From NCBI RefSeq assembly GCF_019795295.1, contig NZ_JAIMCG010000004.1:62001-126000 (forward strand): a DNA stretch of 64,000 nucleotides, in the 5' to 3' direction. The notes beneath the pieces are model-generated. The model was not told the origin of the DNA and made no database searches. It saw nothing but the letters and a program-made list of their open reading frames with translations. This DNA comes from Cupriavidus sp. AU9028. Lineage in GTDB: Bacteria; Pseudomonadota; Gammaproteobacteria; Burkholderiales; Burkholderiaceae. Of this stretch, positions 1 to 64,000 are shown in pieces. The position numbers and the translations under genes were made by a program. Each line of letters opens with the position of its first letter. Within the stretch, counting starts at the first letter, position 1.

Positions 1-499
1 CGGCGAGCGGGTCAAGCGCCACGTGCCCGACTACTACATGGACAGCTTCACCGCGACCGAGCTTGCCGAAGACGGCAGCACCAAGCTGCGCTTCACCGGC
101 GACCGCATGGTCCACTACGAGGACGACCAGACCTACGAGGTGACGCGCCCTGCAATGCGCTCGTACGAGCCGGACCGCCCGCCGGTGACCGGTCACGCGG
201 ACGTCGGCAAGATGAACGCCGACGCCTCGGTGGTCGAGCTGTTCGGCAACGCCCGCATCATGCGCGTGCCGGGCGCCGATCCCTCCAAGGACCCGCAGAT
301 GACCGCCACGTCCAGCTACTTCCAGCTGCTGGTCAACGACGACATCGTCAAGACGAACAAGCCTGTCACGCTGACCCGGGGCCCCTCGGTGATGCACGCC
401 AACGGGCTGGTCTTCAACAATGTCACCCGTGAGGTGGACCTGCTTGGCAACGTGCGCGGCACCATCGTGACGACGCCCCGCAACGGCGGCAACCAGTGA
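1..499 (+). CDS. lptC: LPS export periplasmic protein LptC, 3' part
   Basis: Only the last 165 residues are present; the reading frame is already open at the window edge, so the N-terminal membrane anchor lies outside. LptC is the bitopic inner-membrane partner that passes lipopolysaccharide from the LptBFG transporter to LptA. The visible part has the repeated short beta-strand character of the LptC/OstA fold, for example ELFGNARIM and EVDLLGNVRGT near the end. The identity rests mainly on its position directly before lptA and lptB. Its stop codon overlaps a GTG in the next frame (GTGA at 496-499), but the downstream gene more likely starts at 607. Confidence 0.9.
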   Translation, partial: GERVKRHVPDYYMDSFTATELAEDGSTKLRFTGDRMVHYEDDQTYEVTRPAMRSYEPDRPPVTGHADVGKMNADASVVELFGNARIMRVPGADPSKDPQMTATSSYFQLLVNDDIVKTNKPVTLTRGPSVMHANGLVFNNVTREVDLLGNVRGTIVTTPRNGGNQ

Positions 500-606
500 C
501 ACCGCAGGCTGCGCGGCTCGCCCTGCCCCGGCTCGGGGCCCCGGCGCCGTTGCGCACCCCCTACTCGACCCCAGGTATTCGAACCCAGACCGCCACCGTG
601 GCAACC

Positions 607-1257
607 ATGACCTCAACATCGACGCTTCACGCTCGCCGACTGTTCACCGCCCTGCTCGCCCTGGCCAGCGGCGCCCTCGTGCTGCTTGGCTCGGCGCCCG
701 CCCTTGCCGAGCAGGCCGACCGCGACAAGCCGCTGGTGCTGGAAGCGGACAACGCCAGCTATGACGACGTCAAGCAGGTCTACACGCTCACCGGCAACGT
801 GGTGCTGACCAAGGGCACCATGCTGCTGAAGTCCGATGCCGCGCAGGTCCGTACCGATCCCGAGGGCTACCAGTACGCCGTTGCCACCTCCAAGGGCGAG
901 CGGCAGGCCTATATCCGCCAGAAGCGCGACAACGTCGACGAGTACATCGACGGCTGGGGTGACCGCATCGAGTACGACGGCAAGCAGGAGATCGCCAAGC
1001 TGATCGGCAACGCCCGCATGGCGCGGCTGGCCGGTGGCAAGCAGGTGGACGAGATCCGCGGCGCGGTGCTGACCTACGACGCCCGCCACGAGTTCTATAC
1101 GGCCGCCGGCGACAGCCGCAATGCGGCGCCGGGCACGCCATCCGGCCGGGTGCGCGCCGTGCTGTCGCCGCGCCAGAGCCAGGGCGGCGATGGCAACGCC
1201 AATGCGACGGGCGGCGGCGTCCAGCTGCGGCCGTCGCCGGCCCCCGCGCGCCAGTAG
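607..1257 (+). CDS. lptA: Lipopolysaccharide transport periplasmic protein LptA
   Basis: The 216-residue protein forms the periplasmic bridge for LPS between LptC and the outer-membrane LptDE. Residues 1-34 form a signal peptide: Arg10-Arg11, a hydrophobic core and an ALA cleavage site. An OstA-type beta-jellyroll repeat region follows ([34 protein letters not shown]). The C-terminus is a Gly/Ala/Pro-rich tail. I chose the ATG at 607 because an in-frame GTG at 496, overlapping the lptC stop, would put 37 polar residues ahead of the signal peptide. That upstream start could still serve for translational coupling. lptB follows after about 100 bp. Confidence 0.93.
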
Positions 1258-1355
1258 CCGCGCCCGTTCCTTGCTACAGCAGCATCGGGCCGTCCCGGCC
1301 CGTTTCCGTTCGACACGCCCGGCATCGACGCCCGCTCATCAGGACCGCCCCCAAT

Positions 1356-2177
1356 ATGTCCGTCGCAGACACCGTTAACGACAACGCCGCCAGCGCCACC
1401 AGCGCCGCCGTCCGCCCCGACAGCGTCCGGACCGACTCCAGCAACCTGGTGGTCCGGCACCTGAAGAAGCGCTATGGCTCGCGCACCGTGGTGCAGGATG
1501 TTTCCCTGGACGTGCGCAGCGGGGAAGTGGTCGGCCTGCTCGGCCCCAACGGCGCCGGCAAGACGACCTCCTTCTACATGATCGTCGGCCTGGTCGCGCT
1601 GGACGAAGGCGACATCATCCTGGACGACACCCACATCAGCGGACTGCCGATCCACGAGCGCGCGCGCATGGGGCTGTCATACCTGCCGCAGGAAGCCTCG
1701 GTGTTCCGCAAGCTGAACGTCGAGCAGAACGTGCGCGCCGTGCTGGAGCTGCAACGGGACCAGAACGGCAAGCCGCTGGGCAATGACGAGATCAAGCGGC
1801 GCCTGGACGGCCTGCTGGACGATCTGCAGATCAGCCACCTGCGCAACAATCCCGCGCTGTCGCTGTCGGGCGGCGAGCGGCGCCGGGTCGAAATCGCGCG
1901 TGCGCTCGCTTCCTCGCCGCGGTTCATCCTGCTGGACGAGCCGTTCGCCGGGGTGGACCCGATCGCGGTGGGTGAAATCCAGCGCATCGTCAGTTTCCTG
2001 AAGGCGCGCAATATCGGCGTGCTGATCACCGACCACAACGTGCGCGAGACGCTCGGCATCTGCGACCACGCCTACATCATCAGCGAGGGCGCGGTGCTGG
2101 CCGCGGGCGAGCCGAGGGAGATCATCGCCAACGAGTCCGTGCGCCGGGTGTACCTGGGCGAGAACTTCCGGATGTAG
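1356..2177 (+). CDS. lptB: LPS export ABC transporter ATP-binding protein LptB
   Basis: This is the cytoplasmic ATPase that powers LPS extraction by LptFG. Of its 273 residues, Walker A is GPNGAGKT at 63-70, the ABC signature LSGGE at 170-174, and Walker B ILLDEP at 191-196, followed by the H-loop in ITDHNVRET. About 30 extra N-terminal residues, rich in Ala, Asp and Ser, precede the conserved start of the domain ([10 protein letters not shown]). A later start is therefore possible, although none with a good ribosome site was seen. It completes the lptCAB set and is followed by rpoN, a common proteobacterial order. Confidence 0.96.
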
Positions 2178-2335
2178 GTGCCGCGGGGAGAGGGGTTGGT
2201 CTTCCTCCCACCTCGCCCCGCTCACAGCCGAGCGCCCCCACCGCCACTTCGGCGCGCGGCGTAGGAAACATCTGATAGCAAACTCGTAGCAACTTCCGTT
2301 CCATCGCGGCCAAAAGTGGGCATAAAATAGGCTGC

Positions 2336-3808
2336 ATGAAACCGTCGCTACAGCTTCGCCTATCCCAGCATCTGGCGCTGACGCCGCAACTGCAACAGTC
2401 GATCCGGCTGCTGCAGTTGTCCACCCTCGAACTGCAGCAGGAAGTCGAACAGGCCCTGACCGAGAACCCGCTGCTCGAACGCGAAAACGACTGGATCGAA
2501 AGTCCCCTGCGTGTCGCCGCGGACGGATCGGTCAATCTGCAGACCAGCACGTCCGCGGCCCCCGCGGACGCCCCGCCGAACGGCGAGAACCGCGCCGAGA
2601 ACGGCGCCGACGAAGCCTATCCCGACAGCAATGGCGAGGACTACGGCGGCGACTGGAGCCTGGAAGATTTCGCCCGCCGCCCACAGGGCGACGAGGACGA
2701 CAAGACCCCGCTGCAGTTGCGCGAGGCCGAGCCGACGCTGCGCGAGTTCCTGATGGAACAGCTGACGCCGCTGAAGATTTCCGCCCGGGACAAGGGCCTG
2801 GCCATCTTCCTGATCGAGTCGCTTGGCGACGACGGTTACCTCGGCTCCTCTCTGGAAGAAATTCTTGAGGAACTGCCGGAAGAACTGGAGTTCGAACTGG
2901 AAGAGTTGCAGGCGATCCTGACGCTGCTGCAGAGCTTCGACCCCCCCGGAGTCGGGGCGCGCAATGCGGCGGAATGCCTTACCCTGCAGTTGCGCCGGCT
3001 GCAGCATCCGCAACGCGAATTGGCGCTGACCATCGTCAACCATCATCTGGAATTGCTGGCTGCCCGCGACTACACCCGTCTGAAGAAGGCCTTGCAGGTC
3101 GAGGATATCGCCCTGAAGGCCGCCCACGACCTGATCCGATCGCTGGCGCCCTACCCGGGCCATGCATACAGCCGCCCGGAAGCGGATTTCGTCGTGCCCG
3201 ACGTGTTCGTGCGCAAGGGCTCCAGCGGCTGGACCGCGCAACTGAATCCGGATGTGATGCCGAGGCTGCGTATCAACGATATGTACGCGCAGATCTTGCG
3301 CGGTGCGAAAGGCGATGCCAGTGCCGCCGGGCTGCAACAGAAGCTGCAGGAAGCGCGTTGGCTCATCAAGAATATCCAGCAGCGCTTCGACACGATCTTG
3401 CGCGTTGCACAAGCCATCGTGGAGCGGCAACGCAACTTTTTCACCCACGGGGAAATCGCCATGCGCCCCTTGGTTTTGCGGGAGATAGCCGATACACTGG
3501 GTCTACACGAGTCGACCATTTCTCGCGTGACGACCAATAAATACATGGCCACCCCCATGGGGACCTTCGAGCTGAAGTACTTCTTCGGCAGCCATGTTTC
3601 CACCGAAACCGGTGGTGCGGCCTCCTCCACAGCCATACGCGCGCTCATCAAGCAGTTCATTGGAGCCGAAGACCCCAGAAATCCGCTATCGGACAGCCGC
3701 ATTGCCGAACTACTGGGGGAACAAGGCTTTGTCGTGGCACGGCGTACCGTTGCCAAATACCGTGAAGCCTTGAAGATCCCGGCCATGAACCTTCGCAGGT
3801 CTTTGTAG
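2336..3808 (+). CDS. rpoN: RNA polymerase sigma-54 factor RpoN
   Basis: The 490-residue protein directs RNA polymerase to -24/-12 promoters that need an ATP-using activator. Region I at the N-terminus is the Gln/Leu-rich activator-responsive segment ([15 protein letters not shown]). Acidic region II spans roughly residues 55-130. A core-binding domain and the C-terminal DNA-binding domain follow. The diagnostic RpoN box ARRTVAKYR is at 468-476. The gene lies between lptB and hpf, the classical rpoN neighbourhood. Two good matches to its target consensus occur elsewhere in this window, at 25640 and 61721. Confidence 0.98.
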
Positions 3809-3857
3809 CCGAACCGCGTCGCCTGCCTGGTGCGGTTCTTTCAGAAGGAGAAGTGCT

Positions 3858-4208
3858 ATGAATCTGAAGATCAGTGGACACCACCTCGACATCACGCCCC
3901 CTCTGCGTGAGTACGTGGAAACGAAACTGGAGCGCATCGTCAGGCATTTCGATCAGGTCACTGGCGTTACCGTGCTGCTGTCCCTCGATAATCAAAAGGA
4001 AAAGGACCGTCGCCAGCGCGCGGAGGTCATCCTGAGCCTCAAGGGCAAGGATATCTTCGTCGAAACGCAGCATGAGGACCTTTATGCGGCGATCGACATG
4101 GTGGTGGACAAGCTCGATCGTCAGGTCATCCGATACAAGGACAAGGTCCAGGGCCATGACCGCGAAGCGGTCAAGTACCAGATGGCCGCCGCACAGATGC
4201 AGCAATAG
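3858..4208 (+). CDS. hpf: Ribosome hibernation-promoting factor (HPF/YfiA family)
   Basis: This 116-residue protein binds the 30S decoding region and holds ribosomes inactive in stationary phase. The start ATG has a strong ribosome site, AGAAGGAG, a few bases upstream. The fold signature is the N-terminal [20 protein letters not shown] and a long basic helix ending in [14 protein letters not shown]. It has the length of short HPF and lacks the dimerising C-terminal domain of long HPF, though it carries about 15 more residues than E. coli HPF. It sits 49 bp after rpoN and is followed by a terminator. Confidence 0.95.
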
Positions 4209-4293
4209 TCGCTTTAGTGACCAGGTCGGCCGATGCGTTGCGTAGCGGTCGGCCGCGCGAGCCGGCGTGGAAAACACAAGCCGGTGACCTTGG

Positions 4294-4321
4294 AAAGCCG
4301 TGCCAGCGTGCACGGCTTTTT
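4294..4321 (+). terminator. Intrinsic terminator after hpf
   Basis: The arms GCCGTGC (4297-4303) and GCACGGC (4310-4316) form a perfect 7-bp stem with a 6-base loop. It is flanked by AAA on the left and five T on the right. It ends the rpoN-hpf transcript. Confidence 0.85.
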
Positions 4322-4468
4322 GCTGTAGGGTTCCGCAACGCACCAATCGGGGTTTCGTCTCATACCGTTCCCGGTGTATGCTCTCTAATACATCTATGAG
4401 AATGCAAGTCTCGCGCCCCGGATGCGGGCGGGGATGGCGCATCGGGCAGGCAGGTTCAAACCCTGCAC

Positions 4469-4474
4469 TATAAT
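4469..4474 (+). promoter_or_regulatory. Candidate -10 element upstream of ptsN
   Basis: TATAAT matches the sigma-70 -10 consensus exactly and lies about 125 bp before the ptsN start, downstream of the hpf terminator. No convincing -35 hexamer is found 16-18 bp upstream, so the call is tentative. Confidence 0.4.
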
Positions 4475-4597
4475 CGCCGCACGCTCATCGTCGGGGAGCG
4501 GCGGCGCAAACGGGTATCGCGACAGAACGCGGCGGGTCGGCCTGTACAGGACTCCAAGCCGCGCAGCGATGCCAGCAAAGGAATTCCGCGCATCTAA

Positions 4598-5053
4598 ATG
4601 AACCGTTTGGCTAAACTGCTGCCGCCGGGCAATATTTCCCTTGACGTCAGCGTGACCAGCAAGAAGCGTGTTTTCGAGCAGGCGGGCCTGCTGTTCGAGA
4701 ACAACCACGGCGTTGCGCGCGCTACGGTCACCGACAACCTGTTCGCCCGCGAGTCGCTCGGATCGACAGGTCTTGGCGCCGGTGTGGCGATTCCTCACGG
4801 GCGCATCAAGGGACTGAAGCAGCCGCTTGCCGCCTTCATGCGGCTGGCCGAACCCATTCCATTCGAGTCGCCCGACGGCAAGCCCGTCGCGCTGCTGATC
4901 TTCCTGCTGGTTCCCGAGCAGGCGACGCAGCAGCACCTCGAAATCCTGTCGGAAATTGCACAGCTCTTGTCCGATCGCGAGATGCGCGATGGGCTCACGA
5001 CGCTTCCGACCCCCGACGCCGTCCACCAGTTGCTGGTGCAGTGGCATCCTTGA
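4598..5053 (+). CDS. ptsN: Nitrogen PTS enzyme IIA (EIIANtr)
   Basis: EIIANtr is a regulatory phosphoacceptor of the nitrogen phosphotransferase branch. It does not transport sugar; it modulates potassium, nitrogen and carbon responses through protein contacts. The phosphorylated histidine is His67 in VAIPHGRI, the family signature. The length of 151 residues is typical. The gene is 66 bp before hprK, and the sigma-54 gene is two genes upstream. No NPr homologue lies beside it; the HPr, EI and EIIAMan genes are about 50 kb away at 53.3-55.9 kb. Confidence 0.96.
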   Translation: MNRLAKLLPPGNISLDVSVTSKKRVFEQAGLLFENNHGVARATVTDNLFARESLGSTGLGAGVAIPHGRIKGLKQPLAAFMRLAEPIPFESPDGKPVALLIFLLVPEQATQQHLEILSEIAQLLSDREMRDGLTTLPTPDAVHQLLVQWHP

Positions 5054-5119
5054 TTCTTCGCCAGCATTGGGGCAGTCGCGTGCGCGCGATGGGCCCTGCA
5101 GGCCCCCGTACCTGACAGC

Positions 5120-6091
5120 ATGGAACTGACCGGCGTTACCTCCCAGTCGATCTTCGACGACAACGCAGCCGACCTCAAACTCTCCTGGGTAGCGGGCCTG
5201 GAAGGGGCGGATCGCGCGTTCGATCTGGACTTCGCCCGCGAGGCGACTTCGGCGGCCGATCTCGTCGGTCACCTGAACCTGATCCACCCGAACCGTATCC
5301 AGGTTCTGGGCAAGCCCGAGATCACCTATTACCAGCGGCTCGACGACGAAACCCGCAAGCGGCAAATGGGCGAGCTGATCCTGCTGGAGCCGCCCTTCCT
5401 GGTGATCGCGGACGGCATGGAGCCGCCGCCCGATCTCGAGCTGCGGTGTACCCGTTCCTCGACACCGCTGTTCACCACGCCGGTGTCCTCCGCCGCGGTG
5501 ATCGACCACCTGCGGCTGTATCTGTCGCGGATTTCGGCGCCGCGCGTCACCATGCACGGCGTCTTTCTGGACATCCTCGGCATGGGCGTGCTGATCATGG
5601 GCGAGTCGGGCCTGGGCAAGAGCGAACTGGGCCTGGAACTGATTTCCCGCGGCCACGGCCTTGTCGCCGACGATGCGGTCGACTTCGTGCGCCTGGGGCC
5701 GGACTTCGTCGAGGGCCGCTGCCCGCCGCTGCTGCAGAACCTGCTCGAAGTGCGGGGCCTGGGCCTGCTCGACATCAAGACGATCTTCGGCGAGACCGCG
5801 GTACGCCGCAAGATGAAGCTGAAGCTGGTGGTGCAGCTGGTGCGGCGCAACGACGGGGAGTTCGAGCGGCTCCCGCTGGATTCCCAGTATCTCGATGTGC
5901 TCGGCCTGCCCATCCACATGGTCAAGATCCAGGTGGCGGCCGGCCGCAACCTTGCCGTGCTGGTCGAGGCCGCGGTGCGCAACACGATACTGCGTCTGCG
6001 CGGGATCGATACCCTGCGCGACTTCATGGACCGCCAGCGCGCGGCGATGCAGGCCGATGCGGTGGCCCGGGGGCAGGGCCGGCTGCTGTAG
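5120..6091 (+). CDS. hprK: HPr kinase/phosphorylase
   Basis: This bifunctional enzyme phosphorylates HPr on Ser46 with ATP and reverses the reaction by phosphorolysis. Walker A is GESGLGKS at 161-168, and the family signature [10 protein letters not shown] is at 210-219. His146 in VTMHGV, before the P-loop, matches a conserved HprK position. The protein has 323 residues, near the usual length of about 310-330. In Gram-negative bacteria it pairs with the ptsN/HPr system. Its likely substrate is encoded at 55188-55457 and retains Ser46. Confidence 0.96.
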
Positions 6092-6195
6092 GAGAAGCGA
6101 CGATTTGCGCGGGGCGGTTTCCATGCGGTAATGGCACGCATGCGCCCCGGCCTTCACCTTGGCAAGGCCGATCGGCATCCAGCCAGGAGAAAGCC

Positions 6196-6498
6196 ATGAA
6201 GCACACCATCGCGACCAGCCTGCTGCTCGGTACGCTGCTCGCTGCCAATGCCTTCGCACAGGATTCCAGCGGGCGCGGCCCCGGGAACGATCCGGAGCAG
6301 CGTCGCAGGCACTGCGAGGTCGAAGCGAAGATGATGCCGGCGGACGAGCGCGAGGTCTACATCAAGCAGTGCGTGGGACGCCAGGTCCCGGCCGTCGAGA
6401 ACCAGCGCCAGATCAAACTGAAGGAATGCAGCCGCCGCGCCGAAGGCCGCAAGGGCGACGAGCGCGAGGCGTTCATGAAGAAATGCCAGGCCACGTGA
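6196..6498 (+). CDS. PsiF-repeat periplasmic protein
   Basis: This is a small secreted protein of 100 residues. Residues 1-21 are a signal peptide ending AFA before Gln22. The mature part has two copies of a Cys-containing PsiF-like repeat, CEVEAKMMPADEREVYIKQC and CSRRAEGRKGDEREAFMKKC. PsiF-repeat proteins are named after an E. coli phosphate-starvation-induced gene; their function is unknown. A ribosome site, AGGAGAAAG, precedes the ATG. The gene stands between hprK and rapZ in the same direction. The four cysteines may form two disulphides, which is my inference. Confidence 0.8.
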   Translation: MKHTIATSLLLGTLLAANAFAQDSSGRGPGNDPEQRRRHCEVEAKMMPADEREVYIKQCVGRQVPAVENQRQIKLKECSRRAEGRKGDEREAFMKKCQAT

Positions 6499-6613
6499 TT
6501 CGTCGCGGTTCGCCGCGCGGCAGGGGCCGGCGTTGCCGGCCAGCACGTTTTCGGGCGATTCGTCCTCGTTCCTGTCATGACGTGGCAATCACGCAATGCT
6601 ATGCTTGTCCGTT

Positions 6614-7495
6614 ATGCGGATCGTTCTTATCACCGGCATCTCCGGTTCCGGAAAATCGGTTGCGCTGAACGTGCTGGAAGACGCGGGCTACTACTGCGTC
6701 GATAACCTGCCGGCACAGTTCATCCCTGAGCTGGCCAGTTACCTGGCGCAAGAGGGTTACACGCACCTTGGCATCGCCACCGACATTCGCAGCCGCGAGT
6801 CGCTGGCGCGGCTGCCCGAGACCCTGCGCAGCCTGTCTGCGCAACACGAGGTACGGGTCGTCTTCCTGACCGCCAGTACTGACTGCCTGGTCCAGCGCTA
6901 CTCGGAAACCCGTCGCCGTCACCCCCTGTCCGTGCGCACCACTGCCGGCGACAAGGGTGTGGCGCCGGGGCTGAACGATACGCCGCTGATCGAGGCGATC
7001 GAGATGGAGCGCGAGCTGCTCAGTCCGCTGGCGGAAACCGCGCATCGCATCGACACCAGCAACGTCCGCACCAACACGCTGCGCGCGTGGATCAAGGACT
7101 TCATCCGCGATGACACGCTCGAACTGACGCTGCTGTTCACGTCATTCGGCTTCAAGCACGGCGTGCCCAGCGACGCCGACATGGTCTTCGACGTCCGCTC
7201 GCTGCCCAATCCCTACTACGACCTGCAGTTGCGCGCGCTGACGGGCCGCGACACGCCTGTCATCGACTTCCTGCAGAGCCAGCCGATGGTGCTGGCAATG
7301 GCCGAGGATATCCGGGCCTATGTGGAGAAGTGGCTTCCAAGTTTCGTTGCGGACAACCGCAGCTATCTGACAGTGGCAATCGGTTGCACAGGCGGTCAGC
7401 ATCGTTCGGTTTACATCGCGGAAAGACTTGCCAACTACTTCCGGGCGCATGGTAATGTGCTGGTCAGACACCGCGAGCTGGCGCCCGTGAGCTGA
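6614..7495 (+). CDS. rapZ: RNase adapter protein RapZ
   Basis: RapZ binds nucleotides and small RNAs. In E. coli it targets GlmZ for RNase E cleavage and so controls glucosamine-6-phosphate synthesis. The 293-residue protein has Walker A GISGSGKS at 8-15 and the conserved C-terminal segment [15 protein letters not shown], which contains the family RNA-binding region. The ATG at 6614 puts the P-loop at the usual N-terminal position. A start six codons upstream (6596) is possible but would be unusual. The ptsN-hprK-rapZ order is typical of proteobacteria. Confidence 0.95.
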
Positions 7496-7564
7496 GCCTC
7501 GCCGGCGGCGGCATCCGGTACGGTGGACCGCGTCCACCGGCAGCGTAATCCCCCCAAGGATCGC

Positions 7565-8218
7565 ATGTCGCTCAACGCCAACTCGCCCCACAACTCGACG
7601 CCGGCGCTGCCACCGCTGGAAAACCTGCCGCTATTTCCGCTGCACACCGTGCTGTTCCCCGGTGGCCGCCTGCCGTTGCGGATCTTCGAGCCGCGCTACG
7701 TCGACATGGTGCGCAACTGCCTGCGCGATCAATCGCCATTCGGCGTTTGCCTGATCGAGAGCGGCAACGAAGTGGCACGGCCGGGAGCGCCGACCGTACC
7801 GGAGCCCATCGGGTGCCTCGCCACCATCGTCGATTGCAACATGGAGCAGCTGGGCCTGCTGCTGATCGAGGCGCGCGGCGGCCAGCGATTTCATATCCTC
7901 GAGCACCATACGATGGATGACGGCCTGATGGTCGCCACTGCGGAGTTGCTGCCCGAGGATATTCCCGACTGCAAGCTGGAGCTGCTGGCCGAGTGCGTGT
8001 CGGCGCTGAGGCGGATCGTCGCCACGCTGCAGAAGGACCAGCATCAGCTGCCGTTCGCCGAGCCGCTGCGCTGGGACGACTCGTCATGGGTCGGCTACCG
8101 GCTTTGCGAAATGCTGCCGCTCCCGTTGAAGGCGCGACAGATGCTGATGGCGCTGCCCGACGCCGGCATGCGCATCGAGATCCTGCATCGCTTCATGCGG
8201 CAGAACCACATCCTCTGA
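7565..8218 (+). CDS. LON substrate-binding-domain protein (peptidase S16 family, no protease domain)
   Basis: The 217 residues correspond to the N-terminal substrate-binding domain of Lon protease standing alone. The typical motif is ENLPLFPLHTVLFPGGRLPL followed by IFEPRYVDMV. There is no ATPase or Ser-Lys protease domain, so it cannot be a protease by itself. Its role is not established; adaptor or substrate-recognition functions have been guessed for the family. I chose the ATG at 7565 over an upstream GTG at 7523 because the upstream residues are highly charged and non-conserved in character. It converges on mutY with 25 bp between the stops. Confidence 0.9.
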   Translation: MSLNANSPHNSTPALPPLENLPLFPLHTVLFPGGRLPLRIFEPRYVDMVRNCLRDQSPFGVCLIESGNEVARPGAPTVPEPIGCLATIVDCNMEQLGLLLIEARGGQRFHILEHHTMDDGLMVATAELLPEDIPDCKLELLAECVSALRRIVATLQKDQHQLPFAEPLRWDDSSWVGYRLCEMLPLPLKARQMLMALPDAGMRIEILHRFMRQNHIL

Positions 8219-8243
8219 ACGGAGGCCGCCGGCCTGCGCGAGG

Positions 8244-9431
8244 TCAGAACAGCGCGGGCCGCGCCTGCGTTTGCAGCAGCGCCCGTACCGGCGCGGGCAT
8301 ACCCACCGCGTCCAGCGCATCGAGCGAAATCCAGCGCCATGGGCCGCCGCCGAGCACCGCGGGTTCCCCGTCCTGCAGCGAGCGCGCCGCCATGTCGACG
8401 CGGATCACGCGGATATGCAGCCGAAAATGCGTGAAGACATGGGTCAGCTCCGCCAGCATGGTGGCGTGCCCCGTCACGCCGAACGCGGCGGCGTTGGCCA
8501 TTGCGTCGTCCTGCGCCGCCTCGTCATCGAACGGGATGCCGGACACCGGCATCTCCGGCAGGCTCCACAGTCCGCCCCAGATGCCTTGCTCCGGACGCTG
8601 GCGCAGCAGCACGTTGCGTCCGTGCCGGATCAGCAGCATCACGGTGCTGCGCTCCGGCAAGGGCGCGCGGGTGCGCGGCGTGGGCAGCCGCGCGGTAAGC
8701 CCGTCGCGCAGCGCCACGCAGCGATCGGCGAGCGGGCAGCGCGATGGATCCACCAGGCAGGCCGGCTTGCCGCGCGTGCAGACCGTCGCGCCGAGGTCCA
8801 TCAGGCCCTGCGTGTAGGCGACCATGTCGTCGGCCTGGGCGGGCCCAGGCGCGGGCAGCACCTGCGCGGCGATGTCCCACATCCGGTTCTCGACCGCCTT
8901 CTCGCCGGGGTAGCCTTCGATGCCGAAGCAGCGGGCGAATACCCGCTTGACGTTGCCATCGAGGATCGGTGCCCGTACCCCCGCGCTGAAGGCGGCAATG
9001 GCGGCGGCGGTGGACCTGCCGATGCCGGGCAGCGTCGCCAGCAGCGCCGGATCCGAGGGAAAGACGCCGCCGTGCTGCTCGACCACGATGCGAGCGCAAC
9101 GATGCAGGTTGCGCGCACGCGAGTAGTAGCCGAGGCCCGCCCACAACGCCATCACCCGCTCCGCCGGGGCGGCGGCCAGCGCCGCCACGTCGGGAAACTC
9201 GGCAACGAAGCGCTGGTAATAACCGATCACGGCCGCCACCTGCGTCTGCTGCAACATGATCTCCGACAGCCAGATGCGATAGGCATCGCGGGTGTTTTGC
9301 CAGGGCAGGTCATGACGCCCATGCGCGCGCTGCCAGCGGACGATGCGCTCGCCGAAGTCGGCCGGCAGCGTCGGCGCCTGCGGCGTGGCGGCGGGAGCGG
9401 GTAGCGTGGGGGAAGAGCTGCGGCGGGGCAT
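8244..9431 (-). CDS. mutY: Adenine DNA glycosylase MutY
   Basis: MutY removes adenine mispaired with 8-oxoguanine. The 395-residue protein opens with a variable Pro-rich stretch. The catalytic HhH-GPD domain follows (RHDLPWQN, EIMLQQTQV, LPGIGRSTAAAI) and then a C-terminal NUDIX-like 8-oxoG recognition domain. The four iron-sulfur cysteines are present, but their spacing is C-x6-C-x6-C-x5-C rather than the C-x6-C-x2-C-x5-C of E. coli MutY. A short insertion, LVDPSR, lies between the second and third cysteine. mutM lies immediately upstream in the same direction, giving a GO-repair pair. Confidence 0.95.
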   Translation of the reverse strand: MPRRSSSPTLPAPAATPQAPTLPADFGERIVRWQRAHGRHDLPWQNTRDAYRIWLSEIMLQQTQVAAVIGYYQRFVAEFPDVAALAAAPAERVMALWAGLGYYSRARNLHRCARIVVEQHGGVFPSDPALLATLPGIGRSTAAAIAAFSAGVRAPILDGNVKRVFARCFGIEGYPGEKAVENRMWDIAAQVLPAPGPAQADDMVAYTQGLMDLGATVCTRGKPACLVDPSRCPLADRCVALRDGLTARLPTPRTRAPLPERSTVMLLIRHGRNVLLRQRPEQGIWGGLWSLPEMPVSGIPFDDEAAQDDAMANAAAFGVTGHATMLAELTHVFTHFRLHIRVIRVDMAARSLQDGEPAVLGGGPWRWISLDALDAVGMPAPVRALLQTQARPALF

Positions 9432-9512
9432 GATGGACGGCAGACGGTCAGCGGCGCGAGGCGACGGGGGGCGCCATGATACTCCCCCGGCGAGCCGGCC
9501 CCTGGCGCCGAC

Positions 9513-10397
9513 CTATCTCTGGCATTGCGGACAGTAGAAGGTGGAGCGCTGCCCCTGCACGATCTGGCGGATCGGCGTACCGCAGCGGCGGCACGGCTTG
9601 CCGGCGCGGTCATAGACGAAGCAGTCGAGCTGGAAGTAGCCGCTGGCGCCATCGCTGCCCACGAAATCGCGCAGGGTACTGCCGCCGCGCGCGATCGCCT
9701 CGGCCAGCGTTTCGCGCACGGCTTGCGCAAGACGCTCGCAGCGCTGCGCGGACAGCCGTCCCGCCGGCGTGGTGGGCCGGATACCGGCGCGGAACAGGCT
9801 CTCGGAGCAGTAGATATTGCCCACGCCCACCACGATATCGCCGGCCAGCAGCACGGTCTTGATGGCGGCGCTGCGGCCCCGCGTCTGGCGGTACAGCAGC
9901 TGGCCATCGAAGGCCGGATCGAACGGTTCGACGCCGAGCCCGCGCAGCAGCGGATGCCCGGCCAGCTCCGCTTCGCTCAAGGTGCTCCACAGCACCGCGC
10001 CGAAGCGGCGTGGGTCGCGGTAGCGCAGCGTGAGACGGTCCCCCGATGGGGACTGAAGGAGCAGGTCGACATGGTCATGCAGGCCGTAGGCAGGCGCCTC
10101 GCCTGCCTGCGCCGCATGCGGGTGCACGCGCAGCGTGCCGGTCATGCCCAGATGCACGATCAACCAGCCGGCGTCCAGCGGTTGCCCGCCCCCCGCCTCC
10201 TGCGCGCACTCCAGCAAAAGATACTTGCCCCGGCGCTCGACCCGGCGGATGGTGCGGCCGGCCAGGCAGCTTTCCAGGTCATCCGGTACCGGCCAGCGCA
10301 GCCCGCGATGGCGCACCGCGACGCCAACGATTCGCGCGCCTGTCACGTGTGGCACCAACCCCCGCCGGGTGACTTCCACCTCCGGCAATTCCGGCAT
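9513..10397 (-). CDS. mutM: Formamidopyrimidine-DNA glycosylase MutM (Fpg)
   Basis: Fpg excises 8-oxoguanine and ring-opened purines and cleaves the abasic site. The protein has 294 residues. The mature N-terminus PELPEVEV supplies the catalytic proline nucleophile and glutamate. The C-terminal zinc finger is C-x2-C-x16-C-x2-C (CRRCGTPI ... YCPQC). The start at 10397 is fixed by the need for Pro2; the frame is open further upstream without meaning. It is transcribed towards mutY, 81 bp away, and divergently from the TPR lipoprotein gene. Confidence 0.97.
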
Positions 10398-10472
10398 CGA
10401 ACCTCTCCCTGCTCCACGACTCCAAAAGGCAAGCCTGCCGTCCGGCCGATGACCGAGGGCGGCAACGAGCAG

Positions 10473-10499
10473 GGCATTGTAGCGGCACGCTACAATGCC
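10473..10499. repeat. Inverted repeat in the mutM/TPR-protein divergent region
   Basis: Two perfect 11-base arms, GGCATTGTAGC and GCTACAATGCC, are separated by five bases. Each arm read outward contains a TACAAT -10-like hexamer, so the palindrome could be an operator or part of divergent promoters. No good -35 is seen on either side. Confidence 0.5.
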
Positions 10500-10539
10500 T
10501 GTACTAGTCACATGGCCGCCAGGGGCCGGAGTTCATTTC

Positions 10540-12486
10540 ATGCCGGACCATTTGGACCGCTCCCATCGTTCCGATCGCATCACCGACTGCCCGAGCCGCG
10601 AGCCGGCCGAACGCGCGACGCTGGCGCGCCGACTGCTGCCGCTGACGCTCGCGGCATGCATGGCGGCCATCCCGCTGAGCGCCTGCGCGGCAAGCCGCCC
10701 TGCGCAGCTGGCCCAGGCGGCCCCGGCAGGAGAGGCCGCCCAGTCCGACGAAGGCGCCGACACGCCGTCGTTCGTCACTGGCGCCGACACGGAACTGGAG
10801 CCGACGCCCGCCAGCCCGCTGCCGCCCAAGATGCCGCTGCCCGCGATCGCGCTGACCTCGGACATCATGTACCAGGTGCTGGCCGCCGAGGTGTCGACGC
10901 AGCGCGGCCTGCCGGGCGCGGCCTATCGCACCTACCTGAACCTGGCGCGCTCGACGCGCGATCCGCGTTTCGCCCAGCGCGCCACCGAGATCGCCTTCAA
11001 TGCGCGGATCGCCCAGCAGTCGCTCGACGCCGCGCGGCTGTGGAGCGAGCTGGCGCCGACCTCGCCGGCCGCGCGCCAGGTCCTCTCGACACTGCTCGTG
11101 CTCAACGCGCGCTGGGACGAAGCGGAACCGCTGCTGGCCCTGCAGCTGAACGGCGTGCCGCCGAGCCATCGCCCCGAGGCGATCCTGCAGATGCAGCAGC
11201 AGCTCTCGCGCACCAGCGATCCGGCCGGCGCCGCCGCGCTGCTGCAGCGGCTGGTGGCCAACGACATGAAGTCGGCGGAAACGCGCCTTGCGCTGGCGCG
11301 CGCGCGGGAAACCGCGGGCGACATCCCGGGCGCCCTGGCCGAGCTGGACCAGGCGCTGCGCATTCGCCAGGACTACGAAGCGGCCGCGCTGATGGCTGCC
11401 GAACTGCGCGCCGACTCGGACCCGGAGCAGGCGATCGCGGGCCTGAGCAAGTTCCTCGAGCAGGCGCCGGCCTCGGTCAACGGTCGCATCACGCTGGCGC
11501 GCCTCTACCTGCAGCGCAACCAGATGGACGCGGCACGCCGCGAGTTCGAGGCCCTGCGCCAGGTCGCGCCCAACGATCCGCGCGTGCCGCTCGCTCTCGG
11601 GCTGACCGGCCTGCAGGCGCGGCGGCTGGACGAGGCCGAGCAGTATCTGCGCGAGTATCTGCGCCTGGCCGAGCAATCGCCGACCTCGAACCCCGACGTC
11701 GCCTACCAGTACCTGGCGCAGATCGCCGAAGAGCGCAAGGACTATCCTGCCGCGATCGAATGGCTGGATCGGATCGAGGACCAGCGCCTGGCCGCCGCGG
11801 CTGCGGTGCGCCGTGCGCAGATCCTCGCCCGGATGGGGCGTCTTGACGATGCCCAGGCGGTGTTCGGCGACATGCTGGCCGACGCCGAGGCAATCGACGA
11901 CGCGACGCTGCGCGGCCAGCGCACCACCGCGATCCGCCAGGCGGAGATCGGCATGCTGATCGAGGTGCGGGCCTACGACCGCGCCCGCAAGCTGCTGGAT
12001 GAGCGCCTGAAGGCCGAGCCCGGCAACGCCGAATGGCTGTACGAGCTGGCCATGCTCGATGAGCGCGAGAAGCGCTACGACAGCATGGAGAAGCGGCTGC
12101 GCCAGTTCATCGCGCTCAAGCCCGATCAGAAGCAGGGCTACAACGCGCTGGGCTATTCGCTGGCCGATCGCAACGTGCGGCTGCCCGAGGCGCTGCAGCT
12201 GCTGGAGAAGGCGACCGAACTGGGCCCTGACGACCCATACATCATGGACAGCCTGGGCTGGGTCAAATTCCGCCTGGGCGACCTGCAGCCGGCCGCGCAG
12301 CTGCTGCGCAACGCCTGGGCCCGCGCGCCCGAGGCCGAGATCGGCGCCCATCTGGGCGAGGTGCTGTGGAACCTGGGCGAGCGCGACGCCGCGCGCCAGA
12401 CCTGGACCGAGGCATGGCGGGCCGATCCCGAGAACGAAACGCTGATCGACACGCTCAAGCGCTACAACGTACAGCCCTCGCGCTGA
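10540..12486 (+). CDS. Tetratricopeptide-repeat lipoprotein
   Basis: The protein has 648 residues and a lipobox, LSAC, with the lipidated cysteine at 49 after a long N-region. Most of the remainder is alpha-helical tetratricopeptide repeats (for example LALARARETAGDIPGALAEL, ALGYSLADRNVRLPEALQLL). These suggest a periplasm-facing scaffold anchored in a membrane. Its partner is unknown. It lies directly upstream of lolB, the receptor that inserts lipoproteins in the outer membrane, with 43 bp between, so co-transcription is likely. That arrangement is common in beta-proteobacteria, but the function is not assigned. Confidence 0.85.
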   Translation: MPDHLDRSHRSDRITDCPSREPAERATLARRLLPLTLAACMAAIPLSACAASRPAQLAQAAPAGEAAQSDEGADTPSFVTGADTELEPTPASPLPPKMPLPAIALTSDIMYQVLAAEVSTQRGLPGAAYRTYLNLARSTRDPRFAQRATEIAFNARIAQQSLDAARLWSELAPTSPAARQVLSTLLVLNARWDEAEPLLALQLNGVPPSHRPEAILQMQQQLSRTSDPAGAAALLQRLVANDMKSAETRLALARARETAGDIPGALAELDQALRIRQDYEAAALMAAELRADSDPEQAIAGLSKFLEQAPASVNGRITLARLYLQRNQMDAARREFEALRQVAPNDPRVPLALGLTGLQARRLDEAEQYLREYLRLAEQSPTSNPDVAYQYLAQIAEERKDYPAAIEWLDRIEDQRLAAAAAVRRAQILARMGRLDDAQAVFGDMLADAEAIDDATLRGQRTTAIRQAEIGMLIEVRAYDRARKLLDERLKAEPGNAEWLYELAMLDEREKRYDSMEKRLRQFIALKPDQKQGYNALGYSLADRNVRLPEALQLLEKATELGPDDPYIMDSLGWVKFRLGDLQPAAQLLRNAWARAPEAEIGAHLGEVLWNLGERDAARQTWTEAWRADPENETLIDTLKRYNVQPSR

Positions 12487-12529
12487 ACCGGGCGGCCGGC
12501 GCGCCCGGCCGCTCCTTCCTGCAGAACGC

Positions 12530-13147
12530 ATGATTCGACTACGACGTACCACCGCCCTGCTTTGCTTCGCGGCGCCGCTATGGCTGGCCGCCTGCGCGAG
12601 CGTGACGCCGTCGCGCTCTTTTGAAGACACCGCCGCCGACGCCCGCGTCAGCGAATACAGCGGGCGCTTTGCCGCCAACTACGTGCGCTACGGCCGCGAG
12701 GAAGGCGTGCAGGGCAGCTTTCACTGGCGCGAGCAGGGGCGCAACGTGCGACTGGACCTGATTTCTCCGCTCGGGCAGACCCTGGCCGTGGTGACGGCCA
12801 CACCGTCGGGCGCCACGCTGGACCTGCCCAACGAAGCCCCCCGCAATGCGCCCGAGGTCGATGCGCTGCTGGAGCAAAGCCTTGGGTTTGCCCTGCCGGT
12901 GGCCGGCATGCGCGACTGGTTGCAGGCGCGCCCGGCCCCCGGCCGCCCCGCCACCGCGACCCGCGATGCGCAGGGGCGCCTGGCGACCCTGGCGCAGGAC
13001 GGCTGGACCGTGCAGTACGCCGCCTGGCAGCCGGCGGCCGATGGCCGGGGCTCCCTGCCCCGCCGCATCGACCTGGCACGCGAGGAAGGCGGCAGCGGCC
13101 CGATGTCGGTCAAGCTGGTGATCGACCCGCCGGGCGCAAGCCGGTGA
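12530..13147 (+). CDS. lolB: Outer-membrane lipoprotein receptor LolB
   Basis: LolB takes lipoproteins from the periplasmic carrier LolA and inserts them in the outer membrane. It is itself a lipoprotein. The lipobox LAAC has its cysteine at residue 22 after the signal [18 protein letters not shown]. The mature part shows the LolB pattern [19 protein letters not shown] and a beta-rich core. Its 205 residues are the normal size. The gene is followed by ispE after 7 bp, the conserved lolB-ispE-prs order of proteobacteria. Confidence 0.93.
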
Positions 13148-13154
13148 GCGCACG

Positions 13155-14027
13155 ATGTCCCTCGCGTCTTCACCGGCCATCCTGCGCGACTGCCCCGCGC
13201 CGGCCAAGCTCAACCTGTTCCTGCACGTCAACGGCCGCCGCGACGATGGCTATCACCTGCTGCAGACCGCGTTCCAGCTGATCGACTGGAGCGACACGCT
13301 GCACTTCGAACGGCGCGACGACGGCCGCATCGTCAGGGCCAATGCCATCGAGGGCGTGCCCGAAGCATCGGATCTGACGGTGCGGGCGGCGCGCGCGCTG
13401 CAGCAGGCCACCGGCTCGCGCTGGGGCGTGCGGATCGAGATCGACAAGGTGCTGCCCATGGGCGGCGGCATCGGCGGCGGCTCCTCGGATGCGGCCACCA
13501 CCCTGCTTGCGCTGAACCGCCTGTGGGAGCTGCATCTGCCCAGGGAGACGCTGATGCAGATCGGCCTGTCGCTGGGCGCCGATGTACCCGTCTTCATCTT
13601 TGGCGACAATGCGTTTGCCGAGGGCGTGGGCGAGCGCCTGACCCGTGTGGAACTGCCGGAAAGCTGGTTCGTGGTCATTCATCCGCGCCAGCATGTTCCA
13701 ACAGCAACAATTTTTGCTGACCAACGCTTGACAAGGAATACGCCCGTCTCTATAGTTACGGACTTCGCTGCTTGCACAAACAAATTCGCTTTCGGTCGCA
13801 ACGATCTGGAAGCGGTAGCGACAGCGAAGTTCGGCGAGGTTGCCCGAGCCCTTGAATGGCTGAGACAATACAGTCCCCATGCAAGGATGACCGGTTCCGG
13901 TGCCTGTGTGTTTGCCCGTTATGAAGACGAGCAAGCTGCGCAACAGGTGTTGGAGCGGTTGCCACCCGAATGGGATGGCAGGTGTGCGAGAAGTCTGGCG
14001 CGCCACCCGCTCGCAGCGTTCGCATAG
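13155..14027 (+). CDS. ispE: 4-diphosphocytidyl-2-C-methyl-D-erythritol kinase IspE
   Basis: IspE phosphorylates CDP-methylerythritol in the non-mevalonate isoprenoid pathway. The GHMP-kinase ATP loop is [16 protein letters not shown] from residue 101. The N-terminal [12 protein letters not shown] and the C-terminal [10 protein letters not shown] are family motifs, and 290 residues is the usual length. From about 13,690 to 14,040 the base composition drops noticeably below that of its neighbours, although the protein remains IspE-like. This AT-richer part contains a near-consensus promoter, listed separately. Confidence 0.96.
13728..13756 (+). promoter_or_regulatory. Near-consensus sigma-70 promoter inside ispE
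   Basis: TTGACA (13728-13733), a 17-base spacer and TATAGT (13751-13756) match the sigma-70 consensus in 11 of 12 positions. It lies in the coding frame of ispE, about 330 bp before tRNA-Gln. No better promoter is seen closer to the tRNA. Confidence 0.6.
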
Positions 14028-14082
14028 CAAGTTATTGTTCGGCGTCGTGCCAGATGGCATGACGAAGAACACCCGGTTGTGT

Positions 14083-14159
14083 AGGGGAGTCGCCAAGTCG
14101 GTTAAGGCACCGGATTTTGATTCCGGCATTCGAGGGTTCGAATCCTTCCTCCCCTGCCA
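14083..14159 (+). tRNA. tRNA-Gln (anticodon UUG)
   Basis: The 77-nt cloverleaf has an AGGGGAG/CTCCCCT acceptor stem and an anticodon stem CCGGA/TCCGG around a TTTTGAT loop. This gives anticodon TTG at 14117-14119. The T-arm is GAGGGTTCGAATCCTTC-like, and the 3' CCA is encoded. It lies between ispE and prs, a conserved betaproteobacterial position. Confidence 0.97.
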
Positions 14160-14239
14160 TTACATTCCTTGCATATCTGCAAACTCCGTCGCCGGCAACG
14201 CGCCGGCGACCTTCCCCCCGCAGCAAACAGGTGCCCCTC

Positions 14240-15193
14240 ATGAGTAGCGACGGCTTGATGGTATTCACCGGCAATGCCAACCCCAAACTCGCGGAGGGTG
14301 TCGTACAGCACCTCGGCATTCCGCTCGGCAAGGCACTGGTTGGCCGTTTCTCGGACGGCGAAGTCCAGGTCGAAATCCAGGAAAACGTTCGCGGCAAGCA
14401 CGTCATCGTGCTGCAGTCCACCTGCCAGCCGACCAACGACAACCTGATGGAGCTGATGGTGATGGTCGATGCGCTCAAGCGCGCCTCGGCACGCAGCATC
14501 ACCGCCGCCATGCCGTACTTCGGCTATGCCCGCCAGGACCGCCGCCCCCGCTCGGCCCGTGTCGCGATCTCCGCCAAGGTGGTTGCCAACATGCTGGAAG
14601 TGGCCGGGGTGGACCGCGTGCTGACGATGGACCTGCACGCCGACCAGATCCAGGGTTTCTTCGATATCCCGGTCGACAACATCTACGCCTCGCCGGTGCT
14701 GCTGGGCGATCTGCGCGAAAAGCAATACGAAAACCTGCTGGTGGTGTCGCCCGACGTCGGTGGCGTGGTGCGCGCCCGCGCGCTGGCCAAGCAGCTCGAT
14801 TGCGACCTGGCGATCATCGACAAGCGCCGCCCGAAGGCCAACGTCTCCGAGGTGATGAACATCATCGGTGAAGTCGACGGCCGCAACTGCGTCATCATGG
14901 ACGACATGATCGACACCGGCGGTACGCTGTGCAAGGCTGCCACGGTGCTGAAGGAACGCGGCGCGAAGCAGGTCTTCGCCTACTGTACCCACCCGGTGCT
15001 GTCCGGCGGCGCGGCTGCCCGCATCGCCGACTCGGAACTGGACGAAGTTGTCGTCTGCGATACGATTCCGCTGCGTGACGATGCCCGCCAGTCCGGCAAG
15101 ATCCGCCAGCTGTCGACGGCCGGCCTGCTGGCCGAGACCTTCACCCGTATCGTCAAGGGCGACTCCATCATGTCGCTGTTTGCCGATTCCTGA
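14240..15193 (+). CDS. prs: Ribose-phosphate pyrophosphokinase (PRPP synthetase)
   Basis: The enzyme makes PRPP from ribose-5-phosphate and ATP for nucleotide, His and Trp synthesis. Its 317 residues include the PRPP-binding signature DDMIDTGGT at 221-229, the ATP-binding segment YARQDRR near 96-102 and the [11 protein letters not shown] motif at 131-141. I chose the ATG at 14240, which gives the usual N-terminus [14 protein letters not shown]. The open frame upstream runs back into the tRNA gene and cannot be coding. Confidence 0.98.
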
Positions 15194-15320
15194 TAGAATT
15201 CAAGGCTTTGCCGCGGCGGGATAGTCACTATCGGCGCCGCGCATCTCCGGCGGCGCGCCTTGCGCCCCGGCCAATCGGGCTGTCTGGTCGCGGACAGCCT
15301 TCTTACTTTTTGGAGTCATC

Positions 15321-15935
15321 ATGAAAGTTGTCGCTTTCGAGCGTAGCGTACAGGGAACGGGTGCGAGCCGCCGCCTGCGCAATGCCGGCAAGACCCCCGG
15401 TATCATTTACGGCGGCGCCGCCGAGCCGAAGATGATCGAACTCGATCACAACGCGCTCTTCCACGCGCTGAAGAAGGAAGTCTTCCACTCGTCGATCCTG
15501 GACATCGAAGTGGGCGGCCAGACCGAGAAGGCCCTGCTGCGCGCCTTCCAGATGCACCCGTTCAAGCCGCTGGTCCTGCACGTGGACTTCCAGCGCGTGT
15601 CGGCCACCGAGAAGATCCACACCAAGGTGCCCCTGCACTTCATGAACCAGGAAACCGCTCCTGGCGTGAAGCTGGGCCACGGCGTGATCAACCACATCCT
15701 GAACGAACTGGAAGTGTCGTGCCTTCCCGGCGACCTGCCTGAGTACATCGAAGTGGACATGGGCGCTGTCGAGCTGAACCAGACCGTCCACCTGGCCGAC
15801 CTGAAGCTGCCCAAGGGCGTGACCGCGATCACCCACGGCGACGACAATCCGGCAGTGGCCGCGATCTCGCTGCCGGCTGGTGCCCAGTCGGAAGCCGCTG
15901 CCGAAGGCGGCGAAGGCGAAACCCCGGCTGCCTGA
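15321..15935 (+). CDS. rplY: Large ribosomal subunit protein bL25, long (Ctc) form
   Basis: bL25 binds 5S rRNA in the central protuberance. This is the long, general-stress Ctc type. The 5S-binding domain covers about residues 1-90 ([27 protein letters not shown]), followed by the TL5-like C-terminal beta domain and an acidic tail ending GEGETPAA. The total is 204 residues. The start ATG has GGAG a few bases upstream. It sits between prs and pth, the usual neighbourhood, and is followed by a strong terminator. Confidence 0.97.
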
Positions 15936-15976
15936 GCGGGATGACGCCATGCGGGGCCCGCGCGGCTCCGCTGCAA

Positions 15977-16007
15977 GAAAACCGCCGGCATGCCGGCGGT
16001 TTTTTTT
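15977..16007 (+). terminator. Intrinsic terminator after rplY
   Basis: The arms ACCGCCGGCA (15981-15990) and TGCCGGCGGT (15991-16000) form a perfect palindrome. It is preceded by AAA and followed by seven further T residues. Confidence 0.9.
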
Positions 16008-16126
16008 CGTCCCCTGGCCGTGCAGGTGCACGCGCCCGCGCAGGCATGATCGCCGGGTTTTCACGTATCCTTGGCGGTTCCGGCACGCCCGCTGCCGGCA
16101 ACGCGCCCTCCCCCGTTCCGACTTCT

Positions 16127-16717
16127 ATGCTCAAACTGATCGTTGGCCTCGGCAACCCCGGGGCGGAATACGAGGCCACGCGCCACAATGCCGGCTTCTG
16201 GCTGGTGGATCAGCTCGCCCGCATGGGCGGGGCGAACCTGCGCGTCGAATCGCGCTTCCATGGCCTGGCGGCAAGGGCGCGGCTGTGGGACCAGGAGATC
16301 TGGCTGCTCAAGCCCTCGACCTTCATGAACCGCTCGGGCATCGCGGTCGTGTCGCTCGCGCGTTTCTACAAGATCCTGCCCGACGAAATCCTGGTCGCGC
16401 ATGACGAGATGGACCTGCCGGCCGGCTCGGTCAAGCTCAAGCGCGGCGGGGGCTCCGGCGGCCACAACGGCTTGAAGGACATCTCGGCCCACCTCTCGAC
16501 GCCGGACTACTGGCGCCTGCGCATCGGCGTGGGGCATCCGCGCAATGCCGGCGGTGCAGGCCAGCGCGAGGACGTGATCAATTTCGTGCTGAAGCCGCCG
16601 CGGCGAGAAGAGCAGGAAGCGATCGACGAGGCGATGGACCGTACGCTGACGCCGCTTTCGCTGCTGGCCAGGGGCGAATCGGAGCGGGCCATGATGACCC
16701 TGCACACCGGAAAATGA
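16127..16717 (+). CDS. pth: Peptidyl-tRNA hydrolase
   Basis: Pth frees tRNAs from prematurely released peptidyl-tRNA. The 196-residue protein has the N-terminal [21 protein letters not shown] with catalytic His20, plus [19 protein letters not shown] and the [11 protein letters not shown] loop. All are family signatures. The ATG at 16127 gives the standard N-terminus; an open frame extends upstream through the rplY terminator and is not coding. It converges on the ferredoxin gene. Confidence 0.97.
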
Positions 16718-16778
16718 TTGGGACGGCGGCCTGAGGATGGCCGCCGGGCAGGGATGGCTGGCGACGCCTATGCCGCCC

Positions 16779-17123
<345 letters not shown>

Positions 17124-17193
17124 CTAGGCGCTTTGGCGATTTTCGTCCGGATCCGGAAAAGCGGCCCGACCGGCACAGGCCCAACTGCCTGGC

Positions 17194-18580
<1,387 letters not shown>

Positions 18581-18661
18581 TCCGTGATTGTAGAGCCTGT
18601 GAACGGCTTGGCCAGCGCTGACGGGGGTTGGCAAGCGCTGCCATGTCTGGCGGCGCACATG

Positions 18662-18703
18662 GCCCTCTCCCCCGGCCCCTCTCCCGCAAGGCGGGAGAGC
18701 GGA
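18662..18703. repeat. REP-like palindromic element, copy 1
   Basis: This GC-rich imperfect palindrome of the form GCCCTCTCCCCCGGCCCCTC followed by TCCCGCAAGGCGGGAGAG has its apex at about 18690. A near-identical copy lies inverted at 18736-18778. It is non-coding and lies between rsmD and the M16 peptidase genes. Confidence 0.7.
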
Positions 18704-18735
18704 GAACACCGTCGGGAATCAAGCGCCGCCGGTTT

Positions 18736-18778
18736 GCTCCCCTCGCCCGCTTGCGGGAGAGGGGCTGGGGGAGAGGGC
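18736..18778. repeat. REP-like palindromic element, copy 2 (inverted)
   Basis: This is the inverted partner of the element at 18662. It reads CGCTTGCGGGAGAGGGGCTG into GGGGAGAGGGC on the + strand. Paired inverted copies of this kind resemble a REP/BIME unit. The two copies differ at a few positions. Confidence 0.7.
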
Positions 18779-18791
18779 AACGAGCGCCACC

Positions 18792-18823
18792 CGCCCTACC
18801 GCCCTACCGCCCTACCGGCCTAC
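18792..18823. repeat. Octanucleotide tandem repeat containing a stop codon
   Basis: There are four tandem copies of CGCCCTAC, the last with one change (CGGCCTAC). The TAG stop of the non-catalytic M16 gene at 18812-18814 falls in the third unit. Eight is not a multiple of three, so gain or loss of a unit upstream of the stop would change the C-terminus. Confidence 0.8.
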
Positions 18824-20206
18824 CGCGGCCTGCTGCGGCGCTCCATTGTCCACCGATGGCCCACCGACGATCACCGTGGCCATCGCGTCCGGTTTCACAT
18901 GCCGCTGGAAGGCCGCGCGCACCTGCTCGCGCGTGACCTTGCCGATCTGCGCCGTCCAGGTATCCAGATAGTCGAGCGGCAACCCATACCAGCCGATATT
19001 GGCCACATTGGTCAGCAGCTTGCGGTTGCTGTCGATCCGCAGCGGGAAGCCGTTGATCAGGTTGTCCTTGGCGGCCTTCAACTCCTGCGCGGTCGGCCCT
19101 TCGGCAACGAAGCGCGCCAGCACCTGCCGCACCAGCGTCAGCGCCTGCTCGCTCTGCTCCTTCTTGGTCTGCAGGCCGATGCCGAACGGCCCGGGCTGCT
19201 TGGCCGGCGCGAAGTAGCTGTCCACGCCATAGGTGAGCCCGCGCTTCTCGCGCACTTCCTCCGTCAGCCGGGAGCTGAAGCCGCCGCCGCCCAGCACGTA
19301 GTTGCCCACCAGCAGCGCGAAATAATCCGGGTCCCCGCGCGCAATCGCCGGCTGGCCGAGCGACACCGTCGCCTGCGCCGCCGGATGCGGGATGCGCTGC
19401 ACGCTGGCTTCGATCGGGATGCGCACCTGCGGCATCTGCGGCGGCGTGGCACCGGCGGGCAGGCCGCGTGTCAGCTGCTCGGCAATCGCTTCGGCCTGGC
19501 GCCGGTCGATCGCGCCGATCAGCGTGACCACCGCACGCGAGGCCGCATAGTTGTCGCGCCAGAAGCGTTCGAGATCCTCGCGGGTAACCGATTGCACCGA
19601 CTCGGGCGTGGCCGAGATGCCATACGGATGATTCGGGTAGATCGCCTGCGACAGCAGCTTGTCGGCGATCACCCCGGGCCGGGTATTGCCCTCGCGGATG
19701 GCGGCGATCAGCCGTTCCTTCTCGCGCTCCACCACCTGCTGCGGGTAGGTGGGCGCCTTGAGCAACTGCGCGGCCAGCGCGATCGACTGGCCAAGCTCGG
19801 GCTCGGAGGTCAACGTGCGCAGGCCAATGCCGCCGCGGTCCCCACCGGCGGCCGCGCCGAAGCTCGCGCCGGTATCGGCAAAGGCGTCGGCGATGCCGGC
19901 CTCGTCCCTCGCAGGCTGGCCTTCGATGGCGCCGGCGCCCTTGTCCAGCAGCGCCGCCGTCAACGTGGCCAGTCCCGACTTGCCGGCAGGGTCATAGCGG
20001 CTGCCAGCGTCGAAATCGACATTGATGTCGAGCATCGGAATCGACGGGCTCTTGACGAAGTAGACCCGGGCGCCCGTGGAGGCGGTCCAGTGCTCGATGG
20101 GGATGGCCGCCTGTGCGGCCGCCGGCAGCAGCGCGCAGACGACGGCCGCGGACAGCGCGGCGCGGCCGAACCAGGCGCGATTCACGGCAAACGTACGGAC
20201 TGGCAT
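18812..20206 (-). CDS. M16 peptidase-like protein, non-catalytic partner
   Basis: This is a secreted member of the insulinase/processing-peptidase family with 464 residues. The signal peptide spans residues 1-33 (ending AAAQAA). Where an active M16 enzyme has the zinc motif HxxEH, this protein reads LTAALLDKGAG, so it lacks the metal site. It keeps the second-half M16_C features (VTLIGAIDRRQAE, EVREKRGLTYGV). Such proteins usually pair with an active subunit, here the gene just upstream with a 9-bp gap. The C-terminus ends in a tandem repeat. Confidence 0.9.
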   Translation of the reverse strand: MPVRTFAVNRAWFGRAALSAAVVCALLPAAAQAAIPIEHWTASTGARVYFVKSPSIPMLDINVDFDAGSRYDPAGKSGLATLTAALLDKGAGAIEGQPARDEAGIADAFADTGASFGAAAGGDRGGIGLRTLTSEPELGQSIALAAQLLKAPTYPQQVVEREKERLIAAIREGNTRPGVIADKLLSQAIYPNHPYGISATPESVQSVTREDLERFWRDNYAASRAVVTLIGAIDRRQAEAIAEQLTRGLPAGATPPQMPQVRIPIEASVQRIPHPAAQATVSLGQPAIARGDPDYFALLVGNYVLGGGGFSSRLTEEVREKRGLTYGVDSYFAPAKQPGPFGIGLQTKKEQSEQALTLVRQVLARFVAEGPTAQELKAAKDNLINGFPLRIDSNRKLLTNVANIGWYGLPLDYLDTWTAQIGKVTREQVRAAFQRHVKPDAMATVIVGGPSVDNGAPQQAAVGR

Positions 20207-20215
20207 CGTGGTTCC

Positions 20216-21793
20216 TCAGTGGCGCAGGCCTTCCGGGGCCTGCTGCTTGGGCTTGTTCGGGTCGATGGGCTGCGGCAGCAGCGTCGCGACGGTCAGGTTG
20301 TCCTCGCCGAAGTACTTCGCCGCGACCGCCTGCACCTGTTCCGGCGTGACGGCCTTGATGCGCTCCAGGATGCGGTCGATGTCGCGCCATGACAGCCCGG
20401 CGATTTCCGCCACGCCGATCTCCATGCCCTGGCCGAACACCGAGTCGCGCTTGTAGATCTGGCCGGCCACGACCTGTGCCTTGACGCGCTTGAGCTCTTC
20501 CTGCGATACGCCCTCGCGGGCGATGCGCTCGATCTGCTCGCGCAGCGCCTGCTCGATCTGCTCGGTGGTATTGCCGTTGGCCGGCGTGCCGTCCAGCACG
20601 AACAGCGACTCGCCGCGATTGATGCTGTCGTAGCCGACATTGACATCGTCCGCGAGCCGGCGCACGCGCACCAGCTCGCGCGTCAGGCGTGCGTTGTCAT
20701 AGCCGTTGAGCACGGCCGCCAGCACCTCCAGCGCATAGGGATCGACGTCCTTCTCGACGTCGTGCAGGCGCGGCACCTTGTACGCCAGCACGATATAGGG
20801 ATTCTCGGCGGGCGCCTTGACCCAGATCCGCTTGATGCCCTTCTGCGGCGGCTCGACCTGGGGCTTGCGCACCGGCAGCTCGCGCGGCTTCAGCTTGCCG
20901 TAGGTGCGCTCGGCCATGGCGCGGACCTCGTCGGCACGCACGTCGCCCGCGACCACCAGGATGGCGTTGTTGGGCACGTACCAGCTGCGGTACCAGTCGC
21001 GCACGTCCTCCAGGCGCATGTTGACCAGGTCGTTCATCCAGCCGATCACCGGATGCCGATAGCCGGCAGCGGTATAGACCGTCGCCAGCAGCTGCTCGTA
21101 CACGGTGCCGCGCGCGGAGTCCTCGGTGCGCTGCCGGCGCTCTTCCATCACCACCCGCATCTCGCGCTCGAAATCCTCCTTGCGCAGGATGACGTTGGCC
21201 ATGCGGTCGGCTTCCAGCTGCATCATGCGCTCCAGATGCTGCTTGCCGATCTGCTGGTAGTACATGGTGAAATCGCGATTGGTCATCGCGTTCTCGCGCC
21301 CGCCCAGCGCGGCGATCTGCCGCGAGAACTCACCCGGTCCCACCTTGGCCGTACCCTTGAACATCATGTGTTCGAGCATGTGGGCCACGCCCGTGGTGCC
21401 GCTCACTTCGTCGATGCCGCCGACGCGATACCAGACCTGATGGGCCACCGTGGGCGCGCGGTGATCTTCCTTGACGATCACGCGCATGCCGTTGCTCAGC
21501 CGGAATTCGCGCGTTCCCGCATCCTGCACGGTTCCCGTGACGGCGGCGCCCTGCGCGGGCGGCGCATCGACCGCCACGCCCTGCGCGTGCGCGTGCTGCA
21601 TTGGGGCCAGCGTCAGCCATGCCGCGCCCGCCAGCAGGGCAACCGCAAGCGGATGAAAGGCGCTGCCTCTCCTGCCCTGACCTCGTGCGCCACGGTCCTG
21701 GGCCCGGCCCCCGAATGCCGTCGCGGGCGAGCCCGCGGCCAGCGTGTGGGCGGGCGCGCGGCCCGTCCCGGTCGTCACTGCGCGATGGTTCAT
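20216..21793 (-). CDS. Zinc metallopeptidase, M16 family
   Basis: This is the active partner of the M16 pair, with 525 residues. The zinc motif is HMLEH at 138-142, with a downstream acidic ligand region around EMRVVMEERRQ. The first 70 residues contain a basic stretch and then a hydrophobic segment ending AHAHAQG, consistent with an unusually long signal peptide. A shorter start closer to the hydrophobic core cannot be excluded. The substrate is unknown. It is divergent from ftsY, 60 bp away. Confidence 0.9.
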   Translation of the reverse strand: MNHRAVTTGTGRAPAHTLAAGSPATAFGGRAQDRGARGQGRRGSAFHPLAVALLAGAAWLTLAPMQHAHAQGVAVDAPPAQGAAVTGTVQDAGTREFRLSNGMRVIVKEDHRAPTVAHQVWYRVGGIDEVSGTTGVAHMLEHMMFKGTAKVGPGEFSRQIAALGGRENAMTNRDFTMYYQQIGKQHLERMMQLEADRMANVILRKEDFEREMRVVMEERRQRTEDSARGTVYEQLLATVYTAAGYRHPVIGWMNDLVNMRLEDVRDWYRSWYVPNNAILVVAGDVRADEVRAMAERTYGKLKPRELPVRKPQVEPPQKGIKRIWVKAPAENPYIVLAYKVPRLHDVEKDVDPYALEVLAAVLNGYDNARLTRELVRVRRLADDVNVGYDSINRGESLFVLDGTPANGNTTEQIEQALREQIERIAREGVSQEELKRVKAQVVAGQIYKRDSVFGQGMEIGVAEIAGLSWRDIDRILERIKAVTPEQVQAVAAKYFGEDNLTVATLLPQPIDPNKPKQQAPEGLRH

Positions 21794-21853
21794 GCGACCC
21801 CGTCTGCTAGAATTTTGGCGATCGATTCTACCGGGGTATGGACCCCTTTCCCA

Positions 21854-23161
21854 ATGTTTAGTTTCTGGAAGAAACGCAAGGCAGAGCCGGCCAGCCCACC
21901 GGTGGAAACGCCGCCGGCCGAGGCGCCGGCCGCTCCCGCTCCCACGCCGGCTCCGCTCGCTCCTGCCGAGGAAAGCCGGCCGGGCCGCGCCGGAACCTGG
22001 GCGTCCTCTCCCGTTGCCGGCCTGTTCCGCGCGCCCGCTCCGGCGCCGGCGCCCGCGCCAGTCCCTGCCGCCGCACCCGCTGCCGCACCTGCTGCGGCAC
22101 CCGCTCCTGCTGCCGTTCCTGCTGCCGTTCCTGCTGCCGTGCCGCTACCCGAGCCGGCCGCGCCGCCCGCCATCGTGCCGCCGACAGCCGTTGCTGCCAT
22201 ACCGGCGGCCGAGGACGAAGACCTGGTTCTCACGCCTGCCCCTGAGCAGACCGCCGAAGCAAAGCGCGGCTGGATGCAGCGCCTGCGCAGCGGTCTGTCC
22301 AAGACCAGCCGCGGTATCAGCACGCTGTTCGTCGGCGTCAAGGTCGACGAGGCACTGTTCGAGGAGCTGGAGACGGCGCTGCTGATGGCCGATGCCGGCG
22401 TCGAAGCGACCGAATATCTGCTGGAGGAACTGCGCCGCCGCGTGCGCAGCGAACGGATCGAGACCGCCGAAGGCGTACGGCTTGCGCTGCGCGATCTGCT
22501 GACCGAGCTGCTGCGCCCGCTGGAAAAGACCATGGCGCTGGGCCGCGAACAGCCGATGGTGATGATGATTGCCGGCGTCAACGGCGCGGGCAAGACCACC
22601 AGCATCGGCAAGCTGTGCAAGCACTTCCAGCACTACGGCCAGTCGGTGCTGCTGGCCGCGGGCGACACCTTCCGCGCCGCTGCACGAGAACAGCTGACGA
22701 TCTGGGGCGAGCGCAACAACGTCACCGTCGTGGCGCAGGAAGGCGGCGACCCGGCGGCGGTGATCTTCGACGCGGTCAATGCCGCGCGTGCGCGCCGCAT
22801 CGACATCGTGATGGCGGACACCGCCGGCCGTCTGCCGACACAGCTGCACTTGATGGAAGAACTGAAGAAGGTGCGGCGTGTCATCGGCAAGGCCATGGCC
22901 ACCGCGCCGCACGAGGTGCTGCTGGTGATCGACGCCAACACCGGACAGAACGCGCTGGCACAGGTCAAGGCCTTCGACGATGCGCTGCAGCTGACCGGGC
23001 TGATCGTGACCAAGCTGGACGGCACCGCCAAGGGCGGCATCCTGGCCGCGATCGCGCGCCAGCGTCCGGTACCGGTCTACTTCATTGGCGTGGGGGAGAA
23101 GGTCGAGGATCTGCAGCCGTTCCGCGCGGACGAATTTGCGCGGGCGCTGTTGGGAGACTGA
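21854..23161 (+). CDS. ftsY: Signal recognition particle receptor FtsY
   Basis: FtsY is the membrane receptor for SRP-ribosome complexes. The 435 residues begin MFSFWKKRK, a short membrane-binding motif. A low-complexity Ala/Pro linker of about 100 residues follows, replacing the acidic A domain of E. coli. The NG GTPase domain has the P-loop GVNGAGKT at 241-248, DTAGR, and TKLDGTAKGG near the end. The ATG at 21854 is chosen because the upstream open frame is antisense to the peptidase gene. Confidence 0.97.
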   Translation: MFSFWKKRKAEPASPPVETPPAEAPAAPAPTPAPLAPAEESRPGRAGTWASSPVAGLFRAPAPAPAPAPVPAAAPAAAPAAAPAPAAVPAAVPAAVPLPEPAAPPAIVPPTAVAAIPAAEDEDLVLTPAPEQTAEAKRGWMQRLRSGLSKTSRGISTLFVGVKVDEALFEELETALLMADAGVEATEYLLEELRRRVRSERIETAEGVRLALRDLLTELLRPLEKTMALGREQPMVMMIAGVNGAGKTTSIGKLCKHFQHYGQSVLLAAGDTFRAAAREQLTIWGERNNVTVVAQEGGDPAAVIFDAVNAARARRIDIVMADTAGRLPTQLHLMEELKKVRRVIGKAMATAPHEVLLVIDANTGQNALAQVKAFDDALQLTGLIVTKLDGTAKGGILAAIARQRPVPVYFIGVGEKVEDLQPFRADEFARALLGD

Positions 23162-23205
23162 TGGCGCGGTAGCGCGTGTTCGATGCGCGAGATGTGAAGA
23201 CGCTG

Positions 23206-23227
23206 GGTCCCCGCGCAGGCGGGGACC
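23206..23227. repeat. Perfect GC hairpin between ftsY and the GST gene
   Basis: Nine-base arms GGTCCCCGC and GCGGGGACC enclose the loop GCAG. There is no T-tract, so it is either a weak bidirectional terminator for the two convergent genes or a REP-like unit. Confidence 0.55.
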
Positions 23228-23249
23228 TAGTGTCTTTCAGCGCTGGCGC

Positions 23250-23897
23250 TTACTCCGCATCCGGCTGCGCCTTCGGCGCAGCCTGCTGGAACGCCGGTTC
23301 CTCCATGCAGGCATCGAAGATGCGCGCGATGGTCGGATAGGCCTGCAGATCGACCTGGAAGCGCTGCGCGTTGAAGACCTGCGGCACCAGGCAGATGTCG
23401 GCCAGCGTCGGCGTATCGCCGAAGCAGAAGCGGCCGGCCTTGCCCCCGCGCGTCAGCGTGGTTTCCAGCGAAGCAAACCCCTGCTCGACCCAGTGCCGGT
23501 ACCAGGCATCCTTGGCATCGTCGCTGACGCCCAGCTTGTGCTTCAGGTACTTCAGCACGCGCAGGTTGTTCAGCGGATGGATGTCGCACGCGATGGACTG
23601 CGCCAGCCCACGCACATGCGCCCGGTCCAGCGCGTTGCCGGGCAGCAGCGGCGGCTGCGGATGCGTCTCGTCCAGATACTCCACGATGGCCATCGACTGC
23701 ACCAGCGCGTGGTCGCCGTCGAGCAACGTCGGCACCAGCGCATCCGGGTTCAGCGCGCGATAGTCGTCGCTGAACTGCTGCCCGCCGTCGCGCAGAAGAT
23801 GCACCGGCACGGTTTCGTACGGCAGCCCCTTCAGCGCCAGTGCAATGCGCACCCGGAACGATGCCGAACTGCGGAAGTAGCTGTAGAGCTTGAACAT
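23250..23897 (-). CDS. Zeta-class glutathione transferase (maleylacetoacetate/maleylpyruvate isomerase family)
   Basis: These enzymes isomerise a maleyl intermediate of aromatic degradation with glutathione as cofactor. The 215-residue protein has the zeta signature YFRSSASFRVRIALALKG near the N-terminus, with the catalytic Ser-Ser, followed by the Q(S/T)MAI helix and an all-alpha C-domain. The gene starts directly after the FAH-family hydrolase gene, 2 bp apart, so the pair catalyses consecutive isomerase and hydrolase steps. Whether the substrate is maleylacetoacetate (tyrosine route) or maleylpyruvate (gentisate route) cannot be decided from sequence alone. Confidence 0.88.
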   Translation of the reverse strand: MFKLYSYFRSSASFRVRIALALKGLPYETVPVHLLRDGGQQFSDDYRALNPDALVPTLLDGDHALVQSMAIVEYLDETHPQPPLLPGNALDRAHVRGLAQSIACDIHPLNNLRVLKYLKHKLGVSDDAKDAWYRHWVEQGFASLETTLTRGGKAGRFCFGDTPTLADICLVPQVFNAQRFQVDLQAYPTIARIFDACMEEPAFQQAAPKAQPDAE

Positions 23898-23899
23898 GG

Positions 23900-24601
23900 T
23901 CAGACCACCTTGACGACCAGTTCGCCGACGCCCTCGATGCTGCAGTTCATCACGTCGCCCCTGGTCACCGGGCCAACGCCTTCGGGCGTGCCGCTATAGA
24001 TCAGGTCGCCGGGCTGCAGCTCGAACAGCCGCGACAGGTAGGCCACCATTTCCGGCACCGACCAGATCAGGTCCGACAGATCGCCGCGCTGCTTCTCGGC
24101 ACCGTTGACCGACAGCGTGATCGCGCCGCGCTCCGGATGGCCGATGTCTTCGACGCGAACGATCGGGCCGATCGGGGCCGAGCGGTCGAACGCCTTGCCG
24201 GTCTCCCAGGGGCGGCCGGTCTTCTTCGACTCGTTCTGCAGGTCGCGCCGGGTCATGTCCAGGCCGATTGCATAACCGTAGACGTGCGAGGCCGCCTGTT
24301 CGACGGGAATGTCGCGACCACCCTTGCCGATCGCCACCACCAGTTCGACTTCATAGTGGACGTTGTTCGAGCCCGGCGGATAGGGGAAGGCGCCTTCGCT
24401 GCCGTCGGCGACATAGCTGACCGCATCGGACGGCTTGCAAAAGAAGAACGGCGGTTCGCGGTCCGGATCGGCGCCCATCTCGCGCGCGTGGGCGGCGTAG
24501 TTGCGTCCGACACAGTAGACGCGCCGCACGGGGAAACTCGCGCTGCTGCCACGAATCGGCACGCCGGTCGGCGCGGGCCGGTTGAAGACGAACTCGGTCA
24601 T
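23900..24601 (-). CDS. Fumarylacetoacetate hydrolase-family protein
   Basis: The 233-residue protein has the FAH fold signature: VGRNYAAHAREMG, a metal-binding Glu pair in VHYEVELVVAIGK, and IGLDMTRRDLQ. Small FAH proteins of this kind include fumarylpyruvate hydrolase and acylpyruvases. Its coupling with a zeta-class GST supports fumarylpyruvate or fumarylacetoacetate as substrate. The start at 24601 is supported by AGGAGA just upstream. An open frame extends far beyond it through the divergent ANTAR gene and is not coding. Confidence 0.88.
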   Translation of the reverse strand: MTEFVFNRPAPTGVPIRGSSASFPVRRVYCVGRNYAAHAREMGADPDREPPFFFCKPSDAVSYVADGSEGAFPYPPGSNNVHYEVELVVAIGKGGRDIPVEQAASHVYGYAIGLDMTRRDLQNESKKTGRPWETGKAFDRSAPIGPIVRVEDIGHPERGAITLSVNGAEKQRGDLSDLIWSVPEMVAYLSRLFELQPGDLIYSGTPEGVGPVTRGDVMNCSIEGVGELVVKVV

Positions 24602-24841
24602 GCATCTCTCCTGATTATTCTGTGTAGGCATGCCGGCGCAGCCAGGGTGCGAGCGGCGACAGGCATCTGCTTGCCGCGGCGCGCGAGGTCCGCCGCGGCA
24701 GGGCATCAGCATACACCCGTCCGCTGCCATCGGGCAGCAGCGGGCCGCCGCCTGCCTGCTACTTGCCTCCCGTCTTGCCCCGCAGCGGGGCAGGCAACGC
24801 CGGCTTGAATCTTGCGTCGATGCGGTAAAGTGCGACCGACC

Positions 24842-25513
24842 ATGCCACGCCGCCCCACAGCGCCCACAGCGCCCCCTTCCCCCGCTTTCGAGCACGCCTC
24901 CAGCGCCGCGCCCGCGGCGGCTGGCGGCGGCAGGCCGCTGCGCATCCTGCTGGTGCGCGATCCGCTCGACGCCGATCCGCTCAATGTCGATACCATCCGC
25001 GCCGGGCTGGCGACCGCCGGCTTCACGGACGTGGAGACGGCCGATGCCGGGATGCGGCTGCCGGACGCCATCGCGGCGCGCCAACCGGACCTGATCATCA
25101 TTGCGTCCGAATCGGCCGCGCGCGATACCGTCGAGCACGTCTGCGTCTCGACCCAGCATGCGCCCCGGCCCATCGTGCTGTTCACCGACAACGACGACGC
25201 GGAGCGCATCAAGGCCGCGTTGTCGGCCGGCATCACCGCCTATATCGTCGACGGCCTGCGCGCCGAGCGGGTGAAGACCGTGCTGGACGTGGCCTACGCC
25301 CGCTTCCAGCTCGACCAGGCACTGCGCGCGGAACTGGACGCGACACGGCTCAAGCTCGCCGAACGCAAGGTGGTCGAGCGCGCCAAGGGCCTGCTGATGA
25401 AGGAGCGCGGCTTCAGCGAGGACGACGCCTACAAGCGCCTGCGCAGCATGGCGATGGAGCGCGGCATCAAGCTGGTGGAAGCGGCGCAGCGCGTCATCGA
25501 CGTGATGGCCTGA
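24842..25513 (+). CDS. nasT: NasT-like ANTAR-domain antitermination regulator
   Basis: This RNA-binding regulator of nitrate assimilation has 223 residues. A disordered N-terminus is followed by a receiver-like domain (RILLVRDPLDAD, about 40-155) and a C-terminal ANTAR domain (KVVERAKGLLMKERGFSEDDAYKRLR, about 170-220). At the usual phosphorylated aspartate the protein reads PDLIIIASES, so the acceptor appears replaced by Ala and phosphorylation is unlikely. NasT proteins are instead held inactive by the nitrate sensor NasS. The next gene's leader contains the kind of twin hexaloop RNA that ANTAR domains bind. Confidence 0.85.
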   Translation: MPRRPTAPTAPPSPAFEHASSAAPAAAGGGRPLRILLVRDPLDADPLNVDTIRAGLATAGFTDVETADAGMRLPDAIAARQPDLIIIASESAARDTVEHVCVSTQHAPRPIVLFTDNDDAERIKAALSAGITAYIVDGLRAERVKTVLDVAYARFQLDQALRAELDATRLKLAERKVVERAKGLLMKERGFSEDDAYKRLRSMAMERGIKLVEAAQRVIDVMA

Positions 25514-25639
25514 GGGTCGGGGGCGGCCACCGATCAACCGCCCCGTCCCGATGCACGCACCCGGTGCAGTGCACCAGGCCGAGGCGCGCAGTCGAGCCGC
25601 TCGCACAACACCTGTTCATTTCCCGTCTTTCGCTTCGCG

Positions 25640-25654
25640 TGGCATACCGATTGC
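25640..25654 (+). promoter_or_regulatory. Sigma-54 promoter of the nrtA-like gene
   Basis: TGGCATACCGATTGC matches the -24/-12 consensus TGGCACG-N4-TTGC with exact spacing; only the two bases CG to TA differ. Transcription would begin near 25665, just before the first leader hairpin. Confidence 0.7.
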
Positions 25655-25667
25655 GTAGCAATGGCGA

Positions 25668-25746
25668 CCGGCCAACGCTGGCCGGCAACGATGACGATGC
25701 GCCCGATCAACGGCGATCCGCGCGATCCGGGACAACGGCGTCCCGG
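25668..25746 (+). promoter_or_regulatory. Twin-hexaloop ANTAR antitermination RNA in the nrtA leader
   Basis: Hairpin 1 is CCGGCC-AACGCT-GGCCGG (25668-25685). Hairpin 2 is CCGGGAC-AACGGC-GTCCCGG (25727-25746). Both loops have six bases with A at position 1 and G at position 4, the known recognition pattern of ANTAR proteins. The 3' arm of hairpin 2 shares bases 25743-25746 with the terminator, so the two structures exclude each other. Confidence 0.8.
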
Positions 25747-25788
25747 TCCTGTCGCCTCTCCTTGGGGCGACGGGCCGGGGCGCTTTTT
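25743..25788 (+). terminator. Leader terminator (attenuator) before the nrtA-like gene
   Basis: An extended stem pairs CCGG-CC-GTCGCC (25743-25756) with GGCGAC-GG-CCGG (25766-25778), followed by five T at 25784-25788. It lies 18 bp before the ATG. Read-through would require hairpin 2 to form instead. Confidence 0.75.
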
Positions 25789-25805
25789 CCTTTCTGGAGC
25801 CTTGC

Positions 25806-27125
25806 ATGCCCTCTCGCCTGAAGACTGCCAAGCCGGTGCGGCCGGCGGTCGAATCTTCCGCCGCCACTGACGGCGCCGACCTCGCCCCGGCCAGCCAGCG
25901 CCGCCGCCGGGCATCGACCGGCATCGCTGGCGCCAGCGTGATGACGCTGGTCGATCCGATGGTGCGCGCCGGGGCGTGGGCCGCGGGATCCGATGCGCCG
26001 GAAAAGCGCGAGGTGAGGATCGGCTTCATCCCGCTGACCGACTGCGCCTCGGTGGTGATGGCTTCCACGCTGGGCCTGGACCGCAAGTACGGCATCCGCA
26101 TTACGCCGACAAAGGAAGCCTCGTGGGCGGGCGTGCGCGACAAGCTGGTCAATGGCGAGCTCGACGCCGCGCACGTGCTGTACGGGCTCGTCTATGGCGT
26201 GCAGCTGGGCATCGGTGGCTCCAAGAAAGACATGGCGGTGCTGATGAGCCTGAACCACAACGGCCAGGCGATCTCGCTATCGTCCAGGCTTGCCGAGAAG
26301 GGCGTGCGCGACGGCCCCGGCCTGCGCGCGCTGATGGCCCGGGAAAAGCGCGAATACACCTTCGCCCAGACCTTCCCGACGGGCACGCATGCGATGTGGC
26401 TCTACTACTGGCTGGCCGCCCACGGCATCCACCCGATGCAGGAAGCGCGCGCCATCACCGTGCCGCCGCCGCAGATGGTGGCCAACATGCGGGTGGGCAA
26501 CATGGATGGCTTCTGCGCGGGCGAGCCCTGGAACGCGCGGGCCATCGCCGATCGCATCGGCTTTACCGCGGAGACCACGCAGTCGATCTGGAAGGACCAT
26601 CCGGAGAAGTCGCTGGGCACCACCGCCGAATTCGTACGGACGCACCCCAACACCGCGCGCGCAATGGTCGCCGCCATACTGGAAGCGTCGAAGTTCATCG
26701 ACGGCTCGGTGTCGAACCGGCGCAAGACCGCGGAAACCATCGCCGCCGAGTCGTACGTCAACACGGACATGGACATCATCCTGGACCGCATGCTGGGCCG
26801 CTACACCAATGGTCTGGGCAAGACCTGGGATGATCCCAGCGCGATGACGTTCTATCAGGACGGCAACGCCAACTACCCCTTCCTGTCGGACGGCATGTGG
26901 TTCCTGACCCAGCACAAGCGCTGGGGACTGCTGAAGGAACATCCGGACTATCTGGCGGTGGCCAGGAAGGTCAATCAAGTCGACATCTACCGGCAGGCGG
27001 CCACCGCCGCGCAGGTTCCGCTGCCCGCCAGCGACTTCCGTTCGGCGACGCTGATCGATGGCGTGGTCTGGGACGCCACCCGCGATCCCAAGGCGTATGC
27101 CGATGGCTTCCGCATCAAGGCCTGA
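25806..27125 (+). CDS. nrtA: NrtA/CmpA-family nitrate-binding protein (possibly a NasS-like sensor)
   Basis: This 439-residue protein belongs to the nitrate/bicarbonate ABC substrate-binding family: EVRIGFIPLTDCASVVMAS, GIRITPTKEASWAGVRDKL, NMDGFCAGEPWNARA. The N-terminus contains QRRRRASTG and a moderately hydrophobic run to about residue 60, which could be a weak twin-arginine signal. No permease or ATPase gene follows; the next gene is ybiB after 140 bp. It could be a transporter component whose partners are elsewhere, or a cytoplasmic NasS-type sensor acting on NasT. Its leader is an attenuator under a sigma-54 promoter. Confidence 0.8.
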   Translation: MPSRLKTAKPVRPAVESSAATDGADLAPASQRRRRASTGIAGASVMTLVDPMVRAGAWAAGSDAPEKREVRIGFIPLTDCASVVMASTLGLDRKYGIRITPTKEASWAGVRDKLVNGELDAAHVLYGLVYGVQLGIGGSKKDMAVLMSLNHNGQAISLSSRLAEKGVRDGPGLRALMAREKREYTFAQTFPTGTHAMWLYYWLAAHGIHPMQEARAITVPPPQMVANMRVGNMDGFCAGEPWNARAIADRIGFTAETTQSIWKDHPEKSLGTTAEFVRTHPNTARAMVAAILEASKFIDGSVSNRRKTAETIAAESYVNTDMDIILDRMLGRYTNGLGKTWDDPSAMTFYQDGNANYPFLSDGMWFLTQHKRWGLLKEHPDYLAVARKVNQVDIYRQAATAAQVPLPASDFRSATLIDGVVWDATRDPKAYADGFRIKA

Positions 27126-27265
27126 ACACCGCCTTCCCTATCGATCCGGCCAATTGGGCCCATGCGATCGCCTCGTCCGGGCCGCAGCGGCGGTTAAGCT
27201 GTGGCGCCGAGTTGCAACGAGCGATCCGCTATCATGGGACCGATCATCGAACACTGGTGAACCGT

Positions 27266-28384
27266 ATGCCCGCTACCGACTCCCCTTCCGACGACCGCGG
27301 TTCGCGCCACCCCAGGACGCACGCGCCGGGGCCGGCGCAATCGGTCGCGCCGCCGGCCGGCCACGCCGCACCGCCCGGGCAGGACCGCTTCCCGACCGCA
27401 CGCTTCATCAAGGAAATCGGCCGTGGCGTGCAGGGTGCCCGCGCGTTGCCGCGCGACGACGCCCGCACGCTGTTCGACGCCATGCTCGCCGGGCGCGTGC
27501 CCGATCTGGAACTGGGCGCGGTGCTGATGGCCTATCGCATCAAGGGCGAGGCGCCGCACGAACTCGCCGGCATGCTGGAGGCCGCCTACCTGCACTGCGC
27601 GAAAATCGATGCGCCTGCCGAGCGCCAGGCGGTGGTGATCCCCAGCTACAACGGGGCACGCAAGCAGCCGAACCTGGTGCCGCTGCTGGCGCTGCTGCTG
27701 GCGCGCGAAGGGGTGCCCGTGCTGGTGCACGGCACGCGCGTCTTCAACGACCGCGTCACCAGCCTGATGCTGTTCGAAGCCCTCGGAATCGCCGCCTGCG
27801 GCAGCGCCGCCGAGGCGTCGCAACGCCTGGCGCAGCCGGCGCACTTCGAGGCGCGGCCGGGACTGCGCAGCGGTCCGCTTGCCGTGCTGCCGATCGACGT
27901 GCTCTCTCCCGCGCTCACGGCGCTGCTGGACAAGCGCACCATGATCGGGCTGCGCAATTCCTCGCACACCATCGTCAAGCTGCTGCAGCCGATCGGCAAT
28001 CACACCCCGGCCGAGGCGCTGCGGCTATACAGCTATACCCATCCGGAATACCGGGAAACGCTGACCGACTTCTTCTCGCACGAGCCCGCCAATGTGCTGC
28101 TGGCGCGAGGCACCGAGGGCGAGGTCGTGGCCGACGCCCGCCGTGGCAGCCGCATCGACTGGCTGCATGACGGGCATCAACGCACGCTGGTCGATCCGAC
28201 CAGCGGCTCCATCGGCGAGCCGCCGGCGCTGCCGCCAGGGACCGACGTCCGGCAATGCGCGGACTGGATTGCCGGCGTACTGTCGGGCGACATCCCGGTG
28301 CCGGCACCCATCGCCGCACAGGTCGATGCGATCCACACTTGCCTCGCCAATGGCGCACGGGTGACCTGGGCCAGCCCACTGTAA
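27266..28384 (+). CDS. ybiB: YbiB/TrpD2-family DNA-binding protein
   Basis: The 372-residue protein is homologous to anthranilate phosphoribosyltransferase but belongs to the TrpD2/YbiB group, members of which bind nucleic acid rather than make tryptophan. Visible landmarks are FIKEIGRGVQGARALPRDDA, LMAYRIKGEAPHELAGML and IGLRNSSHTIVKLLQP. The first 45 residues are disordered and Pro/His-rich. In E. coli ybiB is LexA-controlled; no LexA box was recognised here. The gene lies between nrtA and rpoH in the same direction. Confidence 0.85.
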   Translation: MPATDSPSDDRGSRHPRTHAPGPAQSVAPPAGHAAPPGQDRFPTARFIKEIGRGVQGARALPRDDARTLFDAMLAGRVPDLELGAVLMAYRIKGEAPHELAGMLEAAYLHCAKIDAPAERQAVVIPSYNGARKQPNLVPLLALLLAREGVPVLVHGTRVFNDRVTSLMLFEALGIAACGSAAEASQRLAQPAHFEARPGLRSGPLAVLPIDVLSPALTALLDKRTMIGLRNSSHTIVKLLQPIGNHTPAEALRLYSYTHPEYRETLTDFFSHEPANVLLARGTEGEVVADARRGSRIDWLHDGHQRTLVDPTSGSIGEPPALPPGTDVRQCADWIAGVLSGDIPVPAPIAAQVDAIHTCLANGARVTWASPL

Positions 28385-28708
28385 CCGCCGCATTGGCAAG
28401 TGTTCGATGACAGACAAGGGTGGCGGCGCGCCGCGTGGGATACTGGAAGATTCCCTGGGGCGAGGCCTGGAGGATGGCGCCCGTGTGCAGCCGGCGGTGG
28501 CCGACTGAACCGGGGCCGCCGCCATGGCTCTAAGATGTTCCGCGCTTGTGACGCGGAGCCGCTATCAGTAGCTCGCATCTCATTGCCGGGAACTATGAAG
28601 GGGTGCAGGACTCCAATTAGCACTCATCCGGCGGGAGTGCTAATATGAGCGGCATCAGTGTCATGGTTGACACAGGGCCGGACACCCCGGATGCGAAAGG
28701 AGCTATTA
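28385..28708. other. Intergenic region upstream of rpoH
   Basis: No gene is seen in these 324 bases. The region contains the CIRCE operator at 28617-28643, with a possible overlapping promoter (TTAGCA at 28617, 18-base spacer, TAATAT at 28641), and the rpoH ribosome site AAAGGAG at 28696-28702. Confidence 0.7.
28617..28643. promoter_or_regulatory. CIRCE element (HrcA operator) before rpoH
   Basis: TTAGCACTC, nine bases, GAGTGCTAA: both arms match the CIRCE consensus exactly. HrcA binds this operator and is released on heat shock. It overlaps a plausible promoter and lies 65 bp before the rpoH start. Confidence 0.95.
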
Positions 28709-29638
28709 GTGAACGCAGTCCTGTCTGCCGATCCGATTGAAATGAACACCAACCTTCCGATGGTGCCCTCGCGCGCCGGCGGCATGGCGTTGACGCTGCC
28801 GACCGGACTGGGCAACCTCGACGCCTATATCCAGGCGGTGCATCGCATTCCGATGCTGACCGCGGACGAAGAGCAACGGCTGGCGCGCGAGCTGCGCGAC
28901 CACGACTCGGTCGATGCCGCCCGTCGTCTGGTGATGTCGCATCTGCGTCTGGTGGTCTCGATCGCCCGTCAGTACCTGGGATATGGACTGCCGCATGCCG
29001 ACCTGATCCAGGAAGGCAATATCGGCCTGATGAAGGCCGTGCGGCGCTTCGACCCGGACCAGGGCGTTCGCCTCGTCTCGTACGCGATGCACTGGATCAA
29101 GGCAGAGATCCACGAATATGTGCTGCGCAACTGGCGGATGGTCAAGGTGGCGACCACCAAGGCCCAGCGCAAGCTGTTCTTCAATCTGCGCTCGCACAAG
29201 CAGGGGAACCATACGTTCTCCCCGGGCGAGGTCGATGCGGTCGCGCGCGAGCTCAACGTGAAGCCCGAGGAAGTGATGGAGATGGAAACCCGGCTGTCGG
29301 GTGGCGATCTCGCGCTCGAAGGGCAAGTGGACGACGGTGAAGAGGAATTCGCACCGATCGCCTACCTCGCGGACAACCACAACGAGCCGACCCGCGTGAT
29401 CGAGTCCAAGCGCCAGGACCGCATGCAGGTCGAGGGCCTGGAGGAAGCGCTGGGCAAGCTGGACCCGCGCAGCCGCCGTATCATCGAGGCCCGCTGGCTG
29501 CAGGTCAACGACGACGGCTCGGGCGGCGCCACGCTGCACGAACTGGCTGACGAGTTCGGCGTGTCGGCAGAGCGGATCCGCCAGATCGAGGTCGCGGCAA
29601 TGAAGAAGATGAAGGGCGCGCTGCAGGCATTTGCCTGA
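28709..29638 (+). CDS. rpoH: Heat-shock sigma factor RpoH (sigma-32)
   Basis: RpoH directs transcription of chaperone and protease genes. Starting at GTG 28709, the protein has 309 residues. Region 2 shows RRLVMSHLRLVVSIARQYLGYGL and the RpoH-specific QRKLFFNLRSHK box lies near the middle. Region 4 is LHELADEFGVSAERIRQIE. The start is set by AAAGGAG six bases upstream of the GTG; an ATG eleven codons later (28742) is the alternative. A perfect CIRCE upstream places it under HrcA control, so the two heat-shock circuits are connected. Confidence 0.95.
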   Translation: MNAVLSADPIEMNTNLPMVPSRAGGMALTLPTGLGNLDAYIQAVHRIPMLTADEEQRLARELRDHDSVDAARRLVMSHLRLVVSIARQYLGYGLPHADLIQEGNIGLMKAVRRFDPDQGVRLVSYAMHWIKAEIHEYVLRNWRMVKVATTKAQRKLFFNLRSHKQGNHTFSPGEVDAVARELNVKPEEVMEMETRLSGGDLALEGQVDDGEEEFAPIAYLADNHNEPTRVIESKRQDRMQVEGLEEALGKLDPRSRRIIEARWLQVNDDGSGGATLHELADEFGVSAERIRQIEVAAMKKMKGALQAFA

Positions 29639-29659
29639 GCCGCGCGATCCTGCAGACAG

Positions 29660-29692
29660 AAAAGGCCGGTTGCATCAGCAACCGGCCTTTTT
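29660..29692 (+). terminator. Intrinsic terminator after rpoH
   Basis: AAAGGCCGGTTGC pairs with GCAACCGGCCTTT around an ATCA loop, followed by further T residues. The symmetric A/T flanks suggest it also serves the convergent sco gene. Confidence 0.92.
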
Positions 29693-29727
29693 CATTGGCG
29701 GCGATGGCGGCCGGGGCTGGCCCGCTG

Positions 29728-30354
29728 CTACGACAGCAGTTGCTTCAGGTCGTGCACGATCGGCTCCGTGCCCTGCCCGTGCCGGATGAAGAGACGCAGC
29801 CGCCCCTCCGGATCGAATACATAGCTGCCGGCGGAGTGGTCCATCGTGTAGTTGCCAGGGGCAGTGCCCGGCACCTTCGCGTAGTACACCTTGAAGTCGC
29901 GCGCCACCTTCTGCAAGGCCGCCTGGTTCTCGGGCCGCATGCCGAGGAAGCGCGGATCGAAGGCCGGCACGTACTGGGCCAGCAGCGACTGGGTATCCCG
30001 CTCCGGGTCCACGGTGACCAACATCACCTGGACGCGGTCGGCATCCTCGCCCAGCTGGTCCATTACCGCCTTCCATTCCAGCATGGTGGTCGGGCAGACG
30101 TCCGGGCAGTGGGTATAGCCGAAGAACAGCACCACGGCCTTGCCCTTGAAGTCGGCCAGCGTGCGCACCTTGCCGGTGTGGTCGGTCAGCGCGAAGTCCT
30201 TGCCGAAGTCGCCACCACCGGTGATGTCGATATTGCGGAAGGACTGCTGCTGCCCGCAGGCAGCGAGCACGGTCACCAGCAGTGCCGCCAGCATGACCTT
30301 GCCGATGCCGCCGGCGGCAAGGCGGGCGAAGTCGCGACGGGACAGAAAACGCAT
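29728..30354 (-). CDS. sco: SCO1/SenC copper chaperone
   Basis: Sco proteins deliver copper to the CuA centre of cytochrome c oxidase subunit II. The 208-residue lipoprotein has a lipobox LAAC with its cysteine at 33. The copper motif is C83-x3-C87 in GYTHCPDVCPTT, and the conserved histidine lies in the MDHSAGSYVFDPEG segment. It is the last gene of the oxidase cluster, downstream of ctaB, and ends at the shared rpoH terminator. Confidence 0.95.
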   Translation of the reverse strand: MRFLSRRDFARLAAGGIGKVMLAALLVTVLAACGQQQSFRNIDITGGGDFGKDFALTDHTGKVRTLADFKGKAVVLFFGYTHCPDVCPTTMLEWKAVMDQLGEDADRVQVMLVTVDPERDTQSLLAQYVPAFDPRFLGMRPENQAALQKVARDFKVYYAKVPGTAPGNYTMDHSAGSYVFDPEGRLRLFIRHGQGTEPIVHDLKQLLS

Positions 30355-30482
30355 ATTCAGGACCAGTTGGAGAAGTGAGTGGGCCGCAGCGCCCGAGCGG
30401 CAGTATCGCCCATCGCGGGGGCGAGCGCGCAAGGGGCGACAACGTGTCGCACTGCCGGCGGACGACCGGCAGGACAGCCGGC

Positions 30483-31418
30483 TCAGACCTGCGGCACGAA
30501 CTTGAAGTAGTGGTCGATCAGCAGGGCGGCGAACAGCAGCGACAGATACAGGATCGAGAACTTGAAGGTCCGCCTGGCCAGGTCGTCGGAGTACTGCCGG
30601 TAGAGCCGCCACGAGTACGCCAGGAACCAGCCGCCCAGCACCAGCGCGGCGACGAGATAGATGTAGCCGCTCATGCCGTAGACGAAGGGCAGCAGCGTGG
30701 CGGCGATCATCACCAGCGTGTAGAGCAGGATATGCAGCAGCGTATAGCGCTCGCCATGGGTGATCGGCAGCATCGGCAGCCCGGTCTTCTCGTAATCCGC
30801 GCGGCGGTACAGCGCGAGCGCCCAGAAGTGCGGCGGCGTCCAGGTGAAGATGATCAGCACCAGGAACCACGCTTCCGCGGGAACGTCGTTGGCGACCGCG
30901 GCCCAGCCCAGCGCCGGCGGCATCGCCCCCGACAGCCCGCCGATGACGATGTTCTGCGGGGTGGCCGGCTTGAGCAGGATGGTGTAGACCACCGCGTAAC
31001 CGACGAAAGTGGCGAAGGTCAGCCACATGGTCAGGTCATTGGCGAACACATGCAGCAGCCACATGCCGGCACCGCCCAGAATCAGCGAGAACACCAGCGT
31101 CTGCCCGGTAGTGATCTCACCGGTGGCCGACGGCCGCCAGGCGGTCCGGCGCATCATCGCGTCGATCTTCTGCTCGACCAGGCAGTTGATGGCGAACGCC
31201 GCCCCCGCCAGCAGCCAGATTCCGGCCGCGCCGCCCAGCAGCACATCCCAGGGCACCATGCCGGGAGTGGCGAGGAACATGCCGATGATCGCGCAGAACA
31301 CGGCAAGCTGCGTCACACGGGGCTTGGTCAGGGCCGCATACTGGCGCGCCGTGTGTCGCAGCCGGCTCAGCGGTTGGGTTTGGGTAGCGGTAGCCACGGA
31401 AGGAGGTCTGTCTTTCAT
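30483..31418 (-). CDS. ctaB: Protoheme IX farnesyltransferase (heme O synthase)
   Basis: CtaB adds a farnesyl group to heme B, giving heme O. It is a polytopic inner-membrane prenyltransferase of 311 residues. The catalytic Asp-rich motif [15 protein letters not shown] is near residue 80, with [12 protein letters not shown] in the first helix. The ATG starts on the base after the ctaA stop codon, so the ribosome site lies in ctaA and translation is probably coupled. The product is the substrate of CtaA. Confidence 0.96.
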
Positions 31419-32531
31419 TCAGGCGCGCAGCGCGCCGGCGGGCTGCCCGGATTTCCCGGCGACGGTGTCGGGAGCATGGGCGGCAAACCCTATATTGTAG
31501 AGGAGCCGGACGATCAGCATCAGAAGCACCGCGGCCCCGCCGTTATGTGCTACAGCCGCCACCAGTGGCCAGTCGAACACGATATTCGACAGGCCGGTAG
31601 CCAGCTGCAGGACCAGAAACACCAGCATCAGCCGAGCCGCGCGCTGCAGGCGCTCGAAGCGCCGGGCGCGCAAGGCGAACCAGGCGAGATAGCCGAGCAC
31701 CACCGCGGCGAAGCAGCGGTGCACCCAATGGATGGCGACCAGCGCGCTATGGGGAATGTAGTCGCCGTCCGCCGTCATGCCCAGGGGGCGCCACAGCGTG
31801 AAGCCGTGGCGAAAATCCATCTCGGGCACCAGTTGGCCATTGCAAAGCGGGAAATCGGTACAGGCCAGCACCGCGTAGTTGGTGCTGACCCAGCCGCCCA
31901 GGAAAATCTGCACTGTCAGCAGGGCCAGCGCCACCCGCGCGGGCCAAAGCAGGCTGGCGGCGCCACGATCCACCGGCCGCACCGGGTCGTTGCGCGACCC
32001 CAGCCAGATCAGCGTGGCCAACAGCAGCATGCCAAGCATCAGGTGTGTGACCACGATGATCGGCTGCAGTTTCAGCGTGACGGTGAAGGCACCGAAGGCG
32101 CCCTGCACGCAGACCAGCACCAGCACCCCCGTGGCGAACCAGGGCGATTGTTCCAGCTCGCGGCGGCGTGACCAGGCCAGTGCCGTCAGCGCGATGATCA
32201 GCACCCCCACCGCCATGGCGAAGTAGCGGTGGATCATTTCGATCCAGGCCTTGACGACGGTAACCGGCCCTGACGGCATGGCGGTTTCGGCCGCGCGGAT
32301 ATGCTCGTGCGCCGACAGCGGGTTGGAATGGCCGTAGCAGCCTGGCCAGTCCGGGCAGCCCAGCCCGGAATCGGTCAGCCGGGTGAAACTGCCGAACATG
32401 ATCAGGTCCAGCGTCAGGAAGGCCGTGATCCAGACCAGCTTGCGATATTTGTCCCGGCTGCCGCGCACCAGGACGTAGCCCAACGGCAGCAGCGCGATCA
32501 GCAGCCCGATCAGGGCGAGTTGTACCAGCAT
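31419..32531 (-). CDS. ctaA: Heme A synthase CtaA (COX15 family)
   Basis: CtaA oxidises the heme O methyl group to formyl, producing heme A for the aa3 oxidase. It has 370 residues and eight predicted membrane helices. Conserved histidines lie in EMIHRYFAMAVG, VVTHLMLGM and AIHWVHRCFAA, and FGSFTRLTDSGLGCPDWPGC is the family signature. It follows the 246-residue Sco-like gene by 10 bp and abuts ctaB, so the operon runs SURF1 to sco. Confidence 0.96.
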   Translation of the reverse strand: MLVQLALIGLLIALLPLGYVLVRGSRDKYRKLVWITAFLTLDLIMFGSFTRLTDSGLGCPDWPGCYGHSNPLSAHEHIRAAETAMPSGPVTVVKAWIEMIHRYFAMAVGVLIIALTALAWSRRRELEQSPWFATGVLVLVCVQGAFGAFTVTLKLQPIIVVTHLMLGMLLLATLIWLGSRNDPVRPVDRGAASLLWPARVALALLTVQIFLGGWVSTNYAVLACTDFPLCNGQLVPEMDFRHGFTLWRPLGMTADGDYIPHSALVAIHWVHRCFAAVVLGYLAWFALRARRFERLQRAARLMLVFLVLQLATGLSNIVFDWPLVAAVAHNGGAAVLLMLIVRLLYNIGFAAHAPDTVAGKSGQPAGALRA

Positions 32532-32541
32532 GCGTTCTCCG

Positions 32542-33282
32542 TCAACCGATGCGCGAGTACTTCAGCAGACGGTTCAGGTCCGAATGCACCTTCCTTGGGT
32601 CGGGATCGGCGGGGAAGCGCATCATCAGGTTCCCCAGCGGATCGACCAGATACAGCCCCGCCTCGATGGGCTGCCCCTCGCCGGCGGGCAGCCAGCCGCG
32701 CAGGACGTCGCGATCGGCGCGCAGGAAGCGCACGCCGGCATACGGCTCGTTGTAGGCGGCGGTCAGCCGGGGATCGACCGCGCCGTCGCCGCTGACCAGC
32801 CATACCGGCACGATGCGCTCTCGCTCGCGGCCCTGCCCGGCGCGAATCTGGCGCATGGTGAACAGCTTGCGTGCACAGGCTTCGTCGCAACTGGCGCGGT
32901 CAGTGGAAATCAGCAGCCACTTGCCACGGAAGTCGGCGAGCGGCACGGTCCGGCCCTGCTCGTCCCGCACCGAGGCGGCGGGAAGCGGGCGCTGCGGCTC
33001 GATCAGCGTGCCGTAGTTGGCCGTGCCGCCGGCAGGCCGGAACACGTAGAAGGTCAGGTAGGAAGCAATCACCGGGGAGGCGCAGACCAGCAGCAGCAAC
33101 AGCATCTGGATGCGGCCGCGCCGGGTGCGGGCGTCGATGCGCCCGTCCTGGGGCGCCTTGCGCTGGGTCGATTGCGCGCCGCTGCCGGTGGGCTCGGGCG
33201 TGGGCGGAGTTGCCATGGCGGTGTCGGTGGGCATGGGCATCTGGGATTGGAATTCGTTGACCGGCTGTCGCCTGGCCGTCAT
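32542..33282 (-). CDS. Membrane-anchored Sco-like protein of the oxidase cluster
   Basis: This 246-residue protein has a Pro/Thr-rich N-terminus and one membrane helix at about 59-80 (MLLLLLVCASPVIASYLTFY). A thioredoxin-like domain follows, containing C132-x3-C136 (RASCDEACARKL). The CxxxC spacing is that of Sco copper chaperones. In the segment where Sco has an Asp-His pair this protein reads PIEAGLYLVDPLG, so the metal histidine appears absent. The ATG overlaps the SURF1 stop as ATGA (33279-33282), which fixes the start. A role in oxidase assembly is inferred from position. Confidence 0.75.
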   Translation of the reverse strand: MTARRQPVNEFQSQMPMPTDTAMATPPTPEPTGSGAQSTQRKAPQDGRIDARTRRGRIQMLLLLLVCASPVIASYLTFYVFRPAGGTANYGTLIEPQRPLPAASVRDEQGRTVPLADFRGKWLLISTDRASCDEACARKLFTMRQIRAGQGRERERIVPVWLVSGDGAVDPRLTAAYNEPYAGVRFLRADRDVLRGWLPAGEGQPIEAGLYLVDPLGNLMMRFPADPDPRKVHSDLNRLLKYSRIG

Positions 33283-34055
33283 TGCCGCACGCTGGCGGGA
33301 TCGGGGCTTGCTGCGCCCCGCCGGGCACGGCGCCAGGTATGCAGCACCAGCAGGACCAGCGTCAGGCCGGCCAGGCTGAACCACTGGAATGCGTAGCCAT
33401 AGTGCCGGTCCGCGCCGCTGTCGGCGGCCGGCCAGTCGCGCGCCAGGCCGTCCCCGGTATCGGATGTCTGGCGGATCACGATGGTGTGCAAGGGGCGGCC
33501 CAGTTCCGCGGCGAAGGCGGCAAGTTCGATATTCTGCCGGATACGCTGCCCCCTGTCCGCGCCGGCGCTGCCCAGCGCATAGACGCGCGGTACCGTGGCC
33601 AGCGCGGTGCCCTCGACGGTTACCGTGCCTGTCGGCGTGGCGAAGGGCGCCACCCGCGTGCGCTCATAGGGGTCGCGCGGCAGCCAGCCCCGTACCACCA
33701 GCACCGCCGCGCCCGGCGTGCCGGTATCCTGCAACAGCAGGGGCGTGACCACCAGGAAGCCGGCACGGGTGTCCTCGCCATGGCCATGGGGCCGATTGTC
33801 CAGCAGCACCGTCCTGTCCGCATCGAATCGCCCGACGGCCACCACACGGCGCTCGGCGTATCCGATGGCGTCGGCCTGCAGCGGGATCTCCCCCAACGGC
33901 ACCGCGGGCTGCGCCGCGTGGAGGCGCAAACGGGCCTCGCGCTGCTGCTTCTGCTGGCCCCGGTCGAGTTGCCAGACGCCGAGCGCGCAGGTCAGCACGA
34001 TGACGGCCAGTGCCGCGATGGCGGGGACGGGCGCCAACGCCCGCCACCACTTCAC
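33279..34055 (-). CDS. SURF1-family cytochrome oxidase assembly protein
   Basis: SURF1 proteins help insert heme A into subunit I. The 258 residues begin with GTG (KWWRALAPVPA) and a membrane helix, with the family motif LGVWQLDRGQQK close behind. VLLDNRPHGHGEDTRAGF and VVRGWLPRD mark the central domain, and a second helix near the end contains YAFQWFSLAGLTLVLLVL. No ATG start is available close by; longer frames run into the divergent DUF2909 gene. The stop overlaps the start of the Sco-like gene. Confidence 0.93.
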   Translation of the reverse strand: MKWWRALAPVPAIAALAVIVLTCALGVWQLDRGQQKQQREARLRLHAAQPAVPLGEIPLQADAIGYAERRVVAVGRFDADRTVLLDNRPHGHGEDTRAGFLVVTPLLLQDTGTPGAAVLVVRGWLPRDPYERTRVAPFATPTGTVTVEGTALATVPRVYALGSAGADRGQRIRQNIELAAFAAELGRPLHTIVIRQTSDTGDGLARDWPAADSGADRHYGYAFQWFSLAGLTLVLLVLHTWRRARRGAASPDPASVRQ

Positions 34056-34112
34056 CGCGCCGACTCCGGTTGGCCGGTGCGATAATGGAAAAACACTTCG
34101 GGCCGACCCTTC

Positions 34113-34322
34113 ATGCGCATCGTCATCATCGTCGCCTTCATCCTGATTCTTGCCAGCCTTGCCTCCGCGCTGTTCTTCATGATGCGGGATGGCAGCAAGA
34201 CACCCAATATGGTGCGCTCCCTGACCGTCCGCGTCGGCCTGTCGATCGCCCTGTTCGTGTTCATCCTGATCGCGTTCCGGATGGGCTGGATCCAGAGCAC
34301 GGGCATCCCGGCCTCGCCCTGA
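34113..34322 (+). CDS. Twin transmembrane protein (DUF2909 family)
   Basis: This small 69-residue membrane protein has two hydrophobic helices, IVIIVAFILILASLASALFF and VGLSIALFVFILIAFRMGWI, joined by MMRDGSKTPNMVRSLTVR. The arrangement fits the DUF2909 twin-transmembrane family, which commonly sits in beta-proteobacterial cytochrome oxidase clusters. It is the only gene of this cluster on the + strand, divergent from SURF1 by 57 bp. Its function is unknown. Confidence 0.88.
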   Translation: MRIVIIVAFILILASLASALFFMMRDGSKTPNMVRSLTVRVGLSIALFVFILIAFRMGWIQSTGIPASP

Positions 34323-34368
34323 ACCGGCCCCCAACGGGCGGCAATCCGTCTGGGACCGGCAGCAGAAG

Positions 34369-34408
34369 AAAAACGCCGCAGGACGAGCACGGCTCCTGCG
34401 GCGCTTTT
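34369..34408. terminator. Bidirectional terminator between DUF2909 and coxC
   Basis: GCCGCAGGA (34375-34383) pairs with TCCTGCGGC (34394-34402). It is preceded by an A-run and followed by TTTT, so it can stop both converging transcripts. Confidence 0.88.
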
Positions 34409-34445
34409 CATCGCAGCGCCGCTTCGCGCGGCGCGGCTTTATCGG

Positions 34446-35306
34446 TCACAGCCAGTACACCACCACGTACAGGAACAGCCAGACCACGTCGACGAAGTGC
34501 CAGTACCAGGCGGCGCCTTCGAAGGCGAAATGGTTGTCCGGGGTGAAATGCCCTTTCAGTACGCGGCCCAGCACCACCGCCAGCATGATCGCGCCCATGG
34601 TGACGTGGAAGCCGTGGAATCCCGTCAGCATGAAGAAGGTGGAGCCGTAGATGCCCGAGCTGAGTTTCAGGTTCAGGTCCGCGTAGGCGTGGATGTACTC
34701 GTATGCCTGGAAGCCCATGAAGACCGCACCCAGCAGGATGGTCAGGACCAGGCCCTGGATGACCTGCGAGCGCTTGTTGGCCAGCAGCGCGTGATGCGCC
34801 CAGGTCAGCGTGACGCCGGACATCAGCAGCAGCGCCGTGTTGATGGTCGGGATCGGCCATGGGCCCATCACCTGATAGGGCTCGACAATGCCTGCCGGGC
34901 CGGTATTGGGCCAGACGGCGGCAAAATCGGGCCACAGGATGCGGTTGTTCAGGTCGCCCAGCCACGGCATGGTGACCACGCGGGCGTAGAACAATGCGCC
35001 GAAGAAGGCGCCGAAGAACATCACCTCGGAGAAGATGAACCAGCCCATCGACCAGCGGTAAGAAATGTCGATGCGGCGGCCGTACAGCCCGCCCTCCGAT
35101 TCCCCGATGGCATCCGCGAACCAGCTGCGCAGCACGAACAGGAACCACAGGATGCCCGCCAGGCAGACATAGGGACCCCAGGGCTGGCCGTTGACCCAGC
35201 CGGCAGCGCCTGCCGCGGTCAGCAGCAGGCCGAAACTTGCAGTGACCGGATGGCGCGACGGGCCCGGTACGAAGTAGTACGGGGCGTTTGCGCGATTCGC
35301 ACTCAT
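34446..35306 (-). CDS. ctaE: Cytochrome c oxidase subunit III
   Basis: This core subunit of the aa3 oxidase has seven membrane helices in 286 residues. The N-terminus APYYFVPGPSRHPVTASFGL and motifs MGWFIFSEVMFFGAFFGALF and GFHGFHVTMGAIML are characteristic. The C-terminus is the HFVDVVWLFLYVVVYWL helix. It is the last structural gene of the ctaC-ctaD-ctaG-ctaE operon and runs into a bidirectional terminator. Confidence 0.97.
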   Translation of the reverse strand: MSANRANAPYYFVPGPSRHPVTASFGLLLTAAGAAGWVNGQPWGPYVCLAGILWFLFVLRSWFADAIGESEGGLYGRRIDISYRWSMGWFIFSEVMFFGAFFGALFYARVVTMPWLGDLNNRILWPDFAAVWPNTGPAGIVEPYQVMGPWPIPTINTALLLMSGVTLTWAHHALLANKRSQVIQGLVLTILLGAVFMGFQAYEYIHAYADLNLKLSSGIYGSTFFMLTGFHGFHVTMGAIMLAVVLGRVLKGHFTPDNHFAFEGAAWYWHFVDVVWLFLYVVVYWL

Positions 35307-35369
35307 GCTTTATCTCCAGCTCGTTTCTCGAGTTTTCCGTTGTTATTCGCCGGCAGCATCGCCGCCGCC

Positions 35370-35582
35370 TCAACCGACGACCAGCTGCACGATTCCGATC
35401 AGCACCGCGACGAACACCGCCAGCGCCAGCAGCGCGGCGATGATCACATGCACCGGGTTCAGGCTCGCCATGTCGCGCTCATGCTCGGCGCCCTTGCGCA
35501 GCCCGATGAACGACCACAGCACCGCCCGTACGGTCTGGCCGAACGACATCTTGCGCCGGCTGGCCTCTTTCAGGTCTTCCAT
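35370..35582 (-). CDS. DUF2970-family small membrane protein
   Basis: The 70-residue protein has a cytoplasmic N-terminus, a short amphipathic stretch (VRAVLWSFIGLRKG) and one C-terminal helix (VIIAALLALAVFVAVLIGIV). DUF2970 proteins are found between ctaG and subunit III in beta-proteobacteria; their role is unknown. It lies 11 bp after ctaG and 63 bp before ctaE, clearly in the same operon. Confidence 0.88.
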   Translation of the reverse strand: MEDLKEASRRKMSFGQTVRAVLWSFIGLRKGAEHERDMASLNPVHVIIAALLALAVFVAVLIGIVQLVVG

Positions 35583-35593
35583 GCCGGCGTCCT

Positions 35594-36205
35594 TCAGCTG
35601 CCGCCCGCCGGCGCCGCGGCCCCGGCACCCGGATTCTGCGCAACCGGCGCGGCGATCTCGAAGAACGTGTAGGACAAGGTGATGGCCTTCACGTCCCTGG
35701 GCAGATCCGGGTCGATCATGAACACCACCGGCATCTCCCGCGCTTCCTTCGCCTTCAGGGTCTGCTGCTGAAAACAGAAGCACTCGACCTTCTTGAAGTA
35801 CTGCGTCGCCTGCTTGGGCGCGTAGCTCGGGATCGCCTGCGCGGCGATATCGCGCGCCTGGCCGTTGGCCACCTCGTAGACGATGGTCGCCATTTCGCCG
35901 GGATGCACCTGCATGCTGCTCTTGACCGGGCGGAACGCGAACGGCCCGCGCGCGTTGGAATCGAACTCGACCGTGATGGTGCGGCTCTTGTCCACCTGGG
36001 TATTGCGCAGATCCCTGGCGCCGTACAGCTCGCGCGTCGTCACGACGTTGATGCCGGTGACCTCGCAGATCTTCTTGTACAGCGGCACCAGCGCGTAGCC
36101 GAAAGCGAACATCACGCCGACGATCACCAGCAGCCGCAGCATCATGCCGCGGTTGTAGCGCTTGTCGGTCGCCGCATCGTCGTGCGGCGGCTGGTGCGGG
36201 TTCAT
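35594..36205 (-). CDS. ctaG: Cytochrome c oxidase assembly protein CtaG (Cox11)
   Basis: CtaG delivers copper to the CuB site of subunit I. It has 203 residues with one N-terminal membrane helix (about 22-42, LRLLVIVGVMFAFGYALVPL). A periplasmic beta-domain follows, with the copper ligands C142-F-C144 in KKVECFCFQQQTL. The conserved KICEVTGIN follows the helix. It lies between the tiny oxidase assembly gene and the DUF2970 gene. Confidence 0.96.
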   Translation of the reverse strand: MNPHQPPHDDAATDKRYNRGMMLRLLVIVGVMFAFGYALVPLYKKICEVTGINVVTTRELYGARDLRNTQVDKSRTITVEFDSNARGPFAFRPVKSSMQVHPGEMATIVYEVANGQARDIAAQAIPSYAPKQATQYFKKVECFCFQQQTLKAKEAREMPVVFMIDPDLPRDVKAITLSYTFFEIAAPVAQNPGAGAAAPAGGS

Positions 36206-36236
36206 CTCACTCCCCTTGCGCGGATCGGCCAGGCCG

Positions 36237-36374
36237 TCAGCCGAACCACGTCATCTTGGCAAAGAATCCCAGAAAGAAGACCAGGACGATCGACAACAGG
36301 ATCCAGCCGAGCCGCTGGTTGGCGGCCCGTTGCGCATCGCCGCCGCGCGCCGAACCCTTATCCGGATGTTGCAT
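36237..36374 (-). CDS. Small cytochrome oxidase assembly protein
   Basis: This very small protein of 45 residues has a polar N-terminus (HPDKGSARGGDAQRAANQRL) and a single membrane helix, GWILLSIVLVFFLGFFAKM. Genes like it lie between subunit I and ctaG in many beta-proteobacteria and are annotated as small oxidase assembly proteins. No biochemical function is known to me. Spacing of 53 bp from ctaD and 31 bp to ctaG supports translation as part of the operon. Confidence 0.8.
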   Translation of the reverse strand: MQHPDKGSARGGDAQRAANQRLGWILLSIVLVFFLGFFAKMTWFG

Positions 36375-36427
36375 GCGCCAACCTGTGTTGAGCCGGTCCG
36401 GCGGGAACCCGCGCCGGACCCGGACGA

Positions 36428-38044
36428 TTAACGGACCTCGGGCGGCACCTCGAAGGTATGGAAGGGCGCCGGCGAGGGCACGGTCCACTCCAGCCCTTCC
36501 GCGCCGTCCCACGGCTTGTCCGCCGCCTTCTCTCCTCCACGATAGGCCGGCAGCACCACGAAGAAGAAGAAATACACCTGCATCAGCCCGAAGCCGAGCG
36601 CGCCGAGCGAGGCGATCGCGTTGAAGTCCGCGAACTGCACCGCATAGTCGGCGTAGCGGCGGGGCATGCCGGCCAGGCCGAGGAAGTGCATCGGGAAGAA
36701 GGTGATGTTGAAGAAGATCAGCGAGCCCCAGAAGTGGATCTGCCCGCGCGTCTCGTTGTACATGAAGCCGCTCCACTTGGGGCCCCAGTAATAGAAGCCC
36801 GCAAACAGCGCGAACAGCGAGCCCGCCACCAGCACATAGTGGAAGTGCGCGACGATGAAGTACGTGTCCTGGATCTGGATGTCGATCGGCGCAACCGCGG
36901 GAATCAGGCCGGTAAAGCCGCCGATGGTGAACACGAAGATGAAGCCGATCGCGAACAGCATCGGCGTCTCGAAGGTCATCGAGCCGCGCCACATCGTGGC
37001 GATCCAGTTGAAGATCTTCACGGCCGTGGGCACCGCGATCAGCATCGTCGCGTACATGAAGAACAGCTGGCCGGTCACCGGCATGCCCGTGGTGAACATG
37101 TGGTGCGCCCAGACGATGAACGACAGGATGGCGATCGACGCGGTCGCATACACCATCGAGCTGTAGCCGAACAGGCGCTTGCGCGAGAACGCCGGCACCA
37201 CGTGCGAGATGATCCCGAACGCGGGCAGGATCATGATGTAGACCTCGGGGTGGCCGAAGAACCAGAAGATGTGCTGGTACATCACCGGGTCGCCGCCGCC
37301 GGCCGCGGAGAAGAAGCTGGTGCCGAAGTGGCGGTCGGTCAGCACCATGGTGATGGCGCCGGCCAGCACCGGCATCACGGCGATCAGCAGGTAGGCGGTG
37401 ATCAGCCAGGTCCAGCAGAACATCGGCATGCGCATCAGCGTCATGCCGGGCGCCCGCATGTTCAGGATGGTGACGATGATGTTGATCGCGCCCATGATCG
37501 ACGAGGCGCCCATGATGTGCATGGCGAAGATCGCCATGTCCATGCCCGGACCCATCTGCACCGACAGCGGCGCATACAGCGTCCAGCCGGCGGCGGTGGC
37601 ACCGCCGGGCGCAAGGAACGACAGCGCCAGCAGCAGCGCCGCCGGCGGCAGCAGCCAGAAGCTGAAGTTGTTCATCCGTGCGAACGCCATGTCGGAGGCG
37701 CCGATCTGCAGCGGGATCATCCAGTTCGCGAAGCCGACGAAGGCCGGCATGATCGCGCCGAACACCATCACCAGGCCGTGCATGGTGGTGAACTGGTTGA
37801 ACAGCTCCGGGCGGAAGAACTGCAGGCCCGGCTCGAACAGTTCGAGGCGGATCAGCAGCGCCAGCACGCCGCCGGAGAGCAGCATGATGAAGGAGAACAG
37901 CAGGTACAGCGTGCCGATGTCCTTGTGGTTGGTCGCGAACAGCCAGCGGCGCCAGCCGTGCGGGTGATCGTGCGCATGGTCATGGTCGTGACCATGGGCC
38001 GGATCGTGCGGCTGGGCGATTGCGTCCGGGTGGGCAGTACTCAT
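36428..38044 (-). CDS. ctaD: Cytochrome c oxidase subunit I
   Basis: This is the catalytic subunit of the aa3 oxidase, with twelve membrane helices and 538 residues. The N-terminal His/Asp-rich stretch (HDPAHGHDHDHAHDH) precedes the first helix. Heme a and heme a3-CuB ligands appear in MHGLVMVFGAIMP, HPEVYIMILPAFG and VAHFHYVLVAG. The YSSMV and SFIVWAHHMF segments complete the active site. The subunit II gene is upstream by 38 bp. Confidence 0.98.
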   Translation of the reverse strand: MSTAHPDAIAQPHDPAHGHDHDHAHDHPHGWRRWLFATNHKDIGTLYLLFSFIMLLSGGVLALLIRLELFEPGLQFFRPELFNQFTTMHGLVMVFGAIMPAFVGFANWMIPLQIGASDMAFARMNNFSFWLLPPAALLLALSFLAPGGATAAGWTLYAPLSVQMGPGMDMAIFAMHIMGASSIMGAINIIVTILNMRAPGMTLMRMPMFCWTWLITAYLLIAVMPVLAGAITMVLTDRHFGTSFFSAAGGGDPVMYQHIFWFFGHPEVYIMILPAFGIISHVVPAFSRKRLFGYSSMVYATASIAILSFIVWAHHMFTTGMPVTGQLFFMYATMLIAVPTAVKIFNWIATMWRGSMTFETPMLFAIGFIFVFTIGGFTGLIPAVAPIDIQIQDTYFIVAHFHYVLVAGSLFALFAGFYYWGPKWSGFMYNETRGQIHFWGSLIFFNITFFPMHFLGLAGMPRRYADYAVQFADFNAIASLGALGFGLMQVYFFFFVVLPAYRGGEKAADKPWDGAEGLEWTVPSPAPFHTFEVPPEVR

Positions 38045-38082
38045 CGCGATGGCTCCTCAAATCCTGTTCTTTGGTCCGCCGT

Positions 38083-39348
38083 TCAGCTCGCGGCGCGTTC
38101 GCCGCTGGCCCCGGTCTGCGCGGCCTGCGCCGCCTCGCCCTTGCCGTCTTCCGGCTTGCCGGCATCCGCCGACGGCTTGCCGCCGCCTTCCGGAAACTTG
38201 CCGGCGCGGGCATTGACGAACTCGGCCGGCTGGATCACCTCGCCGGTCTTGTTGCCCCAGGCATTGCGGGTATAGGTCATCACCGCCGCCAGTTCGGTAT
38301 CGGACAGCTGCTTCCACGACGGCATGGCGTTCTTGCCCTCGAGCAGGATGTGCATCTGGTCCGCCTTGGCGCCCAGCACCACCTTGGAGCCGTCCAGTGC
38401 CGGGAAAGCACCGGCGCCCTTGCCGTTGGCCTGGTGGCAGACCGCGCAGTTGGAGGCGTAGACCTTCTCGCCGCGCGTGCGCAGCTCGTCCATGGTCCAG
38501 GTCTTGTTGGGGTCATCGGCCGCGGCCGCCATGGCCTTCTTCTTCTCGTTGACCCACTGCGTATATTCGGTATCGGTGACGACGCGCACCACGATCGGCA
38601 TGAACGCGTGTTCCTTGCCGCAGAGCTCGGCGCACTGGCCGCGGTACACCCCGGTACGCTCGGCGCGGAACCAGGTATCGCGCACGAAGCCGGGAATCGC
38701 GTCCTGCTTGACGCCGAAGGCCGGGATCATCCACGCATGGATCACGTCGTTGGCGGTGGTGACGATGCGGATCTTCTTGTTGACCGGCACCACCATCTCG
38801 TTGTCCACCTCCATCAGGTAGGTGTCCGACTTGGGCGCCTGGTTGTTGATCTGCTCGCGCGGCGTGGTCAGGTTGGAGACGAAGGAGATGCCCTCGCCCT
38901 CCCCCTTCAGGTAGTCATAGCCCCATTTCCACTGGTAGCCGGTGGCCTTGATGGTGATATCGGAGTTGGTGGTGTCCTTCATCGCCACCACGGTCTTGGT
39001 GGCGGGCAGCGCCATGCCGATGACGATCAGGAAGGGAATCACCGTCCAGACCACTTCGACGGTAATGCTCTCGTGGAAGGCGGCGGGCTTGGCGCCCTTC
39101 GATTTGCGGTGCTTGAACACCGAGTAGAACATCACGCCGAACACGGCGACGAAGATCACCGTGCAGATGATCAGCATCATCCAGTTCAGCCAGTGGATCT
39201 GTTCGGCGATCTTGGTGACCGGTTCGGTCAGGTTCAGCTGCCGTACCGCCGGGCCACCGGGCATGTCGCCGACAGCCAGGGCGGCCTGGCTGGCGAGCAG
39301 GGACGTGCCTGCCAGACACGCTGCGGATGCCTTCTTCCACATTTTCAT
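38083..39348 (-). CDS. ctaC: Cytochrome c oxidase subunit II with fused cytochrome c domain
   Basis: Subunit II receives electrons from cytochrome c. The 421-residue protein has a signal peptide ending ALA, two membrane helices and the CuA site. CuA ligands are His in DVIHAWMIPAFG and two Cys, Glu and His in GQCAELCGKEHAFM. A C-terminal cytochrome c domain carries the heme motif C301-x2-C304-H305 (CAVCH), with a methionine ligand region MPSWKQLSD. The last 50 residues are a Gly/Ala/Lys-rich tail. This is the caa3-type architecture. Confidence 0.97.
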   Translation of the reverse strand: MKMWKKASAACLAGTSLLASQAALAVGDMPGGPAVRQLNLTEPVTKIAEQIHWLNWMMLIICTVIFVAVFGVMFYSVFKHRKSKGAKPAAFHESITVEVVWTVIPFLIVIGMALPATKTVVAMKDTTNSDITIKATGYQWKWGYDYLKGEGEGISFVSNLTTPREQINNQAPKSDTYLMEVDNEMVVPVNKKIRIVTTANDVIHAWMIPAFGVKQDAIPGFVRDTWFRAERTGVYRGQCAELCGKEHAFMPIVVRVVTDTEYTQWVNEKKKAMAAAADDPNKTWTMDELRTRGEKVYASNCAVCHQANGKGAGAFPALDGSKVVLGAKADQMHILLEGKNAMPSWKQLSDTELAAVMTYTRNAWGNKTGEVIQPAEFVNARAGKFPEGGGKPSADAGKPEDGKGEAAQAAQTGASGERAAS

Positions 39349-39355
39349 TTGTTAT

Positions 39356-39841
39356 CTACCCAGTTTTACAGATGCAAATCTGCCCGCGGCTGCCGCGGCC
39401 CTGCGGGCCGCGCAATGCCTGCGCGAGTTCCTGTGCGAACCGGCGCCGCGCGCACAGGTCCAGATGAGACCCCACCTGTACCGCGCGACCGCCCGAGCGC
39501 ACCGTCACCAGGGCATGGGGCGACTGGCTAAGCCCCACGCTGGCCCAGTACGGATTGAATTGCTGCCGTGTTACCTGGCCTGCACTGCATGTCTCCACCA
39601 CCAGCATGCCGTCGCAGAGCGTGACCCGCTCGTAGTCCGCGGCATGCCTGGCATACACCAGCAGCGCCGCACCCAGCCCGAGACCCTCCAGACCTGCGAA
39701 GGGAAGCACGAACCAGGCCCCCAGCCAGGCGAAGCCTGCGCCAATGGCAAGGGAAAGACTGACGATGGAGAGGTAGGACCAGACGGCCTGGCGCGGAGAC
39801 AGCGAACAGTTTCGCTTCATCAGCCAGTCGTGGCCAGACAT
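39356..39841 (-). CDS. DUF2244-family membrane protein
   Basis: The 161-residue protein has two hydrophobic helices (VWSYLSIVSLSLAIGAGFAW and GAWFVLPFAGLEGLGLGAAL) followed by a cytoplasmic domain with DYERVTLCDGMLVVE and RQQFNPYWASV. This matches the DUF2244 family found next to oxidase genes. The function is unknown. It is the first gene of the operon, 7 bp before ctaC. An ATG seven codons later (39820) is also possible; the frame is open upstream to 40141 but that part looks non-coding. Confidence 0.82.
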   Translation of the reverse strand: MSGHDWLMKRNCSLSPRQAVWSYLSIVSLSLAIGAGFAWLGAWFVLPFAGLEGLGLGAALLVYARHAADYERVTLCDGMLVVETCSAGQVTRQQFNPYWASVGLSQSPHALVTVRSGGRAVQVGSHLDLCARRRFAQELAQALRGPQGRGSRGQICICKTG

Positions 39842-40175
39842 GGGAAGGACCCGGTCGCAAGGACTGTCGGACCCGCCATGCGCGGTCTGGAATGCGATAC
39901 CCAAGTCTTGCATCGCCAACCACTCTGCATCGGATGCACACCCGGGACGTTTGCGTCGACGAAATTGCACCAGGCCGGTGCCATGCGGTGCGATTTCGAC
40001 CGTCGTATGCGCCTGGGGACCACTGCGACAAACTGGCGCATTATAGGGCGCTTCCCATGGCCGAACAAGGCCGCGCCGGGGCAGGGTAAGCCCCCGTAGA
40101 CCGCGGGCGGACATGCACGCATGGGATGTCGCCCGACGCACCGGAAGGGGCCCTCCAGGGGCGTCGCGGCGATCC
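39842..40175. other. Intergenic region upstream of the oxidase operon
   Basis: These 334 bases hold no supported gene. They contain the candidate promoter at 40040-40068 on the complement. An open frame continuing upstream of the DUF2244 start has Arg/Pro/Cys-rich composition and no recognisable domain. Confidence 0.6.
40040..40068 (-). promoter_or_regulatory. Candidate sigma-70 promoter of the oxidase operon
   Basis: On the complement, TTGTTC (40068-40063), 17 bases and TATAAT (40045-40040). The -10 is perfect and the -35 matches in three positions. It would give a leader of about 190 nt before the DUF2244 gene. Confidence 0.5.
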
Positions 40176-41165
40176 TCAGGAACGCGGCCGGCTGCGCCGC
40201 AGGCTGTCCAGCGGGACCATTGCCCGGCCCTGCTCGTCGACCTGCTGGCGGGTCCGCGGCGCCAGCTTCCAGGCGTGGCCGTAGACCACTTCGAAGGTCA
40301 ACGGGATCACGCCATCGCGGTTACGGCTGCCCTCCAGCGCGGCCAGCACATCCCGATACCAGCGCCGCGCACGCAGGCCGTCGCGCACGCCCGGCGGCCG
40401 CCGGAAGCCGCCCATCGCGTGCACCTCGCGCAACAGCCGCTCCGGCGTCTCGTAGGTGACGGTCAGGGTTTCCATGTCCATCACGGGCGTGGACCAGCCG
40501 CTGTTGACTAGCATGTCGCCGATGTCGTGCATGTCGACGAAGCGCAGCGTATGCGCGTCCGTGTCGACGCCGGCCAGCGCCTCGCGCAGTTCCCGCAGCG
40601 TGTCGGGGCCGAACAGGGTAAAGAGGACGAGGCCCTCGTTGCGCGTCACCCGGTGCCACTCGGGGAACACCCGGTGGGGCTGCGGATGCCAGTGCAGCGC
40701 AAGATTGGACCAGAGCAGGTCGAAGCTGTCCGGGGCAAAAGGCAGTGTGGCAAGATCGCCCTGGACGAGGTCGAAGGTCGGCCGCTTGCCCAGCATGCGC
40801 CCTAGCCAGCCCGGCTGGCGCTGCGGATCGCGGCGCGCCGCCTCGGTGAGCATCGCGCCGGAGATGTCCAGGCCGGCGATCTGCGCATCCGGATACTGCG
40901 CGCGCAGCGCCGCCAGTCCGTGCCCATGGCCGCAGCCGATATCGAGCGCGCGCGCCGGCTGGATGCGGATCAGCGGCATCCGCTCCTGCATGCGCCGGCC
41001 GATCTCGCCAAGCAGGAAGTCCAGCTGCGGAAATCCCGCGCTGCGGCGGTCGAAGGCCAGCCGAGTCAGGCGCACCGGCGGCACGTAGGCGTCAGCGGCA
41101 GCGCCCGCCTGGGCCGGCGCACCGGCGGGAAACTCTTCGGAGGAATCGGCGTGGAACTGGGACAC
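40176..41165 (-). CDS. SAM-dependent methyltransferase (BioC-like)
   Basis: This is a class I methyltransferase of 329 residues starting at GTG (SQFHADSSEEF). The SAM-binding motif I is ALDIGCGHGHGLAAL near residue 93, with LDISGAMLTEAARR and FDLLWSNLALHWHPQ as later motifs. The pattern, including DSFDLLWSNLALHW, resembles BioC, the malonyl-ACP methyltransferase that starts pimelate synthesis for biotin. No other biotin gene is nearby, so the substrate remains uncertain. It is divergent from comF. Confidence 0.72.
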   Translation of the reverse strand: MSQFHADSSEEFPAGAPAQAGAAADAYVPPVRLTRLAFDRRSAGFPQLDFLLGEIGRRMQERMPLIRIQPARALDIGCGHGHGLAALRAQYPDAQIAGLDISGAMLTEAARRDPQRQPGWLGRMLGKRPTFDLVQGDLATLPFAPDSFDLLWSNLALHWHPQPHRVFPEWHRVTRNEGLVLFTLFGPDTLRELREALAGVDTDAHTLRFVDMHDIGDMLVNSGWSTPVMDMETLTVTYETPERLLREVHAMGGFRRPPGVRDGLRARRWYRDVLAALEGSRNRDGVIPLTFEVVYGHAWKLAPRTRQQVDEQGRAMVPLDSLRRSRPRS

Positions 41166-41342
41166 GGGACGAGCGGAGAACGGAGTGGTGCCGGCATTGC
41201 GCGCCCCGAAGGGCGAGCCGAGGCAAACGGCGTCAATGACGCGGTGCCCGGCCACGCCGGGGCCGGCGACAAGGACGGCCCGCCAGTATACGCAAGGCCG
41301 ATCGATCCCGCTGGCAAGGACGGCTGGCGCCGCCACGCTCCA

Positions 41343-42107
41343 ATGCTGCTGCGCGCCCGGCCATTGCTGGCGCGCGCGGTCGAAGCGCTTCTGCCCTGCG
41401 CCTGCGAACTGTGCGGCGCGGTCCAGGGTCGGCCGGTATGCGCCGGCTGCGAACGGGACCTGCTGCCCGACCTGCCCCGCTGCCGTGGCTGCGCGCTGCG
41501 CCTGCCGCGGCATGGCCCGGAGCAGGACCCCGGCCGGCATCGATGCGCCGGCTGCCGGGCCGCTCCCGCCGATTTCGATGCGGCCGTGGCGCTGGGCGAC
41601 TACGTGGCCCCGGCCGACACCCTGGTGCTCGGACTCAAGTATGGCGGCCGGCTGGCACTGGCCGACTGGATGGCATCGCGGCTGGCGGCGTCGCTACGGC
41701 AGCGGCCGGAACACCGGGTCCCCGGTGCCCCGCAACTGGTGGCGGCGGTGCCGCTGGGCAGCGCGCGGCTTGCCGAGCGCGGCTTCAACCAATCGTGGGA
41801 GATCGCCCGCCGGCTGGCGCGGCGGCTGCGCCTGCCCGCCCATGCCACCGTGCTGACGCGAGCGCGCGAAACCCGCAGCCAGACGGCGCTGGCCCCCGCC
41901 GGGCGCGAGCGCAATGTCGCCGGGGCCTTCGCCGTTGCGCCCTGGGCGAACCTGGACGGCGCGCACGTGCTGCTGGTCGACGACGTGATGACGACCGGTG
42001 CAACCCTGTCGGCCGCCGCTCTTGCGCTCAAGCGCGCAGGCGCGGCGCGGGTGACGGCGCTGGTGGCGCTGCGTACCCCGGCGCCATGGCAACGGCCAGG
42101 GCCGTGA
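41343..42107 (+). CDS. ComF-family phosphoribosyltransferase-like protein
   Basis: The 254-residue protein has an N-terminal zinc-ribbon-like region with cysteine pairs C21/C24, C33/C36, C47/C50 and C68/C71. A type I phosphoribosyltransferase domain follows, with the PRPP signature VLLVDDVMTTGATL near residue 210. ComF/GntX proteins are linked to DNA uptake in naturally transformable bacteria. The comM gene at the end of the window is another such factor. The ATG at 41343 is chosen because upstream sequence is antisense to the methyltransferase. Confidence 0.88.
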   Translation: MLLRARPLLARAVEALLPCACELCGAVQGRPVCAGCERDLLPDLPRCRGCALRLPRHGPEQDPGRHRCAGCRAAPADFDAAVALGDYVAPADTLVLGLKYGGRLALADWMASRLAASLRQRPEHRVPGAPQLVAAVPLGSARLAERGFNQSWEIARRLARRLRLPAHATVLTRARETRSQTALAPAGRERNVAGAFAVAPWANLDGAHVLLVDDVMTTGATLSAAALALKRAGAARVTALVALRTPAPWQRPGP

Positions 42108-42161
42108 CAGCGGTGGCCGCGACGCGCTAAGCTGCGGGCCGCTCGCACTTCCGCGCCCATC

Positions 42162-42632
42162 ATGTTCCACGTCGTCCTGGTCGAACCCGAAATCCCGCCC
42201 AATACGGGCAACGTCATCCGCCTGTGCGCCAATACCGGCGCGCAGCTGCATCTGGTCAAGCCGCTGGGCTTTCCGCTGGATGATGCGCGCATGCGCCGCG
42301 CCGGCCTGGACTACCACGAGTACGCCAATATGCGGGTGCACGAGAGCTGGGACGCGTTCCTGGCGCAGGAGCAGCCGGACCGAGGCCGCATGTTCGCGCT
42401 GACCACGCATGGCTCGACGCCCTTCGGCCAGGTCGCCTTCCAGCCCGGGGACTGGTTCGTGTTCGGCTCGGAAACGCGGGGCCTGGCGCCGCAGCGGCGC
42501 GAGTCGTTCCCGCCCGCGCAACGCATCCGCCTGCCCATGCGCCCCGGCAACCGCAGCCTGAACCTGTCCAATACCGTGGCGGTGGTGGTGTTCGAGGCCT
42601 GGCGGCAACACGGCTTCGCCGGCGGGGCCTGA
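42162..42632 (+). CDS. trmL: tRNA (cytidine(34)-2'-O)-methyltransferase TrmL
   Basis: TrmL methylates the wobble ribose of tRNA-Leu isoacceptors. The 156-residue SPOUT protein has the N-terminal FHVVLVEPEIPPNTGNVIRL, the middle FVFGSETRGLAP and the C-terminal RIPMRPGNRSLNLSNTVAVV-type knot (here LPMRPGNRSLNLSNTVAVVV). Its length is that of the minimal SPOUT domain. It follows comF by 54 bp in the same direction. Confidence 0.95.
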   Translation: MFHVVLVEPEIPPNTGNVIRLCANTGAQLHLVKPLGFPLDDARMRRAGLDYHEYANMRVHESWDAFLAQEQPDRGRMFALTTHGSTPFGQVAFQPGDWFVFGSETRGLAPQRRESFPPAQRIRLPMRPGNRSLNLSNTVAVVVFEAWRQHGFAGGA

Positions 42633-42662
42633 GCGTCCGCGGCGGAAAGCCGGCGCGCTCCC

Positions 42663-43682
42663 CTACTCGGGCTGCACGCCGGCGTCGCGGATGACCTTGT
42701 CCCAGCGCGCCTTCTCGGCCACCATGGTGCGCCGCAGGGAATCGGGCGCGGTCCCTGCCGGGATGAAGTACTGGCTGCGCATGGCCTCGCGCACCGCCGG
42801 GCTGCCGATGATCGACACCAGCTCCCGGTACAGGCGCTCGACGATGGGCGCCGGTGTGCCGGCCGGCACCAGCACCGCCTGCCACGAGATCGCTTCGAAG
42901 CCGGGGTAGCCCGCTTCCGCGACCGTCGGCACATCGGGCAGCAGTGCGGTGCGGCCCGGCGTGGTGGTCGCCAGCACGCGCAGCCGTCCCGCCTGCACCT
43001 GCGGCATGGCGATGGCCGGCACCATGAAGGCGGCCTGCACCTGGCCGCCAATCATCGCCGTGGTGATCTGCGGGAAACCGCTGTAGGGGATATGCGCGAG
43101 CTCGATGCCGGCGCGCGCCTTCAGCAGTTCCATCGCCAGGTGCGCGGCGCTGCCGTTGCCGACCGAGCCGTAGTTCAGCGCGCCCGGCCTCGCACGCGCC
43201 AGTGCCACGAATTCCGCCACGGTGCGCACGTTCAGCCGCGGATCGACCACCAGCACGTTGGGCGACGTGGCCACCAGCGTGACGGGCGCCAGCTGCCGCA
43301 TCGGGTCGTAGTTCAGGCTGCGCCAGAGCGTGGGAGCGGTCACCAGCGGCCCATTGATGGTGAACAGCAGCGTGTAGCCATCGGGCGCCGCCCGCGCCAC
43401 CATGCCGGTGCCGATATTGCCGCCGGCGCCCGGCCGGTTCTCGATCACCACCGGTTGCGCGAGCGCCTGGCCCAGCCGCTCGGTCAGCATCCGGGCGATC
43501 AGGTCGGGCGACGAGCCAGCGGGAAACGGCACCACCATCTTCAGCGGACGCACCGGCCAGCCGCTGGCGCCAGGTGTGGCGGCCAGCGCCGTCGCGGGCG
43601 CGGCGGCGCCGACCGCCAGCGCCGCGCAGATCCGGCGCCGTTGCAGGCTGACTTCGTCCTGATTCACCGGCAAACCCATCAT
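42663..43682 (-). CDS. Bug/TctC-family solute-binding protein
   Basis: This is a periplasmic binding protein of the tripartite tricarboxylate transporter type, with 339 residues. The N-terminus has [19 protein letters not shown], a twin-arginine-like signal. [33 protein letters not shown] and [14 protein letters not shown] are Bug signatures. No TctA/TctB membrane genes are adjacent, which is common for this very expanded beta-proteobacterial family. Ligand unknown. The ATG overlaps the gpsA stop as ATGA, so it is translationally coupled to gpsA. Confidence 0.9.
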
Positions 43683-44701
43683 TCGTCCCGCGCGTCGCGC
43701 TGCAGCAGCCGGGACACCGCCTCGGCGACCGGCAGATTGTCGAAGAGCACGGCACAGACGGCGCGGGTGATCGGCATGTCGACGCCGTGACGGTCCGCCA
43801 GAGCGGCCACGGCCTGCGCGCAACGCACGCCCTCGGCGACATGGCCGAGCGAGGCCAGCACCTGATCGAGCGACTTGCCGGTGGCAAGCTGCTGCCCGAC
43901 CTTGCGGTTGCGCGACAGATCCCCCGTGGCGGTCAGGATCAGGTCGCCGACGCCGGCCAGGCCCATCAGCGTTTCCGCGCGCGCGCCGAGGGCCAGCCCC
44001 AGCCGGCTCATCTCGGCCAGGCCCCGGGTGACCAGTGCCGCCCGGGCGTTCAGCCCCAGGCCCAGCCCGTCGCTGGCGCCGGTGGCGATCGCCAGCACGT
44101 TCTTCACGGCGCCGCCCACCTCCACGCCGACCAGGTCGTCGCTACGGTAGATGCGCATCGCATGATGATGGAAGGCCTGCTGCGCGAGATCGGCCACCGC
44201 TGGGGCGCTGGCCGCCACCGTCAGCGCGCACGGCAGGGCCAGCGCCACCTCGCGGGCGAAGCTGGGGCCGGACAGCACGCCGTAGTCCAGCGTGCCGGCG
44301 GGCAGGCCCCCCAGCTCCTCGGCGACCATCTGGTGCGGCATCCGGTGGGTCGCCGCTTCGAAGCCCTTGCACAGCCACAGCATGCGCCGCGGCGCGAGGC
44401 CCGAGGCCGACAGCGCGGCCAGCTGGCGCGTCATCTCGCGCAGGCCGGAGACCGGCGTCGCGACGATCGCCATGCCGTCCGGGTCGGCGGCGGCATGGCG
44501 CACCGCTGCCTCGAAATCGGACTCGAAGCGCAGGCGGCTGGACAAGGCGATGCCCGGCAGATAGATGTCGTTGCAGTTGCAGGCGGCCATCGCCGCCAGC
44601 CGCTCGCGGTCGCGGCCCCACAGCACCACGTCGTGGTCCGCCGCGGCATGGCTGGCGAGGGCAGTACCCCAGGCGCCGGCGCCAAGAAAGGTCAGGTTCA
44701 T
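43679..44701 (-). CDS. gpsA: Glycerol-3-phosphate dehydrogenase [NAD(P)+]
   Basis: GpsA reduces dihydroxyacetone phosphate to sn-glycerol-3-phosphate for phospholipids. The 340 residues begin with the dinucleotide motif GAGAWG at 7-12. The catalytic lysine region is [14 protein letters not shown] and the substrate-binding segment [13 protein letters not shown]. The start at 44701 places the Rossmann fold at the N-terminus. The secB gene lies upstream, a conserved secB-gpsA order. Confidence 0.96.
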
Positions 44702-44792
44702 GGCCAGGGACTCTTGCGAAGGAAAAACGGCAGGGCCGCAGAAAGACGAAACGGGGCCGCAGCCCCGTTCCATCCGCCTGTTCTACCCGGGA

Positions 44793-45311
44793 TCAGTGAC
44801 GCGCCTGGGTGCCGTCGGGCATCACGATGCCGGCGTTGCCGGCGCCTTCGGCTTGCGCCTGCTCCATCGCGGCCTGCAGGCGCTGCTCGTAGAGCGCCTG
44901 GAAGTTGATTTCCGACAGATGGATGGCCTGGAAGCCCGCACGGGTGATGACGTCGGCGATATTGCTGCGCAGGTACGGGTACAGGATGGTCGGGCAGGCA
45001 ATGCCCAGCAGCGGATCGAGCTGTTCGACCGGCACGTTGCGGATATCGAAGATACCGGCCTGATGCGCCTCGACCAGGAACGCGACCTTGTCCTGCACCT
45101 TGGTGGTCACGGTGCCGGTGACGACGACCTCGAAGATGCCGTCCTGCAGCTGCGACGCGCCGACGTTGACCTGCACCTCGACCGACGGGGCCTCGCTTTC
45201 CAGGAAGATCTGCGGCGAATTGGGCTGCTCCAGCGACATGTCCTTCAGATAGACGCGCTGGATATTGAAGTACGGTTGATCGTCCTGCTGGCTGGTTTGC
45301 TGATCGCTCAT
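44793..45311 (-). CDS. secB: Protein-export chaperone SecB
   Basis: SecB keeps precursor proteins unfolded and hands them to SecA. The 172-residue protein contains [20 protein letters not shown], the family N-terminal strand, and [21 protein letters not shown]. The C-terminal tail is longer and more acidic/Ala-rich than in E. coli. The grxC-secB-gpsA arrangement matches other proteobacteria. A perfect hairpin lies in the gap between grxC and secB. Confidence 0.97.
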
Positions 45312-45463
45312 GTGAGGCTTCCGGAGAGGCGGTGAAAGGGCGTGCCCGAGACCGGCGCGCTGGCGCGCGGGCGGCAAGCCCCGGTTGAAAAGTGCGTATG
45401 GTACATGACCATGACGGCGGAATCATTTCGGTCAGCTACCATGTCCGCCCGCCCGGTGCACCC

Positions 45464-45485
45464 CGGCGGTCCCGGGGGACCGCCG
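45464..45485. repeat. Perfect 10-bp hairpin between grxC and secB
   Basis: CGGCGGTCCC and GGGACCGCCG are separated by GG. There is no T-tract in the direction of transcription, so it is probably a processing or stability hairpin rather than a full terminator. Confidence 0.5.
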
Positions 45486-45500
45486 CACGCCGGGCCCTGG

Positions 45501-45758
45501 TCAGGGCGCCAGCAGCGGCTCCAGTCCCCCCTGGCGATCGAGGGCGGACAGGTCGTCGAAGCCGCCGACATGGCGGTCGTCGATGTAGATCTGCGGAACC
45601 GTGCGCCGGCCGGTGCGGGTCATCATCTCCTCGCGCTTGCCGGGTTCGCGGTCGATCAGGATCTTCTCGATCGTCTCGACGCCGCGCGAGCGCAGCAGCC
45701 GCTCGGCCATATTGCAGTACGGGCATACCATCGTGCTGTACATGACGACACGGGCCAT
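45501..45758 (-). CDS. grxC: Glutaredoxin 3
   Basis: GrxC is a glutathione-dependent thiol-disulphide oxidoreductase of 85 residues. The active site CPYC is at 12-15. The glutathione-binding TVPQIYIDDRHVGGFDD motif, with cis-Pro, follows in the second half. The ATG at 45758 is preceded by GGAGAA. It lies after the rhodanese gene and before secB, and glutathione for it would come from the gshA-gshB pair encoded at 56-58 kb. Confidence 0.96.
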   Translation of the reverse strand: MARVVMYSTMVCPYCNMAERLLRSRGVETIEKILIDREPGKREEMMTRTGRRTVPQIYIDDRHVGGFDDLSALDRQGGLEPLLAP

Positions 45759-45866
45759 CAGATTCTCCTTTCGCTTCAATCCAATACAGATGCGATCGAC
45801 GGGCGCGGCCATTGTTCCCCGGGGTGCCGGCAAGCCGCATGGCGGCCGGCAGGCGCGCCGCAACGA

Positions 45867-46280
45867 TTACTTGACCAGCGGCAGGCCGGCCTGCTGCCAG
45901 CTCGCCACGCCGCCTTCGAGCGCGTAGACCTCACTGTAACCGGCCTGCTTCAGGGCCGCTTGCGCCTTGCTGGCGCGCTGGCCGGTCTGGCACACCACGA
46001 TCACCGGCACCGCCTTGTCCTTGGACAACGTGCCGGCCTTCGCGCCGAGTTCGGCCAGCGGGGCGCTCCTGGCCTGCGGCAGGTGGCCGCGCGCATATTC
46101 GGCGGCGTCGCGGATATCGACGACGATGGCCCCGCGCCGGTTGATCAGTTGCGTGGCGGCGGTCGCATTGAGCACCTTGCCGCCCGCGCCGCGTGAAAGG
46201 GTCGGCCACGCCAGCAGGGCGCCGGACACCACCGCGAGGGCGATCAGGGCAAGGTTGTTGTAGTCGGTGAAGAAATTCAC
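45867..46280 (-). CDS. Membrane-anchored rhodanese-domain protein
   Basis: The 137-residue protein has an N-terminal membrane helix (residues 9-25, NLALIALAVVSGALLAW) and a single rhodanese domain. The sulphur-accepting residue is Cys97 in VIVVCQTGQRAS, and VVDIRDAAEYARGHLPQA is the typical first half. The substrate is unknown. It starts the rhodanese-grxC-secB-gpsA run and is divergent from gpmA. Confidence 0.92.
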   Translation of the reverse strand: MNFFTDYNNLALIALAVVSGALLAWPTLSRGAGGKVLNATAATQLINRRGAIVVDIRDAAEYARGHLPQARSAPLAELGAKAGTLSKDKAVPVIVVCQTGQRASKAQAALKQAGYSEVYALEGGVASWQQAGLPLVK

Positions 46281-46394
46281 GTTGGGATTCCGGTGGGTTG
46301 AGTCGGCGGCATTATAAAATAGCCCGTTTCGCGCGACGGCATTGCTGCTGGCATGCCGGTCGGCGCCGCAGGTTTCTCACTCTCTGGAAGCAGC

Positions 46395-47144
46395 ATGCAC
46401 AAGCTCGTCCTGATTCGCCACGGCGAATCCACCTGGAATCTCGAAAACCGCTTTACCGGCTGGGTCGACGTCGACCTGACCGAAACCGGCGCCGAGCAGG
46501 CCCGGCACGCCGGCAAGCTGCTGAAGGAAGCCGGCTACAGCTTCGACATCGCCTATACGTCCGTGCTCAAGCGCGCCATCCGCACCCTGTGGCATGTGCA
46601 GGACGAAATGGACCAGATGTGGATTCCCGTACGCACGGAGTGGCGCCTCAACGAACGCCACTATGGCGCGCTGGCCGGGCTGAACAAGGCCGAGACCGCA
46701 GCCAAGTTCGGTGACGAGCAGGTGCTGGTCTGGCGCCGCAGCTACGACACGCCGCCGCCCGCGCTTGAGCCGACCGATCCGCGCGCTTCGTTCGAGGACC
46801 CGCGCTACGCCAACGTGCCGCGCGAGCAGATCCCGCTGACCGAGTGCCTGAAGGACACGGTCGCCCGGGTGCTGCCGCTCTGGAACGAATCGATCGCACC
46901 CGACATCAAAGCCGGGAAGCGCGTGGTGATCGCAGCCCACGGCAACAGCATCCGCGCGCTGGTGAAGTACCTCGACCAGATCTCCGATGACGATATCGTC
47001 GGCCTCAACATTCCGAACGGCACCCCGCTCGTCTACGAGCTGGACGCCGATCTGCGGCCGATCCGCCATTACTATCTGGGCGACCAGGAAGCCATCGCGG
47101 CGTCGCTGGCGGCCGTCGCCAGCCAGGGCAAGGCGGCCCGCTGA
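46395..47144 (+). CDS. gpmA: 2,3-bisphosphoglycerate-dependent phosphoglycerate mutase
   Basis: GpmA interconverts 3- and 2-phosphoglycerate. The 249 residues begin with the phosphohistidine motif LIRHGES (R8-H9-G10-E11). The second catalytic histidine is in [17 protein letters not shown]. The ATG at 46395 puts this motif at the normal position; an in-frame ATG at 46353 would add 14 residues. A strong terminator follows the gene. Confidence 0.97.
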
Positions 47145-47150
47145 AGCGGC

Positions 47151-47203
47151 AAGGCCGCCGGTGCGCCAGCGATGGCGCCGCGCAGCCGCGCGGCCTTTTT
47201 TTT
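47151..47203 (+). terminator. Intrinsic terminator after gpmA
   Basis: The outer stem AAGGCCGC (47151-47158) pairs with GCGGCCTT (47190-47197), encloses a smaller GC-rich hairpin, and is followed by a T-run through 47203. Confidence 0.85.
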
Positions 47204-47296
47204 CGCCCGCTCTTATACTGTCGGTCAGACCGGACTGGCAGTGCCCTTGTCGCCACGCCCAGACCGGCGCATTTCAATTCGTTCAGGCAAGCCCAC

Positions 47297-48889
47297 ATGC
47301 GTAAGACGCTCAAGAACATCAGCCTCGTCTCGGCAGGACTCGTGGCAGGCGTGCTCGCCACGTTGCAGTTTTCCGCGACGGCACAAAACAGCCCGGGGCC
47401 GCTGCCCCTGGAGCAGCTGCGGTTGATGGCGGATATTTTCGGGCAGATCAAGCGCGAATATGTCGAACCGGTCGACGACAAGAAGCTGCTGACCGAAGCC
47501 ATCAAGGGCATGGTCGCCAGCCTCGATCCGCATTCGTCCTACCTCGACGCCAAGGATTTCAAGGAACTGCAGGAAGGCACGCGCGGACGCTTCGCCGGAC
47601 TGGGCATCGAAATCTCGCAGGAAGAGGGCCTGGTCAAGGTCATCAACCCGATCGAGGACACCCCCGCCTTCCGCGCCGGCATCCAGCCCGGCGACCTGAT
47701 TACACGGATCGACGACAAGCCGGTGCGCGGCCTGCCGCTGGAACAGGCGGTCAAGCGCATGCGCGGCGAGCCGGGCACCAAGGTCACGCTGACGATCTAC
47801 CGCAAGAGCGAGGAGCGCACCTTCCCGGTGTCGATCACGCGCGCCGAGATCCGCGTGCAGTCGGTCAAGGCCAAGATGGTCGATCCCGCGGTGGGCTGGG
47901 TCCGCCTGACCAGCTTCCAGGAGCGCACCGTCTCCGACCTCGGGCGCCGCCTGAAGGAGATGGCCGAGAAGAACCCGAACATGAAGGGGCTGGTGCTGGA
48001 CCTGCGCAACAACGGCGGCGGCGTGCTGCAGGGGGCGGTCGGCGTGTCGGCGGCCTTCCTGCCGGAAGACTCGACCGTGGTGTCGACCAACGGCCAGGTA
48101 CCGGATGCCAAGCGGGTCTACAAGACCAACTTCAACAACTACCGGCTGTCGTCCGTCGAGGACGATCCGCTCAAGGACCTGCCGCCGCTGTTCAAGAAGA
48201 TCCCGATGGTGGTGCTGACCAATGCCTACTCGGCATCGGCCTCGGAGATCGTCGCCGGCGCGCTGCAGGACCACAAGCGCGCGCTGATCATGGGCAAGAC
48301 CACGTTCGGCAAGGGCTCGGTGCAGACGGTGCGCCCGCTGACCAACGATACCGGCATCAAGCTGACGATCGCGTACTACTACACGCCGTCGGGCAAGTCG
48401 ATCCAGGCCAAGGGTATCCGTCCTGACATCCCGGTCGACCAGAATCCGGAGGGCGATCCGGACGATGCGCTGATCACCCGCGAGATCGATACCGAACGGC
48501 ACCTGCACAACAAGCAGGAGTCGGAGGAAGCGGAGATGACCGAGCGCGAGCAGCGCCGCGTCGAGGAACTGCGCCGGCTGGAGGAAGAGAACGCGAAGAA
48601 GACGCCCGAGGAGCGCGAGAAGGATCGGCGCAAGAAGCCGGTCGAGTTCGGCTCCGCCGAGGACTTCATGCTGCAGCAGGCGATCGCCCAGCTCAAGGGC
48701 GAGCCGGTCAAGCGTTCGCGCTCCAAGCTCGAAGCGGCGCCGGTTGCCGACAAGACGCCCAAGGGGCCGGTCAAGAGCGACAGCCAGCGCAAGCCGCCGG
48801 CGCCGTCCGAGACCAAGCCCGGAACGCAGCCGCCGGCCAGCGCCCCGATGGGCAAGCCGCTGGGCACGCCGACCGGCAAGGCGCCCTGA
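47297..48889 (+). CDS. C-terminal processing peptidase (S41 family, CtpA)
   Basis: This secreted Ser-Lys protease trims periplasmic proteins. It has 530 residues. A signal peptide of about 31 residues ends SATA, and a PDZ domain spans about 95-170 (GLGIEISQEEGLVKVINP, GIQPGDLITRIDD). The catalytic Ser lies in YSASASE at 311-317 and the Lys is K339 in TFGKGSVQT. The last 110 residues are a charged coiled-coil-like stretch and a Lys/Pro-rich tail, longer than in many relatives. It is followed by a terminator and then the MoeB-like gene. Confidence 0.94.
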   Translation: MRKTLKNISLVSAGLVAGVLATLQFSATAQNSPGPLPLEQLRLMADIFGQIKREYVEPVDDKKLLTEAIKGMVASLDPHSSYLDAKDFKELQEGTRGRFAGLGIEISQEEGLVKVINPIEDTPAFRAGIQPGDLITRIDDKPVRGLPLEQAVKRMRGEPGTKVTLTIYRKSEERTFPVSITRAEIRVQSVKAKMVDPAVGWVRLTSFQERTVSDLGRRLKEMAEKNPNMKGLVLDLRNNGGGVLQGAVGVSAAFLPEDSTVVSTNGQVPDAKRVYKTNFNNYRLSSVEDDPLKDLPPLFKKIPMVVLTNAYSASASEIVAGALQDHKRALIMGKTTFGKGSVQTVRPLTNDTGIKLTIAYYYTPSGKSIQAKGIRPDIPVDQNPEGDPDDALITREIDTERHLHNKQESEEAEMTEREQRRVEELRRLEEENAKKTPEEREKDRRKKPVEFGSAEDFMLQQAIAQLKGEPVKRSRSKLEAAPVADKTPKGPVKSDSQRKPPAPSETKPGTQPPASAPMGKPLGTPTGKAP

Positions 48890-48930
48890 ACCGGCGGCCC
48901 GGACCTGCGCCGGGCAGAACGGTCCATCGA

Positions 48931-48963
48931 CACGGCCATGGCGCGATGCCATGGCCGTTTTTG
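48931..48963 (+). terminator. Intrinsic terminator after the S41 peptidase gene
   Basis: CGGCCATGGC (48933-48942) and GCCATGGCCG (48948-48957) form a 10-bp stem with a GCGAT loop, followed by five T. Confidence 0.88.
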
Positions 48964-49004
48964 TTCCAAGTCCTCACGCACGGCGCCCCGGCGCCCCTTG
49001 CACC

Positions 49005-49754
49005 ATGAACGACGACCAGTTGCTGCGCTACTCCCGCCATATCCTGCTGGACGAGCTTGGCATCGAAGGCCAGAGCCGGCTGCTGGCCAGCCGCGCGCTG
49101 GTGATTGGCGCCGGCGGCCTCGGTTGTGCGGCCCTGCCCTTCCTGGCGTCCGCCGGGATCGGCAGCATCGTGGTGGTCGATCACGACACCGTCGACCTGA
49201 CCAACCTGCAACGGCAGATCCTGCATGGCACCGCCAGTATCGGCCGCCCCAAGGTCGAGTCGGCGCGCGAGAGCCTGCTGCGGATCAATCCGGAAATCGC
49301 CATCCGCACCGTCGGCGAACGCGCCGGCGATGCCGAGCTGGACGCGCTGGTGCGCGACGCCGACGTGGTGCTCGATTGCTGCGACAACTTCGCGACCCGG
49401 CATGCGGTGAACCGCGCCTGCGTCGCGCACCGGGTGCCGCTGGTGTCCGGTGCGGCATTGCGCTTCGACGGCCAGATCAGCGTGTTCGACACGCGCCAGC
49501 CCGGGCATCCGTGCTACGCCTGCCTGTTCCCGCCTTCCGAGCAGGCCCCGGAGGCCGCGTGCGCGACCATGGGTGTGCTGGCGCCGCTGGTCGGCATGGT
49601 CGGTACCGTGCAGGCGACCGAAGCGCTGAAGCTGCTGACGGGTGTCGGCCAGACCCTGGCCGGGCGGCTGTTGATGGTCGATGCGCTGCGGATGGAATGG
49701 ACCTCGATGCGGCTGGCGCGGGCCCCGCATTGCGAGGTGTGCGCCGGGCGCTGA
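49005..49754 (+). CDS. HesA/MoeB/ThiF-family E1-like adenylyltransferase
   Basis: These enzymes adenylate the C-terminal glycine of a ubiquitin-like sulphur carrier such as MoaD or ThiS. The 249-residue protein has the ATP loop GAGGLG at 35-40, the conserved DLTNLQRQILH segment, and Asp/Cys in VLDCCDNFATR. Zinc is held by two CxxC pairs, CYAC near 170 and C243-x2-C246 at the end. No molybdopterin or thiamin gene is adjacent, so MoeB and ThiF cannot be distinguished. It converges on mnmH with 7 bp between stops. Confidence 0.92.
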   Translation: MNDDQLLRYSRHILLDELGIEGQSRLLASRALVIGAGGLGCAALPFLASAGIGSIVVVDHDTVDLTNLQRQILHGTASIGRPKVESARESLLRINPEIAIRTVGERAGDAELDALVRDADVVLDCCDNFATRHAVNRACVAHRVPLVSGAALRFDGQISVFDTRQPGHPCYACLFPPSEQAPEAACATMGVLAPLVGMVGTVQATEALKLLTGVGQTLAGRLLMVDALRMEWTSMRLARAPHCEVCAGR

Positions 49755-49761
49755 GCCGGCT

Positions 49762-50901
49762 TCAGCGGCCCTGGCCCGCGGTACGCTCGCGCAGCCACTG
49801 GCCGACCGCCTCGCGGTCGCCACGGAACACCACGCGCTGCGCCCTGGCGGCCCGCTGATAGTCGTACATGGGGTCGTAGTAGTCGCGCAGCAGCACCGTG
49901 ATCCAGTCGCGATGCGCGTCGACCTCGCCCCGCTCGCGCTGCAGGTGCAGTGCCCCGTCCAGCAGCGCCGCCAGCGTGGCGAAGCGCACCCCGCCGAGCC
50001 GGCGGGAGATATCGGCGAGCGCCTGCCGCATCCGCGCGGCAAAGCCGTCGAAGCCGGCCTGCTCGCCGTATTCGGCGCGAAACTCGGCCTCCAGCGCGAT
50101 CACGTAATCGCGCAGCACCCGCTCCACTCTTGCCTCGAAGGGCTCCTCCAGCCAGACCAGCGGGCTGGCCTGCATCCGCGCATAGAGGGCAGGCGGAAGG
50201 TCACGGCTGCCGATGAAGCGACCCTCGTCCTCGACCACGAAGGCCGACGTGCCCGCCGCGCGCTTGCGCAGCAGGTCGATCGACAGCACGTTCTCGAAGT
50301 CGATCTGCGCCGGCTGAGGGCGGGCCCGACGGCCAAAGCTGGAGCCGCGGTGGTGCGCAAGGCCCTCCAGATCGACGCTCGCCTGCAGTGTCGCCAGCAA
50401 CTCGGTCTTGCCGCAACCGGTCAGGCCGCCCAGCACGATCCAGTCGCTGCGGGCGATCGCGTCCTCCAGCTCGCCGATCAGCCAGGTGCGCATCGCCTTG
50501 TAGCCGCCCACCACGCGCGGATAGGGCACGCCGCCCTCCTCGCGTAGCCAGCGCTGGGCGATCTCGGAGCGCAGTCCGCCGCGGAAGCAGTACAGGTAGC
50601 CGTCGGGATGGCGCCGTGCGAATTCTGCCCAGGCCGCGATGCGGGCCGCCTTGCGCTCGCCGCTGACCAGTTCGTGGCCGAGGCGGATCGCCGCCTGCTG
50701 GCCGGCTTCCTGGTATTCGCACCCCACGCGGTGCCGCTCCTCGTCGTCCATCAGCGGCACGTTGACCGCGCCGGGGAAGGCGCCGCGCGCGAATTCGATC
50801 GGCGCGCGCACGTCCAGCAGCGGCACGCCGGCGAGGAACAGCGCCCGGTAGTCGGCGCTGTCGGGACGCTCGTCCCGGGATGATGAACCGGTCTCGCCCA
50901 T
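49762..50901 (-). CDS. mnmH: tRNA 2-selenouridine synthase MnmH (SelU, YbbB)
   Basis: MnmH replaces sulphur with selenium at the 2-position of wobble uridine in Lys, Glu and Gln tRNAs. The 379 residues combine an N-terminal rhodanese domain, with catalytic Cys105 in [11 protein letters not shown], and a P-loop domain with Walker A GLTGCGKT at 159-166. It lies just downstream of selD, 6 bp apart, which supplies the selenophosphate donor. A tRNA-Gln(UUG) substrate candidate is encoded at 14083 in this window. Confidence 0.96.
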
Positions 50902-50907
50902 GGCGGC

Positions 50908-51966
50908 TCAGTCCAGCAGCACCGCGTGCGCGGCACGCTCGACGGTGGTGCCGATGCAGTCCAGCTGCAGCCCGCAGTCGGCGGCAACGCGCAGGAATTC
51001 CGCCTCCCCCTCCGGATCGACGGCTACCAGCAGGCCGCCGCTGGTCTGGGGATCGCACAGCAGCGCCCGCAGCGGCGCCGCCAGCCCCTCGTCCGGCGCC
51101 GCGATGCGGTGGCCGTAGCTGTCGAAATTGCGGCCGGTACCGCCCGGCACGCAGCCCGCTTCGATGTACTGGGGAACGCCGGGCAGCACCGGCACGGCCC
51201 GCACATCGAGGCGCACCGATACGCCGCTGCCATCGGCCATCTCGACCAGATGGCCGAGCAGGCCGAAGCCGGTCACGTCGGTCATCGCCAGCACGCCGGA
51301 CAGCCGGCCGAAGCGGCTGCCGGGCCGATTGAGCCGGCACATCCATTCCGTGGCCAGGTCGGCGTGTTCCGGCCGCAGCTTGCCCTGCTTGCCGGCGGTG
51401 GTGAGCACGCCGATGCCCAGCGGCTTGGTCAGGTACAGCCGGCAGCCGGGCCGCGCGCTGTCGTTGCGCTTCAGATGCGCGCGCTCGACGATACCGGTCA
51501 CGGCCAGGCCGAAGATCGGTTCCGGTGCGTCGATCGAATGGCCACCGGCCAGCGGAATGCCCGCGTCGTCGCAGGCGCGGCGGCCCCCGGCCACTACCTC
51601 GCGGGCAATTTCCGGCGCCAGCACGTTGACCGGCCAGCCGAGGATGGCGATCGCCATCAGCGGATCGCCGCCCATCGCATAGATGTCGCTGATCGCGTTG
51701 GTGGCGGCGATGCGGCCGAAGTCGAAGGGATCGTCGACCACCGGCATGAAGAAATCGGTGGTCGATACCAGGCCCCGTCCATCGCTGCCGTCGCCGTCGA
51801 TGGCGTACACCGCCGCGTCATCGCGCGAGGCGTTGCCGACCCACAGCCGCGGGTCCAGATGCTGGGGGCCGCTACCGGCCAGGATGACGTCCAGGACCTT
51901 GGGGGAAATCTTGCAACCGCAGCCAGCGCCGTGGCTGTATTGCGTCAGCCGTACCGCTTCAGACAT
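50908..51966 (-). CDS. selD: Selenide, water dikinase (selenophosphate synthetase)
   Basis: SelD makes selenophosphate from selenide and ATP. The 352 residues start [16 protein letters not shown], with Cys16 at the position that is Cys or selenocysteine in the family; here it is plain cysteine. [26 protein letters not shown] and [10 protein letters not shown] are conserved ATP and metal segments. The ATG at 51966 matches the E. coli N-terminus closely. The pairing with mnmH points to selenium use in tRNA. No selA or selB gene is visible here. Confidence 0.97.
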
Positions 51967-52199
51967 GCGCGGAACTCCGTGACTCGAGGGAAAGGGAAGG
52001 TGCAGGCCGCGGCGAGGATCACCCCGCACGAGGCACGGAACCGGGAGCCGGCGGCGCCGTGCCTGGTGCTGGGGATGAGAAGCCGAATGGTAATGATAGG
52101 GATTCACCTTCGGCGTCGCGCGAAGCCGCGGCTGCCCGCCAGCCGCGAAACACGCCGGCCCGCGCGCCCGGAGGACGCGTCAGGCCACGGCCAGGCGCA

Positions 52200-52679
52200 T
52201 TACTGCTCGCCCGGCTCCATCTGCGACTGCAGGTAGTTCTGCAGGCCGACGCGGTCGATCAGATCGAGCTGGGTTTCCAGATACTCGATGTGCTCTTCCG
52301 TATCGGTCAGGATGTCGAGCAGCAGGTCGCGGCTGACGTAGTCGCCGACGGATTCACAGTAGGCAATGCCTTCCTTGATCGTGACCTGCGCGGCCTGCTC
52401 CAGTTGCAGATCGCACTTGAGCATCTCGGGGGTGTCCTCGCCGATCAGCAGCTTGCCCAGGTCCTGCAGGTTGGGCAGGCCGTCGAGCATCAGGATCCGG
52501 TCGATCAGGCGGTCGGCATGCTTCATCTCGCCGATCGATTCCTTGTACTCGACATCGCCCAGCTTCTTCAGGCCCCAGTGCTTGTACATGCGGGCGTGGA
52601 GGAAGTACTGGTTGATTGCGGTCAGCTCGTTGGTCAGCTGGGCATTGAGATACTGGATGACTTTCTTGTCACCTTTCAT
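52200..52679 (-). CDS. bfr: Bacterioferritin
   Basis: Bfr stores iron as a heme-containing 24-mer. The 159-residue four-helix protein has ferroxidase ligands E18, E51 and H54 and the heme-axial M52 ([15 protein letters not shown]). The later ligands lie in [10 protein letters not shown] ribosome site, AGGAGCC, precedes the start. The bfd gene lies immediately upstream, so uptake and release partners are encoded together. Confidence 0.97.
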
Positions 52680-52817
52680 TGTTGGCTCCTGATAAGGGGC
52701 CCGCCAAAATGCCGCGCGGCGCCGGGTGGCGCCGCGTGCAGCGTGAATCAGGAACGACAAACCGCGCCGCGATCCCGATGATCGTGGCGCGTGGGAGAGA
52801 GTGAGCGGTACGGTGGC

Positions 52818-53126
52818 TCAGGCCACCAGCTCGGTCTGTTGATCGTTCGCGACTGCCGGGTCCCGAGTGTCCATTATGGCACGCGGTCCCGACGTGGAAC
52901 AACGGGAAAGGGGGGCGAATTGCACCGGCTTTGCCATCATGGCCGGCATGGCCGTCAGGGCGGCGGCGTTGCTGTCACACAGCATCTGGTGGGCGCACTC
53001 CCGGCACCGGCCGCAGCAGGTCCCCACGCCCAGCGTCTCCGCCAATTCGTCGAGCGTCGAGACGCCCAGCGCGGCGGCGCCCTTGATCTCGCGGTCGGTT
53101 ACCTGGTTGCAGATGCAGACGTACAC
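52818..53126 (-). CDS. bfd: Bacterioferritin-associated ferredoxin Bfd, C-terminally extended
   Basis: Bfd is a [2Fe-2S] protein that reduces Bfr heme to mobilise stored iron. The cluster ligands C4, C6, C38 and C41 match the family (YVCICNQVTDREI, GTCCGRCRECAHQ). The start is a GTG with a strong AAGGAGG five bases upstream. The 102-residue protein is about 30-40 residues longer than usual: after DSNAAALTAM it continues with a tail containing Pro, Met and Asp. A Fur-box-like sequence lies 67 bp upstream. Confidence 0.92.
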   Translation of the reverse strand: MYVCICNQVTDREIKGAAALGVSTLDELAETLGVGTCCGRCRECAHQMLCDSNAAALTAMPAMMAKPVQFAPLSRCSTSGPRAIMDTRDPAVANDQQTELVA

Positions 53127-53192
53127 AAAGCCCTCCTTCGACTCGGACGTCACCGGCATGACGTTCCCATGAGCGGCAGCTTAACAGAGAGT

Positions 53193-53211
53193 GGGAATGA
53201 TAACAATTCCC
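53193..53211. promoter_or_regulatory. Candidate Fur box upstream of bfd-bfr
   Basis: GGGAATGATAACAATTCCC agrees with the 19-bp Fur consensus in 13 positions and has inverted GGGAAT/ATTCCC ends. The function of the bfd-bfr pair fits iron control. Confidence 0.6.
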
Positions 53212-53340
53212 ATTAATCCACGTTGCGACACGATGGCAGACTGCATCACTTTCGTCCGCCGGAAGGTCCGCTTTTGCCACTTCGACAGCAGGAATGGGAT
53301 TGGGTTCGTGGCTTCCAGGCCGCGCAAACCCATGGTGGTG

Positions 53341-55137
53341 TCAGGGTTGTGACAGGCGTTGCAGCACAGCCGCGGCGTCGTCCGGCTCGTAGGTAACCAG
53401 CAGCTCGTCCACCACCGGCGCGAGCCGCCGACAGTCGGCGCGCAGCACCTCCTGCTTCACCCGCAGCAACTGCGCGGGATGCATGGAGAACTCCCGCAGT
53501 CCCATGCCGAGCAGCAGGCGCGTCATCGCCGGGTCGCCGGCCATTTCGCCGCAGACGGCGACGGGCACGCCGGCATGGCTCGCCTCGCGGATGGTGCGGG
53601 CGATCAGCTGCAGCACGGCGGGATGGAGCGGATCGTACAGGTGGGCGACGGCATTGTCGGCACGATCGATCGCCAGCGTGTACTGGATCAGGTCGTTGGT
53701 GCCGATCGACAGGAAGTCCATCCGCCGCAGGAACAGGGGCAGCAGCAGCACCGCGGCCGGAATCTCGATCATCGCGCCGATCTTCAGCGCCGGATCGAAG
53801 GGCACGCCCCGCTCCTCCAGCTCGCGGCGGGCGCGCGCCAGCAGTTCCAGGGTCTGGTCGATTTCGCGCGCGTGCGCCAGCATCGGAAACAGCACCCGTA
53901 CCGGCCCGTAGGCCGAGGCGCGCAGCAAGGCGCGCAGCTGCGTCAGGAACATCGCCGGCTCCGACAGCGACCAGCGGATCGCCCGCAGCCCCAGCGCGGG
54001 ATTCAGCGCGGTCTCGTACTCCTCGCCACGCCAGTCCCGGCCATCGCGCCCGTCCCGCCCGTCGCGGGCATCCAGCGGCTTGTCCGAGCCGATATCGATC
54101 GTGCGGATCGTCACCGGCAGGCCGTGCATTGCCTCGACCGCAGCCCGGTAGGCTTCGAACTGCTCGTCCTCGCCCGGCAACTCGCCACGGCGGTTCATGA
54201 AGAGGAACTCGGAGCGGAACAGCCCGACGCCGACCGCTCCCGCTGCCAGCGCGCTGGCGGCGTCCTCGGCCAACTCGATATTGGCCAGCAGGTCGATCTC
54301 GATGCCGTCCAGCGTGACCGCGGGCGTATGGCGCAGTCGCTGCAGCCGCTTCTTCTCCAGCGCCCGCTCGCTCTGGCGGTGCCGGTATTCCTCCAGGATG
54401 ATCGGCGTGGGATCGACGATCACGAGGCCGGCGTCGCCATCGATGATGATCCAGTCGTCCTGGCGGATCAGTTCGCTGGCATTTTGCACGCCGACGGCGG
54501 CGGGAATATCGAGGCTGCGCGCCACGATCGCGGTATGCGAGGTGCGGCCGCCCAGGTCGGTGACGAAGCCGTGAAAGACGGTATGGCGGAACTGCAGCAT
54601 GTCCGCGGGCGAGATGTCGTGGGCGACCACGATCACGCCCGGCGTCGGCTCACCGTCAGCCGCGAGCGCGGGGACCGGTGCCGGCACCAGCACCGGCGCG
54701 CCGGCCAGATACTTGAGGATGCGCTCAACGACCTGCTCGATATCGGCCTTGCGCTCGCGCAGGTACTCGTCCTCGATCTCGTCGAACTGGCGCATCAGCT
54801 GCTCCAGCCGCGTGGTCAGGGCCCATTCCGCGTTGTACCGGCGTGTGAGGATCAGCGCCTCCGCCTCGCGCGCCAGCATCTCGTCGTCGAGGATCATCGC
54901 GTGCACGTCGAGGAAGGCGCCCATTTCCTCGGGCGCATCGGGTGGCAGGTCCCGCTTCAGGGCCGCCAGTTCGGTCCGTACGGCGGCACGCGCGCTACGC
55001 AGCCGCTGCACCTCGTCCTGCAGCCGGTCTTCGTCCACCAGGTAGTGCGAGACGTCCAGCGCCGCCGGCGCAAGCAGATGCGCCCGCCCGATTGCGACGC
55101 CGCGAGAGACCGGGATGCCGTGCAGGGCAAAGGGCAT
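53341..55137 (-). CDS. ptsI: PEP-protein phosphotransferase (PTS enzyme I)
   Basis: Enzyme I transfers phosphate from phosphoenolpyruvate to HPr. The 598 residues carry the active histidine at 201 in GGRTSHTAIVARSL and the C-terminal PEP-binding signature DFLSIGTNDLIQYTLAIDR. The N-terminus lacks a GAF domain, so this is ordinary EI rather than EINtr. It follows ptsH by 50 bp, at the end of the EIIAMan-HPr-EI run. A short Asp-Gly-Arg tandem stretch (DGRDGRDGRDWRG) lies near residue 360. Confidence 0.97.
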   Translation of the reverse strand: MPFALHGIPVSRGVAIGRAHLLAPAALDVSHYLVDEDRLQDEVQRLRSARAAVRTELAALKRDLPPDAPEEMGAFLDVHAMILDDEMLAREAEALILTRRYNAEWALTTRLEQLMRQFDEIEDEYLRERKADIEQVVERILKYLAGAPVLVPAPVPALAADGEPTPGVIVVAHDISPADMLQFRHTVFHGFVTDLGGRTSHTAIVARSLDIPAAVGVQNASELIRQDDWIIIDGDAGLVIVDPTPIILEEYRHRQSERALEKKRLQRLRHTPAVTLDGIEIDLLANIELAEDAASALAAGAVGVGLFRSEFLFMNRRGELPGEDEQFEAYRAAVEAMHGLPVTIRTIDIGSDKPLDARDGRDGRDGRDWRGEEYETALNPALGLRAIRWSLSEPAMFLTQLRALLRASAYGPVRVLFPMLAHAREIDQTLELLARARRELEERGVPFDPALKIGAMIEIPAAVLLLPLFLRRMDFLSIGTNDLIQYTLAIDRADNAVAHLYDPLHPAVLQLIARTIREASHAGVPVAVCGEMAGDPAMTRLLLGMGLREFSMHPAQLLRVKQEVLRADCRRLAPVVDELLVTYEPDDAAAVLQRLSQP

Positions 55138-55187
55138 GGACCGCTCCGGTGGGAACGTTTAGGGTCGATCGCTCCGGCAGGCCGGGA

Positions 55188-55457
55188 TCATTCTCCCTCG
55201 CCGAAGCGGTTGCCAATCAGTGTCACCAGCGCGTCCATCGCCTCCTGTTCGTCCGGGCCTTCGGTTTCGATGGTCACGGTGGAGCCGATGCCGGCCGCCA
55301 GCATCATCACGCCCATGATGCTCTTTGCATCGACCTGGCGGCCATTGCGCGACATCCGGACCTGACTGACGAAACTGCCAGCGAGCTGGGTGAGCTTGGC
55401 CGAGGCGCGTGCATGCAACCCCAGCTTATTGATGATGGTGACGTCCCTCTGCAGCAT
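55188..55457 (-). CDS. ptsH: Phosphocarrier protein HPr
   Basis: HPr passes phosphate from enzyme I to EIIA proteins. The 89-residue protein has the catalytic His15 in NKLGLHARASA and Ser46 in AKSIMGVMML, the site phosphorylated by HprK. The start lies 32 bases inside the EIIAMan gene, so translation of the two is coupled. HprK and EIIANtr, its likely partners, are encoded near 4.6-6.1 kb. Confidence 0.97.
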   Translation of the reverse strand: MLQRDVTIINKLGLHARASAKLTQLAGSFVSQVRMSRNGRQVDAKSIMGVMMLAAGIGSTVTIETEGPDEQEAMDALVTLIGNRFGEGE

Positions 55458-55881
55458 ACTTGTCGGGATGGTTTGCGATCTGGTTCTGGACGGATGTGGA
55501 GCCGATCTGCAGCACGCCCTGCGAGCCGCCGGCAAGTGCCTTGGTCGCCAACTGGTCCAGTTGTTCGGAACGGTAGCAGATCGCCCTGACGAGCATCGGC
55601 AGGTTGACTCCGGCGAGGACCTTGACACGGCCGGGGTCTGCCAGGCGAGCGGCAATATTGGCCGGCGTGGCGCCGAAGATATCGGTCAGCACCAGCGTGC
55701 CGTTGTCTTCGGCCACATGGGCAAGCCTGCGCCGCGCGTCGGCAAGCACTGCGGCGGGCTCGGCATCCGGAAGCACGTCGATGGCCTCGACCCCCTTCGG
55801 CTCGCCGCAATACACGTGCGCCGCGCAGTCCCGCAGGGCACTGGCCAGCGGCGCATGCGCAATGATCAGAATGCCTGCCAT
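55426..55881 (-). CDS. PTS EIIA, mannose family
   Basis: This is a single-domain EIIAMan of 151 residues with phosphohistidine His9 in ILIIAHAPLA. LTDIFGATPANIAARL and GVNLPMLVRAI are family motifs. No EIIB/C/D permease genes are present, so it is a regulatory, non-transporting PTS protein as known in related beta-proteobacteria. Its 3' end overlaps ptsH by 32 bases, and the final stretch ends GRHHHQ. Confidence 0.93.
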   Translation of the reverse strand: MAGILIIAHAPLASALRDCAAHVYCGEPKGVEAIDVLPDAEPAAVLADARRRLAHVAEDNGTLVLTDIFGATPANIAARLADPGRVKVLAGVNLPMLVRAICYRSEQLDQLATKALAGGSQGVLQIGSTSVQNQIANHPDKYAAEGRHHHQ

Positions 55882-55972
55882 GGTTGAGGTTCGATCCTGT
55901 GGTCTGGCGCGATTGTAGCAGGGGCCGGCCGCAGTGCCTTCGGCTGCACGGCAGGATGGTGCCGTCCGGGGG

Positions 55973-56923
55973 TCAGTGCGCCGCGCCGACCGCCTGTTCC
56001 AGCGCGTCGATGAACATGCCGGCGACCGGGAAGCCGGTCTGCTGCATGATTTCCTGGAAGCAGGTGGGGCTGGTGACGTTGACCTCCGTGAGATAGTCGC
56101 CAATCACATCCAGGCCCACCAGCAGCAGCCCCCGCGCAGCCAGCACCGGCGCCAGCGTCTCCCCGATCTCGCGGTCGCGCTCGGACAGCGGCTGCGCTCG
56201 GCCGGTGCCGCCTGCCGCCAGATTGCCGCGCACTTCGCCATCCTTGGGGATGCGCGCCAGCGAATACGGTACCGGCTTGCCGCCGATCAGCAGCACGCGC
56301 TTGTCGCCGTCGCGGATCTCGGGAATGAAGCGCTGCACCATCAGCGAACGCGCGCCGTTGTTGCCCAGCGTCTCGACGATCGCACCCAGATTGATGCCAT
56401 CCTTGCCCACGCGGAACACGCCCATGCCGCCCATGCCGTCCAGCGGCTTGACGATGATGTCGCCATGCTCGGCGTGGAAGGCGCGAATGCGGGCCGCGTC
56501 GCGCGTCACCAGCGTCGGCGTGACGAACTGGCCGAACTCGGCGATGGCGATCTTCTCCGAGTGGTCACGAATCGCCTGCGGCTTGTTGAATACGCGTGCG
56601 CCCTGCCGCTCCGCCACCTCAAGCAGCCAGGTGCTGGTCACATATTCCATGTCGAACGGCGGGTCCTTGCGCATCAGCACGGCATCGAAGTCGCGCAGCG
56701 GGGTCGGGACGGCCGCGTCCAGCCGGTACCAGTCATCCGCATTGCCGGTCAGGTGCAGCGCGCTGGCGGCGGCTTCGACCACGCCCGAGGACAGCGTCAA
56801 TTGCGGTTGCAGGCAGAAGTACAGCTGATGACCCCGGCCCGCCGCTTCGACCATCATCGCGTAGGTGGAGTCCTTGTACGTCTTGAAGGTATCGAGCGGG
56901 TCGGTAATGAATAGGATGCGCAT
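55973..56923 (-). CDS. gshB: Glutathione synthetase
   Basis: GshB joins gamma-glutamylcysteine and glycine. The 316-residue ATP-grasp enzyme begins RILFITDPLDTFKTYKDST. It has MRKDPPFDMEY, the ATP-binding IVKPLDGMGGMGVFRV loop and the NVTSPTCFQEI C-terminus. It is separated from gshA by 96 bp, and the EIIAMan gene follows by 91 bp, giving the conserved gsh-PTS neighbourhood. Confidence 0.97.
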   Translation of the reverse strand: MRILFITDPLDTFKTYKDSTYAMMVEAAGRGHQLYFCLQPQLTLSSGVVEAAASALHLTGNADDWYRLDAAVPTPLRDFDAVLMRKDPPFDMEYVTSTWLLEVAERQGARVFNKPQAIRDHSEKIAIAEFGQFVTPTLVTRDAARIRAFHAEHGDIIVKPLDGMGGMGVFRVGKDGINLGAIVETLGNNGARSLMVQRFIPEIRDGDKRVLLIGGKPVPYSLARIPKDGEVRGNLAAGGTGRAQPLSERDREIGETLAPVLAARGLLLVGLDVIGDYLTEVNVTSPTCFQEIMQQTGFPVAGMFIDALEQAVGAAH

Positions 56924-57019
56924 GCTGGATAGATTCGGCGGTGAGGTCGGCCAGGGAGCGAACGCGGGCTGCGATGCGGCGTACAGGCCACGCCTGCATC
57001 GCGCCTGCAGCGGAAGGGA

Positions 57020-58321
57020 TCAGAGGATGGGATTCGGATCCGTCTTCTCGAGTTCAATCGAGGCCGCCAGCAGCGCAAGCCGCGCCACCACCCCGTACAT
57101 ATAGAAGCGGTTGGGCACCGCGGCCCCCGGCTTGGCGTGGGTGTCGGGGATGCTGTTGGGCGCGAACGCCAGCGGCACGAAATGCATGCCAGGCGCGTTC
57201 AGGTTCTCGTCGACGCCGCGGCCGGTGTGGACGCGGTAGAAGCCGCCAACGACGTAACGGTCGATCATGTAGACCACCGGTTCCGCCACCGCCTCGTTGA
57301 CCTTCTCGAAGGTATGCACGCCTTCCTGGATGATGACGTCGTTGACCTCCAGGCCTTCCTTGACGACGCTCATCTTGTTGCGCTCCTTCCGGTTCAGGCC
57401 CTTGACCTCGGCCGGATCGCGCACCGTCATCACGCCCATGCCGTAGGTGCCGGCATCGGCCTTGACCACCACGTACGGCGTTTCCTTGATGCCGTACTCG
57501 CGGTACTTCTTGGCGATCTTCTTGAGCACGCCCTCGACCGCATCGGCCAACGCTTCCTCGCCCACGCGCTCATGGAAGTCGATGCCGCCCACGCGCGCGA
57601 AGTACGGATTGATCATCCATTGATCGATGTCGATCAGCTTGGCGAACTTCTTGGCCACCTCGTCGTAGGCCGAGAAGTGCGACGACTTGCGGCGCGTGCT
57701 CCAGCCCGCGTGCAGCGGCGGCAGCACGTACTGCTCGTTGATGTTCTCCAGGATCGGCGGTACGCCGGCGGACAGGTCGTTGTTCAGCAGGATCGAACAG
57801 GGATCGAAATCCTTCAGTCCCAGGCGGCGGTCACGCGTGCCCAGTCGCTGCAGTGGCTCGACGACCAGCACCTGGCCATCCGGCAGCTCGATCGGCGTGG
57901 GCTCGGTGATGTCCTCGGACAGCGAACCGAGCCGCACGTTCAGGCCCGCCTGGCGCATGATCAGCGACAGCCGCGCGACGTTCTGCAGATAGAACATGTT
58001 GCGCGTGTGGCGCTCCGGGATCAGCAGCAGGTTCTTGGCGTCCGGGCAGATCTTCTCGATCGCGGCCATTGCCGCCTGCACCGCCAGCGGCAGCATTTCG
58101 GGGGCGAGGTTGTTGAAGCCGCCGGGGAACAGGTTGGTGTCCACTGGCGCCAGCTTGAAGCCGGCATTGCGCAGGTCGACCGAGCAATAGAACGGGGGGG
58201 TATGCTCCTGCCATTCCAGCCGGAACCAGCGCTCGATGGACGGGGTAGCGTCCAGGATCTTCTTTTCGAGTTCGAGCAGGGGGCCGTTCAGCGCGGTAAT
58301 GAGATGCGGGACCATATCCAT
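57020..58321 (-). CDS. gshA: Glutamate-cysteine ligase, beta-proteobacterial (ATP-grasp GshA) type
   Basis: This enzyme makes gamma-glutamylcysteine, the first step of glutathione synthesis. The 433-residue protein belongs to the type that differs from the E. coli GshA family: ERWFRLEWQEHTPPFYCSVD, LFPGGFNNLAPEM, VKADAGTYGMGVMTV and GFYRVHTGRGVDENLN are its marks. Two in-frame ATGs at 58321 and 58315 are close, and the first is used here. It is followed by gshB. A structured leader or sRNA with a terminator lies upstream. Confidence 0.95.
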   Translation of the reverse strand: MDMVPHLITALNGPLLELEKKILDATPSIERWFRLEWQEHTPPFYCSVDLRNAGFKLAPVDTNLFPGGFNNLAPEMLPLAVQAAMAAIEKICPDAKNLLLIPERHTRNMFYLQNVARLSLIMRQAGLNVRLGSLSEDITEPTPIELPDGQVLVVEPLQRLGTRDRRLGLKDFDPCSILLNNDLSAGVPPILENINEQYVLPPLHAGWSTRRKSSHFSAYDEVAKKFAKLIDIDQWMINPYFARVGGIDFHERVGEEALADAVEGVLKKIAKKYREYGIKETPYVVVKADAGTYGMGVMTVRDPAEVKGLNRKERNKMSVVKEGLEVNDVIIQEGVHTFEKVNEAVAEPVVYMIDRYVVGGFYRVHTGRGVDENLNAPGMHFVPLAFAPNSIPDTHAKPGAAVPNRFYMYGVVARLALLAASIELEKTDPNPIL

Positions 58322-58498
58322 CCTATAGATCGTCTTTATCGTCCGCCCCGATTGTAGAGGAACGTTCAATAGCCTGCTGACCGGGTGCAGTGGCGGGCCG
58401 GTCGGCATGGCGTAACGATATGAGGTTTCCGGGAGGATTTAAAAGAGGAAAGGCACTGATTTTTTGACCCGGCACCGCCAGAATGATTTGCCGCAGGC

Positions 58499-58610
58499 AA
58501 AAAAAAAACGCGGCGGGCGCCGCGCTTTGAATGGCCTGACAGATACGGGGAGCGTTCTGCAGGTGGAGGAAACTGCCTCACTCGCACTGTATGTGCGCTC
58601 CCCGGCCATT
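58499..58610 (-). ncRNA. Putative structured small RNA or gshA leader attenuator
   Basis: Read leftward, GGCCATT/AATGGCC and CGCTCCCC/GGGGAGCG form a long interrupted stem (58604-58610 with 58530-58536, 58596-58603 with 58547-58554). It encloses two small hairpins, GCAC-GTGC (58584-58596) and GAGG-CCTC (58566-58579). An intrinsic terminator follows immediately: CGCGGCG/CGCCGCG at 58509-58524 and a run of ten U. No clear promoter was recognised. It may be an independent sRNA or part of the gshA 5' leader. Confidence 0.5.
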
Positions 58611-58726
58611 ACAACTGAAAGGTTTTGAAGACGGAGTTAAGTGCTTACCGAAGAAGGCCGCTGGTAGCCTGTGGGTGTCCCGTCATCTGGAGGGAGAGAC
58701 AGTGGCCTTCGGCGTGACAAGGAACG

Positions 58727-58751
58727 AAAAAAGCCCGGCACGCGGCCGGGC
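58727..58751 (-). terminator. Intrinsic terminator after amt
   Basis: Leftward, GCCCGGC (58751-58745) pairs with GCCGGGC (58739-58733) around a 5-base loop, followed by six U (A-run at 58727-58732). It ends the porin-glnK-amt operon. Confidence 0.85.
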
Positions 58752-58843
58752 AAAACTCCTGAGAGAAGATTCCCAATCAGCTCTCCAGCACAACACCGTT
58801 TGAGATGGCGCCCCTGTCAGGCGGCGCCGTCCCGGAACTTCGA

Positions 58844-60400
58844 TCAGCCCTCGTAGGCGGTTTCGCCGTGCGAGGTAATGTCCAGGCCCTCGCGCTCCTC
58901 GTCCTCGGGCACGCGCAGACCGATCAGCAGGTCGACCAGCTTGAAGGCGACGAAGGCCACCACTGCCGACCAGACCACGGTGGTCAGCACGCCTTCGACC
59001 TGCACCCAGACCTGGCTGGCGATCGAATACTCGTCGGCGACCTTGTTGGCCACGTAGTCGTAGATGCCGACGCCGCCCAGGCTCGGAGCCGCGAACACGC
59101 CCGTCAGCACCGCACCGACGATGCCGCCCACGCCGTGGACGCCGAACACGTCCAGCGTGTCGTCGGCACGCAGCATCCGCTTCAGGCCGGTGACGCCCCA
59201 CAGGCACAGCAGGCCGGCGACCAGACCCATCACGATGGCGCCCATCGGGCCGACAAAGCCGGCACCCGGGGTGATCGCCACCAGACCGGCGACCGCGCCC
59301 GACGCACCGCCCAGCATCGACGGCTTGCCCTTGGTGATCCACTCGCCGAAGGTCCAGGACAGCACCGCGGCAGCGGTTGCCAGCAGCGTATTGGCGAAGG
59401 CCAGCGCGGCGCCGCCGTTCGCTTCCAGGCCGGAGCCCGCGTTGAAGCCGAACCAGCCGAACCACAGCAGCGAGGCGCCGACCATGGTGAAGGTCAGGCT
59501 GTGCGGACGCAGCGCCTCGCGGCCGAAGCCCAGGCGCTTGCCGAACAGGTAGGCGCCCACCAGGCCCGCAATCGCCGCGTTGATGTGCACCACGGTACCG
59601 CCCGCGTAGTCGAGCGCGCCCTTCTGGAACAGCCAGCCGGCCTTGGCGGTCGCAGCCTCGGCGGCGGCGGCGTCGGTGTACGCGTCCGGACCCGGCCAGA
59701 ACCAGACCATGTGGGCCATCGGGATGTAGGCGAAGGTGAACCACAGCACGATGAAGACCAGCACCGCCGAGAAGCGGGCGCGCTCGGCGAAGGCGCCGAT
59801 GATCAGGCTGCAGGTGATCGCGGCGAATGCGCACTGGAAGCAGAAGAACACCAGTTCGGGGATCACCACGCCCTTGCTGAACGTCGCGGCCACCGCATCG
59901 GGGGTCAGGCCCTTCATGAACAGCCGGTCGGTACCGCCGAAGAAGGCGTTGCCCTCGGTGAAGGCGAAGCTGTAGCCGTAGATGGCCCACAGCAGCGACA
60001 CCAGCGAGAAGATCACCAGGCACTGCATCAGCACCGACAGCATGTTCTTGGACCGCACCAGACCGCCGTAGAACAGCGCGAGGCCCGGCAGCGTCATCAG
60101 GATCACGAGCGCCGTGCAGATCAGCAGCCAGGCGGTGTCGCCCTTGTCCGGCGTCGGCGCCGCGGCGGCCGCTTCGGTGGGAGCCGCGGCCGGCACCACC
60201 GCTGCACCGGCGGCGGCGGCATTGCCACCGGCGGTGGCGGCAGTCGCGGCAGGTGTGGCGGCTTCGGCTGCGGCTGGGGCGCTTGCCTGCGCCGTCGTCG
60301 CGTCCTGCGCCACGGCGTGACCGGACAGACCAAGACCCCCCGTACCAAGGGCAAGCGCCATGGCGCCTGCCGTCAGAAAGCGTTTGAACCAGCTATTCAT
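58844..60400 (-). CDS. amt: Ammonium transporter (Amt family)
   Basis: This is a polytopic ammonium channel of 518 residues. The N-terminus is a signal peptide (ending HAVAQD), then an Ala/Pro-rich periplasmic linker of about 60 residues that many Amt proteins lack. The transmembrane core follows with LFYGGLVRSKNML, the twin-His pore region (FGFNAGSGLE and HGVGGIVGAVLTGVF) and the C-terminal EEREGLDITSHGE that binds PII. It is downstream of glnK, as usual, with 53 bp between. Confidence 0.96.
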   Translation of the reverse strand: MNSWFKRFLTAGAMALALGTGGLGLSGHAVAQDATTAQASAPAAAEAATPAATAATAGGNAAAAGAAVVPAAAPTEAAAAAPTPDKGDTAWLLICTALVILMTLPGLALFYGGLVRSKNMLSVLMQCLVIFSLVSLLWAIYGYSFAFTEGNAFFGGTDRLFMKGLTPDAVAATFSKGVVIPELVFFCFQCAFAAITCSLIIGAFAERARFSAVLVFIVLWFTFAYIPMAHMVWFWPGPDAYTDAAAAEAATAKAGWLFQKGALDYAGGTVVHINAAIAGLVGAYLFGKRLGFGREALRPHSLTFTMVGASLLWFGWFGFNAGSGLEANGGAALAFANTLLATAAAVLSWTFGEWITKGKPSMLGGASGAVAGLVAITPGAGFVGPMGAIVMGLVAGLLCLWGVTGLKRMLRADDTLDVFGVHGVGGIVGAVLTGVFAAPSLGGVGIYDYVANKVADEYSIASQVWVQVEGVLTTVVWSAVVAFVAFKLVDLLIGLRVPEDEEREGLDITSHGETAYEG

Positions 60401-60453
60401 GTTTATCTGACCTCTTGTCTTATTCGTGCATACCGGTGCTTGTGTCGCGCCGC

Positions 60454-60849
<396 letters not shown>

Positions 60850-61626
60850 TTAGAAAGCTTTGGTGATCGTCGCCACCACGGTCGCCTTGCCCAGATACCG
60901 GCCCGACGTATTGGTGTAGACGCTGCGCTCGGCATTGGTGTCGATGTACGACACCGCGGCCGAGAAGCCGCTGCCCAGATCCTTGGTCAGCCCGATCTTC
61001 CAGTCGGTGTATGAGGCGTCGGAGACGTCCTGCACCTTCTGGTAGCCGACGTGGGCGTTCAGCGTCAGGCCCCAGACATTCAGCGGCACATTGGCCGACA
61101 GGTCCAGGTACCAGCTGTTCTTGCTGTCGGCAAAGCCGAACAGGTTGGTGGGCGCGTACGAGTACTTGAGGAAGACGGGGCCGTAGCCGACGCCCGCATA
61201 GACTTCGGTGGTGTACGGCCGCACGTAGCCGCCCGGGTAGTCGCCGGGGTAGTAGTACTGCAGCACGCCGACGTCGTAATTCCAGTTGCCGTCGCCCAGG
61301 GTGTTCTTGAAGCCGGCATAGAAGTCCATCTCGATCGGCGCCGACACCTCGTCGTTGCTGTCGTTCAGCCAGCTGATGCTGGAGTTCCAGTTGCCGGCAT
61401 AGAAGCCGCTGGCGTGGCTGTAGTCGAAGCCGCCCTGGATGGCCGGGCGCCGGTTGGTCTGCATCAGGCCGCGGTAGCGGTACTCCGATGCCAGCGTCAC
61501 GTTCGCCGTGAACGTATGCGGCGAGGCCGGTTCGGCGGCGGCAGCGCTCTGCGCGTTGGCGGTCGCGGCGAATCCGCTCAGCGCGATGGCGCCAGTGGCG
61601 CCGATGGCGAGGGCCAGCTTCTTCAT
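60850..61626 (-). CDS. TorF-family putative porin (TIGR02001-like)
   Basis: This 258-residue outer-membrane beta-barrel has a signal peptide of about 25 residues ending ANA. Alternating aromatic strands follow (TLASEYRYRGLMQTNRRPAI, GNWNYDVGVLQYYYPGDYPG) and the protein ends in a terminal Phe (ITKAF), as expected for a BAM-inserted barrel. Proteins of this family often lie beside amt-glnK genes. It is the first gene of the operon, 57 bp before glnK. It probably lets a nitrogen source cross the outer membrane, but the substrate is unproven. Confidence 0.85.
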   Translation of the reverse strand: MKKLALAIGATGAIALSGFAATANAQSAAAAEPASPHTFTANVTLASEYRYRGLMQTNRRPAIQGGFDYSHASGFYAGNWNSSISWLNDSNDEVSAPIEMDFYAGFKNTLGDGNWNYDVGVLQYYYPGDYPGGYVRPYTTEVYAGVGYGPVFLKYSYAPTNLFGFADSKNSWYLDLSANVPLNVWGLTLNAHVGYQKVQDVSDASYTDWKIGLTKDLGSGFSAAVSYIDTNAERSVYTNTSGRYLGKATVVATITKAF

Positions 61627-62037
61627 GGACTTCTTCTCCTTTTCCTTGGCTCTAGGCTTGGCGGTGCCGCGGCCTGGCTCGGACCGGGCACCCCTGGTAC
61701 ACCGCTTCGGGCGATTTACTGCAACTGGCGTGCCAGCTACGGCGCTCCCGAACGAAGCGCGCCGGGCGGCCAACGGATCGCGTGCATCGGAACCAAAACC
61801 GTCCGCCATGGCCACAGAAGACAACGGGCCCGCCTCCGTCAAAACGTGTGTCTGCAAGGGCCGGGGCGCTTTCCGGCCGGCGGGCAAGGCGCCATAATCG
61901 CGCCATGACGCCGGCCGGAGCGTCCGCCGCGCACTAGCCGGCGCGGACCGCTCTGCACCAGCCTTGTGCAGTCGGGACAGGCGAGGGGCACGGCCGCCCT
62001 AAATCGGAGCACCACATCGGTGCGCAAGGAGAAGTCC
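61627..62037. other. Divergent intergenic region between the porin and ubiK genes
   Basis: These 411 bases hold no supported gene. Leftward they carry the sigma-54 promoter at 61721-61735. Rightward there is a modest sigma-70-like pair, TTTCCG at 61870 and CATAAT at 61893 with a 17-base spacer, that may serve ubiK. Confidence 0.6.
61721..61735 (-). promoter_or_regulatory. Sigma-54 promoter of the porin-glnK-amt operon
   Basis: On the complement, TGGCACG-CCAG-TTGC matches the -24/-12 consensus in every defined position and spacing. It lies 95 bp before the porin start. No clear NtrC enhancer was recognised by eye. Confidence 0.88.
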
Positions 62038-62634
62038 ATGAAACCCAGCGATCTCTTCAACGACCTGCAGAGCAAGGTGAGCGAGGCGCTGCGCAATTCG
62101 CCTGCGAAAGACCTGGAGAAGAACGTCCGCAGCATGATGACCCAGGGCTTTGCCAAGCTGGACCTGGTCACCCGCGAGGAATTCGACGTCCAGTCGCAGG
62201 TGCTGGCCCGCACCCGTGCGCGGCTGGAGGAGCTGGAACTGCGCGTGATCGAACTGGAGCGCCGGCTGGCGCCGCAGGCAGGCACCGCCTCCACGATGGG
62301 CGCCAGCGCGGGCGGCATGAGCGCCGGCATGACGGGCGCATCGAGTGGTGCCGTGGGTGGCGTGGGTGGCGTGGGTAGCGGCCCGGGGTCGGCGACCGCC
62401 ATGGCGCCGGGTAGCGTCCCGGGAAGCGCGACGGCGTCGGGCACCGCGACGCCGACCGGCCCGGCGCTGGGCAGCACCGCGGAGATGGCGGGACGCGCCA
62501 CGGGTTCGACTACCGGGTCCACCACGGGCACCGCGACGGGCACCGCTGGCGCAGGCACCGCAGGTTCCGCACCGTCCGCGGCGCCGACGGTCGAGCCCGG
62601 CACCGGCCCGACCAACCCGGGCCTGGCCGGATAA
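62038..62634 (+). CDS. ubiK: UbiK-family (BMFP) ubiquinone biosynthesis accessory factor, extended
   Basis: UbiK supports assembly of the ubiquinone biosynthesis complex and is a small coiled-coil membrane-fusogenic protein. Residues 1-80 match the family: MKPSDLFNDLQSKVSEAL, then MMTQGFAKLDLVTREEFDVQ and a coiled coil RARLEELELRVIELERRL. Residues 85-198 are a low-complexity Gly/Ala/Ser/Thr tail not found in the usual protein of about 80-100 residues. The ATG has AAGGAGA upstream. It precedes comM, a conserved pairing. Confidence 0.88.
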   Translation: MKPSDLFNDLQSKVSEALRNSPAKDLEKNVRSMMTQGFAKLDLVTREEFDVQSQVLARTRARLEELELRVIELERRLAPQAGTASTMGASAGGMSAGMTGASSGAVGGVGGVGSGPGSATAMAPGSVPGSATASGTATPTGPALGSTAEMAGRATGSTTGSTTGTATGTAGAGTAGSAPSAAPTVEPGTGPTNPGLAG

Positions 62635-62782
62635 GCCCGCTGCGGCGGCGCAGCGTCATCCGCCGCAATCGTCACGATCGGAGGCCGCCGCGAGGCGGCC
62701 TCTGTCATTGCAGCCGGGCTTCACAAAGTCGTAACGGGTGCGTTCCCCTGTTGCCTGCTGCGCCCTGCCTCGGAGATGCCGC

Positions 62783-64000
62783 ATGCAAGCCGACCTTGCC
62801 GTCGTCCGCTGTCGTGCCCTGACCGGTATCGACGCACCGCCCGTCTGCGTCGAGACGCACCTTGCCAACGGACTGCCGGCCTTCAATATCGTCGGTCTGG
62901 CCGACACCGAGGTGCGCGAGAGCCGCGAGCGGGTGCGGGCGGCCATTCTGAACAGCGGCTTCGAATTCCCGGCGCGTCGGATCACCGTCAACCTGGCCCC
63001 GGCTGATCTGCCCAAGGAGTCCGGCCGCTTCGACCTGGCGATCGCGCTGGGTGTGCTGGCCGCCAGCGGGCAGATTCCCGCCGACGCATTGGAAGGCCGC
63101 GAATTCGCCGCGGAACTGTCGTTGTCCGGCGCCTTGCGGCCGGTGCGCGGGGCGCTCGCCATGGCGATGGGGACCGCGCGCGACAACGGCAAGCGGGGCG
63201 GCAGGCCGCACGCCTTCGTGGTAGCGGAGGACAACGCGCGCGAGGCCGCGCTGGTGCCCGACGTGCCGGTGCTGGCCGCGTCCACGCTGGCCCAGGTCTG
63301 CGCGCACCTGTGCGGCACCGGTGCCGGGCTGGCGCGCGCGATCGGCGCGCTGCCGTCGACCGGCGCCGGCGCCGACTATCCGGACATGCGCGAGGTCCGC
63401 GGGCAGGCACAGGCGCGCCGCGCGATCGAGATCGCGGCGGCGGGCCAGCATTCCGCGCTGCTGGTCGGTCCACCGGGCACCGGCAAATCGATGCTGGCCC
63501 AGCGGCTGCCCGGTTTGCTGCCGGCGATGACGCTGGACGAGTCGCTGGAATCGGCCGCGGTGCTCAGCCTGACCGGCCGGGGCTTCGACGCCTCGCGCTG
63601 GGGCAGGCGTCCGTTTCGCTCTCCGCACCATACCGCTTCCGCGGCGGCGCTGGTAGGCGGCGGCGGCGATCCGCGGCCCGGCGAGATCTCGCTGGCGCAC
63701 CGCGGGGTGCTGTTTCTCGACGAGTTGCCCGAGTTCGAGCGACGGGTGCTGGAGGTCCTGCGCGAGCCGCTGGAGACCGGGCGCATCACCATCTCGCGCG
63801 CCGGAAGGCAGGCCGAGTTTCCGGCGCGATTCCAGTTCATTGCCGCGATGAACCCCTGCCCCTGCGGCTATCGGGGCCATCCCCGCCGGGCTTGCCGCTG
63901 TACCCCCGATCAGATCCAGCGCTATCAGGGGCGCCTGTCCGGCCCGCTGCTGGACCGGATCGACCTGCAGATCTCGGTACCGACGCAAACCGAGCACGAA
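62783..64000 (+). CDS. comM: YifB/ComM-family Mg-chelatase-like AAA+ ATPase, 5' part
   Basis: ComM is a hexameric helicase that aids branch migration during natural transformation. The first 406 residues are present and the gene continues past the window edge. The N-terminal domain begins [18 protein letters not shown], with [20 protein letters not shown]. The AAA+ domain has Walker A GPPGTGKS near residue 232, Walker [11 protein letters not shown], and the cysteine-rich [19 protein letters not shown]. The ATG at 62783 gives the family N-terminus. Confidence 0.95.

Follow-up and report, generated by a model that had tools for sequence, protein, structure and literature searches.

A leader with three A1/G4 hexaloops upstream of an nrtA/nasS-like gene of Cupriavidus: a probable NasT-dependent antiterminator

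The leader of the nrtA/nasS-like gene of Cupriavidus sp. AU9028 is probably an antiterminator of transcription that depends on NasT and is controlled by NtrC and sigma-54; in it two hairpins, A and B, would recruit NasT and a third, C, would act as the switch. This reading comes from the comparison of sequences. The leader lies in a stretch of 64,000 nucleotides, here called the window, in which an earlier note had described a sigma-54 promoter, two hexaloop hairpins and an overlapping terminator in front of the gene.

Three hairpins on the forward strand of the window leader carry the loop expected of ANTAR RNAs, a hexanucleotide with A at position 1 and G at position 4. Hairpin A (CCGGCC-AACGCT-GGCCGG, 25668-25685) has the loop AACGCT at 25674-25679, the first four bases of which are conserved in the genus on a stem that covaries. 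A1 and T6 of this loop could pair, and the resulting tetraloop is predicted to be slightly more stable than the hexaloop (-12.7 versus -11.8 kcal/mol). Hairpin C, the putative antiterminator (CCGGGAC-AACGGC-GTCCCGG, 25727-25746), has the loop AACGGC at 25734-25739; its AACG is kept in the genus, and the stem covaries across families. Between the two lies hairpin B, a third A1/G4 hexaloop that had been overlooked (inner stem GATC-AACGGC-GATC at 25705-25718, extended to 25699-25723; loop AACGGC at 25709-25714). Its stem, which covaries, consists of two 4-bp parts flanking a small internal loop. The linkers measure 19 nt (A-B), 8 nt (B-C) and 41 nt (A-C). The linker range in use for ANTAR RNAs is 2-25 nt (PMC8164766), and A-B and B-C fall within it whereas A-C falls outside. 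Linkers in eut leaders span 5-12 nt (PMC3369931), and 20 extra linker nucleotides abolish activity (PMC8934654). These published limits argue against A and C acting as a free pair, and the twin arrangement of the earlier note, whose members were A and C, gives way to one of three hexaloops.

We estimated how often such loops arise by chance using 20,000 dinucleotide shuffles of 25655-25746, counting hexaloops on Watson-Crick stems of at least 4 bp. None of the shuffles contained three or more A1/G4 hexaloops, 26 contained two and 996 contained one. Hairpin B alone was matched in 4.2% of shuffled linkers; at that rate it needs comparative support. Three A1/G4 hexaloop candidates cluster at only one further place in the window, 47130-47168, where a gene ending at 47144 has its stop codon and terminator region. 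We rejected this cluster as probably due to chance.

The last hairpin is mutually exclusive with an intrinsic terminator, as in ANTAR RNAs. The terminator (forward strand, 25737-25788) pairs 25737-25758 with 25764-25784 and ends in five T at 25784-25788. Its 5' arm covers bases 4-6 of loop C and the entire 3' arm of C, a 10-nt overlap at 25737-25746. The predicted energies are -44.4 kcal/mol for the terminator alone and -13.0 kcal/mol for hairpin C. Upon predicted stepwise folding, C persisted until 25775 and the terminator stood in its place at 25785. Such a predicted order fits a terminator that forms by default and that a bound protein could block. An equivalent terminator overlapping C, counted when its stem begins in or just after loop C and ends at a T-run, was present in 52 of 53 leaders of the genus and in 56 of 59 leaders outside it.

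The putative sigma-54 promoter on the forward strand reads TGGCAT-N5-TTGC (25640-25654), in agreement with TGGCA-N6-TTGC, and its start site is predicted near 25666. The distance from its first base to loop A was 32-36 nt in all 53 genus leaders. Upstream of it, an NtrC-like palindrome (TGCACG-N5-GGTGCA, 25552-25568, unstranded) was read in the sequence; it has a single mismatch to what we take to be the NtrC consensus. A weaker, half-conserved site with three mismatches (25570-25586, also unstranded) follows 18 bp downstream. A tandem pair with this 18-bp step was found in 38 of the 53 genus leaders, the window included. Fifty rounds of mononucleotide shuffling, which do not correct for the kinship of the leaders, gave 0.02 on average and never more than 1. 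The tandem sites were absent from the earlier note. As regards relatives, an rpoN1 mutant of Ralstonia solanacearum did not grow on nitrate, and the nitrate assimilation operon of that species is preceded by a sigma-54 motif (PMC4371752). Deletion of ntrC in Acidovorax citrulli lowered nasS and raised nasT (PMC10052978), which would follow from a promoter of this type between the two genes.

Most of the anatomy proposed in the earlier note was thus borne out: the coordinates of the promoter, hairpins A and C and the five-T terminator agree with the sequence. Its placement of all elements within 150 bp of the ATG was nearly correct, the promoter starting 166 nt before that codon. The overlap of hairpin C with the terminator is real and larger than the four bases, 25743-25746, first noted.

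We searched 60 genomes of the genus for the leader. Four lacked a usable nrtA (G004, G012, G048 and G057), leaving 56 leaders including that of the window, of which 53 had promoter and hairpins in the scan; all 53 were distinct. The other three (L141, L143 and L145) lacked the motif in the scan. L141 and L145 have lost the nrtA leader by deletion and in L143 it has decayed, which leaves nrtA close behind nasT; all three genomes still carry a leader of the narK type described below (L161, L174 and L155). Loops A and C both began with AACG in 53 of 53 leaders, which confirms the A1/G4 pattern that the earlier note had read in them. Loop B had A1 and G4 in 50 of 53 (exceptions L093, L136 and L144), and positions 5 and 6 were variable in A and B. 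The distance between loops B and C was nearly fixed (23-27, mean 25.7, s.d. 1.0), compared with 33-77 (mean 42.0, s.d. 11.9) for A-B and 59-100 for A-C.

The stems were analysed for covariation against shuffled and slid controls, with the caveat that kinship among sequences can beat such shuffles even when there is no structure. In the genus alignment of B and C, four of the six B pairs changed on both sides. B and C together gave 20 two-sided cells, compared with 5.0 in shuffles (0 of 500 as high); the number of two-sided pairs (145 of 500) and the pair types (345 of 500) did not exceed the shuffles. One slid control reached 18 two-sided cells, with 35.7% of cells paired as against 91.5% in the real alignment. 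Hairpin A gave 18 two-sided cells versus 9.7 in shuffles (0 of 500 as high), slid controls reaching up to 14. When 51 three-hairpin leaders, from the genus and from other families, were aligned together, the count was 61 cells versus 15.6 (0 of 500 as high; best slid control 21) and the covariation score 0.251 versus 0.105 (0 of 500). Stem C is invariant in the genus and therefore yields no signal there. Across families it gave 15 two-sided cells versus 8.4 (2 of 500 as high), the other two measures (135 of 500 and 47 of 500) not exceeding the shuffles. Covariation of stems A and C, which the earlier note had offered as a check, was thus obtained for A within the genus and for C only across families. 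G-U pairs occur in the leader stems.

For leaders outside the genus we took relatives, at least 595 in number, and kept the best 80, namely 4 from Cupriavidus and 76 nrtA loci from elsewhere. Twelve of the 76 had no promoter match in the scan (L013, L016, L021, L024, L027, L029, L030, L034, L037, L050, L058 and L059) and five more had no hairpin C (L008, L042, L055, L066 and L069). With hexaloops required to have a closing C-G pair and a stem of at least 3 bp, the remaining 59 leaders comprised 14 with three A1/G4 hexaloops, 39 with two and 6 with C only. Several Comamonadaceae keep the stem of the 5'-most hairpin with a loop, such as GGCAAC, GGCGAC or GACAAC, the ends of which are able to pair. 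As judged by eye, the nrtA leaders of Azonexus, Dechloromonas and Achromobacter have a middle hairpin without an ANTAR loop.

From 38 of the 53 genus leaders, those with short A-C spacing, and 13 of the 14 other three-hexaloop leaders, we built a covariance model of 51 rows (R1), which because of this choice leans towards the three-hairpin, short-spacing form; L093, with its degenerate B, was included. With the window's own genome counted, R1 had matches in 43 of the 300 genomes searched from the order, spread over 27 of 134 genera. Among 30 returned loci, some of which may belong to species used in building the model, a script found at least three A1/G4 hexaloops in 19. One of these (L206) was seen by eye to be an overlap artefact, leaving 18 including the window (17 of the 29 others; eight other families). 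A match to nrtA was present at 27 of the 30 loci.

In the window's own genome, R1 found two leaders, that of nrtA and one on the reverse strand of contig C6 (L122, about 12457-12285). The latter precedes a narK-like gene and nirB. The best NCBIfam match of the former gene is the NarK family, at 303.5 bits just below the cut-off of 311.7, and the nirB match exceeds its cut-off. In the C6 leader a sigma-54 promoter is followed by a first A1/G4 hexaloop, then by a strong middle hairpin that has no ANTAR loop, and last by hairpin C, the second A1/G4 hexaloop, with its terminator. Across the genus, we drew 23 such leaders from the 30 loci with the best matches to the Rfam narK RNA (RF03032), the other 7 being nrtA leaders. 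A narK-like gene lay downstream in all 23, and a middle A1/G4 hexaloop was found in 0 of 23, compared with 50 of 53 nrtA leaders by the same criterion.

At the Rfam gathering threshold the window leader had no match, and no match to RF03032 in the 60 genus genomes reached the threshold. The window leader scored 20.3 bits and the narK leader of the same genome 30.3, both below the threshold of 43.2. We considered filing the window leader as RF03032 and dropped this, because the 20.3-bit match was obtained at a loose threshold with the promoter part misaligned. Of 14 control genomes, 6 also gave RF03032 matches when E was allowed up to 1 and one did so when it was limited to 0.5; weak matches therefore prove little alone. 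One of 11 loci searched, an nrtA leader of Achromobacter (L012, 5804-5867), passed with 44.8 against 43.2 bits. In our reading, the RF03032 consensus combines a sigma-54 promoter with two A1/G4 hexaloops downstream of it, AACGGC and AAAGAC; it seems to be an RNA model with promoter DNA sequence inside. By this comparison, the Rfam narK RNA and the window leader appear to be the same class of leader, alike in promoter and hexaloops and linked by the Achromobacter leader. They differ in that Rfam marks one hairpin as paired, and in the subthreshold scores of the window and narK leaders.

The genes on either side fit a NasT system. Immediately upstream, as the earlier note had said, an ORF on the forward strand (24812-25513, start codon uncertain) encodes a NasT-like protein with an ANTAR domain (PF03861, 68.7 bits; cut-off 27.3) and a receiver-like domain (Response_reg, 24 bits, below the cut-off of 30.2). 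It is the only ANTAR match in this 94.6%-complete genome, and nasT adjoins the leader at all 29 loci from L093 to L121. The ANTAR domain aligns with those of EutV (6wsh, 6ww6), NasR (4akk) and a putative antiterminator (1s8n). The RNA-contact residues named for EutV (PMC8934654) are kept, with Lys147 replaced by Arg as counted along the alignment. At all 28 covered loci among L093-L121, Ala stands where the receiver would have its phospho-acceptor Asp; other genera have Asp, Ala, Glu, Gln or Lys there. With Ala at this position, phosphorylation is not likely to be the signal for NasT, in keeping with the NasS-NasT model, where nitrate takes the complex apart (PMC3795266).

Downstream, the ATG at 25806 opens a gene for an nrtA/nasS-like nitrate-binding protein (25806-27125, forward strand; PF13379, 341.6 bits), so that a receiver-like ANTAR protein is encoded beside an NrtA-like one, as in NasS-NasT systems. 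Its closest named relative, among the best 80 of at least 595, is a protein of C. gilardii, with 87% identity. A ybiB-like gene (NF006005, 418.2 bits) comes next. A search of the 94.6%-complete genome for the nitrate permease TIGR01183 gave nothing over the cut-off and six matches below it. The nrtA-like gene thus looks orphaned, and its product may act as the sensor of NasT (that is, as NasS) and not in transport. NasS has no signal peptide (PMC3795266, PMC5424462). As judged by eye, most relatives of the NrtA-like protein carry a twin-arginine motif, and the protein encoded here has RRRR but a weak signal-like stretch.

We propose the following mechanism. Under nitrogen limitation, NtrC bound at the upstream palindromes would activate sigma-54 polymerase, which would start near 25666. 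When free NasT is lacking, the terminator would capture the loop and 3' arm of C, and transcription would stop near 25788. With nitrate present, NasT would be freed from its nitrate-sensing partner, bind the A1/G4 hexaloops and stabilise C, thereby blocking the terminator. A and B would serve as recruitment hairpins in series and C as the switch hairpin, with B and C kept at a fixed distance as one unit and A as a docking site whose position is less constrained. The core of the antitermination switch inferred in the earlier note, nitrate control added to sigma-54 control, finds good support in the comparison, given the recurrence of promoter, loops, mutual exclusivity and nasT and the covariation of A and B; its twin layout does not.

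Not all observations favour this proposal: the 4.2% chance rate of hairpin B, its lack of A1/G4 in 3 of 53 leaders, the tetraloop option of loop A and the deletion or decay of 3 of 56 leaders count against it. Judged by linker length, B-C would be the sole real pair. We set this view aside, because no ANTAR loop lies between A and C in the narK leaders, and therefore keep A as well as B as a candidate. These same 23 narK leaders, each with A, a strong non-ANTAR middle hairpin and C, are what would be expected if only A and C acted and the middle hairpin were a structured spacer joining them, its A1/G4 loop being secondary. The nrtA leaders of Azonexus, Dechloromonas and Achromobacter are alike in this respect, and L093, L136 and L144 keep A and C and not the full B loop. 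We consider a spacer role unlikely, however, because the nrtA leaders hold A1/G4 in loop B in 50 of 53 cases while changes in its stem compensate, and because it is the B-C and not the A-C spacing that is almost fixed.

The converse, in which B and C alone form the usual dual motif and A is a relic or a hairpin protecting the 5' end, would agree with the 8-nt B-C linker, which lies inside the published limits. Eight of the 59 other leaders (L020, L022, L049, L057, L063, L072, L078 and L081) have B and C intact and an A stem without A1/G4, and several of their A-position loops can close into tetraloops. In Cupriavidus, however, loop A is more constant than loop B and the narK leaders rely on A, which makes this reading quite improbable. 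It is least probable, and in our view very much so, that NasT plays no part and that we are dealing with a constitutive terminator and G+C-rich palindromes, or with DNA operator sites. The stems are indeed G+C-rich palindromes and the terminator is strong by itself, but the conservation of loop positions 1 and 4 where 5 and 6 vary, the G-U pairs, the tie between C and the terminator and the conserved nasT neighbour speak against it. All the variants are most simply explained if A and B are interchangeable recruiters for C, both of which are kept in the Cupriavidus nrtA leaders.

The type of switch is already known. ANTAR dual-hexaloop RNAs (the targets of EutV, NasR and AmiR; PMC3369931, PMC8934654) share with the window leader the A1/G4 hexaloops, the C-G closing pair, a last hairpin exclusive with a terminator and an ANTAR gene nearby. 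They have two hexaloops where the window leader has three, and the phospho-acceptor Asp of EutV is replaced by Ala in the window NasT. The NasS-NasT systems of Paracoccus, Azotobacter and Pseudomonas (PMC3795266, PMC5424462) share the receiver-like ANTAR protein, the NrtA-like partner gene, leader hairpins and NtrC-linked nitrogen control. Unlike their control of nas genes, the window-type leader would act on both narK and the NrtA/NasS-like gene itself. The novelty would lie in a single switch hairpin served by two candidate recruitment hairpins. We found no mention of a three-hexaloop form in the extracts of the ANTAR and NasT literature searched.

We put forward, tentatively and as a possibility that we would not bet on, a three-hexaloop ANTAR class in which two recruiters serve one switch. 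The sensor gene would then respond to NasT dose differently from the two-hexaloop narK leader and, if the orphan NrtA-like protein is the NasT sensor, NasT would drive its own antagonist. The three-hexaloop, two-hexaloop and decayed leaders offer natural variants on which the hand-off model can be tested, and two of the variant leaders share one genome with one ANTAR gene. The NasT/ANTAR reading also suggests a mechanism for the Rfam narK RNA motif. If the NrtA-like protein is the nitrate sensor of NasT, the leader would build negative feedback into nitrate induction.
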